From the NCBI RefSeq assembly GCF_009649845.1, contig NZ_WJIE01000005.1, forward strand, positions 434,001-498,000: a stretch of 64,000 nt of DNA, read 5' to 3'. Each line of letters opens with the position of its first letter. Position 1 is the first letter of the stretch. Below the pieces are notes generated by a model. It ran no database searches and was not told the origin of the DNA. It worked only from the letters and a program-made list of their open reading frames with translations. The position numbers and the translations under genes were made by a program. The DNA is from Polyangium spumosum. GTDB lineage: Bacteria > Myxococcota_A > Polyangia > Polyangiales > Polyangiaceae. Shown here piece by piece: positions 1 through 64,000 of the stretch.

Positions 1-2750
1 CGCTTGCCGACGGCCGTGACCACGCGCTCGACGAGCGCCTTCGAGGGCGTCGTGACGCTCCCCGCGGCCTCGCGCGCGAACCGCGCCACGTACGGATCCT
101 TGTCCTCGAGCGCGCGGACGTGGTCGTCGAGCAAGCGCCCGAGGTTCGCCCACGTCTGCGTGCCGAAGCAGATCGCCACCGACTGCTCGAGCCTCGGCAC
201 GCCGTCCTCGATGCGGCGCGGCTCCTTGTTCTCGATGCGCCAGACGCGGACCTCGTCGCCCTTGTCCGTGCGCACCTGGGGCTTGCCGAGCAAGGCGTGT
301 GACCAGAGGCCGAGCGCGAGCGAGGCGGGGCGGCGCAGCTCGATCTCGGCCTCGCGCACACCGGTGCGCGCCGGCAAGAGATCGGGCCCGTCGACCACGA
401 TCTGCCCGCCCGCGTCCGGCACCACGAACCCTTCGAGGATCTGCTCGACGTAGTCGCCCTTCTCGAGCTCCGACAGATCGCTGTGGCTCTGCGCGGCGTG
501 CGCGACCTGATCGGGCTCGACCACGCGGCCGTCGCGCTTGTGGATCCGGCGCCTGAGCAAGCGCTGCGCCGCGTTCGCCTCGATGGCGGGCCCGTACGAG
601 ACGGCGCCCTCCGCCACGTCCGTCGTGCCCGACACGCGCCGCAGATCGTAGACGAGGTACCGGAGCACGCCGCCCGCATCGAGGGCGTAACGCTCCACGT
701 GCCGCAGCACCGCCGTCCCCGCGCCGGGCATCACGTTCTCCGCGCGGTCCGCCGCCACGAGGCGCGCGCCTTCGACCTCGAGCTCGCGCGCCTGATCCGG
801 CTCGAGCGCGAGGATCCGGCGCAGGATCGGGATCGCGTACGGCGCGTCGACGGCCACGCGCTGGTCGCGCTCGAGGCGCGGACGCACGAGGTCCGATCGG
901 TTCTTGCCGGCCGCGAAGCCCAGCGCGTCGAGCAAGCGCCGCCGCGCCGGCGGCGTCGCGTCGTAGGCCGCGATCGCCGCGTCGAGGTCCCCCGCGAGCA
1001 CGTGCAGCCCCACCTCGGTTCCGCGGAACGCGTCCGGCGACGAGCGCAGGCGCCGCACGCGGCCGAGCTCCGCGAGCGCCGCGCGCGTGTCGCCCCGCTG
1101 CTGATGCGCGTACATGCACGCGAGATCCGCGCGGCTCGTCCCTCCCGAGCACGCGGCCTTCACCGCATCGGCGCCCACCCGCCCGTGCAGGTACGTGTCG
1201 ACCCGCGCGAGCAGCGGTGATCCCGGCGCCGCCGTCTCCAGCGCGCGGTACGCGTCCTCCGCGACGTCGAGCATCTGCCCGCGCTTCGCCGCGGCCGCCA
1301 CGTACGTGAGCGTCATCGGGTCCGTCACGGACTTCTCGGCCGCGGGTTTGTCCGCGGTCGTCCCCGGCGTCCCCGGTGAAGGAGGCCGCACGCCGAGCTC
1401 GCCGAGCGCGTCGGCGAGCCCCTCGACCACGCGCCTGCGCTCCGTCAGCGCCGCGCGCGTCACGAGCGCCTCCCACGCCTTCGGCCAAGCCGCGAGCGTC
1501 TTCTCCGTGTACGCGCGCAGCCGCTCGATCTGCTTCGAGTCCGGCAGATCGTCGGCCTTCGCCGTCGCCCGCGCCGCCAGCAAGAACACCCGCGGGCTGC
1601 TCGTCTCCGGCAGGCCGCGCTCCTCGAGGAGGTGCTCGGCGATCCGCGCCTCGCCGAGCCCGAGCAGCGCCGCCGTCGTGAGCGCGAGGGGCGCCTCGCC
1701 GCTCCGCGTCGCCGTGATCTCGATCGGCGTCGCGCTCGCGGCTTTGTTCACCGTCGCCACGTCACCCGCGCTCGGCGCGCGCAGCGGCAGGGGCAGGCCG
1801 TCGTCGCCCCACACGTCGAGCTCGATCTCGTCGCCGTCGTTCATCTGCCCGACCCGCACGACGACACGCGCGCGCCCCGCCGAGAGCTCCACGCTCCCGA
1901 GCCGCGTCACGGCCGACGACCCGGCCTCGAAGCCGCGACGGAGCACGCGTGTCCCCGCGACGTCGACCACCGCCGCCGACGTCGACGAGAGCGCGAGGTA
2001 GACCTTCTGCGCGCGCGGGTTCTCGATGTCGACCACGACCGCGCGCACGCCCGGCAGCGAGAACGTCGCGTTCGCGTCGAGCTTGCACGCGTTCGCGCGC
2101 GCCACGTACGGCGTCACCTCGGCGAAGAACGGCCGCGCCCCCGGGTACGTCGCGCCGAACGCGCCCGCCGGCGCGATCTGCGAAGGCTCGGCGAGGCCAC
2201 GCAGCGCGGCGAAATCGAGCGGCGCGACCACAGCCGCCTCCCGCGCGCACCCGCGCCGCTCGCCCCACACCATCGCGGCCTGATCCTGCCCGACGTACAT
2301 CGCGAGCTCGTGCAGCGCCGTCGCCAGGAGCCCTCGCATCACCGGCAACACGCCGGGATCCTCGCTCTCGGCGATCCGCTCGCCCGCCGCGCTCCACGCC
2401 GCGCGCAGCCGCTCCACCACGACGGGCATCACGTCGCGCGAGCGATACGCGACGGCCTGCTCCCCGGGCAACCCGAGCGCCTCGACCTCCCGGAACGCGA
2501 GCGCGTCGAGCGCCGCGACGACCGCGGCGAGCGCCTCGGGATCACGCCCGTTCGCGACGGCCCTGTCGATCGCGTCGAGGTACTTCGCCGACGCGAGCGG
2601 ATCGACCGCTTCGGCGTCGAGCGCCTCGACGAACGACTCGGCGAGTTTTGCCCACGGCGGGGCCTTGGGCACGACGGGCGTCGGGCCACCACAAGCGGCG
2701 AGGAGGAGCGCCGCGGAGACGAGCCCGAGGCGGGCGGAATGAAGGCGCAT
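1..2750 (-). CDS. DUF3857-containing lipoprotein, C-terminus beyond window edge
   Basis: The gene starts at an ATG at 2750 and runs off the left edge, leaving about 916 residues visible. The N-terminus is a lipoprotein signal ending in a lipobox (LLAAC, Cys20). It is followed by about 650 residues of helical, TPR-like Ala/Leu-rich sequence. From about residue 690 it matches the DUF3857 domain that precedes transglutaminase cores, with HKRDGRVVEPDQ near residue 735. The same order (long helical N-terminus, then DUF3857) occurs in the protein at 13952-17974, so the two look like paralogues. By that comparison a transglutaminase-like fold should lie past the edge, but its catalytic residues cannot be seen. 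It is probably an outer-membrane-anchored periplasmic protein of unknown substrate. It has no close operon partner; the next gene upstream ends 54 bp away. Confidence 0.8.
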   Translation of the reverse strand, partial: MRLHSARLGLVSAALLLAACGGPTPVVPKAPPWAKLAESFVEALDAEAVDPLASAKYLDAIDRAVANGRDPEALAAVVAALDALAFREVEALGLPGEQAVAYRSRDVMPVVVERLRAAWSAAGERIAESEDPGVLPVMRGLLATALHELAMYVGQDQAAMVWGERRGCAREAAVVAPLDFAALRGLAEPSQIAPAGAFGATYPGARPFFAEVTPYVARANACKLDANATFSLPGVRAVVVDIENPRAQKVYLALSSTSAAVVDVAGTRVLRRGFEAGSSAVTRLGSVELSAGRARVVVRVGQMNDGDEIELDVWGDDGLPLPLRAPSAGDVATVNKAASATPIEITATRSGEAPLALTTAALLGLGEARIAEHLLEERGLPETSSPRVFLLAARATAKADDLPDSKQIERLRAYTEKTLAAWPKAWEALVTRAALTERRRVVEGLADALGELGVRPPSPGTPGTTADKPAAEKSVTDPMTLTYVAAAAKRGQMLDVAEDAYRALETAAPGSPLLARVDTYLHGRVGADAVKAACSGGTSRADLACMYAHQQRGDTRAALAELGRVRRLRSSPDAFRGTEVGLHVLAGDLDAAIAAYDATPPARRRLLDALGFAAGKNRSDLVRPRLERDQRVAVDAPYAIPILRRILALEPDQARELEVEGARLVAADRAENVMPGAGTAVLRHVERYALDAGGVLRYLVYDLRRVSGTTDVAEGAVSYGPAIEANAAQRLLRRRIHKRDGRVVEPDQVAHAAQSHSDLSELEKGDYVEQILEGFVVPDAGGQIVVDGPDLLPARTGVREAEIELRRPASLALGLWSHALLGKPQVRTDKGDEVRVWRIENKEPRRIEDGVPRLEQSVAICFGTQTWANLGRLLDDHVRALEDKDPYVARFAREAAGSVTTPSKALVERVVTAVGK

Positions 2751-2804
2751 CGGCGGGCTCCATGCTGCCTCATCCACGCGCGCTTGGCACGCGCGGCGAG
2801 GCCG

Positions 2805-3119
2805 TCAGGCGGCCGGAGACTCCTCGTACACGCGCAGGCCGTACTTCTCCATGCACCAGAGCAGCCCGATCACGAGGCTGCGCTTGTCGTCCACGAACGA
2901 GGGCTTTTTCCCCTCGAACGCGTGCCCCACGAACTGGAAACCCCAGCCGACGGTGAACATGGCCCCCGCGAGCGGCAGGCCGACGAGCGTCGCGCCCACG
3001 GGGAAGCTCAGCGCGATGAGGGGGATGCCGACCTTGTGACAAGCCTGGTTGCGCGGATCGCGGTGGTCGTCCTGGTACTTGTGGAGGAGCCGGGTCCACT
3101 CGGCGTTCAGGGTGATCAT
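2805..3119 (-). CDS. Mpo1-like (DUF962/YGL010w family) small membrane protein
   Basis: A 104-residue protein. The N-terminus carries the family signature, with a WTRLLHKYQDDHRDP-type stretch rich in His/Asp, then NQACHKVGIPLIALSF. Two hydrophobic segments follow (about residues 33-50 and 52-66), then GHAFEGKKPSF. The yeast member Mpo1 is an Fe(2+)-dependent 2-hydroxy fatty acid dioxygenase acting in phytosphingosine breakdown, and the conserved His residues are the proposed iron ligands. Bacterial members of this short form are usually annotated only as DUF962. The family assignment is confident; the enzymatic role here is inferred. It stands between two larger genes on the same strand with short gaps. 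Confidence 0.85.
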   Translation of the reverse strand: MITLNAEWTRLLHKYQDDHRDPRNQACHKVGIPLIALSFPVGATLVGLPLAGAMFTVGWGFQFVGHAFEGKKPSFVDDKRSLVIGLLWCMEKYGLRVYEESPAA

Positions 3120-3135
3120 GTCGGGCGCGAGCCTA

Positions 3136-4770
3136 TCACGGCCGCCCGGGGGAGCTCTTCAGTTCCCGTCGCGGCGGCGGCTGTCCCCGGCGAGATCCAG
3201 GGCTGTAGATGCGCGCCGGTGTGCCCGAGGGAGGCTCGGCGCCCGCGAGCAGCCGCGTCGCCTCCTCGCTCATCGCCGCTCCCTCGGCCGCCTCGCCGCT
3301 CGACGTCAGCGCGTCCCCGAGCCGCCAGAGCGAGTCGGCGAGCTGGTAGCGCACCTCCGCGTTCTTCCGATCCTGCGCGTAGAGCTTCCGATCGATCACC
3401 AGCGCCTCGCGGTACGCCGCCACCGCGCCGATCACGTCGCTCGCGTGCACGCACGCGTCCGCCAGCCGCTTCAGCGAGTACGACACCTCCCCGAGCGCCT
3501 CCGGCACCTCGCCGAGCGCCACGAGCACCCGACGGCGCAAGAGCAGACACTCCGAGAACGCCACCGCCGCGTCCGCCGGTTTGCCGGCCGCGAGCCGCGC
3601 GTCGCCGATCCGCTCGAGCGCGTCCGACAGCTCGAAGAGCGCGTCCGGCCCCTCGTCGCCTTGCCGCATCGCGCGGATCGCCCCGAGCGCGAGCTCCTCG
3701 AAGCGCGACGCCGCCACGTGCTCACGCCTCTCCCGCGCGATCCGCGCCGCCAGGCAATACCAGGCCGGCGGCACCTGCCCCGGCATCCGCGCCCCGTACA
3801 TCGCGAGCGCCTTCTGCACGTGCACCGCCGCGCGCGACAGGTCCTCGTTCTCCGCCTCGATCTCCGCGAGCACCGCGAAGACCCGCGCCTCGTCGAGCGC
3901 GTCGCCCCGCACGCGGAGCAGGGTCGCCGCCTCGTCCGCCGCGTCCTTCGCGTCCTGCAGCCTCCCCTGCCGCAAGAACCCCTCGGCCGCGTCGACGAGC
4001 GCACGCGCGCGGATCACCTCGGCCCGCGGCGCCGAGGGCGTCGCCAGGGTCGCCGGCGCGAGCGACGCGGCCGGCATCGAGGGGGACGACGTGCGCGCCG
4101 AGTTCTCGGCTTGCCAGACCTTGAGCCGCTCCGGGCTCTGCGAGATCGCCACGAGGTCGTCTGGATCGACGGACGCGGCGCGCATCGAGCTCGTCGACGG
4201 CCGCGTGCTTCCCCGCACCGGCAGCGGCGTGCTCGGCCGCACGGACGCCGCGTTGCGGGGCGTGATCAGGTACGACAGCGCCTTCACCTGCCAGAGATCG
4301 GGCGCGGCCTTCGACACGGGGTCCACGACGCCCGGCGGCGCGGCGAGCACGATGCCTCCGAGCAGCACGCCTCGCAGCTCCTCGAAGAGCGCCTCGATCT
4401 CGATCACCGTCTGCTCCCAGGCGCGTGTCCACGGCGTCTCGGGCGCGCCTGGGGCCTCGGCGTGCAGCGCCTCGATCCAGATGAGCGTCGCGTTCGCGAG
4501 GCTGCGATCCTCGAGCATCCGCGTGGGCAGGCCGAGCAGCTCTTCCGGCGTGCTCGGCACGAACGTCACCATCACGTGGTTCTCGCTCGTCACGTGCCGC
4601 TCGATCCGCTCGCGCAGGGTGCGCAGCTCGGGCGGCACGGGGGAGAAGACGAACCCGACCCAGAACCCGATCACGTTGTCGAGGCGCTCGCGGATGAGCT
4701 CCCACGCCGCTTCGCCGCGGATGGCCGGCGCCTTCGGTGCCGGTTGTTCGTCCTGTCCCCAGCCTGCCAT
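3136..4770 (-). CDS. TPR protein with N-terminal NTPase-like domain
   Basis: About 544 residues. I chose the ATG at 4770 (MAGWGQDEQ) because GGGAG precedes it at suitable spacing; a weaker in-frame ATG lies at 4803. The first ~190 residues form an alpha/beta-looking domain containing VGFVFS, a LIWIEAL strand and an APDLWQVKAL motif. The domain resembles the N-terminal domain of the TPR protein at 7675-9252, which has APDFVDFGFW at the equivalent place. A Ser/Pro-rich linker follows, and then several TPR units from about residue 285 to 520. No Walker A motif is visible, so any NTPase relationship would be to an inactive form. It is divergently transcribed from the lipoprotein at 4879, with about 84-108 bp between starts. 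The molecular role is unknown; protein binding through TPRs is the safe inference. Confidence 0.75.
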   Translation of the reverse strand: MAGWGQDEQPAPKAPAIRGEAAWELIRERLDNVIGFWVGFVFSPVPPELRTLRERIERHVTSENHVMVTFVPSTPEELLGLPTRMLEDRSLANATLIWIEALHAEAPGAPETPWTRAWEQTVIEIEALFEELRGVLLGGIVLAAPPGVVDPVSKAAPDLWQVKALSYLITPRNAASVRPSTPLPVRGSTRPSTSSMRAASVDPDDLVAISQSPERLKVWQAENSARTSSPSMPAASLAPATLATPSAPRAEVIRARALVDAAEGFLRQGRLQDAKDAADEAATLLRVRGDALDEARVFAVLAEIEAENEDLSRAAVHVQKALAMYGARMPGQVPPAWYCLAARIARERREHVAASRFEELALGAIRAMRQGDEGPDALFELSDALERIGDARLAAGKPADAAVAFSECLLLRRRVLVALGEVPEALGEVSYSLKRLADACVHASDVIGAVAAYREALVIDRKLYAQDRKNAEVRYQLADSLWRLGDALTSSGEAAEGAAMSEEATRLLAGAEPPSGTPARIYSPGSRRGQPPPRRELKSSPGRP

Positions 4771-4878
4771 CGGTTCGCGGCTCCCGGAAAACCTTACCAT
4801 CATCGGGGCGACATCGCCCTGTCACGCGCACGAAGCTTTACGGCCTCGGCCTGCATGCCCTACCCTACCCGTACGTTC

Positions 4879-5976
4879 ATGGTGCGCCGAATCACTCGTT
4901 TTCTTCGTTCCGTCCCGCACGCGGGGCTTGGGGTCGTCCTTCTCGCTTGTGCTGCGTGTGGGGGTCCGCAGACGCAAACCCAGACGAAACCCGTGGCGAG
5001 CGCGAAGCCGGCGGTCACGGCTCCCGAAGAAGAGGGCCCTGCGCTGGGGCCGCTGACGCTCACGCTCCCGGACGGCGCGCCGTCGGCGTGGGTGGGGCAA
5101 CGCGGCAACTACGTGGATACGCTGAGCGGCGTCTGGGGCATGGACAAGCTCGTGATCGCCGTCGGCGGCGGCGGGACGATCCTGCGCAGCGAGGACGGCG
5201 GCATCAACTGGACACGCCAGGCCTCGCCGAAGGACGCGTGGCTTCGATGCATCTGGGGCAGCGGCCCGGACGACATCTACGTCGTGGGCGGCAATGCGAT
5301 CATGCACTCGACGGACGCCGGCATCACGTGGACGCCGCAAAAGGTCCCGATCACGGGGACGTTTTTCATGGCCGTATGGGGGAGCGGCCGGGACGACGTC
5401 TACGTCGTGGGCGGCGACGGGAACATCCTGAACACGACGGACGGCGGCAAGACGTGGAAGCAGGATCCGAGCGGCGTCGTCGGCACGCTCTACGACGTCT
5501 GGGGGAGCGGCGCGGACGACATATACGTGGTGGGCCAGGCGAGCCGTGACGGCGCGCCGATCGTGCTTCAATCGAAGATCGGCGGGCACCTCTGGGCGAA
5601 GCTGCCGGTGGACACGCTCGACGCGCCGCTGCGGCAGATCGCCGGCGCGACCGTCGATCACCTGTACGCGGTGAGCGCGAAGGGGACGGTGTACGAATCG
5701 AACGACCGCGCGGCGACGTGGAAATCGATCGGGAGCTTCGGCGACGAGCTGCTCGGCCTCCGGGTGGTCGGCAAGGGCGACCTCTACGTGATCGGCCGAA
5801 ACCAGCAATTCCAGCACACGACCGACGGCGGCAAGAACTGGAAAGACGAGCTCGACTGGCCCCACGGCGCGGCCGCGCTGCAGGGGATCTGGGGCAAAGG
5901 CAAGACCGAGCTGTTCCTCGTCGGCGAGGGGACGCTGGAAGACGGGCAGAAGGGGAGCTTGGTGCGGAGGCGGTGA
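4879..5976 (+). CDS. BNR/YCF48-type beta-propeller lipoprotein
   Basis: 365 residues from ATG 4879; an in-frame ATG at 4855 would add 8 residues. The short N-terminus is basic then hydrophobic and ends in a lipobox (VLLAC), followed by a Thr/Pro/Ala linker. The rest is built of repeating blades of the kind VWGSG-DDIYVVGG alternating with STDAGITW and TTDGGKTW Asp-box motifs. This is the pattern of BNR/photosystem-assembly (YCF48) beta-propellers found in many surface lipoproteins of myxobacteria. Asp-boxes alone do not make a sialidase and I see no catalytic residues, so a binding or scaffold role at the cell surface is likelier. It starts divergently from the TPR gene at 4770 and is followed directly by the Uma2 gene. 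Confidence 0.85.
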   Translation: MVRRITRFLRSVPHAGLGVVLLACAACGGPQTQTQTKPVASAKPAVTAPEEEGPALGPLTLTLPDGAPSAWVGQRGNYVDTLSGVWGMDKLVIAVGGGGTILRSEDGGINWTRQASPKDAWLRCIWGSGPDDIYVVGGNAIMHSTDAGITWTPQKVPITGTFFMAVWGSGRDDVYVVGGDGNILNTTDGGKTWKQDPSGVVGTLYDVWGSGADDIYVVGQASRDGAPIVLQSKIGGHLWAKLPVDTLDAPLRQIAGATVDHLYAVSAKGTVYESNDRAATWKSIGSFGDELLGLRVVGKGDLYVIGRNQQFQHTTDGGKNWKDELDWPHGAAALQGIWGKGKTELFLVGEGTLEDGQKGSLVRRR

Positions 5977-6014
5977 CGACGATGACGGGCGCGCGTGCTA
6001 CCCTCGGCAGCACC

Positions 6015-6581
6015 ATGGGCACGGCCGAGCGGATTGTCCCGAACCAGCCAATCACCTTCGAGGAGGCGGCCCAGCTCGATCCGGACGAGCTGGCGGGCGA
6101 GATCGTCGATGGGGAGTGGGTTCCGATGACCAGGGGTACGTGGCGACACGGAGAGATCGTTGGCTCGATCTATTTCTTGCTGAAGCTGTATGCGCGTGAG
6201 CAGCCGGGCTGGAGCGTGGCCGTCGCCGACCCGGGCGTGAAGCTCGCGCGAAACCCCGATCGCCTGCGGGGCCCGGATGTCGCCATGGTGCGGACGGAGC
6301 GGGTCCCCACGGGCAAAGGCGTGGACGGCTGGCTGGAGGGCGCGCCGGATCTCGCCGTGGAAGTGGTGGGCGACAGTCAATCCATCTCGGAGATGACCAA
6401 GAAGGCGCTCGAATACCTCGCGGGCGGGTCGAAGATGGTATGGCTCGTCGATCCGGAGCCCCGCCGCGTCGTGCTCTTCACGCCCCCCAACCAGGTGAAG
6501 ATCCTCGGCCCCGAGGACACGCTCGACGGCAGCGACGTGCTGCCGGGGTTCTCTTGCAAGGTCGCGGATCTGTTCGTGTGA
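6015..6581 (+). CDS. Uma2 family restriction-endonuclease-like protein
   Basis: 188 residues. The family hallmarks are present: a TFEEAAQL opening, EIVDGEWVPM, GPDVAMV, APDLAVEVVGDS followed by a Lys-rich ALEYLAGGSKMVWLVDPE, and a terminal LPGFSCKVADLF. The acidic residues and the E-V-V near residue 117 correspond to the PD-(D/E)XK nuclease core. Uma2 (DUF820) proteins are abundant in cyanobacteria and some myxobacteria and their biological targets are largely unknown. ATG 6015 gives the typical N-terminus. An upstream in-frame ATG at 5982 has a GGAGG about 11 nt before it and is an alternative start. The lipoprotein gene ends only 38 bp upstream, so the two may be co-transcribed. Confidence 0.85.
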   Translation: MGTAERIVPNQPITFEEAAQLDPDELAGEIVDGEWVPMTRGTWRHGEIVGSIYFLLKLYAREQPGWSVAVADPGVKLARNPDRLRGPDVAMVRTERVPTGKGVDGWLEGAPDLAVEVVGDSQSISEMTKKALEYLAGGSKMVWLVDPEPRRVVLFTPPNQVKILGPEDTLDGSDVLPGFSCKVADLFV

Positions 6582-6584
6582 CCG

Positions 6585-7346
6585 TCAGCCGTTCGATCCG
6601 CTGACGGGAGCGGACTCGCTCGCGGCCGCCGCGCGCTTTCGCGGCCGCTCCTTCCATTGCGTGAGCGGCGCGAGCAGCCGCTCCGCGAGCTCCGCCGTCG
6701 CAGGTTCGCTCTCCCGTACGTACGCCGCCACGCGCAGCACGTAGCTCCGCAATGCATCGAGCGCCGCGCTCTGGGCCTTGCCCACAACGGGCGGCTCTGC
6801 CGCGGGCTTTGCCTTCGTGATGCCGAGGGCCTCGCCATAGGCCTCGTGCGCGAGGACGAGCTCGTCGAGGAAGGGTTTGCCGCCGAGCTTCTCGATGACC
6901 GGGCCGAGGGCCTTTTCCTCGATGAGGCGCATCCGGATCTCGGCCTCCTGCCATTCATCGGCCGCGCGCAGGGTGAGGAAGCCGAGGCCCTGACGGAAGA
7001 GAGCCTCGTACACGAGCTCGGCGTCGGCCACCTCGGGGTGCCTCTCCGGGGGCAATCGCTTGAACGAAAGGAGCCAGTCCGAGAGCGCGCCGAACGCATT
7101 GTCCTCGACCCGATCGGCCGAGCGGACGCCGGGCGCCGCGTCTCCCTCCCCGGCGGTGCGCCTGCCGAGCTCGATCTGGAGGATCTCGTGCGCGGCGGTG
7201 AGGTCATTGCGATCTGCGGCGAGCGAGGCCGGGAGCTTCTTTTCACGCGCCGCGGCCTCGAGGAGCTCGGCCATGAGGCGAGCGGTGGAGACGGCCGTCA
7301 TGCGCGGCAATACGACGAGTGTTGCAGGCGAGAAGGAGCGGGCCAT
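6585..7346 (-). CDS. Unknown protein downstream of ATPase/TPR pair
   Basis: 253 residues. The start at 7346 is well supported because GGAGGAGG lies just upstream. The protein is soluble and mostly helical with no signal peptide: MARSFSPATLVVLPRM, then a region with ELLEAAAREKKLP, a central acidic helical part, and a C-terminal stretch rich in Arg/Lys (RPRKRAAAA). I do not recognise the family. It is the last gene of a leftward set with the TPR gene (7675-9252) and the ATPase (9233-10564), separated from them by a 43-bp tandem repeat spacer. It converges on the Uma2 gene with 3 bp between stops. A role as partner or effector of the ATPase/TPR pair is an inference from position only. Confidence 0.7.
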   Translation of the reverse strand: MARSFSPATLVVLPRMTAVSTARLMAELLEAAAREKKLPASLAADRNDLTAAHEILQIELGRRTAGEGDAAPGVRSADRVEDNAFGALSDWLLSFKRLPPERHPEVADAELVYEALFRQGLGFLTLRAADEWQEAEIRMRLIEEKALGPVIEKLGGKPFLDELVLAHEAYGEALGITKAKPAAEPPVVGKAQSAALDALRSYVLRVAAYVRESEPATAELAERLLAPLTQWKERPRKRAAAASESAPVSGSNG

Positions 7347-7438
7347 GGGAATCCTCCTCCCGGGGCGAGGCCCGGGGGACGTGGTTGGGTGAAGCGCGCG
7401 TTGGACGCTCGTGGCGGAAGATTCTTTCCGTCGGAAAC

Positions 7439-7695
7439 GTGCGAGGGGGTTGGTGTTGCGCTGGCGATTGCGGGTGGGGCTACCCGGGGGGGTTCGCGGG
7501 GCGCAAGCGGTGGCGCTTCGGGGACCCGGTGGGGGTTGGGTGAGCGGTGGGGTTTGCGCTTTCGCGACCGGGTGGGGGTTCCGGAGGGGCAAGGCGTTGC
7601 GGTTGGGGAACCCCGGGGGGGTTCGGGAGGCGCTCGGTGTTGCGGTGAGGGAACCCCAAGGGGGTTGGGGAAGGTCAAGCCGTTGAGGGCTCGGG
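7439..7695. repeat. About 43-bp imperfect tandem repeat, G-rich
   Basis: Five clear copies of a core of the form ACCCSGKGGGGGTT begin at 7482, 7524, 7567, 7610 and 7653 (steps of 42, 43, 43 and 43 bp). A degenerate copy begins near 7439. Between cores the units share GCGGTG / TTGCGGT segments. The array fills the gap between the TPR gene stop (7675) and the unknown gene start (7346), and its last copy runs into the 3' end of the TPR gene. The rest of this gap (7347-7438) holds a CCC-GGGC-GAG-GCCC-GGG hairpin-capable segment and the ribosome binding site. On the transcribed (minus) strand the array is C-rich. Confidence 0.8.
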
Positions 7696-9252
7696 CGGGG
7701 TGAGGAGGGCATCGATGTCTGCGAGGATCTGCTGGGCCACCGGGAGGTCGCCGCTCCCGATCTCCTGGAGGATGTCCACCCCCTGCTGCACGAGCTGCCG
7801 ACCCTTGGCAACGCGGCCGGTCGTCACCTCGAGCTGTCCGAGCATGACCAGGGAAAGGGCGAGACCGGCACGATTGCCGATCTCCTCAAGAACCCCGATC
7901 GATTCCTCCAGCAGCTTCCGCGCCTCCTCATACCGGCCCTGACGAAACTCGATGAGCGCGAGCTGATGCAACGAAGCGGCCCGCCCAGCACGATCCCCGA
8001 GCTCCTCCCTCACCCCGATCGATTCCTCCAGCAACTTCCGCGCCTCCTCGTAACGGCCCTCGCGAAACTCAATGCTCGCGAGCTGATGCAACGAGGCGGC
8101 CCGCCCCGCACGATCTCCGAGCTCCTCCCTCACTGCGATCGATTCCTCCAGCAGCTTCCGCGCCTCCTCGTAATGACCCTGTCGATACTCGATGCTCGCG
8201 AGCTGATGCAACGAGGCAGCCCGCCCCACACGATTCCCGATCTCCTCCGTCACCACGATCGATTCCTCCAGCAGCTTCCGCGCCTCCTCGTAACGGCCCT
8301 GCCGCTCCTCGATGATCGAGAGCTGATGCAATGAAGCAGCCCGCCCAGCACGATCCCCGAGTTCCTCGTTCACCTCGACGGATTCACGAAGCAGCTTCCG
8401 CGCCTCCTCGTAACGGCCCTGCCGCTCCTCGATGATCGCGAGCTGGTGAAGAGCCCACGCACGGCCGGCGCGATCGCCTCGCGCCTCATAAGCTTCACGG
8501 GCCGTCCGGAGATGCTCCCGTGCCTCCTCGTAACGGCCGTTCGCTCCTGCCAGGAACGCGTCACACATCCGTCGTCGCGGATCGGTCTCCCGCGCCTCGG
8601 GCTCGTGCATGTCGAGCTGCGCCAGCAAATCGGCGGCTTCGTCAAGCTGCCTGAAACGAATCGCCCGAATGGCCCGTCTCAGCAGATCCCCCGCTCCGAC
8701 CTCGCCCACCGGGGCCGGTTCTGCCATCACGCCCGGCGCATCGATCGTCGCCAGCATCTCCCGCAGCGGCTCCGGCTTCTCCTCCCACAACCAGAAGCCG
8801 AAATCGACGAAATCAGGCGCCTTCATCTGGAGCTCGCGCCCCACCTCCGGATGCACGAGCAGGATCCACATCATCGGAAACGCCTTCACGAGTTCGTCCC
8901 GCTGCACGTTGAGCTGCGCGATGATCAAGCTCCGATGCTCTGCCTCCTCCAGCCGGTGCAAAATCAACGCCGAGGCCCCGGCCGCCTGCGCCTCCTCCAG
9001 CAAAGCCCAGAGCCGCTCCTTGCTCGGGCCGATCCAATGGAGCGCAATCGCGCGCGCACGCGGCACCTTCGCTTGCGTCCACGCGAGGAGCGCGTCTCGC
9101 TTCCAGGGCGTCGTGACCTCGACGATCGCAAGGGAAAAATCCCCCTCGACCGACCAATCCACGAACCGCCGAAAGGCCGCGCCGTCCTCCTCCCCGAGCA
9201 GCGCCTCCGGCTCGCGAAGGACCGCCGGGGGCCTATCGCTTGGCGCCGTCAT
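7675..9252 (-). CDS. TPR protein with N-terminal STAND/NTPase-like domain, partner of ATPase
   Basis: 525 residues from ATG 9252, overlapping the 3' end of the upstream ATPase gene by 20 bp. The first ~170 residues form a domain with FSLAIVEV, RARAIALHWIG and LNVQRDELVKAF, then WILLVHPEV and an APDFVDFGFW motif. It resembles the N-terminal domain of the protein at 3136-4770 and has no visible Walker A. After a linker come kinesin-light-chain-like TPRs of 40 residues each (GRYEEARKLLEESI, then GDRAGRAASLHQLA). At least six are so alike that the DNA keeps a 120-bp period. This is the architecture of a sensor whose ligand-binding surface is a repeat array. Overlap with the ATPase suggests the two act together. 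The function is not known. Confidence 0.85.
   Translation of the reverse strand: MTAPSDRPPAVLREPEALLGEEDGAAFRRFVDWSVEGDFSLAIVEVTTPWKRDALLAWTQAKVPRARAIALHWIGPSKERLWALLEEAQAAGASALILHRLEEAEHRSLIIAQLNVQRDELVKAFPMMWILLVHPEVGRELQMKAPDFVDFGFWLWEEKPEPLREMLATIDAPGVMAEPAPVGEVGAGDLLRRAIRAIRFRQLDEAADLLAQLDMHEPEARETDPRRRMCDAFLAGANGRYEEAREHLRTAREAYEARGDRAGRAWALHQLAIIEERQGRYEEARKLLRESVEVNEELGDRAGRAASLHQLSIIEERQGRYEEARKLLEESIVVTEEIGNRVGRAASLHQLASIEYRQGHYEEARKLLEESIAVREELGDRAGRAASLHQLASIEFREGRYEEARKLLEESIGVREELGDRAGRAASLHQLALIEFRQGRYEEARKLLEESIGVLEEIGNRAGLALSLVMLGQLEVTTGRVAKGRQLVQQGVDILQEIGSGDLPVAQQILADIDALLTPPEPSTA
7861..8580 (-). repeat. 120-bp tandem repeats encoding TPR units
   Basis: The 3' half of the TPR gene is a DNA-level tandem array with an exact 120-bp (40-codon) period. 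The anchor CGCCTCCTCGTAACGGCCCT or a near match starts at 7921, 8041, 8161, 8281, 8401 and 8521 (plus-strand reading). The four inner units (8041-8520) look the most alike, while the outer unit at 8521 is more diverged. This suggests recent expansion by unequal crossing-over in the middle of the array. Confidence 0.9.
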
Positions 9253-10564
9253 CCCGGAACTCCGGTAGCTCCGCCACGAGCGGATGGACGTCGTACCAGC
9301 CCTCGCCGTTGTACTTGAAGGCGAGCCGATGGAAGAGCACGGAGAGGCTATTTTCGTCCGCCGAGAGTTGCTTCGTCTCCGCGATGTAGCGCAGCGCCGG
9401 CCACCAGCCATTGACGTTGATCTGATCCCGGATCCGCTGCTTGCGCCGGGCGATGGCCCGCTCCACGTCCGCCTCGACGATCGCCTCGCCGTTCGCGTAA
9501 AGCGCCGCCATGGAGACCAGATCCAGGAGCTCCCGAATACCACCTCCGCTCGCCGCGATCAGCCGATCCCGCACGGCCTTGCTGGGCATCATCAGGTCGA
9601 GATCGATCCGCTTTCCGAGCGCCTGCTCCAGCAAATCCCGCCCCGGTCCGTCGAACGCCCGCTCGTCGTAGACCTCCGCCGTGCGCGCCCGTAGCCGCAC
9701 CGTGAAGAGGTCGAAACATACATACCGATCGTCGAGCTGCGCGGAACGGGGCTTCAAGAGGAGGCTGATCGGCGGCGTCACGACGAGATTACATCGCAAG
9801 CTGCGTATGCGATCAGCGCCGAGCACCAGAAGCTCGTCGATGATCGTGGGCGTATAACGGTCGAGGTTGTCGACCACGAGGAGCAACGAGCGCGGCGCGA
9901 TGGCGGCGTTGGCCGCGTCCAGCATGTCGTTCACGCTCTGGAGCAACGTGCCGGGGTACCGCTTCAAGACCTGCTTCACCTCGGTCCGATACTCGCTCTC
10001 GTGTTTCAGGAGCGCCTTCGCCTGCGCGAAGAGGCTGCCGAGAAACGGGACCTCGACCTTGCCCTCCACACCCGCCGCGACCTCGGCGCTGTACCCTTGC
10101 GCCCACTTCGTCGTCTTCACGGCTTCCGCGAACCACGTCTCCACGCGGCCGAGCAGGTCCGCGTCGAGCGGCTTGCCGAGCCGGCGCATCTCCACCTCGA
10201 CGGCCAGCGCAATGTTGAACAGGAGATCCTCGGACTCGATCTGGATCGGGTCCATTTCCACGGTGGCCTCGAGGTACACCATGTGGAACCGCTGCTCGAC
10301 GTGCTTCGCGATCCGCTGGATCTCCGTGGTCTTGCCGGCGCCGCGGTGGCTCACGAAGGCGGCGTGGACGTACTGGCCCTCCTTGCAGGCGAGCAGCTTC
10401 GTCGCGAGCATCTCCGCCGCCTTGTCGCCCCGCCCCTCGGAGAGGTCGGCGTAGCGCGGATCGTCACTCGCGAGCGGCACGTCCTTGTCGCAATTGTGGA
10501 TGATCTCGCGGCGCGTACGAGCGAGCACGAGCTCGGAGGAAGCAGCGGGGACGAGCGCGGACAT
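9233..10564 (-). CDS. P-loop ATPase of AAA/STAND type
   Basis: 443 residues from ATG 10564; a TTG three codons upstream is a less likely start. A Walker A is read at about residues 72-80 (SHRGAGKTTE) and a Walker B at about 225-235 (LLLVVDNLDRY). A later FDLFTVRLRAR...DERAF segment and a GGGIRELLDLVSMAALYANGE helical region look like the sensor/lid of an ORC/AAA_16-type ATPase. The C-terminus contains NGWWPALRYIAETKQL and ends WYDVHPLVAELPEF, which may be a winged-helix-like tail. No membrane segment is present. It overlaps the TPR gene by 20 bp, implying coupled translation. Such ATPase plus TPR pairs occur in predicted conflict (NLR-like) systems. The ATPase assignment is firm; the immune role is inferred. 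Confidence 0.85.
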   Translation of the reverse strand: MSALVPAASSELVLARTRREIIHNCDKDVPLASDDPRYADLSEGRGDKAAEMLATKLLACKEGQYVHAAFVSHRGAGKTTEIQRIAKHVEQRFHMVYLEATVEMDPIQIESEDLLFNIALAVEVEMRRLGKPLDADLLGRVETWFAEAVKTTKWAQGYSAEVAAGVEGKVEVPFLGSLFAQAKALLKHESEYRTEVKQVLKRYPGTLLQSVNDMLDAANAAIAPRSLLLVVDNLDRYTPTIIDELLVLGADRIRSLRCNLVVTPPISLLLKPRSAQLDDRYVCFDLFTVRLRARTAEVYDERAFDGPGRDLLEQALGKRIDLDLMMPSKAVRDRLIAASGGGIRELLDLVSMAALYANGEAIVEADVERAIARRKQRIRDQINVNGWWPALRYIAETKQLSADENSLSVLFHRLAFKYNGEGWYDVHPLVAELPEFRDDGAKR

Positions 10565-10620
10565 GGCCCGCAAGCTACCACGGCGCCTCGTCCCCGCAAA
10601 AGATCAGCGCGGACGCCCGC

Positions 10621-13242
10621 TCAAGGCTTCAAGAAAAACGGATTCGCCACCGCGAACGGCCTCCTGCCCGGGTGCAGCGGCGCGAGGTCCCCGGCCCCCT
10701 TCGCGTGGAACAGCACCCAGTTTCTCGGCCGCGACGGGTCCAGCGTCACCGTCACCTGATTCGAATACTTCTTCGACGGCCCCGCCCATCCATCCACCGG
10801 GATCAGCGCCTCCGTCGATACCGTCTGGCCATTCACGATCGTCTCCAGCGTGTCCGCGTTCACCCAGCTCGCCGACTCGATCGTGATCGTGAACGTCGCC
10901 ATCCCGCCCGCGCCGGCTTGCACCATTTGCCCGGGGCTCTCCCCGTTCGGGCCCGTCGCCGTCATGTAGAGGCCGCCGCTGATCGTCGAAGCCCCGCTCG
11001 CGATCGCGTCGCGCACCATTTCCTTCGTGAGCATCGTCGGGTCGTCGTGGCCGAATGACAGGCACGTCCGCGGGTATCCGATCGGGCTCGTCCGCAGATG
11101 GTGGCTGTCCGAGCTCCCCACCGCCCAGAACGTCATGCCCGCCTCGAGCAGCGCGAACCAGTCCGCGACCGAGTCCTTCCGGTTCGCCTCGAAATCCGAG
11201 TCGTTGAAGACCTCGATCGCGTCGAAATCGTCGCTCCAGAACCCGTCGCGCCCCTTGCCCGTCTTCCGGTCGAGCCCCGCCGCGCTGAAATACGCGCCGA
11301 ATCCGCCGCCGCTCGGGTGGTTCACGATGAGCACCGGGTTCTCCGGCAGCGCGCGCACGAGCGCGAAGACGTCCTTCGGGTCCTTGCCGATCCAGTCGAC
11401 CGCGCCATTGTTCGCCTTCGTCGGGTCCGGCGTCATCGGCACCACCCCGAAATGACCCCACTTGAACGTCGTCAGCTCCTCCGACGCCATACCGAACGCC
11501 CATTGCGTCAGGCCCATGTCCTGGATGAGCGGCTGGAAATCCTCCACCCACTCGTGCTCGCTCGACACCGGGATGTCGAGCCCGTCGGCGATCGCGCCCC
11601 GCACCTTCTGCACGGCGCGGTCGTTCGAGTCCGCCGAGAACTGCGAGTGAATGTGGAAATCGGCGCACATCACGCCCGCCGTGTCCACCGAATGCGCGAG
11701 GTCCACCGGGACCTCCAGCGTCTCGCCCGCCGCCACCGTCACGTCCGTCGCGACGAGCTCCCATTCGTAGCCGCGCGACACGATCACCGAATGCTGGCCC
11801 GGCGGCACCGACACCGTCGCGTCGCCGTCCATCGCGAAGACCTGATGCAATCGACCGTTCGTCTCGTCCGGCGTCCCGAAGGCCTCGGGCGAACCGGCCA
11901 GCGAATCCTGCGGCACGACCTGCACGCGCACCGGCAATGCCGCGGCCGTCGCCGCGTCCTTCGCGACCACGTGAATCGTGCCGTTCGGATCGAGCGGGAT
12001 CGTCGCCGTCGCCTCGTCCGCCCCGATCCCGAAGCCCGCGTGCGGCGCAAACCCGCGCTTCTGCGGGACGAGCGTCACCGGCGCGCCCGGCGGCACGTGC
12101 ACCACGAACGACCCGTCCGAGCCCGTCCGCGTCCGGCTCAAATACGCGCCCTCCGCGCTCACCGCGTGCAACCACGCGCCCGGCACGCCATTGCCTTGCG
12201 CGTCCTCGACCTTCCCCGTCACCTCGCGCCAGGGCGCCTCGCCCGTGGCGCGCCGCACCGCCTCGCGCAGCCCGTCGTAATCAGGCCCGCCCGCGATGAT
12301 GTCCATCCGATCGGCCGTCTTCGCCGAGCAAGCCTCCGCCACGAACCCGGGGCCGTAGAAGAGAGAAAAACCGCTGACCGTCAGGCCATACGCGAGGTCA
12401 TTGTCCGGGAAGCGGAAGGCGAAGCCGAAATCACCGCCGTCGTAACCCGCCCACGCCACGCGCCCCGAGGGCTCCTCGAAGCCGAACTCCGGCGTCACGA
12501 GCTGCGCGTTGCTGTAATGAAAGAACCCGAGGAGCTCGTCCGGATCCGGGCGGTCGGTGCCGAAATCGATCGGCTCGTTCGTCGCGTTCACCACGCCGAC
12601 CCGCATCGTGACCCGCTCCTCCCCCGGCCGGAGCACGTAATCGTACGCGGCCTCGAGCTCGTAGGCCCGCGGGAACAGGTATTCGAGCGGCCCCTGCATG
12701 AACGGGATCTTCGAGAGCTTGCCCGTGACACGCACGACGGCCTCACCGCCGTCCGAGCCGTCCTTCAGGACGGTCACGCTCGTCGGATCGACCATCTCGA
12801 TCGAGAGCCCCGTGAGCGTCTCGCCGTACATCGAGATGCCCGTAGGCTTGCCCTCCGCGTTCGCCTTGTCGATCGAGAGGATCTCGCCGCCGAAGCGCGC
12901 ATACCCGTCGGAGAAATCCTTGTCCTCGATGAAGACGACGATCTTGTCGTTCGCGAGGACGAAATCCCCGGGCTCGATCTTCTGCCGGCCATGCCCCGGC
13001 TGCGCGATGCCCGCGAGGTCCGTGACCTTGCCGGCGCGCGCCTGCCCCGCCGCCTTGGCGCCGAACGGGTCCTTGTGCCCGTTCGGATCGCCGGGCTCGA
13101 GCTTCAAGGCCGCCGTGTCGCAGCCCGCAGGCGCGGGCGGCGGATCCTCGTCGGTGTCGCTACACGCAGCCAGGAGGGGCGCCTGGATGAGGACACACAG
13201 AAGGGCACGAAACGAAGGCGCGGCAAGCGAAGGACAACGCAT
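10621..13242 (-). CDS. CehA/McbA-type PHP-domain metallohydrolase lipoprotein
   Basis: 873 residues. The start is backed by GGAGGAGG before the ATG at 13242. The signal peptide ends in LLAAC (Cys27). The N-terminal half is beta-rich, and a carboxypeptidase-regulatory-like segment (VTGKVEDAQGNGVPGAW, ending GSFVVHVPPG) lies around residues 345-395. The PHP metal-binding motifs follow: ADFHIHSQFSADS, SSEHEW, IVNHPSGGG and GSSDSHH. This is the set seen in CehA/McbA-like metallohydrolases. The enzyme would use a multinuclear metal site to cleave a phosphoester or related ester at the outer membrane; the substrate cannot be told. The next gene downstream (the ATPase) begins 56 bp later on the same strand, so read-through transcription is possible. 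Confidence 0.85.
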   Translation of the reverse strand: MRCPSLAAPSFRALLCVLIQAPLLAACSDTDEDPPPAPAGCDTAALKLEPGDPNGHKDPFGAKAAGQARAGKVTDLAGIAQPGHGRQKIEPGDFVLANDKIVVFIEDKDFSDGYARFGGEILSIDKANAEGKPTGISMYGETLTGLSIEMVDPTSVTVLKDGSDGGEAVVRVTGKLSKIPFMQGPLEYLFPRAYELEAAYDYVLRPGEERVTMRVGVVNATNEPIDFGTDRPDPDELLGFFHYSNAQLVTPEFGFEEPSGRVAWAGYDGGDFGFAFRFPDNDLAYGLTVSGFSLFYGPGFVAEACSAKTADRMDIIAGGPDYDGLREAVRRATGEAPWREVTGKVEDAQGNGVPGAWLHAVSAEGAYLSRTRTGSDGSFVVHVPPGAPVTLVPQKRGFAPHAGFGIGADEATATIPLDPNGTIHVVAKDAATAAALPVRVQVVPQDSLAGSPEAFGTPDETNGRLHQVFAMDGDATVSVPPGQHSVIVSRGYEWELVATDVTVAAGETLEVPVDLAHSVDTAGVMCADFHIHSQFSADSNDRAVQKVRGAIADGLDIPVSSEHEWVEDFQPLIQDMGLTQWAFGMASEELTTFKWGHFGVVPMTPDPTKANNGAVDWIGKDPKDVFALVRALPENPVLIVNHPSGGGFGAYFSAAGLDRKTGKGRDGFWSDDFDAIEVFNDSDFEANRKDSVADWFALLEAGMTFWAVGSSDSHHLRTSPIGYPRTCLSFGHDDPTMLTKEMVRDAIASGASTISGGLYMTATGPNGESPGQMVQAGAGGMATFTITIESASWVNADTLETIVNGQTVSTEALIPVDGWAGPSKKYSNQVTVTLDPSRPRNWVLFHAKGAGDLAPLHPGRRPFAVANPFFLKP

Positions 13243-13346
13243 GAGACCTCCTCCGAGGCGGGATGCCCGACCCCGAATGGATAACTCTTACGTTTCAATG
13301 ACGATCTTGTGAAGCCCCCAAGGCAGCGCCGGGTGATCGTCGGACC

Positions 13347-13955
13347 TCAAAAGGAGGAGCCAGGCTCCTTCAGGAACACGATCTCCTCGTCGGTCGAGGC
13401 GCGCCCGAGGATCACGTTGCGGTGCGGAAAACGACCGAAGCGCTGGATGACGTCGCGATGCCGCACGGCGTAATCATGGAAGCCGTCGAAGTACCCGCGC
13501 GCCTCCCCCGGCGCGTCGCCGAGGAGCCGGGCGAACCGCGCCACGGCCTCCTCCTGCGCGGCGAGGTCCTCGGCGTGCTCGAGCGGCAAGTACACGAACA
13601 CGCGCTCGAAAGGGCGCAAGGAGGCGTCCTCGCCCGCCGCGATCATCTCGCGCGCCGCGGCGAGCGCGAGCGGATCCCCGGCGAAGGCGCGCGGCGTGCC
13701 GCGGAAGATGTTCCGGGTGAACTGATCACAGAGCACGATCAACGCGAGCCGACCGCGCAGCGTCGCACGCCACGAAGAGAGCTCGCCGCGGAGGGCGCGC
13801 TCGACGAGGTCGCCGAACGTCTCGCGCAGGAATCGATCGGTCTCGTCGCTCTTGGCGAACCAGAGCCCGCTCTGGCGCTTCACGACGGTCGCGTCGTCGG
13901 CCTCCGCGCCGAACCACGCCAAAAGGACCTTCTCGATCTCGTCCCTCTCGCTCAT
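13347..13955 (-). CDS. DUF924 family protein
   Basis: 202 residues from ATG 13955, overlapping the stop of the upstream DUF3857 gene by 4 bp (ATGA), a translational-coupling arrangement. DUF924 motifs are clear: VLLAWFGAE near the start, LWFAKSDETDRFLRETF, LALIVLCDQFTRNIFRGTPRAFAGDPLA, RPFERVFVYLPLEHAEDLAAQEEAV, and an H-rich end (HDYAVRHRDVIQRFGRFPHRN). Members are small helical TPR-like proteins of unknown biochemical function, common in proteobacteria. The length is typical for the family. Confidence 0.9.
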   Translation of the reverse strand: MSERDEIEKVLLAWFGAEADDATVVKRQSGLWFAKSDETDRFLRETFGDLVERALRGELSSWRATLRGRLALIVLCDQFTRNIFRGTPRAFAGDPLALAAAREMIAAGEDASLRPFERVFVYLPLEHAEDLAAQEEAVARFARLLGDAPGEARGYFDGFHDYAVRHRDVIQRFGRFPHRNVILGRASTDEEIVFLKEPGSSF

Positions 13956-16900
13956 CGCGCGCCGCCCTTCTGCGCCGTCTTCTGCGGCGCGGTCTTCGCA
14001 GGCTCGCCCGGCACGAGCCGCACGACCCGGTGCATCAGGCCGTCGACGCGCTGAAGCCACGCGCGCCACTTCGTGTACTTGTCGAGCGGGATCGTCGACA
14101 TGTCGAACACGAGCGTGCGCTTGACGACGACGGCGCCGCCCTCGCCCGGCGAGAACTCGATCTTCGCGCGGCCGAACTCCCCGCCCGCCTCCTCGCCGCC
14201 CGGCGGCAGCTCCGCGAAGACGTAACCCTCGGGCGGCACGATCGTGATCGCCCGCGTCTCGTGCCGCGGCGCGAGGAACGGCGGCAGCACCACCGGCAGC
14301 GTGCGCGACGAGAGCGGCGCGAGCTGCGAGGTGAGCGTCGCCGTGTCGCTCACCGGCACCACGAGCTCGTTGCCCTCACGCCGCGCGATGCCCTGGCTCG
14401 TCGCCTCGTACGAGAGCTTCGCCGCGCCGTTCGGCAAGGCGCCGTCGAAGCCGACCTCGCCCGTGAGCTCCACGCCGGGCACCCATTTGCCCGTGAGGTA
14501 CTGCTCGGCCCACTGCTTGCGCGCGTCGGGCTCGACGAGGTTCGTGCGCAGCTCGAAGGCCGCGTCGCCCACGTGCCGCTCGTTCGCCGTGAGCTTGCCG
14601 CGGCCGCTCGTGTCGAGCTCGATCTTCCACTCGGCGTCGATGCCGTGATCGTCGGGCGAGCTCGCGGGCGTCTCGACCATCTTCGCGGGGCCGTCGTCGA
14701 TGAAGAACGCGAGCGTGCGCGCGTCCATCGCCGGCAGCGGGCCCATGCGGCTCTGCGGGCTCGTCGCGTCGAGCCACATCGCCGGCGCGCCGTCCTTCGC
14801 CGGGATGTACGCGATGCCGTGATCGAACATCGGCACCGCGACCTTCTCGCTCCGGAGCAGCATCGACTGCCCCGTGTAACGCGTCTGCACGAGCACCTCG
14901 GTCGCCTCGATGCCGATCGCCTTGAGCAGCGTGATCAGCAACATCGCCTTGTCGTCGCAGTCGCCTTGCTTGCGCGCGAGCGAGATCTGCGGGCGGTTCG
15001 GCAGCCACGCCTCGCCCGAGACGTAGTTCACGTACCGGATCGAGTCGGCGACGTAGTCGAAGACCGCGCGGATCTTCTCGTCGCGCGTCTTCTTGCCCTT
15101 CGTCAGCTCGGCCGCGAGCTCCTTGATGCGCTCGTCGGGCGTGGAGAAGCCCTCGATCGCGCTCCGGTACCAGCTCCGGAAATCGGCCCAGCCCGCGAAC
15201 GTCGAGCCCACCAGGACGGGCACCGTCTCGGCGATCGGCGGCGCGAGCGGCTCGTCACGCACGTTCGTCGGGTTGTCCCAGACGAAGCGCTGGATCAGGC
15301 GATCACCGACGGTCTTCGTCTCGGTCCGATCGGCCTTGCCGTTGATCACGTCGACGGCGAGCGGCGAGGCCGCGGGCGCCTCCACGACGACCTCGTTGAA
15401 CAGGATCGGCCGCGTATCCATCGAGCCCACGTAGTCGATGAAGTAGAACGGCGCGTCGCCGCGCCGGCCCACGGGGTCGCGCGTCCACGAGCGCACGCAG
15501 ACCTCCACGACGTCACCCGACGAGAGCTTCGGCCAGCGCACGTACACGCCGCGCCCGCCGCCGCCTTGCTCCTCGGGCAGCGCGATCGAGCCGTCCTTGC
15601 GGTGCACGCGCGCGAAGAGCAGCTCCGTGCGATCCCCCTCGGTCGGGATGTCCGACTCGTAGAGGTCCATCTCCGTGCGCGGCTCGACCACGATCTCGCG
15701 CGCGTAATGCATGAGCTGCGAGACGCGCCGATCGGCGTGATACGTGACGTGCCGCGTCCAGTGGAGCTGCCGATCGAAGACCTCGCCCTTCTTCGCCGGG
15801 TTCGCCTTCGCCCGCGCGAGGAAGACGCTCGGCTGCACGATCGACTGCTCGTCGGGCATCGTCGTCTTGCCCTGCGTCGTCCGCGTGCGGAGCGCGATCT
15901 CCGCCTTGCGCTGCTGGTCCGTCGGCTCGAGCGCGAGCGCCCGCGAGAGCGCCTCGGTCACGCGCTCGGCCGGCTCCGAGGGCGGCGCGCCCCGCCTCGC
16001 CTCGTCCGCGAGCACCGCCTTGCGCGCCGCCGCGAGCCCGTCGAACGCCGAGGCCTTGTTCGGCGAGAGCAACGTCGCCACATAAAACACCTCGCGCGCC
16101 CAGGCGTTCCGGCCCGCGTCGAGCAAGAGCCGCCCGATCGCCACGAGCTCGTCCGCCGATCGCTGATGCGGCAAGCTCTCGGCCGCGGCCCGCTCGAGCT
16201 CCGCGCCGCCTTGCGCCCGGAAGGCCGCGACGTACCGGCTGTCCCGCGCGCCCGCGCGTTGCTCGACGAGCTTGCGCGCCGCGAGCAGCGCCGTCTGCGG
16301 ATCGGCGCGCGTCACCGACGAGAGCTCGGCCCACACCGCCGTCGGCGCGCGCCCGCGGCCCTCGCCCGTCATCGCCAGGAGCTCGTCGCGGTGCGCCCGG
16401 TACGCGCCCTGCGCGCCCATGTGCGAGCGCCCCGCGATCTTGAGCAGCCGCGCCTCGAGGTCCGTCGCCTGCGCGAGCGGCGCCTCGCGGACCCGCGAGA
16501 TCGCCCAGTCCGGGTAACGCGCCGCGAGCGAGGCCTCGAAGAGCCGCCGCTGCGCGAACCCCGCCGCCGCCTCGTCCTTCGACGCCCTCCCGCGCTCGAA
16601 CGCGAGGTTCAGCCGCTCGCTCCGCTCCGCGCCGAACGGCGAGACGTACCCCGCGAGCGCGAGCAGGTCGGGCGAGGTCTCCTTGCCCCGCAGCGCCGCT
16701 TCGAGCAGCCCCGGCGCGCGCGGCGAACGCGCGTCCTCCGCGCCGCCGAGCGTGCGCAGGATGGCCGCCCGCAGCGCCACCTCCGGCGTCGGGCTCGCGC
16801 CCACGTCGAGCCCCGCTTCGAGCTGCGTCTTCACGCGCGTCACGCCTCTCGGCGGCTTGATCTCGGCAGGAACCCGCGCCTCCTTCGCCGGGTCCACCTT

Positions 16901-17974
16901 CGCTTGCTTCTTCGCCCCCTTCTTCTCCGCGACCGCCGGCAACACCACGCTCGTGATGTCCGACGACGACGACACCGTGATCGGCGCGCCCGCCTCGTCC
17001 GTGAACCGCAAGCGCACGCGACCCTCGTCCGAGGTCGCGCCCGAGCAGACCTTCACCGCGACGAGGTGCGGCCCCGGCGTCGGCTCGATCCGCGCGGCCA
17101 GCCGATCCAGCACGAGGCGCGGATGCACCTCCTCGCTCATCGCGACGTCCGCGCCGTCCCAGAGCAGCCGCACCTTGCCGGTCGACGCCACGCGCACGAC
17201 GACGGGCTTCTGCGCCTGGCCCTTGGGCGGGTTCGCGAAGACGACCTTCGACGCGAGGTACGTGCAGCTCTCGGCCCGCGGGTGGATGTAGAGGTCGAGC
17301 GGGACGCCGCGCCACGTCGACGACTGCGGCAGGATGCGCCGCCACGCGACGTCGTAGACGCCCCACGAGTGACGCGCCGACACGTCATTGAACTTCTGCC
17401 CCGGCGCCTCGGGGCCTTCCTTGTCGCGGATGCCTTCGCCCTTGTCCTGGAACGGCCCGAGGATCGCCATCGAGCGCACGAGCCCCGTCGTATCCGGCGC
17501 GAGGTCGTACGCGATCACCTTCGATCCGGTCCACGCGCGCCCTGCCGGGCTCGGCGAGAGCCACGCCGCGAGCGCCCGCGCGTCCCCTGCGACCGGCGAC
17601 TTCGACGCGGCCACCACGCGCAGGCCCTGGCGCACCTTCCCGAGCGACGCGCGCTCGTCGAGCGTCGTCGCCACGAGCAGCCCCGCCAGCGCGTCCGGCC
17701 CGCCCGCCCTCGCTCGCTGGAGCGCGAGATCCACCATCGGATCCGGCTGCGCCGCCGTCCAGCGTGGAGGCGCCTTGGGGAGCGGCGCGGCGGGTTTGTC
17801 CTTCGCCGGATCGGCCTTTTTCCCGGGCGATTGCGCGAGCGCCGTGCCCGAGACGAGCCCGAGCGTGATCACCCACGCGACGCCTCGCCTCCATGGCGCT
17901 CCGCTGCGCAGACGTCGTGTTCCTTCGCCGATGGCCTGCGCGATCGAAGACCTTTCCATGGGTACTCGATGCAT
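13952..17974 (-). CDS. DUF3857 / transglutaminase-like exported protein
   Basis: 1340 residues. The N-terminal signal or anchor segment is GVAWVITLGLVSGTALAQ, preceded by Arg residues. The first ~700 residues are helical and repeat-like. DUF3857 spans about 740-930 (HWTRHVTYHADRRV, ARVHRKDGSIALPEE). It is followed by a transglutaminase/protease-like core with a recognisable triad: Cys in RKQGDCDDKAMLL near 1003, His in MFDHGIAYI near 1048, Asp in WLDATSP near 1068. The C-terminal ~200 residues are beta-rich. ATG 17974 is used; ATG 17959 is an alternative. The triad suggests a real cysteine hydrolase or transglutaminase in the periplasm. Its relative at 1-2750 has the same opening order. The small exported protein at 18045 starts divergently 70 bp away. 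Confidence 0.88.
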   Translation of the reverse strand: MHRVPMERSSIAQAIGEGTRRLRSGAPWRRGVAWVITLGLVSGTALAQSPGKKADPAKDKPAAPLPKAPPRWTAAQPDPMVDLALQRARAGGPDALAGLLVATTLDERASLGKVRQGLRVVAASKSPVAGDARALAAWLSPSPAGRAWTGSKVIAYDLAPDTTGLVRSMAILGPFQDKGEGIRDKEGPEAPGQKFNDVSARHSWGVYDVAWRRILPQSSTWRGVPLDLYIHPRAESCTYLASKVVFANPPKGQAQKPVVVRVASTGKVRLLWDGADVAMSEEVHPRLVLDRLAARIEPTPGPHLVAVKVCSGATSDEGRVRLRFTDEAGAPITVSSSSDITSVVLPAVAEKKGAKKQAKVDPAKEARVPAEIKPPRGVTRVKTQLEAGLDVGASPTPEVALRAAILRTLGGAEDARSPRAPGLLEAALRGKETSPDLLALAGYVSPFGAERSERLNLAFERGRASKDEAAAGFAQRRLFEASLAARYPDWAISRVREAPLAQATDLEARLLKIAGRSHMGAQGAYRAHRDELLAMTGEGRGRAPTAVWAELSSVTRADPQTALLAARKLVEQRAGARDSRYVAAFRAQGGAELERAAAESLPHQRSADELVAIGRLLLDAGRNAWAREVFYVATLLSPNKASAFDGLAAARKAVLADEARRGAPPSEPAERVTEALSRALALEPTDQQRKAEIALRTRTTQGKTTMPDEQSIVQPSVFLARAKANPAKKGEVFDRQLHWTRHVTYHADRRVSQLMHYAREIVVEPRTEMDLYESDIPTEGDRTELLFARVHRKDGSIALPEEQGGGGRGVYVRWPKLSSGDVVEVCVRSWTRDPVGRRGDAPFYFIDYVGSMDTRPILFNEVVVEAPAASPLAVDVINGKADRTETKTVGDRLIQRFVWDNPTNVRDEPLAPPIAETVPVLVGSTFAGWADFRSWYRSAIEGFSTPDERIKELAAELTKGKKTRDEKIRAVFDYVADSIRYVNYVSGEAWLPNRPQISLARKQGDCDDKAMLLITLLKAIGIEATEVLVQTRYTGQSMLLRSEKVAVPMFDHGIAYIPAKDGAPAMWLDATSPQSRMGPLPAMDARTLAFFIDDGPAKMVETPASSPDDHGIDAEWKIELDTSGRGKLTANERHVGDAAFELRTNLVEPDARKQWAEQYLTGKWVPGVELTGEVGFDGALPNGAAKLSYEATSQGIARREGNELVVPVSDTATLTSQLAPLSSRTLPVVLPPFLAPRHETRAITIVPPEGYVFAELPPGGEEAGGEFGRAKIEFSPGEGGAVVVKRTLVFDMSTIPLDKYTKWRAWLQRVDGLMHRVVRLVPGEPAKTAPQKTAQKGGAR

Positions 17975-18044
17975 AGCGCGGTCGCTCGGGGGGAGCGAGT
18001 CCCTCTTCTTGGCCCACGCCGCGGCGCGCCTTTAGCCTGCGCGC

Positions 18045-18539
18045 ATGCGCCGCGTCTCTCGCTTGGTCGTCGCCCTCGCGCTCGCCTTGACCGCCTCGCT
18101 CGCGCCCGCGGAGAGCGCCTTCGCGAAGGGCAAGGCCCGGGTCGAGTGGACCCGCGTCGACGCCCCGGAAGGGAAAAAAGACGGCGATCGGATCGCCCGC
18201 ACCCTGCGCGGCCTCCTCAAGGAGGCCAGCCGCAAGGCCGATTTCGGCAAGTCCGGCAAGGTCGCTCTCCGCGCGAAGATCACCGAGTACGTCGTCGAGA
18301 AAAAGGGCGACGTCCTGCGCATCCGCTGCACCGTCATCGGCCGCGTCGAGGGCGGACCCAGCGCCAAGAGCCGCGTCTCCTTCGGCGGCGACCCGAAGGA
18401 CCCGAAGGGCCTCGAGAAGCAGGTCCTCTCCACGGTCGCCCACGGCGTCACGAGCCGCCTGGCCGCGATCGCCCGCTCCCGCGCCGAGGCCGAAGAAAAG
18501 AAGAAAAAAGCGGCCCGTGACGCCGCGGACGAGAACTGA
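18045..18539 (+). CDS. Small exported protein of unknown function
   Basis: 164 residues with a good Sec signal peptide (MRRVSRLVVALALALTASLAPAESAFA, cleavage likely after AFA). The mature part is basic, with a predicted alpha/beta core (VALRAKITEYVVEKKGDVLRIRCTVIGRV) and a Lys/Glu/Ala-rich helical tail (SRAEAEEKKKKAARD). I do not recognise the domain. Similar short secreted proteins are common in myxobacteria. It is transcribed divergently from the transglutaminase-like gene and lies 60 bp before the hemerythrin gene on the same strand. Confidence 0.75.
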   Translation: MRRVSRLVVALALALTASLAPAESAFAKGKARVEWTRVDAPEGKKDGDRIARTLRGLLKEASRKADFGKSGKVALRAKITEYVVEKKGDVLRIRCTVIGRVEGGPSAKSRVSFGGDPKDPKGLEKQVLSTVAHGVTSRLAAIARSRAEAEEKKKKAARDAADEN

Positions 18540-18599
18540 ACACGTTTCGCTCTCGCCTCTCGACCCTCGCGGCAAATTGATTTAGTCCAGAGAGTCGAC

Positions 18600-19022
18600 A
18601 TGGAATACGACCGCATGCTCGCGACGCTCTTCGAGGAAGAAGACCGCGCGCGCGAGATGGCGAGCAAGCTGATGAAGGTCTCCCAGGAGTCGCGCGAGGC
18701 GGCCTCCGCGGAGCGTCAAAGCCTCGTCGCTTTCCTCAAGGGCCCGATGGAGCGGCACATGGCATACGAGGAGCGCGCGGTCTTCCCGCAGCTCGACCGC
18801 CGCGGCCTCGGCGCCGAGGTGCAAGTCGCGCTGCGTCACCACGCGATGATCCGCGAAGACGCCGAAAAGCTCGCGGCCGCGAGGCCCGGTGACGACGTGA
18901 GCCAACTCATCTTCGACGTGGCGCGCCGCATGCTGCACCACACGAATTTCGAGGGAGATTACATCTACCCCGAGCTCACCTACGAAGCGTGGCGCGACCT
19001 CATGAAGGAGACCGCGGGGTGA
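18600..19022 (+). CDS. Hemerythrin HHE-domain protein
   Basis: 140 residues forming a single four-helix HHE domain. Metal-ligand motifs are visible: ERHMAYEERAVFP (H...E), RHHAMI, and LHHTNFEGDYIYPEL near the C-terminus. These match the DUF438/hemerythrin-cation-binding pattern. Such proteins bind a di-iron centre and serve in oxygen, nitric oxide or iron-stress handling; no fused signalling domain is present. It precedes a Ser/Thr kinase gene by 73 bp on the same strand, so the pair could be co-transcribed. Confidence 0.88.
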   Translation: MEYDRMLATLFEEEDRAREMASKLMKVSQESREAASAERQSLVAFLKGPMERHMAYEERAVFPQLDRRGLGAEVQVALRHHAMIREDAEKLAAARPGDDVSQLIFDVARRMLHHTNFEGDYIYPELTYEAWRDLMKETAG

Positions 19023-19095
19023 AACCTATCCGCACCGAGAGCGAGCTGCGGATCTCGACATCTGCCCTGGCCGCCACGTACTCTGTGGGTTCCTG

Positions 19096-20967
<1,872 letters not shown>

Positions 20968-20972
20968 AAGAG

Positions 20973-21010
20973 AAAAACCCCGCGCCGCGGAGAGCGGCTG
21001 CGGGGTTTTT
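20973..21010. terminator. Bidirectional intrinsic terminator between kinase and dnaK
   Basis: A perfect 11-bp inverted repeat, AAAAACCCCGC (20973-20983) and GCGGGGTTTTT (21000-21010). A nested GCCGC/GCGGC stem lies inside it. The A run on one side and T run on the other make it work for both converging genes. Confidence 0.93.
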
Positions 21011-21059
21011 GGTGGGGACGCCCCGGCGGGTTTGGCCGGGGCGACCTCGCGGTTACGGA

Positions 21060-22964
21060 TCAGGAGCCCTCTTCGAACTCCGCGTCGATGACGCCGTCCT
21101 TGCCCTTGCCACCGGCGGGCGGGGGCGGGGCGCCGCCGTCACCGGGCGGGGCGCCGCCCTGCGGACCGGCCTTCTCGTACATCACGCTCGCGATGCGGTG
21201 CATCTCCTTCTCGAGCTTCTCGAGCGAGGCCTGCACGGCCGCGTCGTCCTGCTTCTCGATCGCCTGACGACCCTCGGCCACGATGCCGTTCAGCGCGGAC
21301 ACGTCGCTCTCGGGCAGCTTGTCCTTGTTGTCGGCGATCGTCTTTTCGATCGTGTAGCAGAGGTTGTCGAGCTTGTTGCGCCGCTCGATCTCCTCGCGAC
21401 GGCGCTTGTCCTCGGCCTCGTGCTCGCCGGCCTCGCGGACCATACGCTGGATCTCGTCCTCCTTGAGGCCGCCGGAGGCCGTGATCGTGATGCGCTGATC
21501 CTTGCCCGTCGCCATGTCCTTCGCGTGCACGCTCAGGATGCCGTTCGCGTCGATGTCGAACGTCACCTCGATCTTCGGCACGCCGCGCGGCGCCGGCATG
21601 ATGCCCTCCAGGTGGAAGCGGCCGAGCGTGCGGTTGTACCGCGCCTCGGTGCGCTCGCCCTGCAGCACGTGCACCTCGACCGAGGGCTGGCTGTCGGTCG
21701 CCGTCGAGAACGTCTCCTTCTTCTGCGTCGGGATCGTCGTGTTGCGCGGGATCATCACCGTCATCACGCCGCCGAGCGTCTCGACGCCGAGCGAGAGCGG
21801 CGTGACGTCGAGCAGCACGAGGTCCTTCACGTCGCCCGAGAGCACGCCGGCCTGGACCGCGGCGCCGACGGCCACGACCTCGTCCGGGTTCACGCCCTTG
21901 TGCGGCTCTTTGCCGAAGAACTTCTTCACCGTCTCCTGCACGAGCGGGATACGCGTCGAGCCGCCGACGAGCACGACCTCGTCGATCTGCTGCGGCGTCT
22001 TCTTCGCGTCCGAGAGCGCCTTGCGCACGGGCTCCATCGTCCGCTCGATGAGCGGCCGGATCATCTGCTCGAGCTTCGCGCGGCTGAGCGGCTTCTGCAG
22101 GTGCTTCGGGCCCGACGCGTCGGCCGTGAGGAACGGCAGGTTGATCGTCGTCTCCTGCACGTTCGACAGCTCGATCTTCGCCTGCTCCGCCGCGTCCTTC
22201 AGGCGCTGCACGACCATCTTGTCGTTCGAGACGTCGATGCCCGTGTCCTTCTTGAACTCGGCGACCAGCCAATCCATCACGAGGTGGTCGACGTCGTCGC
22301 CGCCGAGGTGCGTGTCGCCGTTCGTCGAGATGACCTGCACGACGTTGTCGCCGACCTCGAGGATCGAGATGTCGAACGTGCCGCCGCCGAAGTCGTAGAC
22401 CGCGATGACCTCGTCGCTCTTCTTGTCGAGCCCGTACGCGAGCGCGGCCGCGGTCGGCTCGTTGACGATGCGCTTGACGTCGAGGCCGGCGATGCGACCG
22501 GCGTCCTTCGTCGCCTGGCGCTGCGAGTCGTTGAAGTACGCGGGGACCGTGATGACCGCCTCGGTCACCTTCTCGCCGAGGTAGTCCTCCGCCGCCTTCT
22601 TCAGCTTCTGCAGGACCTTCGCCGAGACCTCCGGCGGCGAGTGCTGCTTGCCGCGCAGCTCGATGGTGGCGTCGCCGTTCTTGCCCTTCACCACCTTGTA
22701 CGGGACGCGCTTGGTCTCTTCCGTCACCTCCTCGAAGCGGCGACCGACGAAGCGCTTCGCCGAGTAGATGGTGTTGAGCGGGTTCGTGACGGCCTGGCGT
22801 TTCGCGATCTGCCCGACGAGCACCTCGCCTTTGTCGTCGAACGCGACGACCGAAGGCGTGATCCGCGAGCCTTCCTCGTTGACGATGACCTTGGGCTCCT
22901 TGCCCTCCATCACCGCGACAACGCTGTTCGTCGTGCCGAGATCGATGCCGATGATCTTGCCCAT
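21060..22964 (-). CDS. dnaK: Molecular chaperone DnaK (Hsp70)
   Basis: 634 residues, full length. The ATPase domain opens with [20 protein letters not shown] and carries the phosphate loops [14 protein letters not shown] and [12 protein letters not shown]. The substrate domain has [16 protein letters not shown], and the helical lid ends with the acidic VIDAEFEE tail typical of DnaK. A Gly/Pro-rich stretch precedes the tail. A strong ribosome site (GGAGGAAAAG) precedes ATG 22964. It is a cytosolic ATP-dependent folding chaperone working with DnaJ and GrpE, neither of which is adjacent, so the gene stands alone. A vegetative-type promoter is visible about 160 bp upstream and no CIRCE element was found. 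Confidence 0.99.
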
Positions 22965-23126
22965 GGAAACTTTTCCTCCGAGACGTCGCGCACGGAATTC
23001 GGCGCATGCGAGGCAGAGCGGCCGGGAAGAGCCTGCCTGGGAAAACGCGAGCGGGATGGGCCGGAACCCTCTGAAATCCTTCTTGTTTTCTGAGTCGCTC
23101 CGGCTTCGCGGGTCGCTTCGGGGTCG

Positions 23127-23154
23127 AAAGTAACCACACGCCCCCTCACGTCAA
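23127..23154 (-). promoter_or_regulatory. Sigma70-type promoter for dnaK
   Basis: On the minus strand TTGACG (23154-23149), a 16-bp spacer, then TACTTT (23132-23127). The leader to the dnaK ATG would be about 155 nt. No CIRCE-type inverted repeat was found in 22965-23298. The remainder of that 334-bp gap holds only this promoter and the rpmE leader. Confidence 0.5.
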
Positions 23155-23236
23155 CGGAAGCGCTGGCAGAACTCGGAAAAATCCATGCCCGGGGCCGGCC
23201 GTCCTGGAAGAACCCGCCCGGAAACGATCCCGTCCC

Positions 23237-23263
23237 TTGCGATCTCGGGGAGGTGCATGCTAA
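23237..23263 (+). promoter_or_regulatory. Possible sigma70-type promoter for rpmE
   Basis: TTGCGA (23237-23242), a 15-bp spacer and TGCTAA (23258-23263), followed about 20 nt later by GGAGGAAGG and the rpmE ATG at 23299. The spacer is short, so the call is tentative. Confidence 0.3.
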
Positions 23264-23298
23264 GAGGCTCGGCCCTTCTTCGGAGGAAGGACCGCGCC

Positions 23299-23511
23299 AT
23301 GAAGCAAGGCATCCATCCCAACTACGTCATGTCGACGATCAACTGCGCCTGCGGCTCGGTCGTCACCACCCGCTCGACCCGCGGCAGCTTCACCACCGAC
23401 ATCTGCTCCGCGTGCCACCCGTTCTACACGGGCAAGGCGAAGGTCATGGACGTCGCCGGTCGCGTCGACCGCTTCCGCAAGAAGTACGCGCAGACGCAAA
23501 AGGCGACCTGA
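23299..23511 (+). CDS. rpmE: Ribosomal protein bL31
   Basis: 70 residues: MKQGIHPNYV, then two zinc-ligand pairs (INCACGS and ICSACHPF) and the FYTGKAKVMD stretch typical of bL31. It is the zinc-containing C+ form because all four Cys are present. GGAGGAAGG sits 8 nt before the ATG. The order rpmE - DUF1385 - prfA is a conserved translation-linked neighbourhood in many bacteria. Confidence 0.98.
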   Translation: MKQGIHPNYVMSTINCACGSVVTTRSTRGSFTTDICSACHPFYTGKAKVMDVAGRVDRFRKKYAQTQKAT

Positions 23512-23514
23512 AAC

Positions 23515-23575
23515 CCGCGGAATTCCCGTTCCGCGGCTTCCCCCCCGTGGGGCGCCCGCTCTGCGGGGGGGCGCC
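23515..23575 (+). terminator. Two GC hairpins after rpmE
   Basis: The first is a perfect 8-bp stem, CCGCGGAA (23515-23522) with TTCCGCGG (23529-23536). The second pairs GGCGCCC (23551-23557) with GGGCGCC (23569-23575). There is no clear T tract, so they may attenuate or stabilise the mRNA end rather than terminate fully. Confidence 0.45.
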
Positions 23576-23611
23576 TCCCACTCGGGTACTTCCCGCGCTA
23601 GAGTCTTGCCG

Positions 23612-24727
23612 ATGAGCCAGGAAGTCGCGCGCCCGTACATCGGCGGGCAAGCCGTGATCGAGGGGGTCATGATGCGATCCCCCCGCTCGCTTTCCATCGT
23701 GTGCAGAAGGCGCTCGGGCGAGCTCGTGGTCCGTGAACGGGCCGCGCCCACGCTCGCCCAGGGCCCGCGCACCTGGCCGCTCGTGCGCGGCGTCGTCACC
23801 GTCGTCGAGTCCCTCAAGCTCGGCTCGCAAGCCCTGCGCTGGTCGGCCGATCTCTACGAGCAAGACCTGGACGACGAGGACAAGCCGAAGAGCAAGAAGC
23901 CGCCCTCGGCGAGCAACGTGCTCACGGCCCTGTCGCTCCCGATCCTCTCGATGGTGACCTCGGGCGGAGAGGCGGCGCCGTCCTCGGGCAGCAAGGGCGC
24001 GGGCGGGTTCGGGTTCATCTCGATCCTGTTCGCCATCGGCCTGTTCGTCGCGGCCCCGCAGGCCGGCGCCGAGGGCATCAACAAGCTCTTCCAGCTCGAC
24101 CTCGACGTGAGCTCGCCCGGCTTCCAGGCCCTCACGGGCGCGGCGAAGCTCCTCATCGTCGTCGGCTACATGCTGCTCATCCGGCAGGTCGCCGAGATCC
24201 GCCGCGTGTTCCAGTACCACGGCGCCGAACACAAGGCGATCTCGACCTACGAGGCCCAGGAAGAGCTCACGGTCGAGAACGCGGCCAAAAAGACCACGCT
24301 CCACGCGCGCTGCGGCACCACGTTCCTCGTGATGGTCGCGCTCGTGTCGATCCTCGTCTTCTCGGCCATCGGCGCGTTTTTGCCGACGATCCCCGGCGGG
24401 CGGCTCGCGCAGAGCGTGGGCTTCTTCTTCATGAAGCTGCCCTTCCTGCCGTTCATCGCGGCCATCACGTACGAGCTGCAGCGCTTCTTCGCGCGCTTCT
24501 GCACGGTGGGCCCGCTGCAGGTGCTCCTCTGGCCGGGCTTCCTCGTCCAGAAGATCACGACCGCGGAGCCCGAGCCCGCGCAGCTCGAGGTGGCGCTCGC
24601 GTCGCTCCGCGCGACCCTCTGGCGCGAAGCCGCGGCCCAGACCGCGCCGGCCGAGGTGCCCGACCGCGTCTTCCCGGACTACGGTCAGCTGCTCGCCGAC
24701 CCGGGCTACGTCGGCGCGCGCGTCTGA
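23612..24727 (+). CDS. DUF1385 (YqhQ-like) membrane protein
   Basis: 371 residues from ATG 23612. The N-terminal signature YIGGQAVIEGVMMRSPRS is diagnostic of DUF1385. Several hydrophobic helices follow (about residues 105-160 and 175-195), then the conserved HGAEHKAISTYE motif, HARCGTTFLVMV, and further helices with ITYELQRF and GPLQVLLWPG. Members sit in the membrane beside prfA and rpmE in many phyla; the molecular function is unsettled. The stretch with SNVLTALSLPILS is a variable insertion. It lies 16 bp before prfA and is probably co-transcribed with it. Confidence 0.93.
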   Translation: MSQEVARPYIGGQAVIEGVMMRSPRSLSIVCRRRSGELVVRERAAPTLAQGPRTWPLVRGVVTVVESLKLGSQALRWSADLYEQDLDDEDKPKSKKPPSASNVLTALSLPILSMVTSGGEAAPSSGSKGAGGFGFISILFAIGLFVAAPQAGAEGINKLFQLDLDVSSPGFQALTGAAKLLIVVGYMLLIRQVAEIRRVFQYHGAEHKAISTYEAQEELTVENAAKKTTLHARCGTTFLVMVALVSILVFSAIGAFLPTIPGGRLAQSVGFFFMKLPFLPFIAAITYELQRFFARFCTVGPLQVLLWPGFLVQKITTAEPEPAQLEVALASLRATLWREAAAQTAPAEVPDRVFPDYGQLLADPGYVGARV

Positions 24728-24743
24728 ACCGGACCTACCCCCC

Positions 24744-25835
24744 ATGTTGCCGATCACGAAGCTCGAAGCCGTGGCGCGGCGCTACCGGGAGCTCGAGCAC
24801 CTGCTCTGCTCGCCCGAGGTGCTCGCCGATCACGCGAAGCTGCAGAAGCTCAACAAGGAGCGCACGGAGCTCGAGCCCGTCGTGGCGCAGTTCGCGCGCC
24901 TCAACGACATCGAGCGCCGCATCACCGAGGACCGCGAGGTGCTCGGCGACCCGGAGCTCGGCGAGCTCGCGCGCGCGGAGCTGCCCGAGCTCGAGGCCGA
25001 ACGCGACACGATCGCGCACGAGCTCGAGCTCCTGCTCCTGCCCAAGGATCCGGCCGACGCGAAGAACACGATCGTCGAGATCCGCAGCGGCGAGGGCGGC
25101 GAGGAGGCGGCGCTCTTCGCGGCCGACCTCTTCCGCATGATCGGCCGGTACGCCGAGACGAAGCGCTGGAAGGTCGAGATCCTCAGCGTGAGCGAGGCCT
25201 CGGCCGGCGGGTACAAGGAGGTCATCGCGCTCGTCACGGGCCAGGACGTCTACTCGCACCTGCGTTACGAGGGCGGCGTGCACCGCGTGCAGCGCGTGCC
25301 CGCGACCGAGGCGCAAGGCCGGATCCACACGTCGACGGCGACGGTCGCGGTCTTGCCCGAGGCCGACGACGTCGACGTGAAGATCGAGGACAAGGACCTC
25401 GACATCTCGATCGCGGCCTCCGGCGGCCCCGGCGGACAGGGCGTGAACACGACGAACAGCGCGGTGCAGATCCGCCACATCCCCACGGGGCTCATCGTCA
25501 AGTGCCAGGACGAGCGCTCGCAGCTCAAGAACAAGGCGAAGGCGCTGAAGGTGCTGAAGAGCCGCCTGCTCGACATCGAGCGCCAGCGCCAGGATGACGC
25601 ACTCAGCGCCGAGCGGCGCACGATGGTCGGCTCGGCCGAGCGGTCGCAGAAGATCCGCACCTACAACTACCCGCAGAACCGCGTCACCGATCACCGCATC
25701 GGCCTCACGTTGCACAAGCTCGACCGCATCATGGACGGCGACCTCGACGAGCTGCTCGCCGCGCTGCGCACCCATCGCCAGGCCGAGCTCCTGAAGCAGG
25801 GCGGCGCGGAGGCACGCCCCGTCGTGGCCGAATGA
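24744..25835 (+). CDS. prfA: Peptide chain release factor 1
   Basis: 363 residues, the usual RF1 length. The codon-reading tripeptide lies in RVPATEAQGRIHTS (PAT, so UAA/UAG specific). The catalytic GGQ is in SGGPGGQGVNTTNSAVQI near residue 230, followed by QDERSQLKNKAKALKVLKSRL. The protein ends the reading at UAA/UAG codons in the ribosomal A site. The next gene overlaps its stop by 4 bp. A prmC methylase gene, often next to prfA, is not present here. Confidence 0.98.
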   Translation: MLPITKLEAVARRYRELEHLLCSPEVLADHAKLQKLNKERTELEPVVAQFARLNDIERRITEDREVLGDPELGELARAELPELEAERDTIAHELELLLLPKDPADAKNTIVEIRSGEGGEEAALFAADLFRMIGRYAETKRWKVEILSVSEASAGGYKEVIALVTGQDVYSHLRYEGGVHRVQRVPATEAQGRIHTSTATVAVLPEADDVDVKIEDKDLDISIAASGGPGGQGVNTTNSAVQIRHIPTGLIVKCQDERSQLKNKAKALKVLKSRLLDIERQRQDDALSAERRTMVGSAERSQKIRTYNYPQNRVTDHRIGLTLHKLDRIMDGDLDELLAALRTHRQAELLKQGGAEARPVVAE

Positions 25836-26410
25836 TCCCGCGGCCCGACCTCGAGGCGCTGCTCGTCGCGCTCGTGCTCGTCCCGGGGACGTACGCGCGT
25901 AACCGCTTCTTCGCCCTCTACACCGACCCCGCGGCGGCCCGCGTGCGCCGCCGCGCCCAGCTCCTGCGCAGCGTCATCGCCGAGGTCACGCAGAGAGATC
26001 CCGCGCGCCGCGGGCACGTGGTCGCGATCGACGAACACGAGGGCGGCGGCGCGAGCTTCACGTACGTCGTGCCCTCGTTGAACTTGCGCCGCACGACGAC
26101 GCTCTCCGAGCTCGAGTTCGCGATCGTCCGGTACACGCTCTCGCGCCGCGCGCCCGCCGCGTCGCCGGACGAGACGATGTTCGCGCCGCTCGGCGAGGAC
26201 GATCCGGCGAGGGCGCGTATCGAGGACGCGCTGCGAAGGCTCGCGCCCGACCTCGCCGCGCTCGGCGCGGGTGATCCGCTCGCCGTGGACGAAGGTTCGG
26301 ACCTCGACGAGGCGGACGATCCGGACGAACACGATCCATCGGAATCCTGCGCGCCTTCCCCCGCGCCTTCCGGTCTTTCTTCTTTACCCGAGGGAGCGAC
26401 CGAGCGATAA
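25832..26410 (+). CDS. Unknown protein coupled to prfA
   Basis: 192 residues, starting within the prfA stop (ATGA overlap). An N-terminal hydrophobic stretch (LEALLVALVLVPGTYARNRFFALY) is followed by RVRRRAQLLRSVI, a predicted beta segment and a low-complexity acidic Asp/Glu/Ser/Pro tail. I do not recognise the family. The opening, with Pro-Gly-Thr-Tyr-Ala-Arg-Asn, suggests a conserved lineage-specific protein. Its tight coupling to prfA and its position before the HIT gene argue that it is a real gene. Confidence 0.7.
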   Translation: MIPRPDLEALLVALVLVPGTYARNRFFALYTDPAAARVRRRAQLLRSVIAEVTQRDPARRGHVVAIDEHEGGGASFTYVVPSLNLRRTTTLSELEFAIVRYTLSRRAPAASPDETMFAPLGEDDPARARIEDALRRLAPDLAALGAGDPLAVDEGSDLDEADDPDEHDPSESCAPSPAPSGLSSLPEGATER

Positions 26411-26440
26411 GGCGAGCTTCGGGCAGCCGGGGAGGACGAG

Positions 26441-26779
26441 ATGTGCATCTTCTGCAAGGTCGCGAAGAAAGAGATCCCTGCGCGGATCGTGCTCGAGGAC
26501 GATGATCTCGTGGCGTTCCACGACATCAACCCCGTGGCGCCGATCCACGTCCTCGTGATCCCCAAGCAGCACATCACGGGGATCGGCGACGTGACCGACG
26601 AGCACGCGCTCGTGCTCGGCAAGCTGCTCGTCGCCGCGCGACGCGTGGCCGAGGACGCGGGGCTCTTGCAGTCGGGCTTCCGCGTGGTCGTCAATCACGG
26701 CCAGCACGCAGGCCAGACCGTGCATCACGTCCACGTCCACGTGCTCGGCGGTCGGCCGCTCGCCTGGCCGCCGGGCTGA
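26441..26779 (+). CDS. HIT family nucleotide-binding hydrolase (HINT-like)
   Basis: 112 residues. MCIFCKVAKKEIPA carries the CxxC of the HINT subgroup, followed by DDLVAFHDINPVAPIHVLVIPK and the histidine triad QTVHHVHVHVLGGRPL at the C-terminus. HINT proteins hydrolyse purine nucleoside phosphoramidates, with the middle triad His as nucleophile. The length and both motifs are standard. It is probably co-transcribed with the unknown gene 30 bp upstream and the lipoprotein 17 bp downstream. Confidence 0.97.
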   Translation: MCIFCKVAKKEIPARIVLEDDDLVAFHDINPVAPIHVLVIPKQHITGIGDVTDEHALVLGKLLVAARRVAEDAGLLQSGFRVVVNHGQHAGQTVHHVHVHVLGGRPLAWPPG

Positions 26780-26796
26780 TCCGAGCGAGGAGACCC

Positions 26797-27273
26797 ATGC
26801 GGAAAGCTTCCTTGATGTGCGCCGTGCTCGCGTCGGCCGCGCTCGTGGGTTGCGGCGACGAAAACGGCGCGCCGGCCCCGGACACGAAGCGCGTGACGAT
26901 CGAGCTCGTCGAGCACGTGGTGAACGAGTCGCTCACCGATCACCCGCCGATGGGTGACTCCGCGGGCGACGTGCTCACGTTCGCCAATCAGCTCTTCAAC
27001 AAAGAAAACACGACGCAGGTCGGGACCGATCAGGGGTATTGCCTGCGCGTCGACGTGGGCAAGTCCTTCGAATGCACGTGGACGGCCTTCCTCGCGGACG
27101 GTCAGATCACGGTGAACGGGCCCTTCTTCGACACGAAGGAGTCGACCCTGTCGATCACGGGCGGCACCGGCGCGTACGCAGAGGCCGACGGGTACATGGA
27201 GCTCGGGTTCCGCGATACCCCGATGGGGACCGTCGAATACGATTTCGTCTATCAGGTGATCCTCCCCTACTGA
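26797..27273 (+). CDS. Allene oxide cyclase-barrel-like lipoprotein
   Basis: 158 residues. The lipoprotein signal ends in ALVGC (Cys19). The mature part reads like the bacterial allene-oxide-cyclase barrel family: a VEHVVNE strand, GDSAGDVLTFANQLFN, GTDQGYCLRV, CTWTAFLADGQITVNGPF, SITGGTGAYAEADGYMEL, and YDFVYQV at the end. Plant AOC cyclises an oxylipin epoxide in jasmonate synthesis. Bacterial relatives have unknown substrates and this one would sit on a lipid anchor. The fold assignment is by pattern; catalysis is not claimed. It converges with the lipid operon with 9 bp between stops. Confidence 0.75.
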   Translation: MRKASLMCAVLASAALVGCGDENGAPAPDTKRVTIELVEHVVNESLTDHPPMGDSAGDVLTFANQLFNKENTTQVGTDQGYCLRVDVGKSFECTWTAFLADGQITVNGPFFDTKESTLSITGGTGAYAEADGYMELGFRDTPMGTVEYDFVYQVILPY

Positions 27274-27282
27274 GGAGAGCCG

Positions 27283-29319
27283 TCAATCGACGGAGGCCGC
27301 GGCGGACGCGATTTTCGCGATCCACGCCGCCTCGGCCTCGCCGACCGGCGGATTACGCTCGAGGCGCGCTTCGAGGGGGCGAGGGCGGTTCGACGTGTCC
27401 CGGGAATGCGCTCGCAAATGCGCCGAGCGAATCACGCCGGCCTCGCCGTTCATGCCAAAAAAAAGGGCGAAGAGGTCGGGGCCGACGGCGCGGCGCGGAG
27501 AGGGGCGCACCTCGAATTCGGCGCCGGAGCAGAGGCGCGCGGTGAAGCCGGCGACGAGGTGATCGGCCGGATCGAGCCAAGGGTCGGGCGCGCCGGGGGC
27601 GCCCCGCGAAAGCCAGGCGTCGACGGTCGTGGTGGCGAGGTCGGGCGCGCCTTCGCCGAGCGCGAGCGTGAGCCCCGACCGGGCGAGCAGGCTCTCCACC
27701 TCGCCGAGCGTGGCCGCGCCGCTCGCGTGGACGAGGAGCGAGGCGCGGTTGAGCGTGGGGCTCGGGGGCGGCGGCGTGACGGGGCGGCGCTCGGGCGGGT
27801 CACGCGGCAAGAGGTTGCCGGGGTTCATGATGCCGCGCGGGTCGAGCACATGTCGCAAGGCGTGGATGACGTCGACGCCGCGGCCGAGCTCGGCGCCGAG
27901 GCGCGGCGCTTTGCTGCGCCCGACGCCGTGGTGATGGGAGAGCGTGCCGCCGGCGCCGATCGCCGCGTCGAGCGCGGTGCGCCAGGTCCAATCGTAGACA
28001 GCCTCCATGGCGGAGGGCGTGGGCGCGCTGCCGGCGAACGTGAAATAGATGCTGCAGCCGTCGGGATACGCGTGGGAGAGGTGCGCCATGACGAACACGC
28101 TCTTGCCGAGGGCCTCGCGCACCGCTCGGTAGAGGTCGCCGAGGCGCGACCACGGGGCCGCGACCTCCATCGTGTCGCTGAAGGCTCCGGCCATGAAGAC
28201 CGGCGATTGCCGATAACTGACGCTGTACCGATGCGAGAGCCAATGCCGCGCCGGCCCCTCGCCGAGGTCCTTCGCGCCGAGCGCGAGCGCGATTTGCCCC
28301 GCCCGCGCGAGGTCCGCCTCGCTCTGGGCGGCCTGCCCCTCGAAGACCAGGATCAACGTGGCGCCCCCGAGCCAATCGGACGGCGCCGCGTCGACGATAC
28401 GATTGAGCACGTTCGGGCGACGCAGGATCCGACGCAGGACGGCCGCGCCAAACCCTGCGCCTTCGCCCCGCTCTTCGAGCGTCTTCTTCGGCCCGGCGTG
28501 TTTTTTCCGCCGAACCGAGCCGAGCCGCGCGATGAACGAATCGAACACGTCGTAGAGGCGCGCCACCGCGGGGCGGATGCCGCTCTGGAACATCTGCCGC
28601 ATCGCCTCCCAGCCCGCCTCGACCGTGGGGAACGAGAAGGCGCCGAACGAGCGGCTCGCTGGCGCGGGGTGCAGCCTCAAACGCGCCGAGGTGACCACGC
28701 CGAGCACGCCCTCGCTGCCGATGATCAGCGGGGTCGCGTCGGGGCCACGCGTTCGGCGGTCGAATCGCACGATATCGCCCTCGCCGACGACACATTCGAG
28801 CGAGGCGACCATGTCCTCGATCTTGCCGTAGAGCCCGGAGCATTGCCCCGCGCTGCGGGCGGCGACCCAGCCGCCCACGGTCGAGCAGAGGATCGACGAG
28901 GGGAAATGGCCGAGCGTATGGCCCGCCGCATTCAGATCCTCCTCGAGCCGGATCCCCAGCGCGCCGGCCTCGACATCGAGCACGCCCGCCTCGGCGTCGA
29001 GGCGCCGAATTCGATCGAGGCGCTTCAAATCGAGGACGACGGTGCGTTCGTCCGGTAAAACCCCACCGCAGACGCCGGAGCCCGCGCCGAAGGGGACGAG
29101 CGGGATGCCCTCCCCGGCGCAGAAACGGACGATGGAGGCGACGTCCTCCGTCGTGTTCGGCCAGACGACGACGGCGGGCCGGTGCTCGGCGATGCGGCCG
29201 TCGGAGACGGCGAGGTGGTGGCGCGGCCAGAGGTCGCGCGCGTAGGCGATGCGATCGACCGGCGAGGCCGAGACCGTGAGGTTCGGCAGGGCCTTTCCGA
29301 GCGCCGCTTCGAGGTTCAC
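27283..29319 (-). CDS. Alkyl-DHAP-synthase-like FAD enzyme with C-terminal extension
   Basis: 678 residues. The start is GTG 29319, overlapping the methyltransferase stop by 4 bp. The FAD-binding (VAO) domain runs PAVVVWPNTTEDVASIVRF, PFGAGSGVCGG, then FPSSILCSTVGGWVAARSAGQ and YGKIEDM, which are signatures of alkyldihydroxyacetonephosphate synthase. The substrate domain has DGCSIYFTFAGS and LSHHHGVGRSK, equivalent to the catalytic Tyr and His-rich loop of that enzyme. ADHAPS swaps the acyl chain of acyl-DHAP for an alkyl ether. The last ~150 residues are unusual and look like part of a second FAD-binding domain (see findings). Position after psd and a methyltransferase supports a lipid role. 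Confidence 0.85.
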   Translation of the reverse strand: MNLEAALGKALPNLTVSASPVDRIAYARDLWPRHHLAVSDGRIAEHRPAVVVWPNTTEDVASIVRFCAGEGIPLVPFGAGSGVCGGVLPDERTVVLDLKRLDRIRRLDAEAGVLDVEAGALGIRLEEDLNAAGHTLGHFPSSILCSTVGGWVAARSAGQCSGLYGKIEDMVASLECVVGEGDIVRFDRRTRGPDATPLIIGSEGVLGVVTSARLRLHPAPASRSFGAFSFPTVEAGWEAMRQMFQSGIRPAVARLYDVFDSFIARLGSVRRKKHAGPKKTLEERGEGAGFGAAVLRRILRRPNVLNRIVDAAPSDWLGGATLILVFEGQAAQSEADLARAGQIALALGAKDLGEGPARHWLSHRYSVSYRQSPVFMAGAFSDTMEVAAPWSRLGDLYRAVREALGKSVFVMAHLSHAYPDGCSIYFTFAGSAPTPSAMEAVYDWTWRTALDAAIGAGGTLSHHHGVGRSKAPRLGAELGRGVDVIHALRHVLDPRGIMNPGNLLPRDPPERRPVTPPPPSPTLNRASLLVHASGAATLGEVESLLARSGLTLALGEGAPDLATTTVDAWLSRGAPGAPDPWLDPADHLVAGFTARLCSGAEFEVRPSPRRAVGPDLFALFFGMNGEAGVIRSAHLRAHSRDTSNRPRPLEARLERNPPVGEAEAAWIAKIASAAASVD

Positions 29320-31337
29320 TTGCGCTCGGCCACGATGACGAGCCGCGGCGACTCCGAGCCGAAGAACACGCCCGGATGCGCGGGGTGGCCCGTGACCTCG
29401 ACGACCTTGAAATCGGCGTCGTGCATCATCTTGCCGATCTCGTGCAGGGCGTAGAGGCGGATCGAATACTCGATTTCGCGGGCGCGGCCGTCGTCGAACA
29501 TGGCCGTGCGCTTGACCTTGAGCCGGCTCGAGAAGAAATCGACCTGCATCTCATCCATGCAGACGCAGCCGTCACCCTCGAACCACACGAGGCTCGGCTG
29601 GCGAGGGGCCACGTAATCACGGTTGACGATGTCGAGCACGAGGATGCCGCCGATCCGCAGGGCGCGGTGCATGCGGCGCAGGACGTCCAGGTTCTTCTCG
29701 TCGTCGAAATACCCGAAGCTCGTCGACCAGCAATACAGGCCGTCGAAGACCTGGTCGAAGGCCATCTCCCGCATGTCGCCCTGCAGGAAATTGAGCTTCT
29801 GCGCGCGGCCCTGCGCCTCGTCCGCGGCGAGCGCGAGCATGTTGAGCGAGAGGTCGTAGCCGACCACGCCATACCCACGGCTCGCGAGCTCGACGGCGTG
29901 CTGGCCCGTGCCACAAGCGAGGTCGAGGATCGTCGCGCCCTTCTCGAGGCCGAGGCAGGACTCGATGAAATCGGCCTCGCGACGGATCACCTTCGCCTCG
30001 GTGCGATCCATCGTGCGGATCATGTCGTCGTCGAAGAGGTCCTCCCACCAGGGCCGCTGCCGGCGGCGGCTCGGCTCGGGCAGGCTGACCGGCTTGGAGG
30101 GCGCCGATGCCGCAGGCGGCGGGGTCGCTTGCGCGGCCGCAGGCGGCGGCGGAGGCGCGCCCTTGGGCGGCGGAAGGGAGGGCGACGCGGCGGCCGCCTG
30201 CGCAGCGCCGGGCTCGGGGACCGTCGGCGCTTGACGCCGCGGCGGCGGCGGAGGCGGCGGCGGCTTCTTGGGGGCGGCCGCCGGCTGCGCTTCCACGGAC
30301 GGAGGCGCCTTCTGCGTGGCCTCGGTGACCCGCTCGGGCTCGATCTCCTCGAACGCCTCGACCTCGTCGGCCTTGGCCTCCTCGGCCACGGCGGAGACGA
30401 TCTCGTCGTCCGCCTCCTCCTCGGCGACCTCGACGACGAGGTCCGGCGCCGAGTCGAGCGGCTTCGCGCGAGGCGTCGCCGCCTTCGCCTCGATCGGCGT
30501 CACCGGCGTCTCCATCATCGGCCGGGGCGGCGGCGCGGCAGGCGGCGGCGCGAACGCGACGGTCTGCGCCTGCTCGGCGGCGAACTTCGCGGTGATGGCC
30601 GCGACCTCGGGCGGACGCGGCGTCCAGCCCTCCTCGACGAGCTCCTCCGCGGGCAACTTCGGCGGCGGAGCCGACGAGCGCGTCGGCTTGGCGGTCGCCT
30701 CGGCCGCGGGCATCGGGGGCGGCGGCTCCGAATACACCTTGACGGGCGGAAGATCGTCGCCGACCGAGAGGATGCGCATCGGCTGGATGACCCCGGCGTC
30801 ACCGGGATCGGCCGCGGCCGGCTCGGGCGGCGGCTCGGCCGGGCTCGTGGCCTCGGGCAGCGGCGTGGCGGCGCTCTCCGGCGCGGCGAGTTGCCCTTCC
30901 GACGGCGGCATCGCGTCGTCCTCGGTCCGCACCGTGCGGCGCGAACGGCGACGCGGCAGCGCCGGAGGGGCGGGCCGCTCGGGCTCGGCGGCGGCGGCGG
31001 CCGGGGTCGGCGCGGGGGCGCCCTCGATCACGGGCACGGCGGGCGCGGGAGGCACCGCGGGCACGGGAGGCGCCGCGGGCGGGTTCGACGCGCGCGCGGG
31101 GGGCACGTTGGTGTTGGGGCGCGGCGGCGGGGATGAGCCGCTCACGGGCACACGCGAGGGGCGCGGCGGGGCCGGCACGTTGCTCGGGCGAGGCGGCGCG
31201 GGGCGCGGCGGCGCCCCGTCCAGGCTGGTCCCCGCGGCGCCGGCGACCCCCGAGACGCCGGGAGGGGGCCCGTCGATCCCGTTGGATGGTTGCGTCGCCG
31301 TGGAATCTTCAATCCCGCGGGGAGGTGTCTCGCTCAT
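29316..31337 (-). CDS. SAM-dependent methyltransferase with long Pro/Ala-rich N-terminus
   Basis: 673 residues. The C-terminal ~240 form a class I methyltransferase: the SAM loop ATILDLACGTGQHAVEL, acidic end of strand 2 in VVGYDLSLNMLALA, QGDMREMAF, then DGLYCWSTSFGYFDD, and a VLDIVNRD strand. It closes with HPGVFFGSESPRLVIVA. The N-terminal ~430 residues are low-complexity Pro/Ala/Glu with poly-Pro runs and no recognised domain. The gene overlaps psd upstream and the FAD enzyme downstream by 4 bp each. The substrate is unknown. A headgroup such as phosphatidylethanolamine is one inference from the neighbours, but the long disordered arm is not seen in PE methylases. Confidence 0.85.
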   Translation of the reverse strand: MSETPPRGIEDSTATQPSNGIDGPPPGVSGVAGAAGTSLDGAPPRPAPPRPSNVPAPPRPSRVPVSGSSPPPRPNTNVPPARASNPPAAPPVPAVPPAPAVPVIEGAPAPTPAAAAAEPERPAPPALPRRRSRRTVRTEDDAMPPSEGQLAAPESAATPLPEATSPAEPPPEPAAADPGDAGVIQPMRILSVGDDLPPVKVYSEPPPPMPAAEATAKPTRSSAPPPKLPAEELVEEGWTPRPPEVAAITAKFAAEQAQTVAFAPPPAAPPPRPMMETPVTPIEAKAATPRAKPLDSAPDLVVEVAEEEADDEIVSAVAEEAKADEVEAFEEIEPERVTEATQKAPPSVEAQPAAAPKKPPPPPPPPRRQAPTVPEPGAAQAAAASPSLPPPKGAPPPPPAAAQATPPPAASAPSKPVSLPEPSRRRQRPWWEDLFDDDMIRTMDRTEAKVIRREADFIESCLGLEKGATILDLACGTGQHAVELASRGYGVVGYDLSLNMLALAADEAQGRAQKLNFLQGDMREMAFDQVFDGLYCWSTSFGYFDDEKNLDVLRRMHRALRIGGILVLDIVNRDYVAPRQPSLVWFEGDGCVCMDEMQVDFFSSRLKVKRTAMFDDGRAREIEYSIRLYALHEIGKMMHDADFKVVEVTGHPAHPGVFFGSESPRLVIVAERK

Positions 31338-32173
31338 CGGGTGTCTGCTCCGTGCAGAGACTCGCCCATCCGGATCGGGCCGCCCTGGATCCCCCAGGGA
31401 CGGGCCTTGCCCGGCTCGACGAAGATGACGGCGGTCGAGCCGAGATGGAACATGCCGATCTCGTCCCCGCGCTTGACTTCGTAGCCCGGCTCGAGCCGGT
31501 GCTCGCCGTACGGGACGTCGCGCGCGTCGATCCCGCTCACCGTGATTCGACCGACGATCATCGCGGCGACCATCACCACGGTGACGCGTCCGTGCGCCTC
31601 GGAGTCGATGCAGATCGCGACGCGCCGGTTCACCGAGAAGAGCTTCGGCACGTGCATCTCGCCGATCGCGTTCACCGGGAAGTACTCGCCGGGGAACGAG
31701 CGCACGAGCGAGATCGTGCCGCCCGCGGGGGCGTGCACGCGGTGGTAGTCGCGTGGGCTCAGGTAGACGATGGCGAACTGGCCGCCCTCGTAGCGGCGCG
31801 CGTCGTCCGCGTCGCCGACGAGATCGAGGGCGGAGTAGTCCTTGCCCTTGACGCGGAAGACGCCGTCTCGCTCGATGACGCCGTACGAGTCGATGCGCCC
31901 GTCGGCGGGGCTCACGAGGGCGCCCTCGTCGGGGCAGAGGGGCCGGGCGCCGTCACGCAAGGGGCGCGTGAAGAAGGCGTCGAAGCACGGGAAGCCCCCC
32001 TCGGGACACACGGCCTCGTCCATGTCGACGCGGTAGGCGCGTGCGTAGATCCCGACCACGGCGGACGTGACCGCCTGGGGCAACGGGAGGTCGCAGAGCC
32101 TTCCAACGGCCCGGGTGATGCGCTCACGGGGGAGCACACGCAGAAACTGAGCGGCAGCGTACGTAGCGATCAT
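31334..32173 (-). CDS. psd: Phosphatidylserine decarboxylase proenzyme
   Basis: 279 residues. Family motifs are in order: FDAFFTRPLRDGARP, LVSPADGRID, DYHRVHAPAGG, FSVNRRVAI, and the self-cleavage site HLGSTAVIF (LGST, cut between Gly and Ser to give the pyruvoyl group) near the C-terminus. The enzyme makes phosphatidylethanolamine at the inner membrane. It is first in a three-gene operon with 4-nt overlaps (psd - methyltransferase - FAD enzyme). A pssA partner is not adjacent. A sigma70-like promoter lies just upstream. Confidence 0.96.
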   Translation of the reverse strand: MIATYAAAQFLRVLPRERITRAVGRLCDLPLPQAVTSAVVGIYARAYRVDMDEAVCPEGGFPCFDAFFTRPLRDGARPLCPDEGALVSPADGRIDSYGVIERDGVFRVKGKDYSALDLVGDADDARRYEGGQFAIVYLSPRDYHRVHAPAGGTISLVRSFPGEYFPVNAIGEMHVPKLFSVNRRVAICIDSEAHGRVTVVMVAAMIVGRITVSGIDARDVPYGEHRLEPGYEVKRGDEIGMFHLGSTAVIFVEPGKARPWGIQGGPIRMGESLHGADTR

Positions 32174-32203
32174 CGTCGAGATCGGAAAAAGTCGGCCTGG
32201 CGG

Positions 32204-32233
32204 AGCTTAGGCACCGGGCGGGATCAGGGTCAA
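32204..32233 (-). promoter_or_regulatory. Sigma70-type promoter for psd operon
   Basis: On the minus strand TTGACC (32233-32228), an 18-bp spacer, then TAAGCT (32209-32204), about 30 bp before the psd ATG. The rest of the 388-bp gap to the MBL gene (32174-32561) shows no convincing gene; it ends in the AGGAGGA ribosome site of that gene. Confidence 0.4.
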
Positions 32234-32561
32234 CGGCGGAGCGCGCCCGCGAGACCTGTTTTCACGGGGTTTCACTCGTACGACCCTGCTGCCCGACGCA
32301 CGGCTGGGTACGCCTGGACGGCTGACTCGTGGGGCGCGCGTGTGTTCGGACCAACATGACGGCCCCTCTCCTCCTCGTCAACGACGGCGGGCGCCTCGTT
32401 CGGGCGCCGCGGGCGGGGGCGATCCGTTTCGGCGCGGCGCCGCTCGGTCTTGGTGCACCGCCAGAGGCCCGGCGGCGCGATCCGCGGGAAAATGGCGGGA
32501 TTTCGTGTCGGCACGCCTCTCGCAAAGGGAGGAGCTCGAAGGCAACGACGAGGAGGAACTC

Positions 32562-33407
32562 ATGGAGATCACGTTCTGGGGTGTTCGCGGCAGCATTGCT
32601 TCTCCGGGTCCGGACACGATCGGCGTCGGCGGCAACACGAGCTGCGTCGAGGTCCGCTGCGGCTCGACGAAGATCATCCTCGACGCGGGCACGGGCATCC
32701 GGGCGCTCGGCGACAAGCTCCTGCGCGAGGGGTCGGTCGAGGCGTCGCTCCTGCTCTCGCACGTGCACTGGGACCACATCCAGGGCATCCCGTTTTTCGT
32801 GCCGGCCTACGTGCCGAGCTCGAACATCCAGGTGATCGGCAGCGCGAACGGCGTGATGTCGCTGCGCGACGCGCTCGCCTACCAGATGACGGCGCCCGTG
32901 TTCCCGGTGCGCCTCGACCAGCTCGGCGCGAAGATCGACTGGCGCGAGGTCCGGAGCGGCGAGCGCTTCCAGATCAACGACGTCGTCGTGCGCGTGGCCC
33001 GGCAGAACCACCCGGGCGGCTCGTTCGCCTACCGCCTCGAGTGGAACGGCCGGAGCGTCGTGTACGCGACGGACACCGAGCACTTCGCGTGTATCGACCC
33101 CGAGCTCTACGCGCTCTCGCGGGGCGCCGACGTGTTGATCTACGACTCGCAGTACACGCCCGACGAGTACCGCGGCACGGCGCCGGGCAACTCCAAGGTG
33201 GGCTGGGGGCACTCGACGTACGTGGCCGGCGTGGAGCTCGCGAAGGCGGCGGGCGTCGGGCAGTACGTGCTCTTCCACCACGATCCGCGCCGCACCGACG
33301 CGGGCGTCGCCGACCTCGAAGAGAGGACACGCGAGCTCTTCCCGAGCGCCGTCGCCGCGCGCGAGGGCATGGTCATCGGCCTCGACTCCATCGCCAGGGC
33401 GGCCTGA
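32562..33407 (+). CDS. MBL-fold metallo-hydrolase
   Basis: 281 residues. The start at 32562 is fixed by AGGAGGA 4 nt upstream. The protein opens FWGVRGSIASPG and GVGGNTSCVEVR, then has the metal motif HVHWDHIQGIPFF (HxHxDH). Later metal ligands lie in NHPGGSFAYRLE, VYATDTEH and LFHHDPRRTD. This is the phosphodiesterase/RNase-Z-like subgroup (cAMP-PDE/PhnP-like) of the MBL fold. The substrate is not determined. The stop overlaps the ATG of the following activator gene by one base, so the two form a translational unit; a link between the hydrolase and the GAF ligand is an inference. Confidence 0.9.
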   Translation: MEITFWGVRGSIASPGPDTIGVGGNTSCVEVRCGSTKIILDAGTGIRALGDKLLREGSVEASLLLSHVHWDHIQGIPFFVPAYVPSSNIQVIGSANGVMSLRDALAYQMTAPVFPVRLDQLGAKIDWREVRSGERFQINDVVVRVARQNHPGGSFAYRLEWNGRSVVYATDTEHFACIDPELYALSRGADVLIYDSQYTPDEYRGTAPGNSKVGWGHSTYVAGVELAKAAGVGQYVLFHHDPRRTDAGVADLEERTRELFPSAVAAREGMVIGLDSIARAA

Positions 33408-35038
33408 TGGGCCTCCCCGCGCTCCGCGTCCGGGACGAGCCGACGATGATGACGGCGGCGGCATGGCACCTTATGCTCGACCTCGCTCCGAGCTCCATGT
33501 CGCGCCTCTCCCTCCTCGTCGATCTCGCATCGCTCCTCGCACGCGAGGTCGACCTCGACGCGCTCCTCGGCACCGCATGCGAGCGCCTCGCGCAGGCGAT
33601 GTTCGCCGACCGCGCGACGATCTGGCTCGTCGACGCGGAGCAAGGCGACCTCGTGACGCGCGTGGCGCTCCTGCCCGAGCTGCCCGCGCTGCGGCTGCCG
33701 CTCGGCCGCGGCATCGCGGGGTACGTGGCCCGCACGGGCGAGGTCGTGCGCGTGGACGACGCCTCGACCGACGCGCGCTTCGATCCGACGGCGGACAGGG
33801 CGACGGGCTACACGACGCGCTCAATGCTCGTCGCGCCGATCCGCGAGGAGGCGCGCGCGCCGGTGCGCGGCGTGGTGCAGCTCCTCAACAAGCAAGGCGG
33901 AGGCAGCTTCGACGAAGAGGACGAGCGGTACCTCGTCGCGCTCGCCAGCCAGCTCGCGCGCGCGCTCACGATGACCACGCTGCGCGCGGCCGACGGGGGC
34001 AACCCGGGCCTCGTGCTGCAAGGGCCGTTCAACCGCATCGTCGGCCGCAGCGCCCCGATCACGGCCGTCTACGAGAAGATCCAGCTCGCGGCGCAGACCG
34101 ACGCGACGGTGCTCCTGCGCGGCGAGACGGGCACGGGCAAGGGCCTGTTCGCCCGCGCGATCCACGTGAACTCGCGGCGCCAGGCGCGCCCGTTCGTCAC
34201 GGTGGACTGCACGACGCTGCCCGCGCAGCTCGTCGAGAGCGAGCTCTTCGGCCACGAGCGTGGCGCGTTCACCGGCGCCGATCGGCGTGTCCCGGGCAAG
34301 GTCGAGCTCGCCGAAGGTGGCACCTTGTTCCTCGACGAGCTCGGCGACCTGCCGCTCGACATCCAGGGCAAGCTGCTCCGGTTCCTTCAGGATCGTACGT
34401 TCGAGCGGGTCGGCGGGCGGAACACGATGCGCGGCGACGTGCGCGTGGTGTGCGCGACGCACCGCGACCTCGAGAAGGCCGTCGCCGAGGGCCGCTTCCG
34501 CGAGGACCTCTACTACCGCGTGCGCGTCGTGGAGATCGAGCTGCCGCCGCTCCGGACGCGCGGGCGTGACGAGATCGAGGCGCTCGCGCGGCACTTCGCC
34601 GACCTCTACGCGCAGCGCTACGGCAGGCCCACGCCCGCCTTCGATCCGGCCGCGCTCGTCGCCATCGGCACGCACGTCTGGCCGGGCAACGTGCGCGAGC
34701 TCGAGCACTGGATCGAGAGCGCGATCGCGCTCGCGCCCGACGGCCGCATCACGCCCGCGCACCTGCCGCGGAGGCGCCCGACCACGATCTCCGACGGGCG
34801 GAGCGGCGAGGACGAGGTGCGCCTGCCGCTGCATCTCTCGCTCGACGACGCGATCGAGCGTTACGTCGGCGCGGTGGTGGCCGCGTGTGACGGCAACAAG
34901 ACCGAGGCCGCGCGCAGGCTCGGCGTCGGTCGAAACACGATCGCGCGCGCCCTCGCGCGCCGCTCCGGCGCGGGCCCGGCTTCACGCGGACCGGACTCGA
35001 TCCTCGGCGGCTCGCAGAGCCGCGGCGACGACGACTGA
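33407..35038 (+). CDS. GAF-domain sigma54-dependent activator
   Basis: 543 residues from ATG 33407; ATG 33497 (MSRLSLLVDLA) is an alternative. An N-terminal GAF domain (about 35-185) is followed by an AAA+ domain with Walker A GETGTGKG, an intact sigma54-contact loop GAFTGA, Walker B GGTLFLDELGDLP, and RVVCATHRDL. The C-terminal Fis-type helix-turn-helix reads ACDGNKTEAARRLGVGRNTIARAL. It activates sigma54 promoters in response to a small ligand or a partner sensed by GAF. It is coupled to the MBL hydrolase. A convergent peptidase gene begins 9 bp after its stop. Confidence 0.93.
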   Translation: MGLPALRVRDEPTMMTAAAWHLMLDLAPSSMSRLSLLVDLASLLAREVDLDALLGTACERLAQAMFADRATIWLVDAEQGDLVTRVALLPELPALRLPLGRGIAGYVARTGEVVRVDDASTDARFDPTADRATGYTTRSMLVAPIREEARAPVRGVVQLLNKQGGGSFDEEDERYLVALASQLARALTMTTLRAADGGNPGLVLQGPFNRIVGRSAPITAVYEKIQLAAQTDATVLLRGETGTGKGLFARAIHVNSRRQARPFVTVDCTTLPAQLVESELFGHERGAFTGADRRVPGKVELAEGGTLFLDELGDLPLDIQGKLLRFLQDRTFERVGGRNTMRGDVRVVCATHRDLEKAVAEGRFREDLYYRVRVVEIELPPLRTRGRDEIEALARHFADLYAQRYGRPTPAFDPAALVAIGTHVWPGNVRELEHWIESAIALAPDGRITPAHLPRRRPTTISDGRSGEDEVRLPLHLSLDDAIERYVGAVVAACDGNKTEAARRLGVGRNTIARALARRSGAGPASRGPDSILGGSQSRGDDD

Positions 35039-35047
35039 GGGATCTTC

Positions 35048-36580
35048 CTAACGAGGCACGCGCCGCGCGGCCTCGCAGATCGCCGCGCGGATCGGGTCCT
35101 TCGGCAGCTCGGGCGCGACCTTCTCCTCGCACGCGACCGCGGGCTCGAGCGGATCGAGCGCGATGCCGAAGCGGAACGGTCGATCGAGATCGATCGGATC
35201 CGGGTGCAAGAGGCCGTTCAGCGAGTGCCACCGCCCGAAGCGGTTGTGCACGTCCTCGATGCGCTCCACGAGCGGCGCGGCGTTCTGCGTGTCGCCCATC
35301 GCGAGCAACGACTCCGCGAGGTGGCAACGCACCGAGGGCTCGTGCGGCACGAGCGCGTGCGCGCGGGCCCGCTCGATCGACGCGGCGCGCGCGTGGCCTC
35401 GCCCCTGCAGGAGCTCTCCGAGGCGGATGCGCTGCGCGATTTCCTTCACGTTCGCCGGCATCGCGCCCGGCTCCAGGTCGGGCGGCAGGTCCTTCGGCAG
35501 GCCCGTGATGTGCGCGCGCCAGCGCTTCACCCACGTCTGGAAATCTGCGGCGCTCACCTCGGCGATCGCCTGCTCGAAGTCCTTCGAGCTCTCGGCCGCC
35601 TTGAGCCGCACGACGAGCTGCGGCAGCGCCTCCTCTCCCGCCTCGCGGGCCCAGTACCGCACGAAGCTCGCCACCTCGGCGAACGCCACCTGCGCCTGCT
35701 CCGCCGACGGCAACATCGCGATGGACGGCCCGATCTTGTCGAGCTCCACGCCGAGCCCTTTGTCGAGCCCCACGCGCGCGACCACGTCGACCGGCGGGAA
35801 ATCGTCGAGCGGCTCCGCATCGCGCCACCGCACCTCCTGCCGCTTCGCCACGCCCTCCTGCAACCAGAGCGGCGCCTTGTCGCGCGTGCCGCGCGTGAGC
35901 GCGAGGTGCGTGAGCTCGTGCGCCAGCGTGTCGAGCCACGCGTATCCGTTCACCGTCGCGCGCGGCGAGATCATCGTCACGCGGCCCCACTTCGCCACGG
36001 CCACCGTGCCCGTCGTCTGCGCCGCCTCCTCGGGCAAACCCGTCATCGCCGCGAGCGTGAACTGATCACGCACGAGGTCGATCCGCATCGGCAAGGGCAG
36101 CTCCACGCCGAGGTCCTTCGCGAGGTTGTCGCGCGCCCGGAGCGCCACGTCCACGATGAGCGGCACGAGCGCCCGATCCTCGTCGTCCTGCAGCCGCACG
36201 ATGATGCGATCGTCGCGGATCGTCAGCGTCCCGGCCGTCGCGCGCGCGCATCCTCGCGACACGTCGCCGAGCTCCATCGCCTCCGGGCGGTTCGTCAGGT
36301 CCGGCCGCGAGAGCACCGTGACGGCCCCGTCGCAGTCGCCCTCGTAGAGCAGCAGGCGCGCCGTCTCCAGCGCGAGCGCCGTGTCCGACGTGTCCGCGCC
36401 GTCCAGGATCTTCCGCGCCGCCGCGACGTCGAGCTCCAGCGTCGCGTCGCGCGCTCGCCGCGCCCGATCCAGATCTCCGAGCAGCGGCACGTACGCCTCG
36501 CTCGTCTCCGTCGCGACGCCCATCGACGTCACGAGCGCGAGCGCACCCAGCAAGACCTTGCCCCTCTTGATCATGCTCAT
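35048..36580 (-). CDS. Peptidase MA-like exported zinc protease with TPR-like tail
   Basis: 510 residues. A signal peptide (KVLLGALALVTSMGVA) is followed by a helical region. The gluzincin motif then appears: HELTHLALTRGT (HExxH) and PLWLQEGVAKRQE downstream providing the third ligand Glu. This is the Peptidase MA family arrangement. The C-terminal third is TPR-like (RAHALVPHEPSVRCHLAESLLAMGD). It probably acts in the periplasm; the substrate is unknown. ATG 36580 overlaps the stop of the large coiled-coil gene by 4 bp, so the two proteins are likely produced together. Confidence 0.85.
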   Translation of the reverse strand: MSMIKRGKVLLGALALVTSMGVATETSEAYVPLLGDLDRARRARDATLELDVAAARKILDGADTSDTALALETARLLLYEGDCDGAVTVLSRPDLTNRPEAMELGDVSRGCARATAGTLTIRDDRIIVRLQDDEDRALVPLIVDVALRARDNLAKDLGVELPLPMRIDLVRDQFTLAAMTGLPEEAAQTTGTVAVAKWGRVTMISPRATVNGYAWLDTLAHELTHLALTRGTRDKAPLWLQEGVAKRQEVRWRDAEPLDDFPPVDVVARVGLDKGLGVELDKIGPSIAMLPSAEQAQVAFAEVASFVRYWAREAGEEALPQLVVRLKAAESSKDFEQAIAEVSAADFQTWVKRWRAHITGLPKDLPPDLEPGAMPANVKEIAQRIRLGELLQGRGHARAASIERARAHALVPHEPSVRCHLAESLLAMGDTQNAAPLVERIEDVHNRFGRWHSLNGLLHPDPIDLDRPFRFGIALDPLEPAVACEEKVAPELPKDPIRAAICEAARRVPR

Positions 36581-39468
36581 CGCAGGAGCCCCTCCGCGTA
36601 ACGCTTCACGGCTTCCTTCAGCAGCGGATCACTCGACCCGCCGAGGCCCTCGAGCACGCGCTTGCGGAACGCGTCCGGGCCCTTGTGCCCGTCTTTGCCG
36701 GGGATGTCCGCCTTCTTCGCCATCGCGCGTCCGTCGCTCGACTCTTGCCGCTCCTGGCTCGACTCGTTCTCCTCGTTGCTCCGCTCGCCGCGCGCCATCT
36801 CCAGGAGGCGCTGCGCGTTCTGCTGGTGCTCGAGCCCCGCCTCGCCGTTGCCCTCGGAGAGCGCGCGCTCGGCGTCGCGCATGCTCTTCTCGGCGCGCTC
36901 CAGGAGGTCGAGCGTCTCCTCGGGCAAACTCCCGTCGCCCGACGCGCCCTTCTCCGCGAGCTTGCGCGCGCGCTCGGCCATCTGCGCCTCGCGTTTGCCG
37001 CTCTTCTCGAGGTCCCCCTTCGCGCGCTCGGCCGCCGATTTGCGCAGCTTCTCGAGCGCCTCCTCCGCCCACGCGAGCTCCTCGGACAGGCCCGGCCGTG
37101 CCCGCTCTGCCTCGCGCCCGGCGCTCTGCTCGCCGAGGTCCCACTCCGCGGCCCCTTGCCCGCGCTTCTTCGCGTCTTCGAGCGCGCGCATCGCCTCCTT
37201 GCCGCTCTGCACCGCGTCGCGCGGCCTGCCCTGTTCGAGCGCGTCGGCCATCGACTCGGCGAGGTCCCGCGCTTGTTTGCCCGCGGCCGACGCCGACCCC
37301 GGCTCCCCTGCGCGGCGCGGCAGATCCTTGATCGCCTCGCGGATCGCCTCGGCGTGTTTTTTCGCCTCGTCCTTCAGCTCGTCGAGCTCGTCCTGCGAGA
37401 ACGCTCGTTCGAGCGCCCGCTCCACGTCTTCGAGCTCGTTCGAGTGCTCGCGGATCAGCTCCTCGAGCGCCTGCTCGCCTGCCTCTGCGGCGTCGTCGGC
37501 GCTCGACGGATCTCCGTCCCCCGTCCCGCTCCCTCCGGCGCCGGACTCCGTCCCGCTCCCCTTGCCGCCACCACCTGCGAACGACGGATCGGGGTTGCGC
37601 AGGCGCGCCGCGAGGTCGCGCGCGGCGAGCTCGGCGTGGAACAGATCGTTCGCCTTGCGGGCCCGATCGATCCGCCGCAGCCCGTTCGCCACGATCTCCC
37701 CGAGATCCAGGCCCAGCCGACCGAGCCTGAGGAGCTGCTTTCCGCCTCCGTCGAGCACGCTCACCGCCGCGTCGAGCCGCGTGACGCCGCTCGCCGTGTC
37801 GCTCCCGCGTTGCCCTGCCGCGACGGCCGTCGCCTCCGCGGCCTCGTCTGCCACCGCCGAGAGCCGCTTCGCCACGCGGCGCGTGTCCGACGTCCCGAGC
37901 GAGCGCGCCGCCGCGTCGATCGCGAGCAGCACCTCCTCGCTCTCCTCGACGAGCCTCTGGTGCGTCGCGGCCGACGGTTGCTTCGACTCCTCGTCGAGCG
38001 CGACCGCGAGCCTGCGGAGCTGCCCGCGGGCGAGCGCGAGCGCGCGGCGCGGGAAGCGCAGACCGCCGTACGTCCCGGCGAGCGCCTCGGCGACCACCTC
38101 CATCGCCTTCTCCTGCGCCTCGCGCTCCTTCTTCAGGTGATCGGCGCTGCCCTTGCCGCGCGGCGCCTCCTCCACGAGCCGCATCGCCACGAGGTCCGTC
38201 AGCGCGTCACGCGCGCGCACGAGCGCCTCGTACCGGAGCGCCTCCGGCTCGCCCACCTGCGGCGGGATCACCACGATCGCCGCGCTCTTGCCCCACTTCG
38301 GCCCCGCGATCGGATCGTTGTCGCGCGCCTCCACCGTGATCTCCACGGGCAAGAAGTTGCGCTTGAAGAACGCGTCGCCGCCGAAGACGATCCGGTGTGA
38401 ACCTCGATCCGACGTCGGATCCCCCTGCGGCCGCGAGAGCACGCGCCGCGCCTCTCGACCTCCCGAGCGGTAGACCAGGTCCACCTCGCGCAGGCCGTGA
38501 TCGTCGGTCACCTCGTACGACACCACGATCTCCGGCTCGTCGAGCATGCGCACCGTGCGCGGCGCGTCCTCGACGAGGACCTTCGGCGCGAGGTCCGGGA
38601 TCGACGTGACGACCTGCTCGTCGGCCTGCGGGATCCGCACCTCGCCGAAGCGCGCCGCGACCCGGAGCGTCGCCGTATCGCCGAGCTCCCACCGCGCGAC
38701 CACGCCGCCCACGCCGTCGAGCGCGAACGGCACCTCGACCTTGCCGTCCGTCAGCACCAGCGTGCGGCTCGCGAACGTCGGCCGACCGTGCACGGTGATC
38801 GTCGTCCCGCGCGGCAGCGCCGTCTCCTCGAAGGCATCGAGCACCCGGCCGTGCTGCTGCAGATACTCGGGCGGCTTCGCGACGATGTTCACGTCCTCGA
38901 GGTACGAGAGCGAAAGCGGCGCCTCGCCGTTTCGCGCGACGAGCACGTCGAGCCCCTCGACCACACGTTGCTCGATCGCCGCGCCCACCACCGCCACGAG
39001 CGCGAACACGAGGCCCGCGGCGGACCACCTCCGCGCCGCGATCGACGCGCGCTCCGCGATCCGCTCGATCGACGCGCGGCTCAGCAGGCGGGTGAGGTGC
39101 AGGCGGGCGAGCGACGCCGATCCGCGCGTCTCGCCCTTGGCCGTCTGCTCCACGAGCCCGAGGCCTCGCACCGTCGCCGCGGCGAGCTCCGGGTCCGTCG
39201 GGCCGATCGTGTCCATCACCGTGCGCCGTAGATCCTGCCTCCGTCGGTGCAGCACGATCGCGCGCGCCACCAGCAGCACGCAGAACGCGGCGAGCAGCGC
39301 GGCCACCGTCGCGCGGACGGCCGGCGTGCCTCGGCGCGCGAGGTGCGCGAGGCTGATCACCAGGGCGGCGGCGAGCGCGACGAGCGCGCGGCGCGCGGAG
39401 GGACGGATCTCGGCTTCCCAGGTGGAACGGAGCTGGGCGAGCAAGGCAACCGGGACGTCGTGCTCCAC
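36577..39468 (-). CDS. Large membrane protein with long coiled coil, DUF4175-like
   Basis: About 963 residues from a GTG at 39468 (VEHDVPVALLAQLRSTWEAE). Upstream in-frame starts would run into the divergent radical SAM gene. Two transmembrane helices lie near residues 25-70 and a third near 155-175. They are followed by a beta-rich extracytoplasmic part with a VSYEVTDDHGLREVDLVYR segment. A very long Glu/Lys/Ala/Arg coiled coil with Gly/Ser spacers then runs to the end. The order resembles the DUF4175/TIGR02302 family. The function is unknown. Overlap with the downstream peptidase suggests an envelope pair. The exact start is uncertain. Confidence 0.78.
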   Translation of the reverse strand: MEHDVPVALLAQLRSTWEAEIRPSARRALVALAAALVISLAHLARRGTPAVRATVAALLAAFCVLLVARAIVLHRRRQDLRRTVMDTIGPTDPELAAATVRGLGLVEQTAKGETRGSASLARLHLTRLLSRASIERIAERASIAARRWSAAGLVFALVAVVGAAIEQRVVEGLDVLVARNGEAPLSLSYLEDVNIVAKPPEYLQQHGRVLDAFEETALPRGTTITVHGRPTFASRTLVLTDGKVEVPFALDGVGGVVARWELGDTATLRVAARFGEVRIPQADEQVVTSIPDLAPKVLVEDAPRTVRMLDEPEIVVSYEVTDDHGLREVDLVYRSGGREARRVLSRPQGDPTSDRGSHRIVFGGDAFFKRNFLPVEITVEARDNDPIAGPKWGKSAAIVVIPPQVGEPEALRYEALVRARDALTDLVAMRLVEEAPRGKGSADHLKKEREAQEKAMEVVAEALAGTYGGLRFPRRALALARGQLRRLAVALDEESKQPSAATHQRLVEESEEVLLAIDAAARSLGTSDTRRVAKRLSAVADEAAEATAVAAGQRGSDTASGVTRLDAAVSVLDGGGKQLLRLGRLGLDLGEIVANGLRRIDRARKANDLFHAELAARDLAARLRNPDPSFAGGGGKGSGTESGAGGSGTGDGDPSSADDAAEAGEQALEELIREHSNELEDVERALERAFSQDELDELKDEAKKHAEAIREAIKDLPRRAGEPGSASAAGKQARDLAESMADALEQGRPRDAVQSGKEAMRALEDAKKRGQGAAEWDLGEQSAGREAERARPGLSEELAWAEEALEKLRKSAAERAKGDLEKSGKREAQMAERARKLAEKGASGDGSLPEETLDLLERAEKSMRDAERALSEGNGEAGLEHQQNAQRLLEMARGERSNEENESSQERQESSDGRAMAKKADIPGKDGHKGPDAFRKRVLEGLGGSSDPLLKEAVKRYAEGLLR

Positions 39469-39565
39469 GGCCGAGAACGTAGCAGAAGGGAGGCGCGTGG
39501 CTCCTCCCGTCCGTTGCCGCCCTCGTGCGCCTCCCGTACGATGCCCGGCATCCGGGAGATCCCGC

Positions 39566-40774
39566 TTGGCAAACATCGGCTACATCCAGGTCGTCCGGCA
39601 TTGCAACCATTTTTGTGGGTTCTGCTCGAACCCGACGACGCCCTACGTGCACACCTTCGACACGATGAAGGTGCTCGTCGACGACCTGGTAAAACGCGGG
39701 TATTTCGGGGTCATCCTCACGGGGGGTGAGCCCACGCTGCACCCGGAGCTGCCGAAGATCGCGGCGTATGCCTCGTCGCAGGGCCTCCACGTGCGAATGA
39801 TCACGAACGGCTCGCGGCTCTCGGATCCCGCCTTCGCGCGGGAGGTGGCGGAGGCGGGCGTCCGGCTCGTGCACGTGTCGGTGTATTCGGTGCGGCCCGA
39901 GGTGGAGGCCATTTTGCGCGGCGCGGAGGGCACGCTGGAGAAGGCGTTCGCCGCCGTGAAGAATGCGCACGACCATGGCATCGAGGTGAACATCAACTGC
40001 GTGATCAACAAGCTGAACGCCGATCACCTCGACGAGAACATCGACCACTGGATCGAGCGTCACCCCTACGTGCGCCATTTCGTGTGGAACAACCTCGACC
40101 CCTCGATGGGCCGGGCCGAGGTGAACCAGGCGCAGTTCACCCCGCGGCTCGCCGAATTCGAGGTCTCGCTCCAGCGCGCGTTGCGCAAGCTCCACGCGTC
40201 CGGACGCACGTTCCGCGTGGAGAAGGTCCCGCTCTGCTACATGACCGAGTTCGCCTGGGCGAGCACCGAGACCCGCAAGATCGTGAAGGGCGAGGAGCGC
40301 ATCGTGCATTTCCTCGACAACAAGCAGACCGTTCGCCAGACCGACTGGGAGCACATCTACGCCCCCGCCTGCGCCCATTGCACGCTCCGCCCGATCTGCG
40401 GCGGCCTCTTCGACCGCGGCGCCGCCTACGACCCGGAGGAGCTCTCTCCCGTGTTCGTCTCCATGGACGCCGTCGTCGAGACCATCATCACCGACCCGAG
40501 CGACCCGAGTTATCCGCTGCGCACGCTGCCCGCGTGGAAAAAGGATTTTGACAGGAGGCTCGCCGAGGCCCGCGACCATTCCTTCGAAAAACCCCACGCG
40601 TCCGCCGAGGAAATGCGCCCGCCCGACGCGCCGCCCGTCGGCATGGTGACCGAAAAAGGCCTCCGGCTCTTCGAGGCGAAACGAAAGAGCGAGGCGAAGA
40701 AGGCCGAGTCGCTCGGCGTATCGATGGAGCGCGTCGACGCCGCCGTGCCCGAGGACGGCGCGAACGGGATCTAG
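39566..40774 (+). CDS. Radical SAM enzyme with SPASM-like C-terminus
   Basis: 402 residues from TTG 39566. GGGAG lies 8 nt before it and no in-frame ATG precedes the conserved sequence. The cluster motif is RHCNHFCGFCSNP (CxxxCxxC) near the N-terminus. It is followed by VILTGGEPTLHPELP and MITNGSRL, the pattern of AdoMet radical enzymes that modify peptides or cofactors. The C-terminal CAHCTLRPICGGLF looks like part of an auxiliary iron-sulfur (SPASM/twitch) site. A Lys/Glu-rich tail ends the protein. The substrate is unknown and no obvious precursor peptide gene was seen nearby. A kinase gene starts 1 nt after its stop. Confidence 0.88.
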   Translation: MANIGYIQVVRHCNHFCGFCSNPTTPYVHTFDTMKVLVDDLVKRGYFGVILTGGEPTLHPELPKIAAYASSQGLHVRMITNGSRLSDPAFAREVAEAGVRLVHVSVYSVRPEVEAILRGAEGTLEKAFAAVKNAHDHGIEVNINCVINKLNADHLDENIDHWIERHPYVRHFVWNNLDPSMGRAEVNQAQFTPRLAEFEVSLQRALRKLHASGRTFRVEKVPLCYMTEFAWASTETRKIVKGEERIVHFLDNKQTVRQTDWEHIYAPACAHCTLRPICGGLFDRGAAYDPEELSPVFVSMDAVVETIITDPSDPSYPLRTLPAWKKDFDRRLAEARDHSFEKPHASAEEMRPPDAPPVGMVTEKGLRLFEAKRKSEAKKAESLGVSMERVDAAVPEDGANGI

Positions 40775-40775
40775 G

Positions 40776-42119
<1,344 letters not shown>

Positions 42120-42129
42120 CGGCGCGGCC

Positions 42130-43488
<1,359 letters not shown>

Positions 43489-43579
43489 GGTGCAGCACGG
43501 TATCACGGAGCGACGACCCCGAGGACGACGGGCGCGCCGAAGCTTGCTCTTCCCCTGGCGGGGCGTACCATGCGACCGG

Positions 43580-44689
43580 ATGATGGGTCGGCAGATCCTC
43601 ACCGACTACGAGATCGTCCGCGTGCTGGGTCAAGGCGGCATGGGGACGGTCTACGAGGCGAGGAGCACGAAGACGGGCCGGCCCGTGGCGATCAAGTGGC
43701 TGCACGTGCGCCCGTTCGCCTCCGACGACCCGGATCTGCTGCGCTTCGAGCAGGAGGCGCGGATCGCCGGCTCGCTCGACTCGCCACACGTCGCCGGCGC
43801 CATCGCCGTCGATCGGGATCCCGAGACCGGCGTGCCCTTCCAGGTGATGGAGCTGCTCGACGGCGAGGACGTTCGATCGCTGATCGCGCGCGCGGGCCCG
43901 CTCCGCCCCGAGATTGCGCTGCGAATCGTCGGGCAGGCCTGCGAGGGGCTCGCGGCGGCGCACGCCGTGAGCGTCATCCACCGCGACATCAAGCCAGAGA
44001 ACCTCTTCCTCGCGCGGGGCGGGGACGGCGAGGTCACCGTGAAGCTCCTCGATTTCGGGGTCGCCAAGATTCGCCGCACGCCCGAGGCCGCGGGCGAGGG
44101 CGGCGCGCTCACGGCGCCGGCCGTATCGATGACGCAGAGCGGGCAGGTCATCGGCACGCCGCTCTACATGGCGCCCGAGCAGATCGAGAATGCGAAGCAG
44201 GTCGACGCCCGCTGCGACGTGTATTCGATGGGCGTGACGCTCTACGCGATGCTGGCGGGAGCGCCGCCGCACGCGCACGTGAAATCGCTGGTGGAGCTCC
44301 TGTATGCGATCACGACGCAGCCCCCGCCGCCGCTCGCTGAGGTCGCGCCCTGGGTGCGGGCCGAGGTCGTGCGTTTCGTGGAGAGGGCGATGGCGCAGGC
44401 CCGCGAGGACCGTTTTCCCAGCGTCGAGGCGATGCGCGAGGCGCTGCGCCCGCTCCTGCCGGAGGGAGTCTCCTTGCGGCAGGAGGCGCTCGTCGGCGTG
44501 ACCGATGAGGAGCGGAAGGTTGTCGCGACGCACGCGCCGGAGCCGGGGCAGGCGGGGGCGGAGCGGTCCGCGGAGACGGTGAAGACCGCGCGGGCGAGGG
44601 CCGCGGAGCGGGCGAGGTGGATGGCCGCCGCCGCGATCGTGCTCGTGGTCCTCTCGATCGTGGCGGTGATTTTCCTGCTCAATCGGTGA
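43580..44689 (+). CDS. Ser/Thr protein kinase with C-terminal membrane anchor
   Basis: 369 residues from ATG 43580; ATG 43583 is one codon on. The kinase domain has LGQGGMGTVY, VAIKWLHV, VIHRDIKPENLFL, LDFGVAKI and TPLYMAPEQ, with a somewhat long activation region. The final ~20 residues (AAAAIVLVVLSIVAVIFLL) form a tail anchor, so the catalytic part faces the cytosol and nothing large lies outside. It is divergent from the FHA activator, with 91 bp between starts. This is the usual layout for a kinase paired with its phosphopeptide reader. Confidence 0.94.
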   Translation: MMGRQILTDYEIVRVLGQGGMGTVYEARSTKTGRPVAIKWLHVRPFASDDPDLLRFEQEARIAGSLDSPHVAGAIAVDRDPETGVPFQVMELLDGEDVRSLIARAGPLRPEIALRIVGQACEGLAAAHAVSVIHRDIKPENLFLARGGDGEVTVKLLDFGVAKIRRTPEAAGEGGALTAPAVSMTQSGQVIGTPLYMAPEQIENAKQVDARCDVYSMGVTLYAMLAGAPPHAHVKSLVELLYAITTQPPPPLAEVAPWVRAEVVRFVERAMAQAREDRFPSVEAMREALRPLLPEGVSLRQEALVGVTDEERKVVATHAPEPGQAGAERSAETVKTARARAAERARWMAAAAIVLVVLSIVAVIFLLNR

Positions 44690-44695
44690 GATAGC

Positions 44696-45556
44696 TCAAT
44701 AACACGCCGTGGGGTCCTCGAGCTGCACGCGGACGGTCTCGGGGTTGTAGACGAAGCCGCCGGGGACCGGGCACGACCAGTAGGCGCCGTTCTTGATACA
44801 CGTGGAGGAGCACGACCCGATGTAGATGAGGCCGCAGGCGCTCGGCACGTCGTCGCAGATCCGGTGATCGAGCCACGGCGTGGGGCCGATCGGGCATTGC
44901 CCGTTGAGGTCGTCCTCGCTGCAGATGTAGGCATGGAAGGCCGGCATGCTCTCCGTCGGCGGAATGGTCGAGTTGAACAGGTTGCCGAACACGCTCGACT
45001 CCTCGAACGGATAGAGCGGATCGTACGTCGCGTTCTCGGTGATCCGCGAATGCGCCCCCTCGAGGAGGACATCGACGTGCTCGCCGAGGACGTTGAGGCG
45101 CTGCACCATACACGCCGTCACCCATTTCTGTCCGTTCAGGTCGAGCGGATTCGAATACCAGCCCGTCGCGAGCGACCAGTGCCCCGTATACGTCTCGCCC
45201 GTCACCGGATCCCGCACGGATTGGCGCGGGGAGAGCGCGCACTCGACGGCGTTGCGAATGACCTCGCGACAGCCCGCGGCGATCGTGGGCGCGAGCGGCA
45301 GGAGGCCCGTGGCCGTGGTCGCGAGCTTTGCCTTGGCGAGATCACGCAGCCCCGTCTGCGAGCCCGCAGCCCAGAAGCAGGGGGGGCTGAAGCCGTTCGT
45401 GCCGCAAGGGGGCACCTCGCCGCCGATCCCCGCGGTCTCGAGGGGCACGTCGAGGTCCCCCTCGCCAAAGGGGTTTTCAGCGTCGGAGAGCACGCATCCG
45501 GCCAGGAGGGCCGTGGAGGAAGCCAGCACAACGAGAAAGGCGCGCAGAGGGTTCAT
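44696..45556 (-). CDS. Cysteine-rich lipoprotein, copy A of a duplicated pair
   Basis: 286 residues from ATG 45556 with AGGAGA just upstream. The lipobox is LLAGC. The mature protein is Cys-rich and Trp-rich with no family I recognise. It shares with copy B an opening PLETA-GGEVPPCGTNG, a conserved Trp-rich PLD region, the RICD motif (HRICDD here, LRICDG in copy B) and ETVRVQLED at the end. Overall identity looks roughly 45%. Both copies are preceded by an almost identical 44-bp element. It probably faces outward on the outer membrane. It converges with the kinase at 43580. Confidence 0.8.
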   Translation of the reverse strand: MNPLRAFLVVLASSTALLAGCVLSDAENPFGEGDLDVPLETAGIGGEVPPCGTNGFSPPCFWAAGSQTGLRDLAKAKLATTATGLLPLAPTIAAGCREVIRNAVECALSPRQSVRDPVTGETYTGHWSLATGWYSNPLDLNGQKWVTACMVQRLNVLGEHVDVLLEGAHSRITENATYDPLYPFEESSVFGNLFNSTIPPTESMPAFHAYICSEDDLNGQCPIGPTPWLDHRICDDVPSACGLIYIGSCSSTCIKNGAYWSCPVPGGFVYNPETVRVQLEDPTACY

Positions 45557-45671
45557 GAAGTTCTCCTGGGGTCGAAGCCGCTCGGGAGAGGGCTGAGCAG
45601 AACCCATGCCACCACGCGCCGGGGGCAAATTCGAGGGAAAACAGGCCCCCACGGCGAGCGCCGGAGCGAGA

Positions 45672-45715
45672 CTGCAGGCGGGAACATGCAGCAGGTGCAG
45701 GCGCGCGCCATCACC
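45672..45715 (-). promoter_or_regulatory. 44-bp conserved upstream element, copy A
   Basis: Differs at only 3 of 44 positions from 46739-46782. It sits 116-159 bp upstream of its gene's start, as copy B does (113-156 bp). It contains the core GCAGCAGGTGCAGG (plus-strand reading). It is probably a promoter or operator rather than coding sequence. Confidence 0.6.
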
Positions 45716-45744
45716 CTGCGGACGTGACGGCACGCCGCGCAGGC

Positions 45745-46626
45745 TCAGAGGCACATGATGTGCGAGGTATCCTTGAGCCGCACGCGGATCGTCTCCGTCA
45801 CGGCGTTCCCGTCCGCATCCGAGAACTGCCAGTACCCGCCCGCGTTCGTCGCGACATCGGGATCGCTGCATCTGCCGAGGAACGTCATCCCGCAGTTGCC
45901 GGGGGCGACGCCGTCGCAGATCCGGAGGTTCAGCCAGTCGGCCCCGTAGCCCGCGCCGCCGCAATACGACACGAGGTCGTCCTCGGTGCAGACGTACACG
46001 GCGAAGGCCGGGACGCCGTCCTTGAGGGGATGGGTGGGTGAAAACATGTCGCCGAACGCGGTCGACTCGTCGAAGGGATAGGTCAGATCGAAGGCCGGAT
46101 CCGTGGCGATCCGCGGATGCGGGCCCTCCATCAGGATGGGCACCTCGCGGCCGAGGTGGTTGAGCTTCTGGATCACGCAGGCCGTGACCCAGCTTCGACC
46201 CGGCGCGTCGAGCGGGTTCTTCAGCCAGCCCGGCGCGAGGCCCCACCAGCCCTGATGCACTTGACCGGTCACCGGATCCTCGATCGAGAGCTCCGGCGTG
46301 AGCGAGCACTGCACGATGGCCTCGAGGATCCCCTCCCGACAGGCCCCCGAGATCCCCAGCATCGCGGGGAGCTGCCCGCCGCCGGCGTCGAGCTTCACGT
46401 TCGCGAGCGCCCGCAGCTCGGCTTGTGTCGAATGGGCCCAAAGGCACGGGGCGGTGATGCCATTCGTACCGCAAGGCGGCACCTCCCCACCGAGAGCCGC
46501 GGTCTCCAGCGGTACCTCGAAGCGTACGTCCTCCCCGAGCATGTTTTCCTGTGAGGATACGCAGCCGGCGAGGATCAGGCTCACGGAGGAGGCCAATCGG
46601 ACGAGGAGGGTACGCGAAGACGTCAT
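45745..46626 (-). CDS. Cysteine-rich lipoprotein, copy B of a duplicated pair
   Basis: 293 residues from ATG 46626 with AGGAGAA upstream. The signal is similar to copy A (SLILAGC). It has the same Cys-rich layout: PLETAALGGEVPPCGTNG, CREGILEAIVQC, WVTACVIQKLN, LRICDGVAPGNCGM and ETIRVRLKD. The family is unrecognised. The tandem arrangement, shared leader sequence and shared start-region ribosome site indicate local gene duplication. The kinase-TPR receptor gene lies upstream on the same strand, but a 212-bp gap with its own conserved element suggests separate promoters. Confidence 0.8.
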   Translation of the reverse strand: MTSSRTLLVRLASSVSLILAGCVSSQENMLGEDVRFEVPLETAALGGEVPPCGTNGITAPCLWAHSTQAELRALANVKLDAGGGQLPAMLGISGACREGILEAIVQCSLTPELSIEDPVTGQVHQGWWGLAPGWLKNPLDAPGRSWVTACVIQKLNHLGREVPILMEGPHPRIATDPAFDLTYPFDESTAFGDMFSPTHPLKDGVPAFAVYVCTEDDLVSYCGGAGYGADWLNLRICDGVAPGNCGMTFLGRCSDPDVATNAGGYWQFSDADGNAVTETIRVRLKDTSHIMCL

Positions 46627-46738
46627 GGAATTCTCCTGAACTCGAAGCGAGCCATCGAAAGGTTGCAGTTTTCGTACCAGCGCCCAGACCGCGAAAAATT
46701 CGGCCGAAAACGAACCCCTGATGGTGAGCCCTCCCAAC

Positions 46739-46782
46739 CTGCAGGCTGGAGCATGCAGCAGGTGCAGGCGCGCCCCATCACC
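46739..46782 (-). promoter_or_regulatory. 44-bp conserved upstream element, copy B
   Basis: Matches 45672-45715 at 41 of 44 positions. Beyond it the leaders also share an A-rich stretch (AAATTC...GAAAAC) and the TTCTCCTG ribosome-site region. The coding parts are far less alike, so the element is under selection or was recently converted. Confidence 0.6.
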
Positions 46783-46838
46783 TCTCAAGTCGACATCGTG
46801 AATGAATCTGCGTTCACGCGTCGCTTCAGCGATACATT

Positions 46839-49800
46839 TTACAAAGCGAGCCTCGTTGCCTCCTTGAAGTCGCCGGCATATTCGCGTTCGAGCAAAGGGT
46901 TCTCCCGGAACGCCGACTCGAATGCCTCCTTGGCGCGCCGCACGGCGTCGCTTCGCGCGTCCCTCGTACGCGCCATGTGGGCTCGCACGAGGTGGAGATG
47001 TCCTCGCGCAAGGAGCGCCTTGGCCAGGCGGGGGTTCTGGGCGAGGGCACGCTGTGCCATTGCGAGTCCACGCTCGACCTCCTCCTCGTACGCGGCGCCG
47101 CGCTCGGAGAGCCACCTCGCCCTCAAAGCATGAATTTCGGCGTGGATCTGGTAAGGCGTGGGGTCCAGCCCAGCCTTGTCGAGCGTCGGCTGGACGTGCG
47201 AGAGCGCCGCGTCGAAGGAGCTCGCTCGTACGTCCTTGCGCACCTCCCCGGCGCGTATCGTAAGGATCTCGATACGCGCGGACAGGATACGGAGCGTCGT
47301 CCGCGGTGACGCCCCGGCCTCGGCTGCCCTCTGCGCGGAATCCCGCGCCTTCGCGAGGAGGTGCGACGGATCGTGCCCCTGGCGAAGTGCATACGTGGCC
47401 TCGAGCAGGAGACACTCGGCGACCTCTTCGAGGAACCAGTGATCCTTGGGCTCCTGCCCTGCAAATGCGTGAATCGCCGTGAGCGCTGCCCGGGTCGGGC
47501 CACCTGGATCTCGACGGAACGCGACCTCGTGCGCCGCACGAAATCGGTGCACCCTCGCATTCCAGTACGCCACGAGCCACGGGCTGGAGCTCGTCTTCTC
47601 GAGGAGGGCCACGGCGTCCGCGAGCGCGCGCAGCGTGTGGCTCCCGTCTCGCCCACGCTCGATTTGCAATCCGAACAACTCGGACAGCGAATTCAGCCGC
47701 CCGCCCACGGGCAGGATGAACTTCGGATCGATATCGATGGCCTGTTCGTAATGGCGAATCGCGTTGCGCAGCAACTTCGACCCGTCTCGCCCCAGCATGT
47801 TCTCTTTCCTGGCCTCTGCGTAATATGCGCCCCCCAGCTCGTTGACCGCCCAGGTGAAACGCGGGTCGAGCTCCAGGACCCGCTCGTACGCAGCGATGGC
47901 CCGCTCCATGGTGGCCTCTCGACCCAGGGCGTACATGACCTTCGTTCGCGTGCAGAAGGCCAGCGCCACCGCATAATGTGCCATGACGCTCATCGGGTTC
48001 GAGCGCACGCCCTCCTCCGCCGCTCGGACGGCGTCCTCGATCGCAGAAATCGTATCTTCCGAGATGTCGTCCCCGAGAAACTGGACATGCACACGCGACG
48101 CCATCACGAGCGCCCGCTGCACGCGCGCCGCGCTGTCCTTCGAGCTCGACTGCACCGCGCGCCCGCAAGCCGACTCCGCCGCGTCGAACGCCGACCCCGG
48201 CGACATCCCCTTCATGAAGGCCGCCTGCCCCATCTTCTCCCAGAGCTCGCACGCCGCCCGGTGCACCTCCGGATCGCTGCGCCCCATGTCCGCCGCGATC
48301 GCGTAGGCCTCCGCCGCCGGCTCGAAATACGATTTCATCTTCTCGTAATCGAACGCCGCGTCGTGCCGGTACCTGCTCCCCATTGCATAAAGCGCGTCCG
48401 CCTCGAGCTTCTTCGCCTCGTACATCCACGGCGCCTTCTCGAACGCCGCCTTCGCCTTCTCGATCGCCTCCTCGTTTTTCCCCTCGTAGAGCGCGATGAG
48501 CCCCTCCGCGTACGCCGGCACCTCGATCTTCGCCGCGAGCGCCGCCCGCAGGGCCTCGCGCGCCGGGTCCCGGAGCGCCCGCTCGAGCTCCTCGACCTTC
48601 TTCTTCCGCTCCTCCTCGTTCGTGATCCGCCGCGTCTCCGCGAGCGCCCGACGGAACATCTCGCCGATCGCCCGCCCGAGCGCATATTGCAGATCCGCCG
48701 ACGAATACCCCGCCGCGAGCGCCTTCTCCAGGTGCTCCCGCGCCCCCTCCGGGTCCCCGAGCGCGAGGTAACCACGCCCGATCGCGTAATGCCCCGGCCC
48801 CTCCCCTGCCCGCCCGGCCGCCGCCATTCTCTGCTCGATCTCCCCGAGCCTCTCGCGCACCACGTCCCGCTCCCGCTCCACGTCGTGCAGCGGCAATTCG
48901 TAGGCGGCGCGCAGGAACAGCTCCATCTCCTTCACGCCCTCGCCGAGCTCCCGCGCGAGCCGCGCCCGCTCCGCCGCCTGCCGCTCGGCCCGCACCCACA
49001 CGCCCACGAGCACCAGCGACGAGCTCACGACGAGCGCGAGCAGCGCCGTCGCGAGCTTGTGCTTGCGCGCCTTCTTCCAGAGCACGTAGCCCAGCGAGGC
49101 CCGCCTCGCGTGGATCGGCTCGCCGTCGAGGAAACGCTGCAGATCCTCCGCCAGCGCCCGCGCCGAGTCGTACCTCCGCGACGGCTCCCGCTCGAGGCAT
49201 TTCATCACGATCGTCTCGAGCTCCGCCGGCACCCCTCGCTTGACCGCCCCGAGCAAGGGCGCCTCCTCGTACGCCACCGCCATGAGCAGGTTCCACGCGT
49301 GATCCGCGACGAACGGCGGCCGCCCCGCGAGCACGTCGTAAAGCGTCGCGCCCAGCGAATACACGTCCGAGCGCCGATCCATCGCCCGCACGTCCCCCTT
49401 CGCCTGCTCGGGCGGCATGTACGCCGGTGTCCCGATCACCGCGCCCGTCTGGGTTTGTCCTCGGTCGGACACCTCCCGCGCCAGGCCGAAATCCATCACG
49501 TACGGCTTCAGCGCGCCGTCCTCGCGCGCCTCGACGAGGATGTTCCCCGGCTTGATGTCCCGGTGGATCAGCCCGAGCCGGTGCGCCTCGTGCACCGCCG
49601 CGCTCACCTCCTGCATGAGCTTCACGCTTTGCTCGAGCGTCAATCTCGCCGCGACCTTCGACAGCGGCTCGCCGTCGATGAATTGCATCGCGATGTACGG
49701 CTCGCCGTCCGCCTGCCCGGCCTCGTACACGCGGCACACGTGCTCGTGCTGGATACGCGCCTGCGCCCGCGCCTCGCCCAGGAACCGCCGCCAGAGCTCC

Positions 49801-50027
49801 GGATCGTCGCCCTTCAAGAGCTTCAGCGCCACCGTCCGGCCGAGCCGCGGATCTCTCGCGCGGTAGACCGTCCCCATCCCGCCTTCGCCGAGGAAACGGA
49901 TGTCCTCGTAGCGCTCCGCGAGCGACGGCGGCACCCTCCGCCGCTCGCTCGGCGGCCCCGAGAGGACGAGCGGCAGGGTCGACATCTCCCCGATCTCCAC
50001 GCCTCCCCCCTCGTCCGCCGCCGGCAT
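46839..50027 (-). CDS. Ser/Thr protein kinase fused to large TPR domain
   Basis: About 1062 residues from ATG 50027; a GTG at 50060 is possible. The kinase domain (about 40-300) shows LGEGGMGTVY, VALKLLKGD, LIHRDIKPGNILV, MDFGLAREV and TPAYMPPEQ. One transmembrane helix near 325-347 (LATALLALVVSSSLVLVGVWV) separates it from a ~700-residue helical TPR region that would lie in the periplasm. Examples there are AYERVLELDPRFTWAVNELGGAYY and AIRHYEQAIDIDPKF. The layout is that of a receptor kinase with an external TPR sensor. The start is divergent from the Smr gene with 63 bp between. Confidence 0.93.
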   Translation of the reverse strand: MPAADEGGGVEIGEMSTLPLVLSGPPSERRRVPPSLAERYEDIRFLGEGGMGTVYRARDPRLGRTVALKLLKGDDPELWRRFLGEARAQARIQHEHVCRVYEAGQADGEPYIAMQFIDGEPLSKVAARLTLEQSVKLMQEVSAAVHEAHRLGLIHRDIKPGNILVEAREDGALKPYVMDFGLAREVSDRGQTQTGAVIGTPAYMPPEQAKGDVRAMDRRSDVYSLGATLYDVLAGRPPFVADHAWNLLMAVAYEEAPLLGAVKRGVPAELETIVMKCLEREPSRRYDSARALAEDLQRFLDGEPIHARRASLGYVLWKKARKHKLATALLALVVSSSLVLVGVWVRAERQAAERARLARELGEGVKEMELFLRAAYELPLHDVERERDVVRERLGEIEQRMAAAGRAGEGPGHYAIGRGYLALGDPEGAREHLEKALAAGYSSADLQYALGRAIGEMFRRALAETRRITNEEERKKKVEELERALRDPAREALRAALAAKIEVPAYAEGLIALYEGKNEEAIEKAKAAFEKAPWMYEAKKLEADALYAMGSRYRHDAAFDYEKMKSYFEPAAEAYAIAADMGRSDPEVHRAACELWEKMGQAAFMKGMSPGSAFDAAESACGRAVQSSSKDSAARVQRALVMASRVHVQFLGDDISEDTISAIEDAVRAAEEGVRSNPMSVMAHYAVALAFCTRTKVMYALGREATMERAIAAYERVLELDPRFTWAVNELGGAYYAEARKENMLGRDGSKLLRNAIRHYEQAIDIDPKFILPVGGRLNSLSELFGLQIERGRDGSHTLRALADAVALLEKTSSSPWLVAYWNARVHRFRAAHEVAFRRDPGGPTRAALTAIHAFAGQEPKDHWFLEEVAECLLLEATYALRQGHDPSHLLAKARDSAQRAAEAGASPRTTLRILSARIEILTIRAGEVRKDVRASSFDAALSHVQPTLDKAGLDPTPYQIHAEIHALRARWLSERGAAYEEEVERGLAMAQRALAQNPRLAKALLARGHLHLVRAHMARTRDARSDAVRRAKEAFESAFRENPLLEREYAGDFKEATRLAL

Positions 50028-50090
50028 GACCCGGGAAGATACACGGCCGAAGGCGGCCACGACAGGCCCACGTGATATCCTCTCCCGGCC

Positions 50091-50468
50091 ATGCTCCGCG
50101 CCCTCCAGGACCTCCTCGCGCGCCTCTTTTCCCCGTCAAAATCCGAGGAGCCGCCCCCGCCCGCGGAGGACGAGGACGAACCGCCGCCCGACCCCGACGC
50201 GATCGCCGTCCTGCCGATCGAGGACGCCATCGACCTGCACGGCTTTCAGCCCCGCGACATCCCCTCGGTCGTCGAGGAATACCTCCACGAGGCCCACGCG
50301 CGTGGTTTCCCCGAGGTCCGGCTCATCCACGGCCGCGGCAAAGGCGTGCAGCGCCGCGTCGTGCAATCGATCCTCGCCCGCCACCCGCTCGTGGAGTCGT
50401 TCCGGGACGCGCCGGCCACGCGGGGCGGATGGGGCGCGACGATCGCGCGGCTCCGGATCAATCGATGA
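50091..50468 (+). CDS. Smr domain protein
   Basis: 125 residues. A short N-terminus with an acidic/Pro-rich linker (EEPPPPAEDEDEPPPDPD) precedes the Smr domain. The domain carries DLHG (AIDLHGFQPRD) and HGRGKGVQRRVV, the hallmark motifs, and ends GGWGATIARL. Smr domains nick or bind nucleic acids, in MutS2 and as stand-alone RNA-acting proteins. The stand-alone form here is standard for the family. Its 3' end overlaps the convergent EEP gene by 11 bp. Confidence 0.92.
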   Translation: MLRALQDLLARLFSPSKSEEPPPPAEDEDEPPPDPDAIAVLPIEDAIDLHGFQPRDIPSVVEEYLHEAHARGFPEVRLIHGRGKGVQRRVVQSILARHPLVESFRDAPATRGGWGATIARLRINR

Positions 50469-51339
50469 AAATCTCGACCCCCACCCCGAAATGGTCCGAC
50501 GCGAACGCCCGGCCCTCGTAACGCGCCGGGCAACCCGAGAGCTCGCCGAGCGGCGCCACGAGCTCCATGCCGATCCGCGTCGGCGCCGCGCGCCGCGAGG
50601 TCCACACGTAATCGATCAGCGCCCGCTCCGGGCCGCCCTCGTGAAAGGCCCGCGCCACGTCGTTCTGCTCGGTATCGTACGTCAAGAGCCCCGCGCGCGC
50701 CGTGTGGTCCGAGAGGCCCTCGCCGAGGCGCCGCGCCAATCGCTCGTATTCGCTCGTCCCACACGGCACGTTCAGGTCCCCGCAGAGCACCGTCGGCGCG
50801 CCGCTCGCGAGCGCGTCTCGGAGCGCGTCCGCGAGCACGTCGACCTGATCCTTCCGCACCGCCTGGCATTCCTCCGGCGAGACGCGCCCGTCGTCCGCCT
50901 GCAAATGCGTGTTCACCAGGAAGAGCTCGCGCCCGCCGGGCAAACGCACCTCGGCGAGCGCGGCGCCCTTGCGCGCGAACCCGTCCGCACCCACGCCGCG
51001 AGGCAATCGCAAGAAGCGGGCCTTCAATGGGAAACGCGAGAGGATCACGAGCCCCGCGCCCACGAGCGTCTTGTCGACGCCGTCGGGCCCCGGCGGATCG
51101 TGCCAGAGCTCGGAGAAACCTCCCGCCACGCGTAACGCCTCGAGCCGCTCGTGGACACCACCCACGAAGTTCTCCTGGATGCACACGATGTCGAAGCCCG
51201 AGAGCGCCTCGATCACCGACGGCGAGAGCAGCCGCTCGGGCCAGAAGGGCCGCCCTTCCAGGAAATCCTCGAGGCTCTGCGGCGCGCCGAAGCAGTTCCA
51301 GGTCGCGAGGCGGACGGACACGGGCCTTCGATCCTCCAT
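50458..51339 (-). CDS. Endonuclease/exonuclease/phosphatase family hydrolase
   Basis: 293 residues. EEP-fold motifs are in order: ATWNCFGAPQ, FDIVCIQEN (metal Glu), VNTHLQADDG, LCGDLNVP (D and N), LIDYVWTS, and SDHFGVGVEI with the catalytic Asp-His. There is no signal peptide. The pattern is nearest to the sphingomyelinase/DNase-I-like branch; the substrate could be a lipid phosphodiester or DNA. The gene overlaps the Smr gene at its 3' end and its upstream gap (51340-51579) is shared with a divergent gene. Confidence 0.9.
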   Translation of the reverse strand: MEDRRPVSVRLATWNCFGAPQSLEDFLEGRPFWPERLLSPSVIEALSGFDIVCIQENFVGGVHERLEALRVAGGFSELWHDPPGPDGVDKTLVGAGLVILSRFPLKARFLRLPRGVGADGFARKGAALAEVRLPGGRELFLVNTHLQADDGRVSPEECQAVRKDQVDVLADALRDALASGAPTVLCGDLNVPCGTSEYERLARRLGEGLSDHTARAGLLTYDTEQNDVARAFHEGGPERALIDYVWTSRRAAPTRIGMELVAPLGELSGCPARYEGRAFASDHFGVGVEIFID

Positions 51340-51579
51340 CGGTCGAGGATTCTAAAACAAAACCCGCGCGCCCGGACCCCCGGATCGCCTCATTTCCAGG
51401 CCGCACCGCGACCCCCGGGGCCCGCGCCCCGCGGCTGCGGCCCGGTCGCCCGCAGATGCGGGCTGGCGCACCCGGCCAGGACGGTCCTCGGCCCGGATCC
51501 AACGAAAACGTGACAAACGAGTGGATTCGTTGCAAATGGTGACAGAGCGCGGAGACCTCCGCGCTGCCTTCGAGGCACG

Positions 51580-52494
51580 ATGAACAAGGCGCGCGCAGGA
51601 TCGAAGCCGAAGCCCACGAAAAAGGCCGCCGCAAAGCGCACGAAGGCCGCCGCGACGAAGGCCGCCCTCGTGCCGACCGCCCCGCAGGCGCCGGAGTTCC
51701 GGCTCGCGCGGACCGAACCTCCGCCCGCGGCGGACGAGCCGCTCGTGACGAAGTGGGCCGCGCGTGGCGCCGCGCTCCTGCGTGAGCTCGCCGCGCACGG
51801 CGCCGGGGACCACGAGTATCGCGTGGACCTGAAGGACGGTCGTTTCGTGTGGCTCGACCCGCGCGGCCGTGTCTCGGCCGAGGCCCGCGCGAAGGCGCTC
51901 TGTAGCTTCGCGCCCACGACGTCGTCGCTCACGATGGCCTGGGCCGATCCGCTCCTGCGCGCGGCGTCGGTGCGCCCGATCGATCGGATGCCGACGGAGC
52001 GGGACGACCTGGACGAGGAAGGGGCCTGGCGCGTGGCGATCGCGGCGGCCGAGGCCTCGGGCGTCGAATGGGTCTACCGCGTGGCCGCGCCGCACTCGTG
52101 GTACTTCCTCGGGCTCACGGGCCTGTCGTTCCAGCCGATCAGCCCCTCGTTCACGCCCGGCTCGCCGGCGGGCCTGGTGCTGCTCGAGCTCGAGGCGAGC
52201 CGCAAGGCGATCCGCTCGGGCGCGGAGCCGGCCGTCGTCCTGCGCGAGCGCCTGGCGCGGGTGGGCAGCGCGCTCCTGCACGAGGCCGAATACGCCTACC
52301 GCAGCACGGACTGGGTGTCGCGGCTCTCGCGGACGGGGAAGCGGCTGGAGACCCTGGCGGAGAAGGTGCCGGTGCCGTCGTTCGAGGCGGTCGCGAAGGA
52401 GGGCACGGCGTCGGAATGGCTGGCGCCGGAGCTCGCAGGCAACCTCGACGAGGCGCTCGGGTTGCTCGAAGACGAGTGGCGGTTGTTCGCGTAA
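51580..52494 (+). CDS. Unknown protein, possibly DUF6882-like
   Basis: 304 residues. The N-terminal ~35 residues are Lys/Ala-rich (KKAAAKRTKAAATKAA), resembling a basic, perhaps nucleic-acid-binding tail. The core has EYRVDLKDGRFVWLDPRGR, ALCSFAPTTSSLTMAWADP and HSWYFLGLTGLSFQP. This vaguely recalls DUF6882 proteins, where a similar Asp-Gly strand precedes a Trp-Ala-Trp motif. I regard the family link as weak. A perfect 7-bp hairpin (GCGCGGA/TCCGCGC, 51547-51564) lies just before the start and could affect translation. A large tandem repeat array begins 2 bp after the stop. Confidence 0.72.
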   Translation: MNKARAGSKPKPTKKAAAKRTKAAATKAALVPTAPQAPEFRLARTEPPPAADEPLVTKWAARGAALLRELAAHGAGDHEYRVDLKDGRFVWLDPRGRVSAEARAKALCSFAPTTSSLTMAWADPLLRAASVRPIDRMPTERDDLDEEGAWRVAIAAAEASGVEWVYRVAAPHSWYFLGLTGLSFQPISPSFTPGSPAGLVLLELEASRKAIRSGAEPAVVLRERLARVGSALLHEAEYAYRSTDWVSRLSRTGKRLETLAEKVPVPSFEAVAKEGTASEWLAPELAGNLDEALGLLEDEWRLFA

Positions 52495-52496
52495 TC

Positions 52497-52818
52497 GACG
52501 CCCTCGACCCGGTCTGCGACGCCCTCGACCCGGTCTGCGACGCCCTCGACCCGGTCTGCGACCCCCTCGAGACCTTTGCTCGAAGGTCTCCACCCGGTCT
52601 GCGACCCCCTCGACCCGGTCTGCGACCCCCTCGAGACCTTTGCTCGAAGGTCTCCACCCGGTCTGCGACCCCCTCGACCCGGTCTGCGACCCCCTCGAGA
52701 CCTTTGCTCGAAGGTCTCCACCCGGTCTGCGACCCCCTCGAGACCTTCGATCGACCCCCTCGAGACCTTCGATCGACCCCCTCGACCCGGTCGATCAACC
52801 CCCTCGAGCCCTCGCGCC
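52497..52818. repeat. Higher-order tandem repeat with embedded hairpins (21/43/64 bp)
   Basis: Three 21-bp units (GACGCCCTCGACCCGGTCTGC type) fill 52497-52559. Three 43-bp units follow at 52560-52602, 52624-52666 and 52688-52730, alternating with 21-bp units at 52603-52623 and 52667-52687, so the larger period is 64 bp. Each 43-bp unit contains a perfect 8-bp inverted repeat, GAGACCTT-TGCTCG-AAGGTCTC. Four degenerate 22-bp units end near 52818, inside the hisZ 3' end. The array lies between two converging genes, and there is otherwise nothing in the 300-bp gap. Confidence 0.92.
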
Positions 52819-54153
52819 AGCCGCGGGGAACCCGACCGTCTCGGCGATACGCTCGGCGCCGGTGTCCGCCGCCACCTCCACCGCCGCCTCGGGCTCGTCC
52901 GTCGGCACGATTCTCACCGCACCCTCGCTCCCCTCGACCACCACATGCGAATAATGGTGCGCCTGGGCATATCGCAACACGTCCGGCCCCTGCCCGCGCG
53001 CCGCCGCGATTCCCCTCGCCCGCAGCGCCAGCACGAGCGCCTCCCCCGGCGGATCCGCCGCCACGAGCACCCGGATCGGCCTTTCGTCCCGCACGCCCGA
53101 GGCCTCGCGCGCCCGCGCGATCGCGTCGAGGTGCAGCCCGAACCCCACGGCCTGCATGGGCAGACCAAATCGTCCGAGCAAATCGTCGTATCGACCACCC
53201 GCCCCGATCGGCTCGCCCGGCCCCGGCGCCAGCACGTGGAAAATGGGGCCGGTATAATACGCAAAACCCCGCACCTCGCCGAGATCGAGCCGCAACACGT
53301 CCGCGAGGCCGTCCGAAGGCGCGCCCGCGGGCGCCGTCCTCGGCCGGCGCGCCGTCTCCCAGAGCGCCCGGAGCTCCCGCAAAGGCCCCTCCGCCCCCGT
53401 CCCCGCGAAGAGCTTTTCGGCGCGCGCGAGGATCTCCTCGCCCGGCCTGTCCTCCGCCCCGCCCGCGAGCTCCGGCAGCGCCACGAGCGCCTCCGCCACG
53501 CGCCTCGGCACCGCCGCCGCCTCCCGCCCCGAGAGCAACACGACGAGCCGCGAGGCGTCCTTCTGCGCGAGCGCGTCCGTCACCTCCACGTCGAGCGGCG
53601 ACGGCACCGCGTCGATCAAGGCGCGCGCGATGAGCGCGTGGCCGAGGTCGATCACGAACGACCCCAGGCCCACCACGCGCGTCACGGACGCGAGCAGGCG
53701 CAGCGCCTCGAGGTCCCCCTCGGGCGACGGCGCGCCGTAGAGCTCCACGCCCGCCTGCGGGATCTGCCGGTGTTTTTTGGCCCGACCTTGCCGGCGACGG
53801 ACGATCGTCCCTTCGTAGCACAGACGGATCGGCCGAGGCTCGGCGGCGAGGCGCGTGGCCACCATCCGCGCGATCTGCGGGGTCATGTCCGGACGGAGCG
53901 CGCACACCTCGCCGCTCTCCGGCTCCACGAAGCGCAGCACGTCGCCTGGATCCAGCGCGCCGAGGCCCTTCTCGAGCACCTCGGCCAGCTCGAACGCCGG
54001 CGACGTCACCAGGTCGTAGCCGTGCAGAGCAAAATGGTCGAGGATCCCCCGAGCGAGCGCGCGCCTTCTTCTCGTCTCTTCCGGTAAGAGATCACGCATC
54101 CCGGCGGGGAGGGGATGCGACAGCGCCTTGGGCGGAGCGACAGCACGGTCCAC
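52795..54153 (-). CDS. hisZ: ATP phosphoribosyltransferase regulatory subunit-like protein
   Basis: About 452 residues from GTG 54153. This places the usual short lead before PLPAGMRDLLPEETRRRRAL, the class II HisRS-fold opening. ATG 54099 would start inside the motif. Core motifs are LRPDMTPQIARMVATRL, CYEGTIVRRR, and GAGGRYDDLLGRFG followed by AVGFGLHLDAI. The last ~80 residues extend the fold. HisZ lacks aminoacylation and forms the short-type HisG complex in histidine synthesis; a HisS assignment is less likely given the C-terminal sequence. The stop lies inside the tandem repeat array, so the final residues (GARARGG) come from it. Confidence 0.82.
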   Translation of the reverse strand: MDRAVAPPKALSHPLPAGMRDLLPEETRRRRALARGILDHFALHGYDLVTSPAFELAEVLEKGLGALDPGDVLRFVEPESGEVCALRPDMTPQIARMVATRLAAEPRPIRLCYEGTIVRRRQGRAKKHRQIPQAGVELYGAPSPEGDLEALRLLASVTRVVGLGSFVIDLGHALIARALIDAVPSPLDVEVTDALAQKDASRLVVLLSGREAAAVPRRVAEALVALPELAGGAEDRPGEEILARAEKLFAGTGAEGPLRELRALWETARRPRTAPAGAPSDGLADVLRLDLGEVRGFAYYTGPIFHVLAPGPGEPIGAGGRYDDLLGRFGLPMQAVGFGLHLDAIARAREASGVRDERPIRVLVAADPPGEALVLALRARGIAAARGQGPDVLRYAQAHHYSHVVVEGSEGAVRIVPTDEPEAAVEVAADTGAERIAETVGFPAAGARARGG

Positions 54154-54296
54154 GCGTGGGCTTATACCGCGGCTGGGCAATCCGTGCGCATCGTTTGTGC
54201 CCTCGCTGCGATTCCCTACGCGCCCGACGAGGCGCGGAGGCACATCCATCACGCCCCGACGTGCCAGCGGCGCCAGCCATTCGCGCGAATCCCCTC

Positions 54297-54343
54297 CTGC
54301 CATGCCTGGCAGATGACTTGCTAACGCCGAGCACCTGCCAGGC
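54297..54343 (+). promoter_or_regulatory. Leader with alternative hairpins before ECF sigma gene
   Basis: Arm 1 is CTGCCA (54297-54302) and arm 2 is GCCTGGCAG (54304-54312). Arm 3 is CTGCCAGGC (54335-54343), a perfect 9-bp complement of arm 2. Arm 2 can pair with arm 1 (TGGCAG/CTGCCA, 4-nt loop) or with arm 3 (22-nt loop), so the two structures exclude each other. It lies 44 bp before the sigma-factor start. The rest of the hisZ-sigma gap (54154-54386) holds nothing else clear. Confidence 0.45.
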
Positions 54344-54386
54344 GCGCCCACGAAGTGCCGGGAAAGCGCTGGTGATGGAGGCTCTC

Positions 54387-55079
54387 ATGGCCGTCCAGGC
54401 CGTCACGACGACGCGTACCTCCGCGGCACCGCCCGCGCCTGCCGGGGCAGAGGCCCGGCTCAGCGAGCTCATCGAGCGCGTCAAGAACGGAGACACCGTG
54501 GCGCTCGACGCGCTCACGCGTACCATCCGGCCGCATGTGGAGCGGCAGCTCGCTCGGTATCCCGTCTCGGACGAAGACAGGCTCGATCTGGTTCAATCCA
54601 CGCTCCTCCAGGTCATCCGTCGAATCCGATCTTTCCGCGGCGATTCGAGCTTCACGACGTGGCTCTTCCGGGTCACGGCGAACGAAGCTCTGATGCTGAT
54701 GCGCTCCCAGAGGCGTCAGCGAGCGCGGTTCGTGGGCGGGCTCGACCTCGAAGACCTCAGCGTTCTGCCCACGATGCGCGCGCCCGCGCTCGAGGACGAC
54801 GCCGCGAGCGTGGCCGAGCGCGAGCGGTTCGTCCGGCTCGCATTGGGCGAGCTGCCAAACGATTATCGGGACGTGGTGATGGCGCATTACCACGAGGACC
54901 TCGGCCTGCAGGAGATCGCGCAGAAGCTCATGGTGAGCGAGAGCGCCGTCCGCTCGCGCCTCCACCGCGCGCGCCTGCGCCTGCGGGCGATCCTGAACGC
55001 GACACCTTATGGTCGCGAGCTCCAGGCGGGATTCGTCCCGGCCGAGCGCCGGGGGGCCCCGGGGACGACGGCCGGGTGA
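54387..55079 (+). CDS. ECF-type RNA polymerase sigma factor
   Basis: 230 residues from ATG 54387, which has GGAGG 5 nt upstream; ATG 54375 is the alternative. Region 2 reads VSDEDRLDLVQSTLLQVIRRIRSFRGDSSFTTWLFRVTANEALM, the classic ECF sigma2 block. Region 4 is GELPNDYRDVVMAHYHEDLGLQEIAQKLMVSESAVRSRLHRARLRL. The N-terminal 40 residues are an Ala/Thr/Pro-rich lead. No anti-sigma gene is adjacent. The next gene is a VWA lipoprotein that is not an obvious anti-sigma factor. Regulation may involve the hairpin leader. Confidence 0.95.
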   Translation: MAVQAVTTTRTSAAPPAPAGAEARLSELIERVKNGDTVALDALTRTIRPHVERQLARYPVSDEDRLDLVQSTLLQVIRRIRSFRGDSSFTTWLFRVTANEALMLMRSQRRQRARFVGGLDLEDLSVLPTMRAPALEDDAASVAERERFVRLALGELPNDYRDVVMAHYHEDLGLQEIAQKLMVSESAVRSRLHRARLRLRAILNATPYGRELQAGFVPAERRGAPGTTAG

Positions 55080-55198
55080 CATCCACGTCCTACCCGGCGA
55101 CGACAAATGCGTGCGTCTCTCCGTACGCACCGGCGCGTGACACCATTTTGCCACGGGCTCCGCCTGCCCGCGGCGGATTTCGGTGGTAAGGTCCGACC

Positions 55199-56482
55199 AT
55201 GCGCCCTTACGTCTTGCTTTCGCTCCTCGCCTCGACCCTCGCCACCCTGGCCGTCGCGTGCGCCGCGCCGAGGGGCGCGCCCACGTGGGACACGTCCGGA
55301 GGGGGCGGGAGCGGCGGGACGGGCGCGGGGACGGGCGAGGGCGGCGGCGGGCTCTTTCAGGGCGACGACGCGGGGACGAACGCGGACGCGCCGAACGACG
55401 CGTTTCTCTCGGAGGACGCCGCGTGCGCGAAGACCGTCTCCGAGGCGACGGTCGAGAAGCTGCCGGTCGACATCATCTGGGTGGTCGACAACTCATCGAG
55501 CATGCAGCCCGCGATCGCCGAGATCAAAAAAGGCCTCAACGCCTTCGCCTCGCTGATCGCCGCGAAGAACCTCGATTACAAGGTCGTCATGCTCTCCTTG
55601 CGGAACAAGACGAGCCCGGTCCAGGTCAGCGGCAGCACGAGGTATCCGATCTGCATTCCGATGCCGCTCGCCGGCGACGACAATTGCGGCAATGGCCCGC
55701 GGTTCTTCCATTCGAGCGTGGACATCCGGAGCACGCAGCCGCTCGAGCAGCTCCTCGGCACGCTCGGACAGACCGAGGGGTACCAGCTCGGCGACGAGCG
55801 CGGCGGCGAGCCGTGGAAAGAGGAGCTGCGTCCCCAGGCGACGAAGACGATCGTGATCGTCTCGGACGACGACGCGCGCCTGTCGGCGAACGATTTCGAG
55901 TCTTTCCCGGGCGGGAAGAACCCGTTCAACTCGCTCACGTTGCCGCCCGGGCTCCTCCACCCGAGCTGGAACGGGCTCTTCACCGATTACGTGTTCAGCG
56001 GCATCTACGGCTGGGGCTCGACCTCGAACCCGGACACGGCCTGCCAGTATCCCGACGGCAGCGAGCCTTCGAGCTCGGGCCCGACGTACACGACGCTCGT
56101 GCAAAAGACGAGCGGCGTCCGCGAGAAGATCTGCACCGGCAGCGCCGCGTGGCAGCCCTTCTTCGACGCGGTGGCCCAGGCCGTGGACAAGACGGCGAAG
56201 CTCTCGTGCGAGCTCACGATCCCCCCGCCGCCTTCAGGCGAGAACATCGATCCGGAGCTCGTGAACGTGGCCCTCTCGGACGGCGACACGCCGACGTACC
56301 TCCCCCGCGTGGACGGCGGGGCGGCCTGCAATGGCGGCGGCGGCTGGTATTACGACGACCCCGCGGCGCCGAAGAAGGTCGTCCTCTGCCAGAGCTCGTG
56401 CGACCAGGCGCAGTTCATGGTCGGGCCGAACAAGACGGGCAAGATCGAGGTCCTCTTCGGCTGCCAGACGATCCTCAAATGA
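55199..56482 (+). CDS. VWA-domain lipoprotein
   Basis: 427 residues. A lipoprotein signal (TLATLAVACAAP) precedes a Gly/Ser/Thr-rich, likely flexible linker (GGGGSGGTGAGTGEGGGG). A von Willebrand A-like domain then opens with IIWVVDNSSSM, a DxSxS metal-ion (MIDAS) site. Its later strand KTIVIVSDDDARL supplies a further Asp-rich segment. Cys residues scattered through the C-terminal half suggest disulfides. The composition is typical of myxobacterial surface lipoproteins, and a binding or adhesion role is inferred. Its 3' end overlaps the convergent pseudouridine synthase gene by 8 bp. Confidence 0.87.
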   Translation: MRPYVLLSLLASTLATLAVACAAPRGAPTWDTSGGGGSGGTGAGTGEGGGGLFQGDDAGTNADAPNDAFLSEDAACAKTVSEATVEKLPVDIIWVVDNSSSMQPAIAEIKKGLNAFASLIAAKNLDYKVVMLSLRNKTSPVQVSGSTRYPICIPMPLAGDDNCGNGPRFFHSSVDIRSTQPLEQLLGTLGQTEGYQLGDERGGEPWKEELRPQATKTIVIVSDDDARLSANDFESFPGGKNPFNSLTLPPGLLHPSWNGLFTDYVFSGIYGWGSTSNPDTACQYPDGSEPSSSGPTYTTLVQKTSGVREKICTGSAAWQPFFDAVAQAVDKTAKLSCELTIPPPPSGENIDPELVNVALSDGDTPTYLPRVDGGAACNGGGGWYYDDPAAPKKVVLCQSSCDQAQFMVGPNKTGKIEVLFGCQTILK

Positions 56483-57122
56483 CGACGCCGATCCGTTCGA
56501 ACGGCGCCCGGAGGTCCTCCGGCAGCGCCGCCTCGAACGTGACGGGCCGGCCCTCCCACGGATGCAAGAAGCCGAGCGAGCGCGCGTGCAGCGCGAGCCG
56601 CCCGAGGCCAAAGCGGTCGCGATAGTCACGGTTCAGCGCGCCTTTGCCATAATTCGCGTCCCCGAGGAGCGGGTGGCTGATGTGCTTCATGTGCCGCCGC
56701 ACCTGGTGGAGCCGGCCCGAATGTGGCTCGGCGTCGACGAGGGAGAGGTGTTCGCCGCGCCAGACCCGCCGATACGACGTCGAGGCCGGCACGCGCGGCC
56801 CGCCCTCGCGGCGGGGGATCGGGTGCTCGATCGTGCCCGCCTCGGGCGTGACGCCGCGGACGAGCGCGAGGTAATGTTTCTCGATCCGGCCCTGCTCGAA
56901 CATCTCGCAGAAGGCGCGGGCGCTCTCGGAATCGAGCGCGAAGACGAGCACGCCGCTCGTGGCGCGGTCGAGGCGGTGGACGGGAAAGACCTTCCTGCCG
57001 ATCGCGTCGCGGACCTCATGGAGCGCGGTCCGCTCGTCGCCGGACCAGCCGGGGTGCACGGCGAGGCCGGAGGGCTTGTCGACGACGATGAATCGATCTT
57101 CGTGGTGGAGGACCGGGAGCAA
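56475..57122 (-). CDS. RluA-family pseudouridine synthase (TruC-like)
   Basis: 215 residues. The start is TTG 57122, because the codon two upstream is the TAG that ends the HAD phosphatase in the same frame. Motifs are FIVVDKPSGLAVHPG, HRLDRATSGVLVFA (catalytic Asp), YLALVRG, and SGRLHQVRRHMKHISHPLLGDANYG. These match the TruC/RluA branch. It isomerises uridine in tRNA or rRNA; which site is uncertain. The C-terminus is short and ends within the VWA gene overlap. Confidence 0.9.
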   Translation of the reverse strand: MLPVLHHEDRFIVVDKPSGLAVHPGWSGDERTALHEVRDAIGRKVFPVHRLDRATSGVLVFALDSESARAFCEMFEQGRIEKHYLALVRGVTPEAGTIEHPIPRREGGPRVPASTSYRRVWRGEHLSLVDAEPHSGRLHQVRRHMKHISHPLLGDANYGKGALNRDYRDRFGLGRLALHARSLGFLHPWEGRPVTFEAALPEDLRAPFERIGVVI

Positions 57123-57125
57123 GAG

Positions 57126-57827
57126 CTAGCGCAGCTTGATCTTCGTCGTCGGCTCGCGCCAACGCTGCACGATCCCCGGCAGCATCGAGAGGTCCCGCAC
57201 GGTCACGTCCGGGCCCGCGTGCACGAGCGCCTCGACCGTGGAGAAGCCGCTCTCCACGCCCACGGCCCAGGTCCCGGCGCTGCGCGCACACAGGATGTCC
57301 TGCACCCCGTCGCCCACCATCACGACCGCCGCCGGCGTCGCGCCGAGCTGCTTCGCCGCGAGCAGGAGCGGCGCCGCGTGGGGCTTGGGCTCCTTCGTGT
57401 CTCCGCCCGCCACGATCGCACCGAACCGATCCTCGATGCCGAGCGCCCGCAGCACGACCTCGGTCGCCGAGCGGTGCTTGTTCGTGCAGATGCCGAGCGT
57501 CATGTTCTCCATCGACGAGAGCGCCTCGATCGCCTCGAGCGCGCCCTTCGCCCAGCGCGTGAAATCGAGCGGGTGCGCCTTGTAGTAGTCGAGGAAGAGG
57601 CGGATGAGCTCCTCGACCTCCGGCGCGTCCTCCGGGATCTTCGCCGCCCTCGCGCAGAGCGCGCGCGTGCCGTCGCCGACGAGGCGCACGATCACCTGCG
57701 CGGGCTGCGGGCTGCGGCCCGTCGTCAGGAGCGCGTGGTTGATCGCGGCCACGATGTCGCCGCGGCTGTCGAGCAGCGTACCGTCGAGATCGAACACGAC
57801 CGCTGTGGGAGGAAGCACGGGGTTCAT
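57126..57827 (-). CDS. HAD-family phosphatase, phosphoglycolate-phosphatase-like
   Basis: 233 residues. HAD motifs: FDLDGTLLDS (motif I), CTNK (motif II), KPHAAP with its Lys (motif III), and VGDGVQDILCA (motif IV). A helical cap lies between (GRSPQPAQVIVRLVGDGTRALCA). The nearest pattern is Gph-type, which removes 2-phosphoglycolate, but other substrates are possible. Its TAG stop is followed after one sense codon by the TTG start of the pseudouridine synthase in the same frame, so the two are translationally linked. Confidence 0.9.
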   Translation of the reverse strand: MNPVLPPTAVVFDLDGTLLDSRGDIVAAINHALLTTGRSPQPAQVIVRLVGDGTRALCARAAKIPEDAPEVEELIRLFLDYYKAHPLDFTRWAKGALEAIEALSSMENMTLGICTNKHRSATEVVLRALGIEDRFGAIVAGGDTKEPKPHAAPLLLAAKQLGATPAAVVMVGDGVQDILCARSAGTWAVGVESGFSTVEALVHAGPDVTVRDLSMLPGIVQRWREPTTKIKLR

Positions 57828-57873
57828 CCTAGTTGATCCGCAGCCGGATCTGGAAGGGGACGTTCGCCGAGGG

Positions 57874-60156
57874 TCATTTGCGCGGGCCCGTCACGCGGAT
57901 CTCCCGGAGCCGCGCGCGCAGGGCCGCGTAACGCTCCTCGATGCGCGCGCGCGCGTCTGGCGAACGCCAGAGGTCCTTGCGCTCCTCGGGGTCCTCTCCG
58001 AGGTCGTAGAGCGCGTACTTCGTGTTGTTCGAGACGATCAGCTTGAGGTCGCCGTGGATGAGCGCCCGACGCGCGTCGTTGTAGGGGCCGGCCGGCATGT
58101 CGATGACGACGTCACGCTCGGCCGGCGCCTGGCCCTCCGGCAAGAAGACGTCAGGCAGGAGCGAGGTGCCCGAGAGGAAGTCCGGGCCCTCGGCGCCGGG
58201 CTCCGGCCGCTCGATGTGGAAGAGGTCGAGCACCGTGGGCGTGACGTCGATGGTGCTGCGGCGCGCGTCGATCCGCGCGGGCTTCGCGCCCGGGACGTGC
58301 ACGAGGAGCGGCACACGCACGAGCGGCTCCCAGAGCTCGAAGCCGTGGCGGACCATCTTGTGCTCGCCGAAGGCCTCGCCGTGATCACTCGTGACGACGA
58401 TGGCCGTCTTCTTGCCCCACGGCGCCGCGCGGATCCCGTCGATGAGCCGGCCGATGTGTTTGTCCGTGAACGCGATCTCGCCGTCGTAGAGCGCGCGCTC
58501 GCCGGCGCCGAAGCTCGGCACGTCGTCGTGGCGGAGGTAGTCGGCGTGCGGGTCGAGGTAGTGCACCCACAGGAAGAAGCGCCCCGAGGTGTTCTCGGGC
58601 TTCTGGAGAAGCGCGAGCGCCGCGTCCGTGAGCGTGTGGCTCGACTTCATGTCCGCCACGTCCCACTTCGCGCTCTCGGGCGGCGCCGCGGACATGTCGA
58701 CCACGTCGAAGCCGGAGTCGAGGCCGCCGAACTCGCCGAAGTAGCGGTGCGCGTGGACGCCCATCGTGCGGACGCCGGCGCGCGAGAGGCGCTCGGCGAG
58801 GAAGGTCTCGGCGTCGTCGAACTTGTTGAAATGTCCCCAGTTGCGCTGCGTCTCGCTGCCGTACTTGCCGAGGAGCATCGGCCCGACGCTCTTGCCCGTG
58901 TACGAGGCGAGCGCGTAGGCGCGGAGGAAGACGGCGCTCTCGGCGGCGAGTTTGTCGAGGTTCGGCGAGACGGGCTGCGGGTAGCCGGCGTAGCCGAGGT
59001 CGGCGCGCAGCGTGTCGACCGTGATGAGCACGACGTTGAGATCGTCCGGGATCGCGGCGCTCGTCGTGGCGGTCGCGGGCGCGGCCTGGGGGGCCGCGAG
59101 CGCGGCGAGGACCTCGGCCCGCAGGTCCGAGCCCGAGCAGTCCTCGTCGACGCCGTTGTCGGGGATCTCCACGCCGAGCGGCCCGATCGACGCGTCTCCC
59201 TCGCGGCAATCGCCGCCGCCGAAGAGCGCGCTCGCGCCGTCCCGATCCCGATCGGCGAGCTTGCGCATCGCCGCGAGCGAGAGCTTGCCGAGCGGCGCGT
59301 CACGCTCGATCGCCTGCGCCACGGGCGCGCCCTCGCCCCCGAGCGAGACCGCCGTCCGCGGCACGAGCAGGACCGGCGCGAGCGCGAGCAGGGCCGCGGC
59401 GACGGTCCTGCGCGGCGAGGCGAGCGCGGACGCGAGCAGCGCGGCGAGCGCGACGAGCGAGAGCATCCCGACGGCGCGGAGATCGAGCTCGGGGCGCTTG
59501 AGCACGCCGTAGATCCCGAGGAGCCCGCCCTCGCCGCTCGGCCCGCCCGTCGCGACGCCGAGGCCCAAGAGCAGCCCCACGACGACGAGCGCCGCGAGGC
59601 CCGTCTTCGCCGGATCCACGAACGCGGGCCTTCCCTCGCTCGCCGTCGCCAGCGCTTGCCGGAGCGCCGGGGTGAGCGCGAGCGAGAGCAGCGCCGCGAG
59701 CAGGCCGACGACGAGCGCGGCCGTCGCGATGGCGAGCCCCGCGAGCGGCGCCGCGACGTCGAGCCCGAGCAGGGCCCGCGCGAGCTGCGCCGAGAGGGTC
59801 ATCCACAAGAACGCGGCCACGATCGCGAGCGGCACGAACGCGGCCACGTCCGCGGGCCTGCCCTTCGCCCGCGCCCGGAGCGACGCGACGGCCGACGCGG
59901 GCGTCGGCGCCGACTCCGGGAAGAGCACGACGAGCGCCGTCGCCACGACGAGCCCCACGACGAGCGCGACGGGCGCGACGAGCCCCACGTCCGCCACGAA
60001 GATCACGAGCGCGCGGCCGGCGTCGATCCGCTCCTCCTCGCCGCCCCGCGTATAGGCCGCGTCGAGCGCGGCGGCGGCGAGGCCCGCGATCGAGGCGCCC
60101 ATCGCCCCGCGGGCGATCCGGCTCGCCCAGGCTCGAAGGTAGAGCGGCGTCTTCAT
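57874..60156 (-). CDS. Sulfatase-superfamily membrane enzyme with MopE-like motif
   Basis: 760 residues. The N-terminal ~280 hold about six to seven transmembrane helices. A MopE-type metal-binding segment follows at about 303-345: DRDRDGASALFGGGDC, then IPDNGVDEDCSGSDL. The sulfatase/alkaline-phosphatase-fold domain runs from about 370 (NVVLITVDTLRADLGYAG). It has later metal residues in FLWVHYLDPHADY and VVTSDHGEAFGEH. The usual C/S-x-P-x-R formylglycine site is replaced by SYTGK, so activity may differ. ATG 60156 overlaps the xerC stop by 4 bp. It is probably an inner-membrane enzyme acting on periplasmic polysaccharide or lipid head groups. Confidence 0.85.
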   Translation of the reverse strand: MKTPLYLRAWASRIARGAMGASIAGLAAAALDAAYTRGGEEERIDAGRALVIFVADVGLVAPVALVVGLVVATALVVLFPESAPTPASAVASLRARAKGRPADVAAFVPLAIVAAFLWMTLSAQLARALLGLDVAAPLAGLAIATAALVVGLLAALLSLALTPALRQALATASEGRPAFVDPAKTGLAALVVVGLLLGLGVATGGPSGEGGLLGIYGVLKRPELDLRAVGMLSLVALAALLASALASPRRTVAAALLALAPVLLVPRTAVSLGGEGAPVAQAIERDAPLGKLSLAAMRKLADRDRDGASALFGGGDCREGDASIGPLGVEIPDNGVDEDCSGSDLRAEVLAALAAPQAAPATATTSAAIPDDLNVVLITVDTLRADLGYAGYPQPVSPNLDKLAAESAVFLRAYALASYTGKSVGPMLLGKYGSETQRNWGHFNKFDDAETFLAERLSRAGVRTMGVHAHRYFGEFGGLDSGFDVVDMSAAPPESAKWDVADMKSSHTLTDAALALLQKPENTSGRFFLWVHYLDPHADYLRHDDVPSFGAGERALYDGEIAFTDKHIGRLIDGIRAAPWGKKTAIVVTSDHGEAFGEHKMVRHGFELWEPLVRVPLLVHVPGAKPARIDARRSTIDVTPTVLDLFHIERPEPGAEGPDFLSGTSLLPDVFLPEGQAPAERDVVIDMPAGPYNDARRALIHGDLKLIVSNNTKYALYDLGEDPEERKDLWRSPDARARIEERYAALRARLREIRVTGPRK

Positions 60157-61133
60157 CCCTTGTTACGAGCGCGAGGCGCGCTTCTCTTCGCGAGCGGGTG
60201 CGCCGCGTCGTACACCTTCGTCAGGTGGTCGATCGACACGTGCGTGTACCTTTGTGTCGTCGACAGGCTCGCGTGCCCCAGCATCTTCTGGATCGCGCGC
60301 AGATCCGCGCCGCCGTCGAGCAGGTGCGTGGCGAACGTGTGCCGGAGCGCGTGCGGGTGCAGGTCCGCGCGGCCCGCGCCGAGCGCGCCGTACCGATGCA
60401 CGAGGTTCTGCACTTGCCGCACGCTGATGCGCCGGCCGAGCCTCGACACGAAGAGCGCTCGCTCGTCGAGCGCGCCCGTCTTCGGGTGCCGCAGCTCCTC
60501 GCGCCGCGCGAGCCAGCGCGTGAGCGCGCCACGCGCGAGCGAGCCGAACGGCACGATCCGCTCCTTGCTCCCCTTGCCGAGCACGCGCGCGCGCCCTCCG
60601 TCCGCCTCGAACTCCACGTCGCCGAGGTCGAGCCCCACGAGCTCCGAGACGCGCAGGCCCGAGCCGTAGAGCACCTCGAGCAGCGCCCGATCCCGCAGCC
60701 CTTCCGCCGTCGCCTCGTCGGGCGCCTCCACGACCTCCGCCGCGGCGTCCGCGTTGACGAACGTGGGCAGCGGCCTGCGCACCTTCGGCAGCTCGAGCTC
60801 GGCCGCGGGGTTCTTCTCGATCTCCCCGCGCCGCTCGAGCCAGCGCAAGAATGCCCGCACCGCCGCGATCTTCCTGCCGATCGAGGGCGGCGCGTGCGTC
60901 CGGGCGAGCTGACCCAAGAACCCTCGCAGGACGAACACGTCGAGATCCCGCGGCCCCCGGATGCGCCCCCGCTTCTCCTGCACGTGCGCGACGAGCTGGG
61001 CGAGGTCGCGCCGGTAGGCGGACACGGTATGCGGCGACGCCCGACGCTCCTCGCCGAGGTGGCGCACGAACCGCGCCACGGCTTCCTCGAGGCCAGCGCC
61101 CTTCGCGGCGTTCTCCGGGCCCGCGCTCTTCAC
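60153..61133 (-). CDS. xerC: Tyrosine recombinase XerC/D-like
   Basis: 326 residues. The SAM-like N-terminal domain (SPHTVSAYRRDLAQL) is followed by the catalytic domain with all active residues: Arg in GSGLRVSEL (about 160), Lys in GKGSKER (about 187), HxxR in HPHALRHTFATHLL (about 258-261), His in LGHASLSTTQ and Tyr in RYTHVS (about 293). The full length and complete pentad point to a chromosome-dimer resolvase rather than a phage integrase, and no attachment sites or phage genes flank it. XerC versus XerD cannot be settled. It overlaps the sulfatase-like gene by 4 bp. Confidence 0.93.
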   Translation of the reverse strand: MKSAGPENAAKGAGLEEAVARFVRHLGEERRASPHTVSAYRRDLAQLVAHVQEKRGRIRGPRDLDVFVLRGFLGQLARTHAPPSIGRKIAAVRAFLRWLERRGEIEKNPAAELELPKVRRPLPTFVNADAAAEVVEAPDEATAEGLRDRALLEVLYGSGLRVSELVGLDLGDVEFEADGGRARVLGKGSKERIVPFGSLARGALTRWLARREELRHPKTGALDERALFVSRLGRRISVRQVQNLVHRYGALGAGRADLHPHALRHTFATHLLDGGADLRAIQKMLGHASLSTTQRYTHVSIDHLTKVYDAAHPLAKRSAPRARNKG

Positions 61134-61269
61134 GGCCCTTCCCGTAGCATCGCCCCCCGCCCCCGGGCAAAGAGAGCGTACCGCGTCGACCGAGCGACCC
61201 GGACCGGTCCGCAGGGCAAAAAGATGCCTCCCGCGCGAGGGAACGGGTAGATTGCTCCTCGGGGAACCT

Positions 61270-62163
61270 ATGGAAGGGGAGACGCTCGACGGCCGCTACA
61301 AGCTCGGGGAGGAGCTCGGCCGCGGGGCGCATGGCGTCGTGTACAAGGCGACGGACCTCGAGGCCGGCGCCGAGGTCGCCGTCAAGCTGCTGCGCGGGCC
61401 GATCCAGGGCGCCCCGGAGGCCGCGGCGCGCCTCCTGCGCGAGGCCCAGGCCCTCGCGTCGCTCTGGGGCACGAGCGTCCTCCGCGTGCACGCCGCAGGG
61501 CCGAGCCCCGAGGGCGGCGTGTTCGTCGTGACGGAGCTCGTCGAAGGCGAGAGCCTCGAGGCGCACCTCCAGGACCTCGCGGTCTTCGACGATCGTTTGA
61601 GCTCGTACAATCTGCTCACGCTCCTCGACCCGATCGCGCGGGCGCTGCACACGGCGCACGCCCAGGGCCTCCTCCACCGCGACGTCAAACCGGCGAACGT
61701 CTTCCTCGTCTCGCCCGAGCGCGGCGGCGGCGTGCGCCTGCTCGACTTCGGCGTCGCCCCCGTCCTCGGCGCCGAGGCGCTCCGGGCCTCGGACACGCTT
61801 CGTGGCTCGGCTTGTTACGTCGCGCCCGAGGCGTGGCACGACGGCGCGCTCGATCATCGCGCGGACGTGTACGCCTTCGGGGCCCTCGTCTTCCGCGCGC
61901 TCGCCGGCCGTCCGCCGTTCCAGGGCGAGAGCGCCGCGGACCTCGCCGAGGCCACCCAGCGCGCGCCGCGCCCCCGGCTCTCGCCGCTCCGCGCGGACCT
62001 CGCGCCCGAGATCGACGCCTGGGCCGAGCGCGCGCTCGCGGCCGATCCGAACCAGCGTTTTCCGTACATCCCCACGTTGTGGAACGACCTCATCCGCGTG
62101 ATGATGAACGGCAGAGGCCCGAGCGCCGATCGGGTGCGACAGACCTTCCGCCTACCCGGCTAG
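61270..62163 (+). CDS. Ser/Thr protein kinase, cytosolic
   Basis: 297 residues from ATG 61270 with GGGGA 5 nt upstream; an in-frame TTG at 61252 is less likely. The domain fills the protein: LGRGAHGVVY, VAVKLLRG, LLHRDVKPANVFL, LLDFGVAPVL and SACYVAPEAW. Motif residues for catalysis are intact, although the DFG is followed by VAP rather than the common VAK. There is no transmembrane segment or sensor. It lies head-to-tail with a second kinase 6 bp on, so the two are probably co-expressed. It is divergent from xerC. Confidence 0.93.
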   Translation: MEGETLDGRYKLGEELGRGAHGVVYKATDLEAGAEVAVKLLRGPIQGAPEAAARLLREAQALASLWGTSVLRVHAAGPSPEGGVFVVTELVEGESLEAHLQDLAVFDDRLSSYNLLTLLDPIARALHTAHAQGLLHRDVKPANVFLVSPERGGGVRLLDFGVAPVLGAEALRASDTLRGSACYVAPEAWHDGALDHRADVYAFGALVFRALAGRPPFQGESAADLAEATQRAPRPRLSPLRADLAPEIDAWAERALAADPNQRFPYIPTLWNDLIRVMMNGRGPSADRVRQTFRLPG

Positions 62164-62169
62164 CCCCGC

Positions 62170-63438
62170 ATGTCGCCTACCGAAGAGAGCGCGCAGTCCA
62201 TCGAGATCGAGACCGAAGCCGAGCCGAAGGTCGACGTCGACGAGCAGAACGCCCTGGCCCACGAGCAGGCCCTCGAGCGCGCGCGTGACCTCATCGGCCG
62301 GGTGATCTCGGACCGCTACCGCATCGTCGACCTCGTGGCGATGGGCGGCATGGGCGCGGTCTACCTCGGCGAGCACGTGCTGATGCACAAGCGCATCGCC
62401 GTGAAGATCCTCCACCCGGAGAGCGACGACAACCCCGAGATCGTGGCGCGCTTCGAGCGCGAGGCCCTCGTCGGCGCGCACATCGACCACCCGAACATCG
62501 CCCACGCGACCGACTTCGGGAAGCTCGACGACGGCTCGTACTTCCTGATCCTCGAGTACGTCGACGGCAAGAACCTCGCCGAGGTGATCAAGGAGGGCCC
62601 GATGAAGCCGCGCCTCGTCGTGCACGTGGCGCGGCAGCTCCTGCTCGGCCTGCAAGCCGCCCACGAGCTCGGCATCGTGCACCGCGACCTCAAGCCGCGG
62701 AACGTGATGCTCGAGGCGAGCTTCACGCCCAAGCTCATCGACTTCGGCTTCGCGAAGGTCTCCGTCGGCAAGCTCCCGCTCACCGTGTCCAAGGAGGGCC
62801 GGCCGCCCTCGCGCCTCACGGGCGTCGGCGTGATCTTCGGGACGATCAACTACCTCGCGCCCGAGGCCGCGCACGGCATGGACGCGGTCGACGAGCGCGC
62901 GGACCTCTACGCGCTCGGCGTGATGATGTACGAGATGCTGACGGGCAAACACCCGTTCGACTCGACGGACCCGGTGGAGATGTTCCAGCACCACCGCACG
63001 ACGGCGCCGCCGAGGTTCTCCGAGCGCGCGCCGAAGGTGAAGGTCCCGGCCGAGCTCGAGGAGCTCGTGGGCAAGCTGCTCGAAAAGGACCCGTACGAGC
63101 GTTTCCCGAACGCGAGCGAGGTGATCGACGCGCTCGACGCGCTCGCGATCTCGAGCGAGCCCGTCGAGGAGGCGGCCGTTCGCTCCAGGAAAATCACCCC
63201 GCCGCCGCCTTCCGTCTCGACGCGCCCCCCGGACAAACCGGGAGAGACCTCGGACGCCGAGCCCGCCGCGGCGAAGGCGCCCGAAAAGGCGCATTCGAGC
63301 GCGGCGCGCAAGAAGAAGAAAAAGGCGCGCGCCGACGAGAGGGCAGCCCCAAAGAAGGGGCCGACCACCTTGAATTACACGCTCGCGCTGATCGCGATCG
63401 TGGCCGTGGCGGCCGCGGCCTTTTTCGCCGCGCGCTGA
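62170..63438 (+). CDS. Ser/Thr protein kinase with C-terminal membrane anchor
   Basis: 422 residues. The kinase domain (about 40-310) has MGGMGAVYLGEH, IAVKILHPE, IVHRDLKPRNVML and LIDFGFAKV. The activation segment is longer than usual (about 30 residues around LTVSKEGRPPSRLTGVGV), and the APE equivalent is INYLAPEAAHG. A Pro/Ala/Lys-rich linker leads to a C-terminal hydrophobic anchor (LALIAIVAVAAAAFFAA). It is the second of two tandem kinase genes and could be part of a kinase cascade. It converges on the reductase gene. Confidence 0.93.
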   Translation: MSPTEESAQSIEIETEAEPKVDVDEQNALAHEQALERARDLIGRVISDRYRIVDLVAMGGMGAVYLGEHVLMHKRIAVKILHPESDDNPEIVARFEREALVGAHIDHPNIAHATDFGKLDDGSYFLILEYVDGKNLAEVIKEGPMKPRLVVHVARQLLLGLQAAHELGIVHRDLKPRNVMLEASFTPKLIDFGFAKVSVGKLPLTVSKEGRPPSRLTGVGVIFGTINYLAPEAAHGMDAVDERADLYALGVMMYEMLTGKHPFDSTDPVEMFQHHRTTAPPRFSERAPKVKVPAELEELVGKLLEKDPYERFPNASEVIDALDALAISSEPVEEAAVRSRKITPPPPSVSTRPPDKPGETSDAEPAAAKAPEKAHSSAARKKKKKARADERAAPKKGPTTLNYTLALIAIVAVAAAAFFAAR

Positions 63439-63445
63439 AGTCCCC

Positions 63446-64000
63446 TCAATCGCCCGAGAGCGAACTCGGATCCGGGACCGGGTCGCGCATCGTGACGAAC
63501 TCCTCCGCGGCCGTCGGGTGAATGCCCACGGTCGCGTCGAATTGCGCCTTCGTCGCGCCGCATTTCACCGCGATCGCCACGCCCTGGATGATCTCGGGCG
63601 CGTCCGCCCCGACCATGTGCGCGCCGACCACCTTCTGCGTCGCCCGGTCCACGATGAGCTTCATCATCGTGCGCTCGTCCCGCCCCGAGAGCGTGTGCTT
63701 CATCGGCCGGAAACGCGCGCGATAGACGTCGATCTTGCCGTAACGCCGCCGCGCCTCGTGCTCCGAGAGGCCCACCGTCCCCACCGGCGGCTGCGAGAAC
63801 ACCGCGCTCGGCACGTCCGCGTGATCCATCTCGGTCGGGCGATCTCGGAAGAGCGTCTCCGCCACCGCGCGCGCCTCCGCGATCGCCACCGGCGTCAGGT
63901 TGATCCGGTCGGTCACGTCGCCGACCGCGAAGATGCTCGGCACGCTCGTGCGCGAGTACGAATCGACCTTGATCGCGCGCTCCTCGTCGAGCGCGACGCC
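63446..64000 (-). CDS. Glutathione-reductase-like flavoprotein, C-terminal part
   Basis: 184 residues visible; the N-terminus lies beyond the right edge. The piece carries [19 protein letters not shown] (FAD-binding GD motif), a dimerisation domain beginning [14 protein letters not shown], and [22 protein letters not shown]. It ends with [15 protein letters not shown], the His-Pro catalytic motif typical of glutathione reductase. The family (pyridine-nucleotide disulfide oxidoreductase) is secure. Gor versus a close relative cannot be settled without the redox-Cys region. Its 3' end lies 7 bp from the kinase stop. Confidence 0.9.

Follow-up and report, generated by a model that had tools for sequence, protein, structure and literature searches.

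An array behind hisZ in Polyangium spumosum and intergenic tandem repeats of the genus with periods near multiples of 21.5 bp

The gap between hisZ and its convergent neighbour in Polyangium spumosum is filled by a tandem array which we think is somewhat more probably than otherwise a non-coding satellite, one of a large Polyangium class in which the units are unrelated in sequence and the period keeps mostly to a grid with a step of about 21.5 bp, as if set by a ruler. The grid was observed in samples of three genomes, together with several dispersed families of units and with presence, absence and replacement of arrays at the same sites in different species. The six comparable genomes studied here, with a grid close to a half integer, sites that are empty or differently filled and a dyad symmetry that can be measured, offer a practical way to ask why certain bacteria have satellites whose length is fixed and whose sequence is free, and what determines that length. 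The window, that is the whole stretch of 64,000 nucleotides that was analysed, lies within contig C5 of the 10.76 Mb genome (G000), which we compared with five congeners (G001 to G005), each species being represented by one genome.

Structure of the array behind hisZ

When the array is cut before each CTCGA or CTCCA from position 52503 onwards, it resolves into blocks of 21, 21, 21, 22, 21, 21, 22, 21, 21, 22, 21, 22, 22 and 22 bp followed by a stub of 10 bp (Table 1). Three blocks of CTCGACCCGGTCTGCGACSCC come first; they are followed by three rounds, each made of a hairpin-bearing 22-mer and 21-mers, and then by three 22-mers and the stub. This in-phase cutting bears out the higher-order repeat of 21, 43 and 64 bp described in the original prediction, the two longer periods being sums of the blocks (21+22=43 and 21+21+22=64). 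The 43-bp unit proposed there holds as a period and not as a single unit, since the 43-mer is a 22-mer joined to a 21-mer. TRF returned rows of 21, 22, 64 and 85 bp between 52495 and 52812; the array scored 427, and 200 dinucleotide-shuffled versions reached 79 at most. The array itself is thus confirmed, while its limits had been placed slightly too far to the right (at 52497-52818).

The three perfect hairpins that had been announced were all recovered, each with a loop of 6 nt (GAGACCTT-TGCTCG-AAGGTCTC). The placement of the array in a convergent gap and its entry into the end of hisZ were correct as well: the TAA of the left neighbour, at 52492-52494, abuts the array, and the hisZ stop (TGA on the minus strand, at 52795-52797) lies inside it with the final hisZ codons. 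At this end the array took the place of the HisZ tail found in the congeners, and the frame is still open. The array resembles a CRISPR in its short, regularly spaced repeats but differs from it in having no unique spacers; as originally argued, the apparent spacers are themselves repeats. A search of Rfam with the window from 51500 to 54500 gave no match at E<=1.

Table 1. Coordinates of the array behind hisZ, its parts and neighbours, and of a second array in the window.
Feature	Position in window	Strand	Remarks
Tandem array	52495..52812	.	Fourteen full 21-/22-bp blocks at 52503-52802, then 10-bp stub
Hairpin copy 1, GAGACCTT-6-AAGGTCTC	52569..52590	.	RNA fold -11.4 kcal/mol on +, -10.2 on -
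Hairpin copy 2	52633..52654	.	Pattern match
Hairpin copy 3	52697..52718	.	Pattern match
22-bp sub-array at hisZ end, consensus CGACCCCCTCGAGACCTTCGAT	52730..52812	.	TRF
Left convergent neighbour, DUF6882 protein	51580..52494	+	TAA abuts array
hisZ	52795..54009	-	Name from original prediction; Pfam match tRNA-synt_His; start is the script's gene call, longest ORF to 54351
Second on-grid array, 43-bp units GGGGGTTCGGGAGGCGCAAGGCGTTGCGGTGAGGGAACCCCAA	7445..7685	.	TRF; sequence unrelated to hisZ array

Period and symmetry of Polyangium arrays

We sampled 400 kb each from contig C1 of G000, from G003 and from G004, in addition to the window, and took as controls from other genera G024 (400 kb), G023 and G036 (200 kb each). 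Genes were called with a codon-usage script and arrays with TRF, and we kept arrays that were intergenic, scored at least 100 and had a best period between 19 and 151. The gene calls are supported by the genic arrays of the Polyangium samples, all 39 of which had a period divisible by three. Among the intergenic arrays, 18 of 26 in Polyangium and 2 of 30 in the control genera were on the grid (Fisher p 9e-7; 16 of 24 and p 3e-6 when the two arrays of the window are removed), p values that are descriptive because the rule for the grid was fixed after the first periods had been seen. The individual counts were 9/12 in G000, 4/7 in G003 and 5/7 in G004, against 2/9 in G023, 0/18 in G024 and 0/3 in G036. 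The periods of the grid are 21, 22, 43, 64/65, 86, 129 and 150, with 43 (21+22) the commonest best period, and the best lattice constant was 21.5 for 29 Polyangium arrays (score 0.69) as opposed to 32.85 for 38 others (score 0.17). Eight of the 26 arrays are off the grid; two of 63 and one of 84 have periods that are multiples of 21, and those of 30, 51, 55, 78 and 90 are plainly off. Extrapolating from 9 grid arrays in 464 kb, G000 would hold about 200 of them.

We also used a test that is free of TRF, in which intergenic gaps holding a repeated 11-mer were counted for each distance, with no preselection of arrays by period. The 467 Polyangium gaps gave 12 each for distances 43 and 86, 10 for 42, 9 each for 129 and 21, and 6 each for 22, 85, 128 and 172. 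Distances 42 and 43 were found at 7 and 7 gaps in G000, and because 42 is at short range nearly as common as 43, it is the longer multiples (86, 129 and 172) and the best periods that support a half-integer step. Distances of one and a half steps (32, 54, 75) did not rank among the top 22 for the pooled Polyangium gaps, with 54 present in 3 of 127 G003 gaps. Recurrences of 21 bp are present in other genera too: 21 was the commonest distance in G036, at three gaps, and in G023, where 18, 27 and 32 were commonest, 21, 22 and 42 were found at three gaps each. In G024 the commonest distance was 18, followed by 30, 31, 36, 48, 54, 57, 148 and 162.

Dyad symmetry was scored by treating each unit as a circle and comparing its best dyad with those of 200 circular dinucleotide shuffles. 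A p value of 0.05 or less was reached by 9 of 18 grid arrays and by 3 of 30 controls (Mann-Whitney p 5e-4; 0.002 without the window), although composite units of 64-150 bp overscore since shuffling destroys their inner repeats; the cleaner subset of sampled arrays with 43-bp units gave 4 of 7, and those with 21-22-bp units 0 of 3. Ten of 14 further arrays passed the same threshold, these having been chosen mostly by similarity and many belonging to one family. When tiled units were folded as RNA, the mean z was -1.82 and -1.85 on the two strands for the 18 grid arrays, compared with -0.27 and -0.01 for the 30 controls, values to which we give little weight because the shuffles of 21-22-bp units started from doubled units and composite units again overscore. 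We considered the hairpin as a feature of the class and rejected it, since just 3 of the 18 grid arrays passed for perfect stems (2 of 8 off-grid and 1 of 30 control arrays) and an earlier palindrome test per unit had been mixed. The perfect hairpin of the window is an extreme case of a partial dyad symmetry found in part of the class, and not the rule.

Families of units and occupation of sites across species

It had been suggested that the unit be sought elsewhere in the genome, a single occurrence being among the findings that would together speak against the prediction. The unit family proved to be dispersed: a DNA search with the array returned four further sites in G000 (two on C3, one on C9 and one on C25) and strong matches in G002, G004 and G005, that is in three of the five congeners. 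G001 (best E 6e-4) and G003 (0.007) gave weak matches only, and a search of 33 relatives outside the genus returned nothing above 48.2 bits. The hairpin pattern itself is confined, among the six genomes of the genus, to the array of the window (3 copies), C3 (2 copies) and G002 (1 copy), and the exact pattern had no match in viral contigs. A pattern of two units, searched in a named genome collection that may omit the window's own genome, matched five stretches; Polyangium sp. 15x6 accounted for three, and an Acidimicrobiaceae MAG and Agromyces italicus for one each.

Other families differ in the sequence of their units, and their 43-bp consensus units look unrelated when judged by eye and by the loci that DNA searches return. 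The GGTCGATCGATGGTGCCCGCA family, at C1:80158, has relatives on C6, C10 and C5 and in G003; the family of the array at C1:297767 has relatives in all six genomes, and that of C1:107270 in G005 and elsewhere in G000. Short words recur among 14 arrays of the own genome, some of which are of one family: GGTCGA is present at three or more copies in 7 of the 14, with 0.33 expected, and CGATCG in 7 of the 14, with 0.35 expected. The second array of the window (Table 1) has strong dyad symmetry and adjoins a TPR gene bearing coding repeats of 120 bp at 7869-8538.

The place behind hisZ is occupied in two of the six species, and by different arrays. G001, G003, G004 and G005 have no array there, hisZ and its neighbour overlapping tail to tail by 39 bp, and G002 carries a different 21-bp array, GGCGTCCACGAGGTCCGGGAA x17.3, that ends 20 bp from the hisZ stop. 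A tree built without a root from 14 concatenated proteins places G002 beside G004 (96.4% amino acid identity) and G000 with G003 and G005, and when this grouping is combined with the pattern of arrays, two separate gains require fewer steps than three losses. The idea of a recombination hot spot survives in part, in that a site prone to recombination or insertion is plausible where the array is missing from four congeners and a different one stands in the fifth. The interval between the DUF6882 gene and hisZ on C123 of G002 measures about 2.3 kb and holds extra open frames where G000 has only the array; one of these frames, searched against Pfam, had no match at E<=0.001.

The place of arrays is partly conserved between species, two other sites being occupied in four of the six. 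Upstream of an Rrf2-type gene (a name taken from its translated start, not from a profile), arrays of the same kind as in the window, 216 to 270 bp in length, are present in G000, G002, G004 and G005; G001 and G003 have none, and the matching DNA ends there as well. Pairwise identity among the four occupied species (six pairs) is 53-80% for the arrays, 61-88% for the adjoining gaps and 88-98% for the Rrf2 gene; the gene at the opposite flank shows 76-86%. The arrays at this site thus drift about like other non-coding DNA, that of G002 most of all. A fast turnover of units, considered from the comparison of G002 with G004, was dropped since the identities of the six pairs are close to those of the adjoining gaps. 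At the other site, the flanks of the array at C1:297767 enclose a relative of that array in G001, G003 and G004 as well, and no relative at E<=1e-10 in G002 and G005.

What could set the repeat length

We favour a reading in which short blocks would first be copied into an intergenic site, and the array so begun would lengthen, shorten and become uniform through slippage or unequal exchange. Of the duplications arising on such slippage-prone DNA, a ruler two helical turns long would determine the lengths that are produced or retained. The ruler would most likely be a dimeric DNA-bound protein or a protein lattice, and half sites of dimer size, or copying by fold-back, might be expected to give partial dyad symmetry. 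The 21.5 grid, the occupation of one orthologous site by unlike arrays and the partial dyad symmetry would all fit a dimer-sized unit of two turns, although none of them proves it.

The main rival to the ruler is descent from a few old arrays. The arrays would then be neutral minisatellites derived from one or a few ancestors of 21, 22 or 43 bp, whose sequence diverged while slippage kept the period, with neither ruler nor function. We regard this as possible though the less likely of the two: the words GGTCGA and CGATCG shared by own-genome arrays speak for it, and so do arrays that stay in place and drift in sequence about as fast as the adjoining non-coding DNA, but the apparent lack of relationship between the 43-bp units of separate families argues against it, as do the hisZ-site arrays of two species, which have different units and the same 21-bp step and neither of which is found in the nearest relative sampled.

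The original prediction had also proposed that the array terminates both genes, and a bidirectional terminator or a stabiliser of both 3' ends would agree with the convergent gap and with the three hairpins, whose folding energies are near -10 to -11 kcal/mol on both strands. We consider this improbable, given that neither strand has a T tract behind the hairpins, that no terminator-like site is present and that four congeners, with overlapping genes, have no array. Moreover, only 2 of the 18 grid arrays in range lie in convergent gaps, the others being in divergent (5) or tandem (11) gaps (one more array, of 321-bp period and outside the range, would bring the number to 19), and the corresponding figures for all gaps are 70 convergent, 166 divergent and 325 tandem. 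Most improbable of all is that a RAYT (Y1 transposase) mobilises the units as palindromes of the REP/BIME type. The units recall such elements in being dispersed, intergenic and partly dyad-bearing, but no REP sequence common to the families was seen, and Y1_Tnp had no match at E<=0.001 in the array-bearing G003 and G004, nor in G001 (there are two matches in G000 and one each in G002 and G005).

Returning to the ruler, satellites of constant repeat size are not new. Subirana and Messeguer reportedly published an earlier survey of them in J. Bacteriol. in 2020, and repeat lengths of 22 and 44 nt are said to occur among them. In a later article the same authors describe bacterial satellites of constant repeat size and variable sequence, unexplained and mostly species-specific, with lengths of 20-21, a few of 40-41, and 52 nt; they point out that 20-21 nt equals two helix turns and propose a protein that polymerises along the DNA, or small RNAs (Subirana and Messeguer 2021, PMC8161180). 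The Polyangium arrays resemble these in being non-coding, in forming several families per genome with one length whatever the sequence, in keeping their place in part and in having short words common within a species (PMC8161180). They differ in a best period that is mostly 43 on a grid of 21.5, in a GC-rich myxobacterium, in a dyad symmetry that has been measured, in different arrays at one orthologous site and in a unit family common to four species (PMC8161180). The lengths 21 and 22 both occur in Polyangium, and the commonest, 43, falls between the published 40-41 and the 44 mentioned above. The hisZ array belongs to this known but unexplained kind of satellite, to which the half-integer grid and the partial dyad symmetry add new clues. 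Our literature search found no report joining Polyangium with tandem repeats, nor Sorangium with 43-bp tandem repeats.

A wider proposal, which we put forward as doubtful, is that Polyangium has a sequence-blind machinery with a dyad-symmetric two-turn ruler of 21.5 bp, and that the same principle, with other rulers, may lie behind the fixed-length satellites of other phyla. Of 27 published Bacillus units of 50-54 nt, several of which look mutually related, 8 exceeded shuffles in self-complementarity at p<=0.05 when whole-unit symmetry was scored, and 10 did so by longest stem, shuffles being the only comparison made; this excess is in line with a ruler principle shared across phyla.

Two further kinds of repeat were seen in the course of the analysis. 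A pair of 28-bp repeats (approximately TGGTCCGGGTCCAGGGGTGAAACCC) is present in G000 at C1:246186-246240 and 338240-338294, with a similar form in G003 at C20:72455-72508 and 252138-252191. Arrays with units of 50-55 bp, rich in arms like GGGGGCT and AGCCCCC, were found in three Polyangium genomes and could possibly represent a REP-like element; their sites are G000 C1:381642-381801, G004 C1:319210-319317, L068 10219-10339, L069 2604-2754 and G005 C13:1-177.
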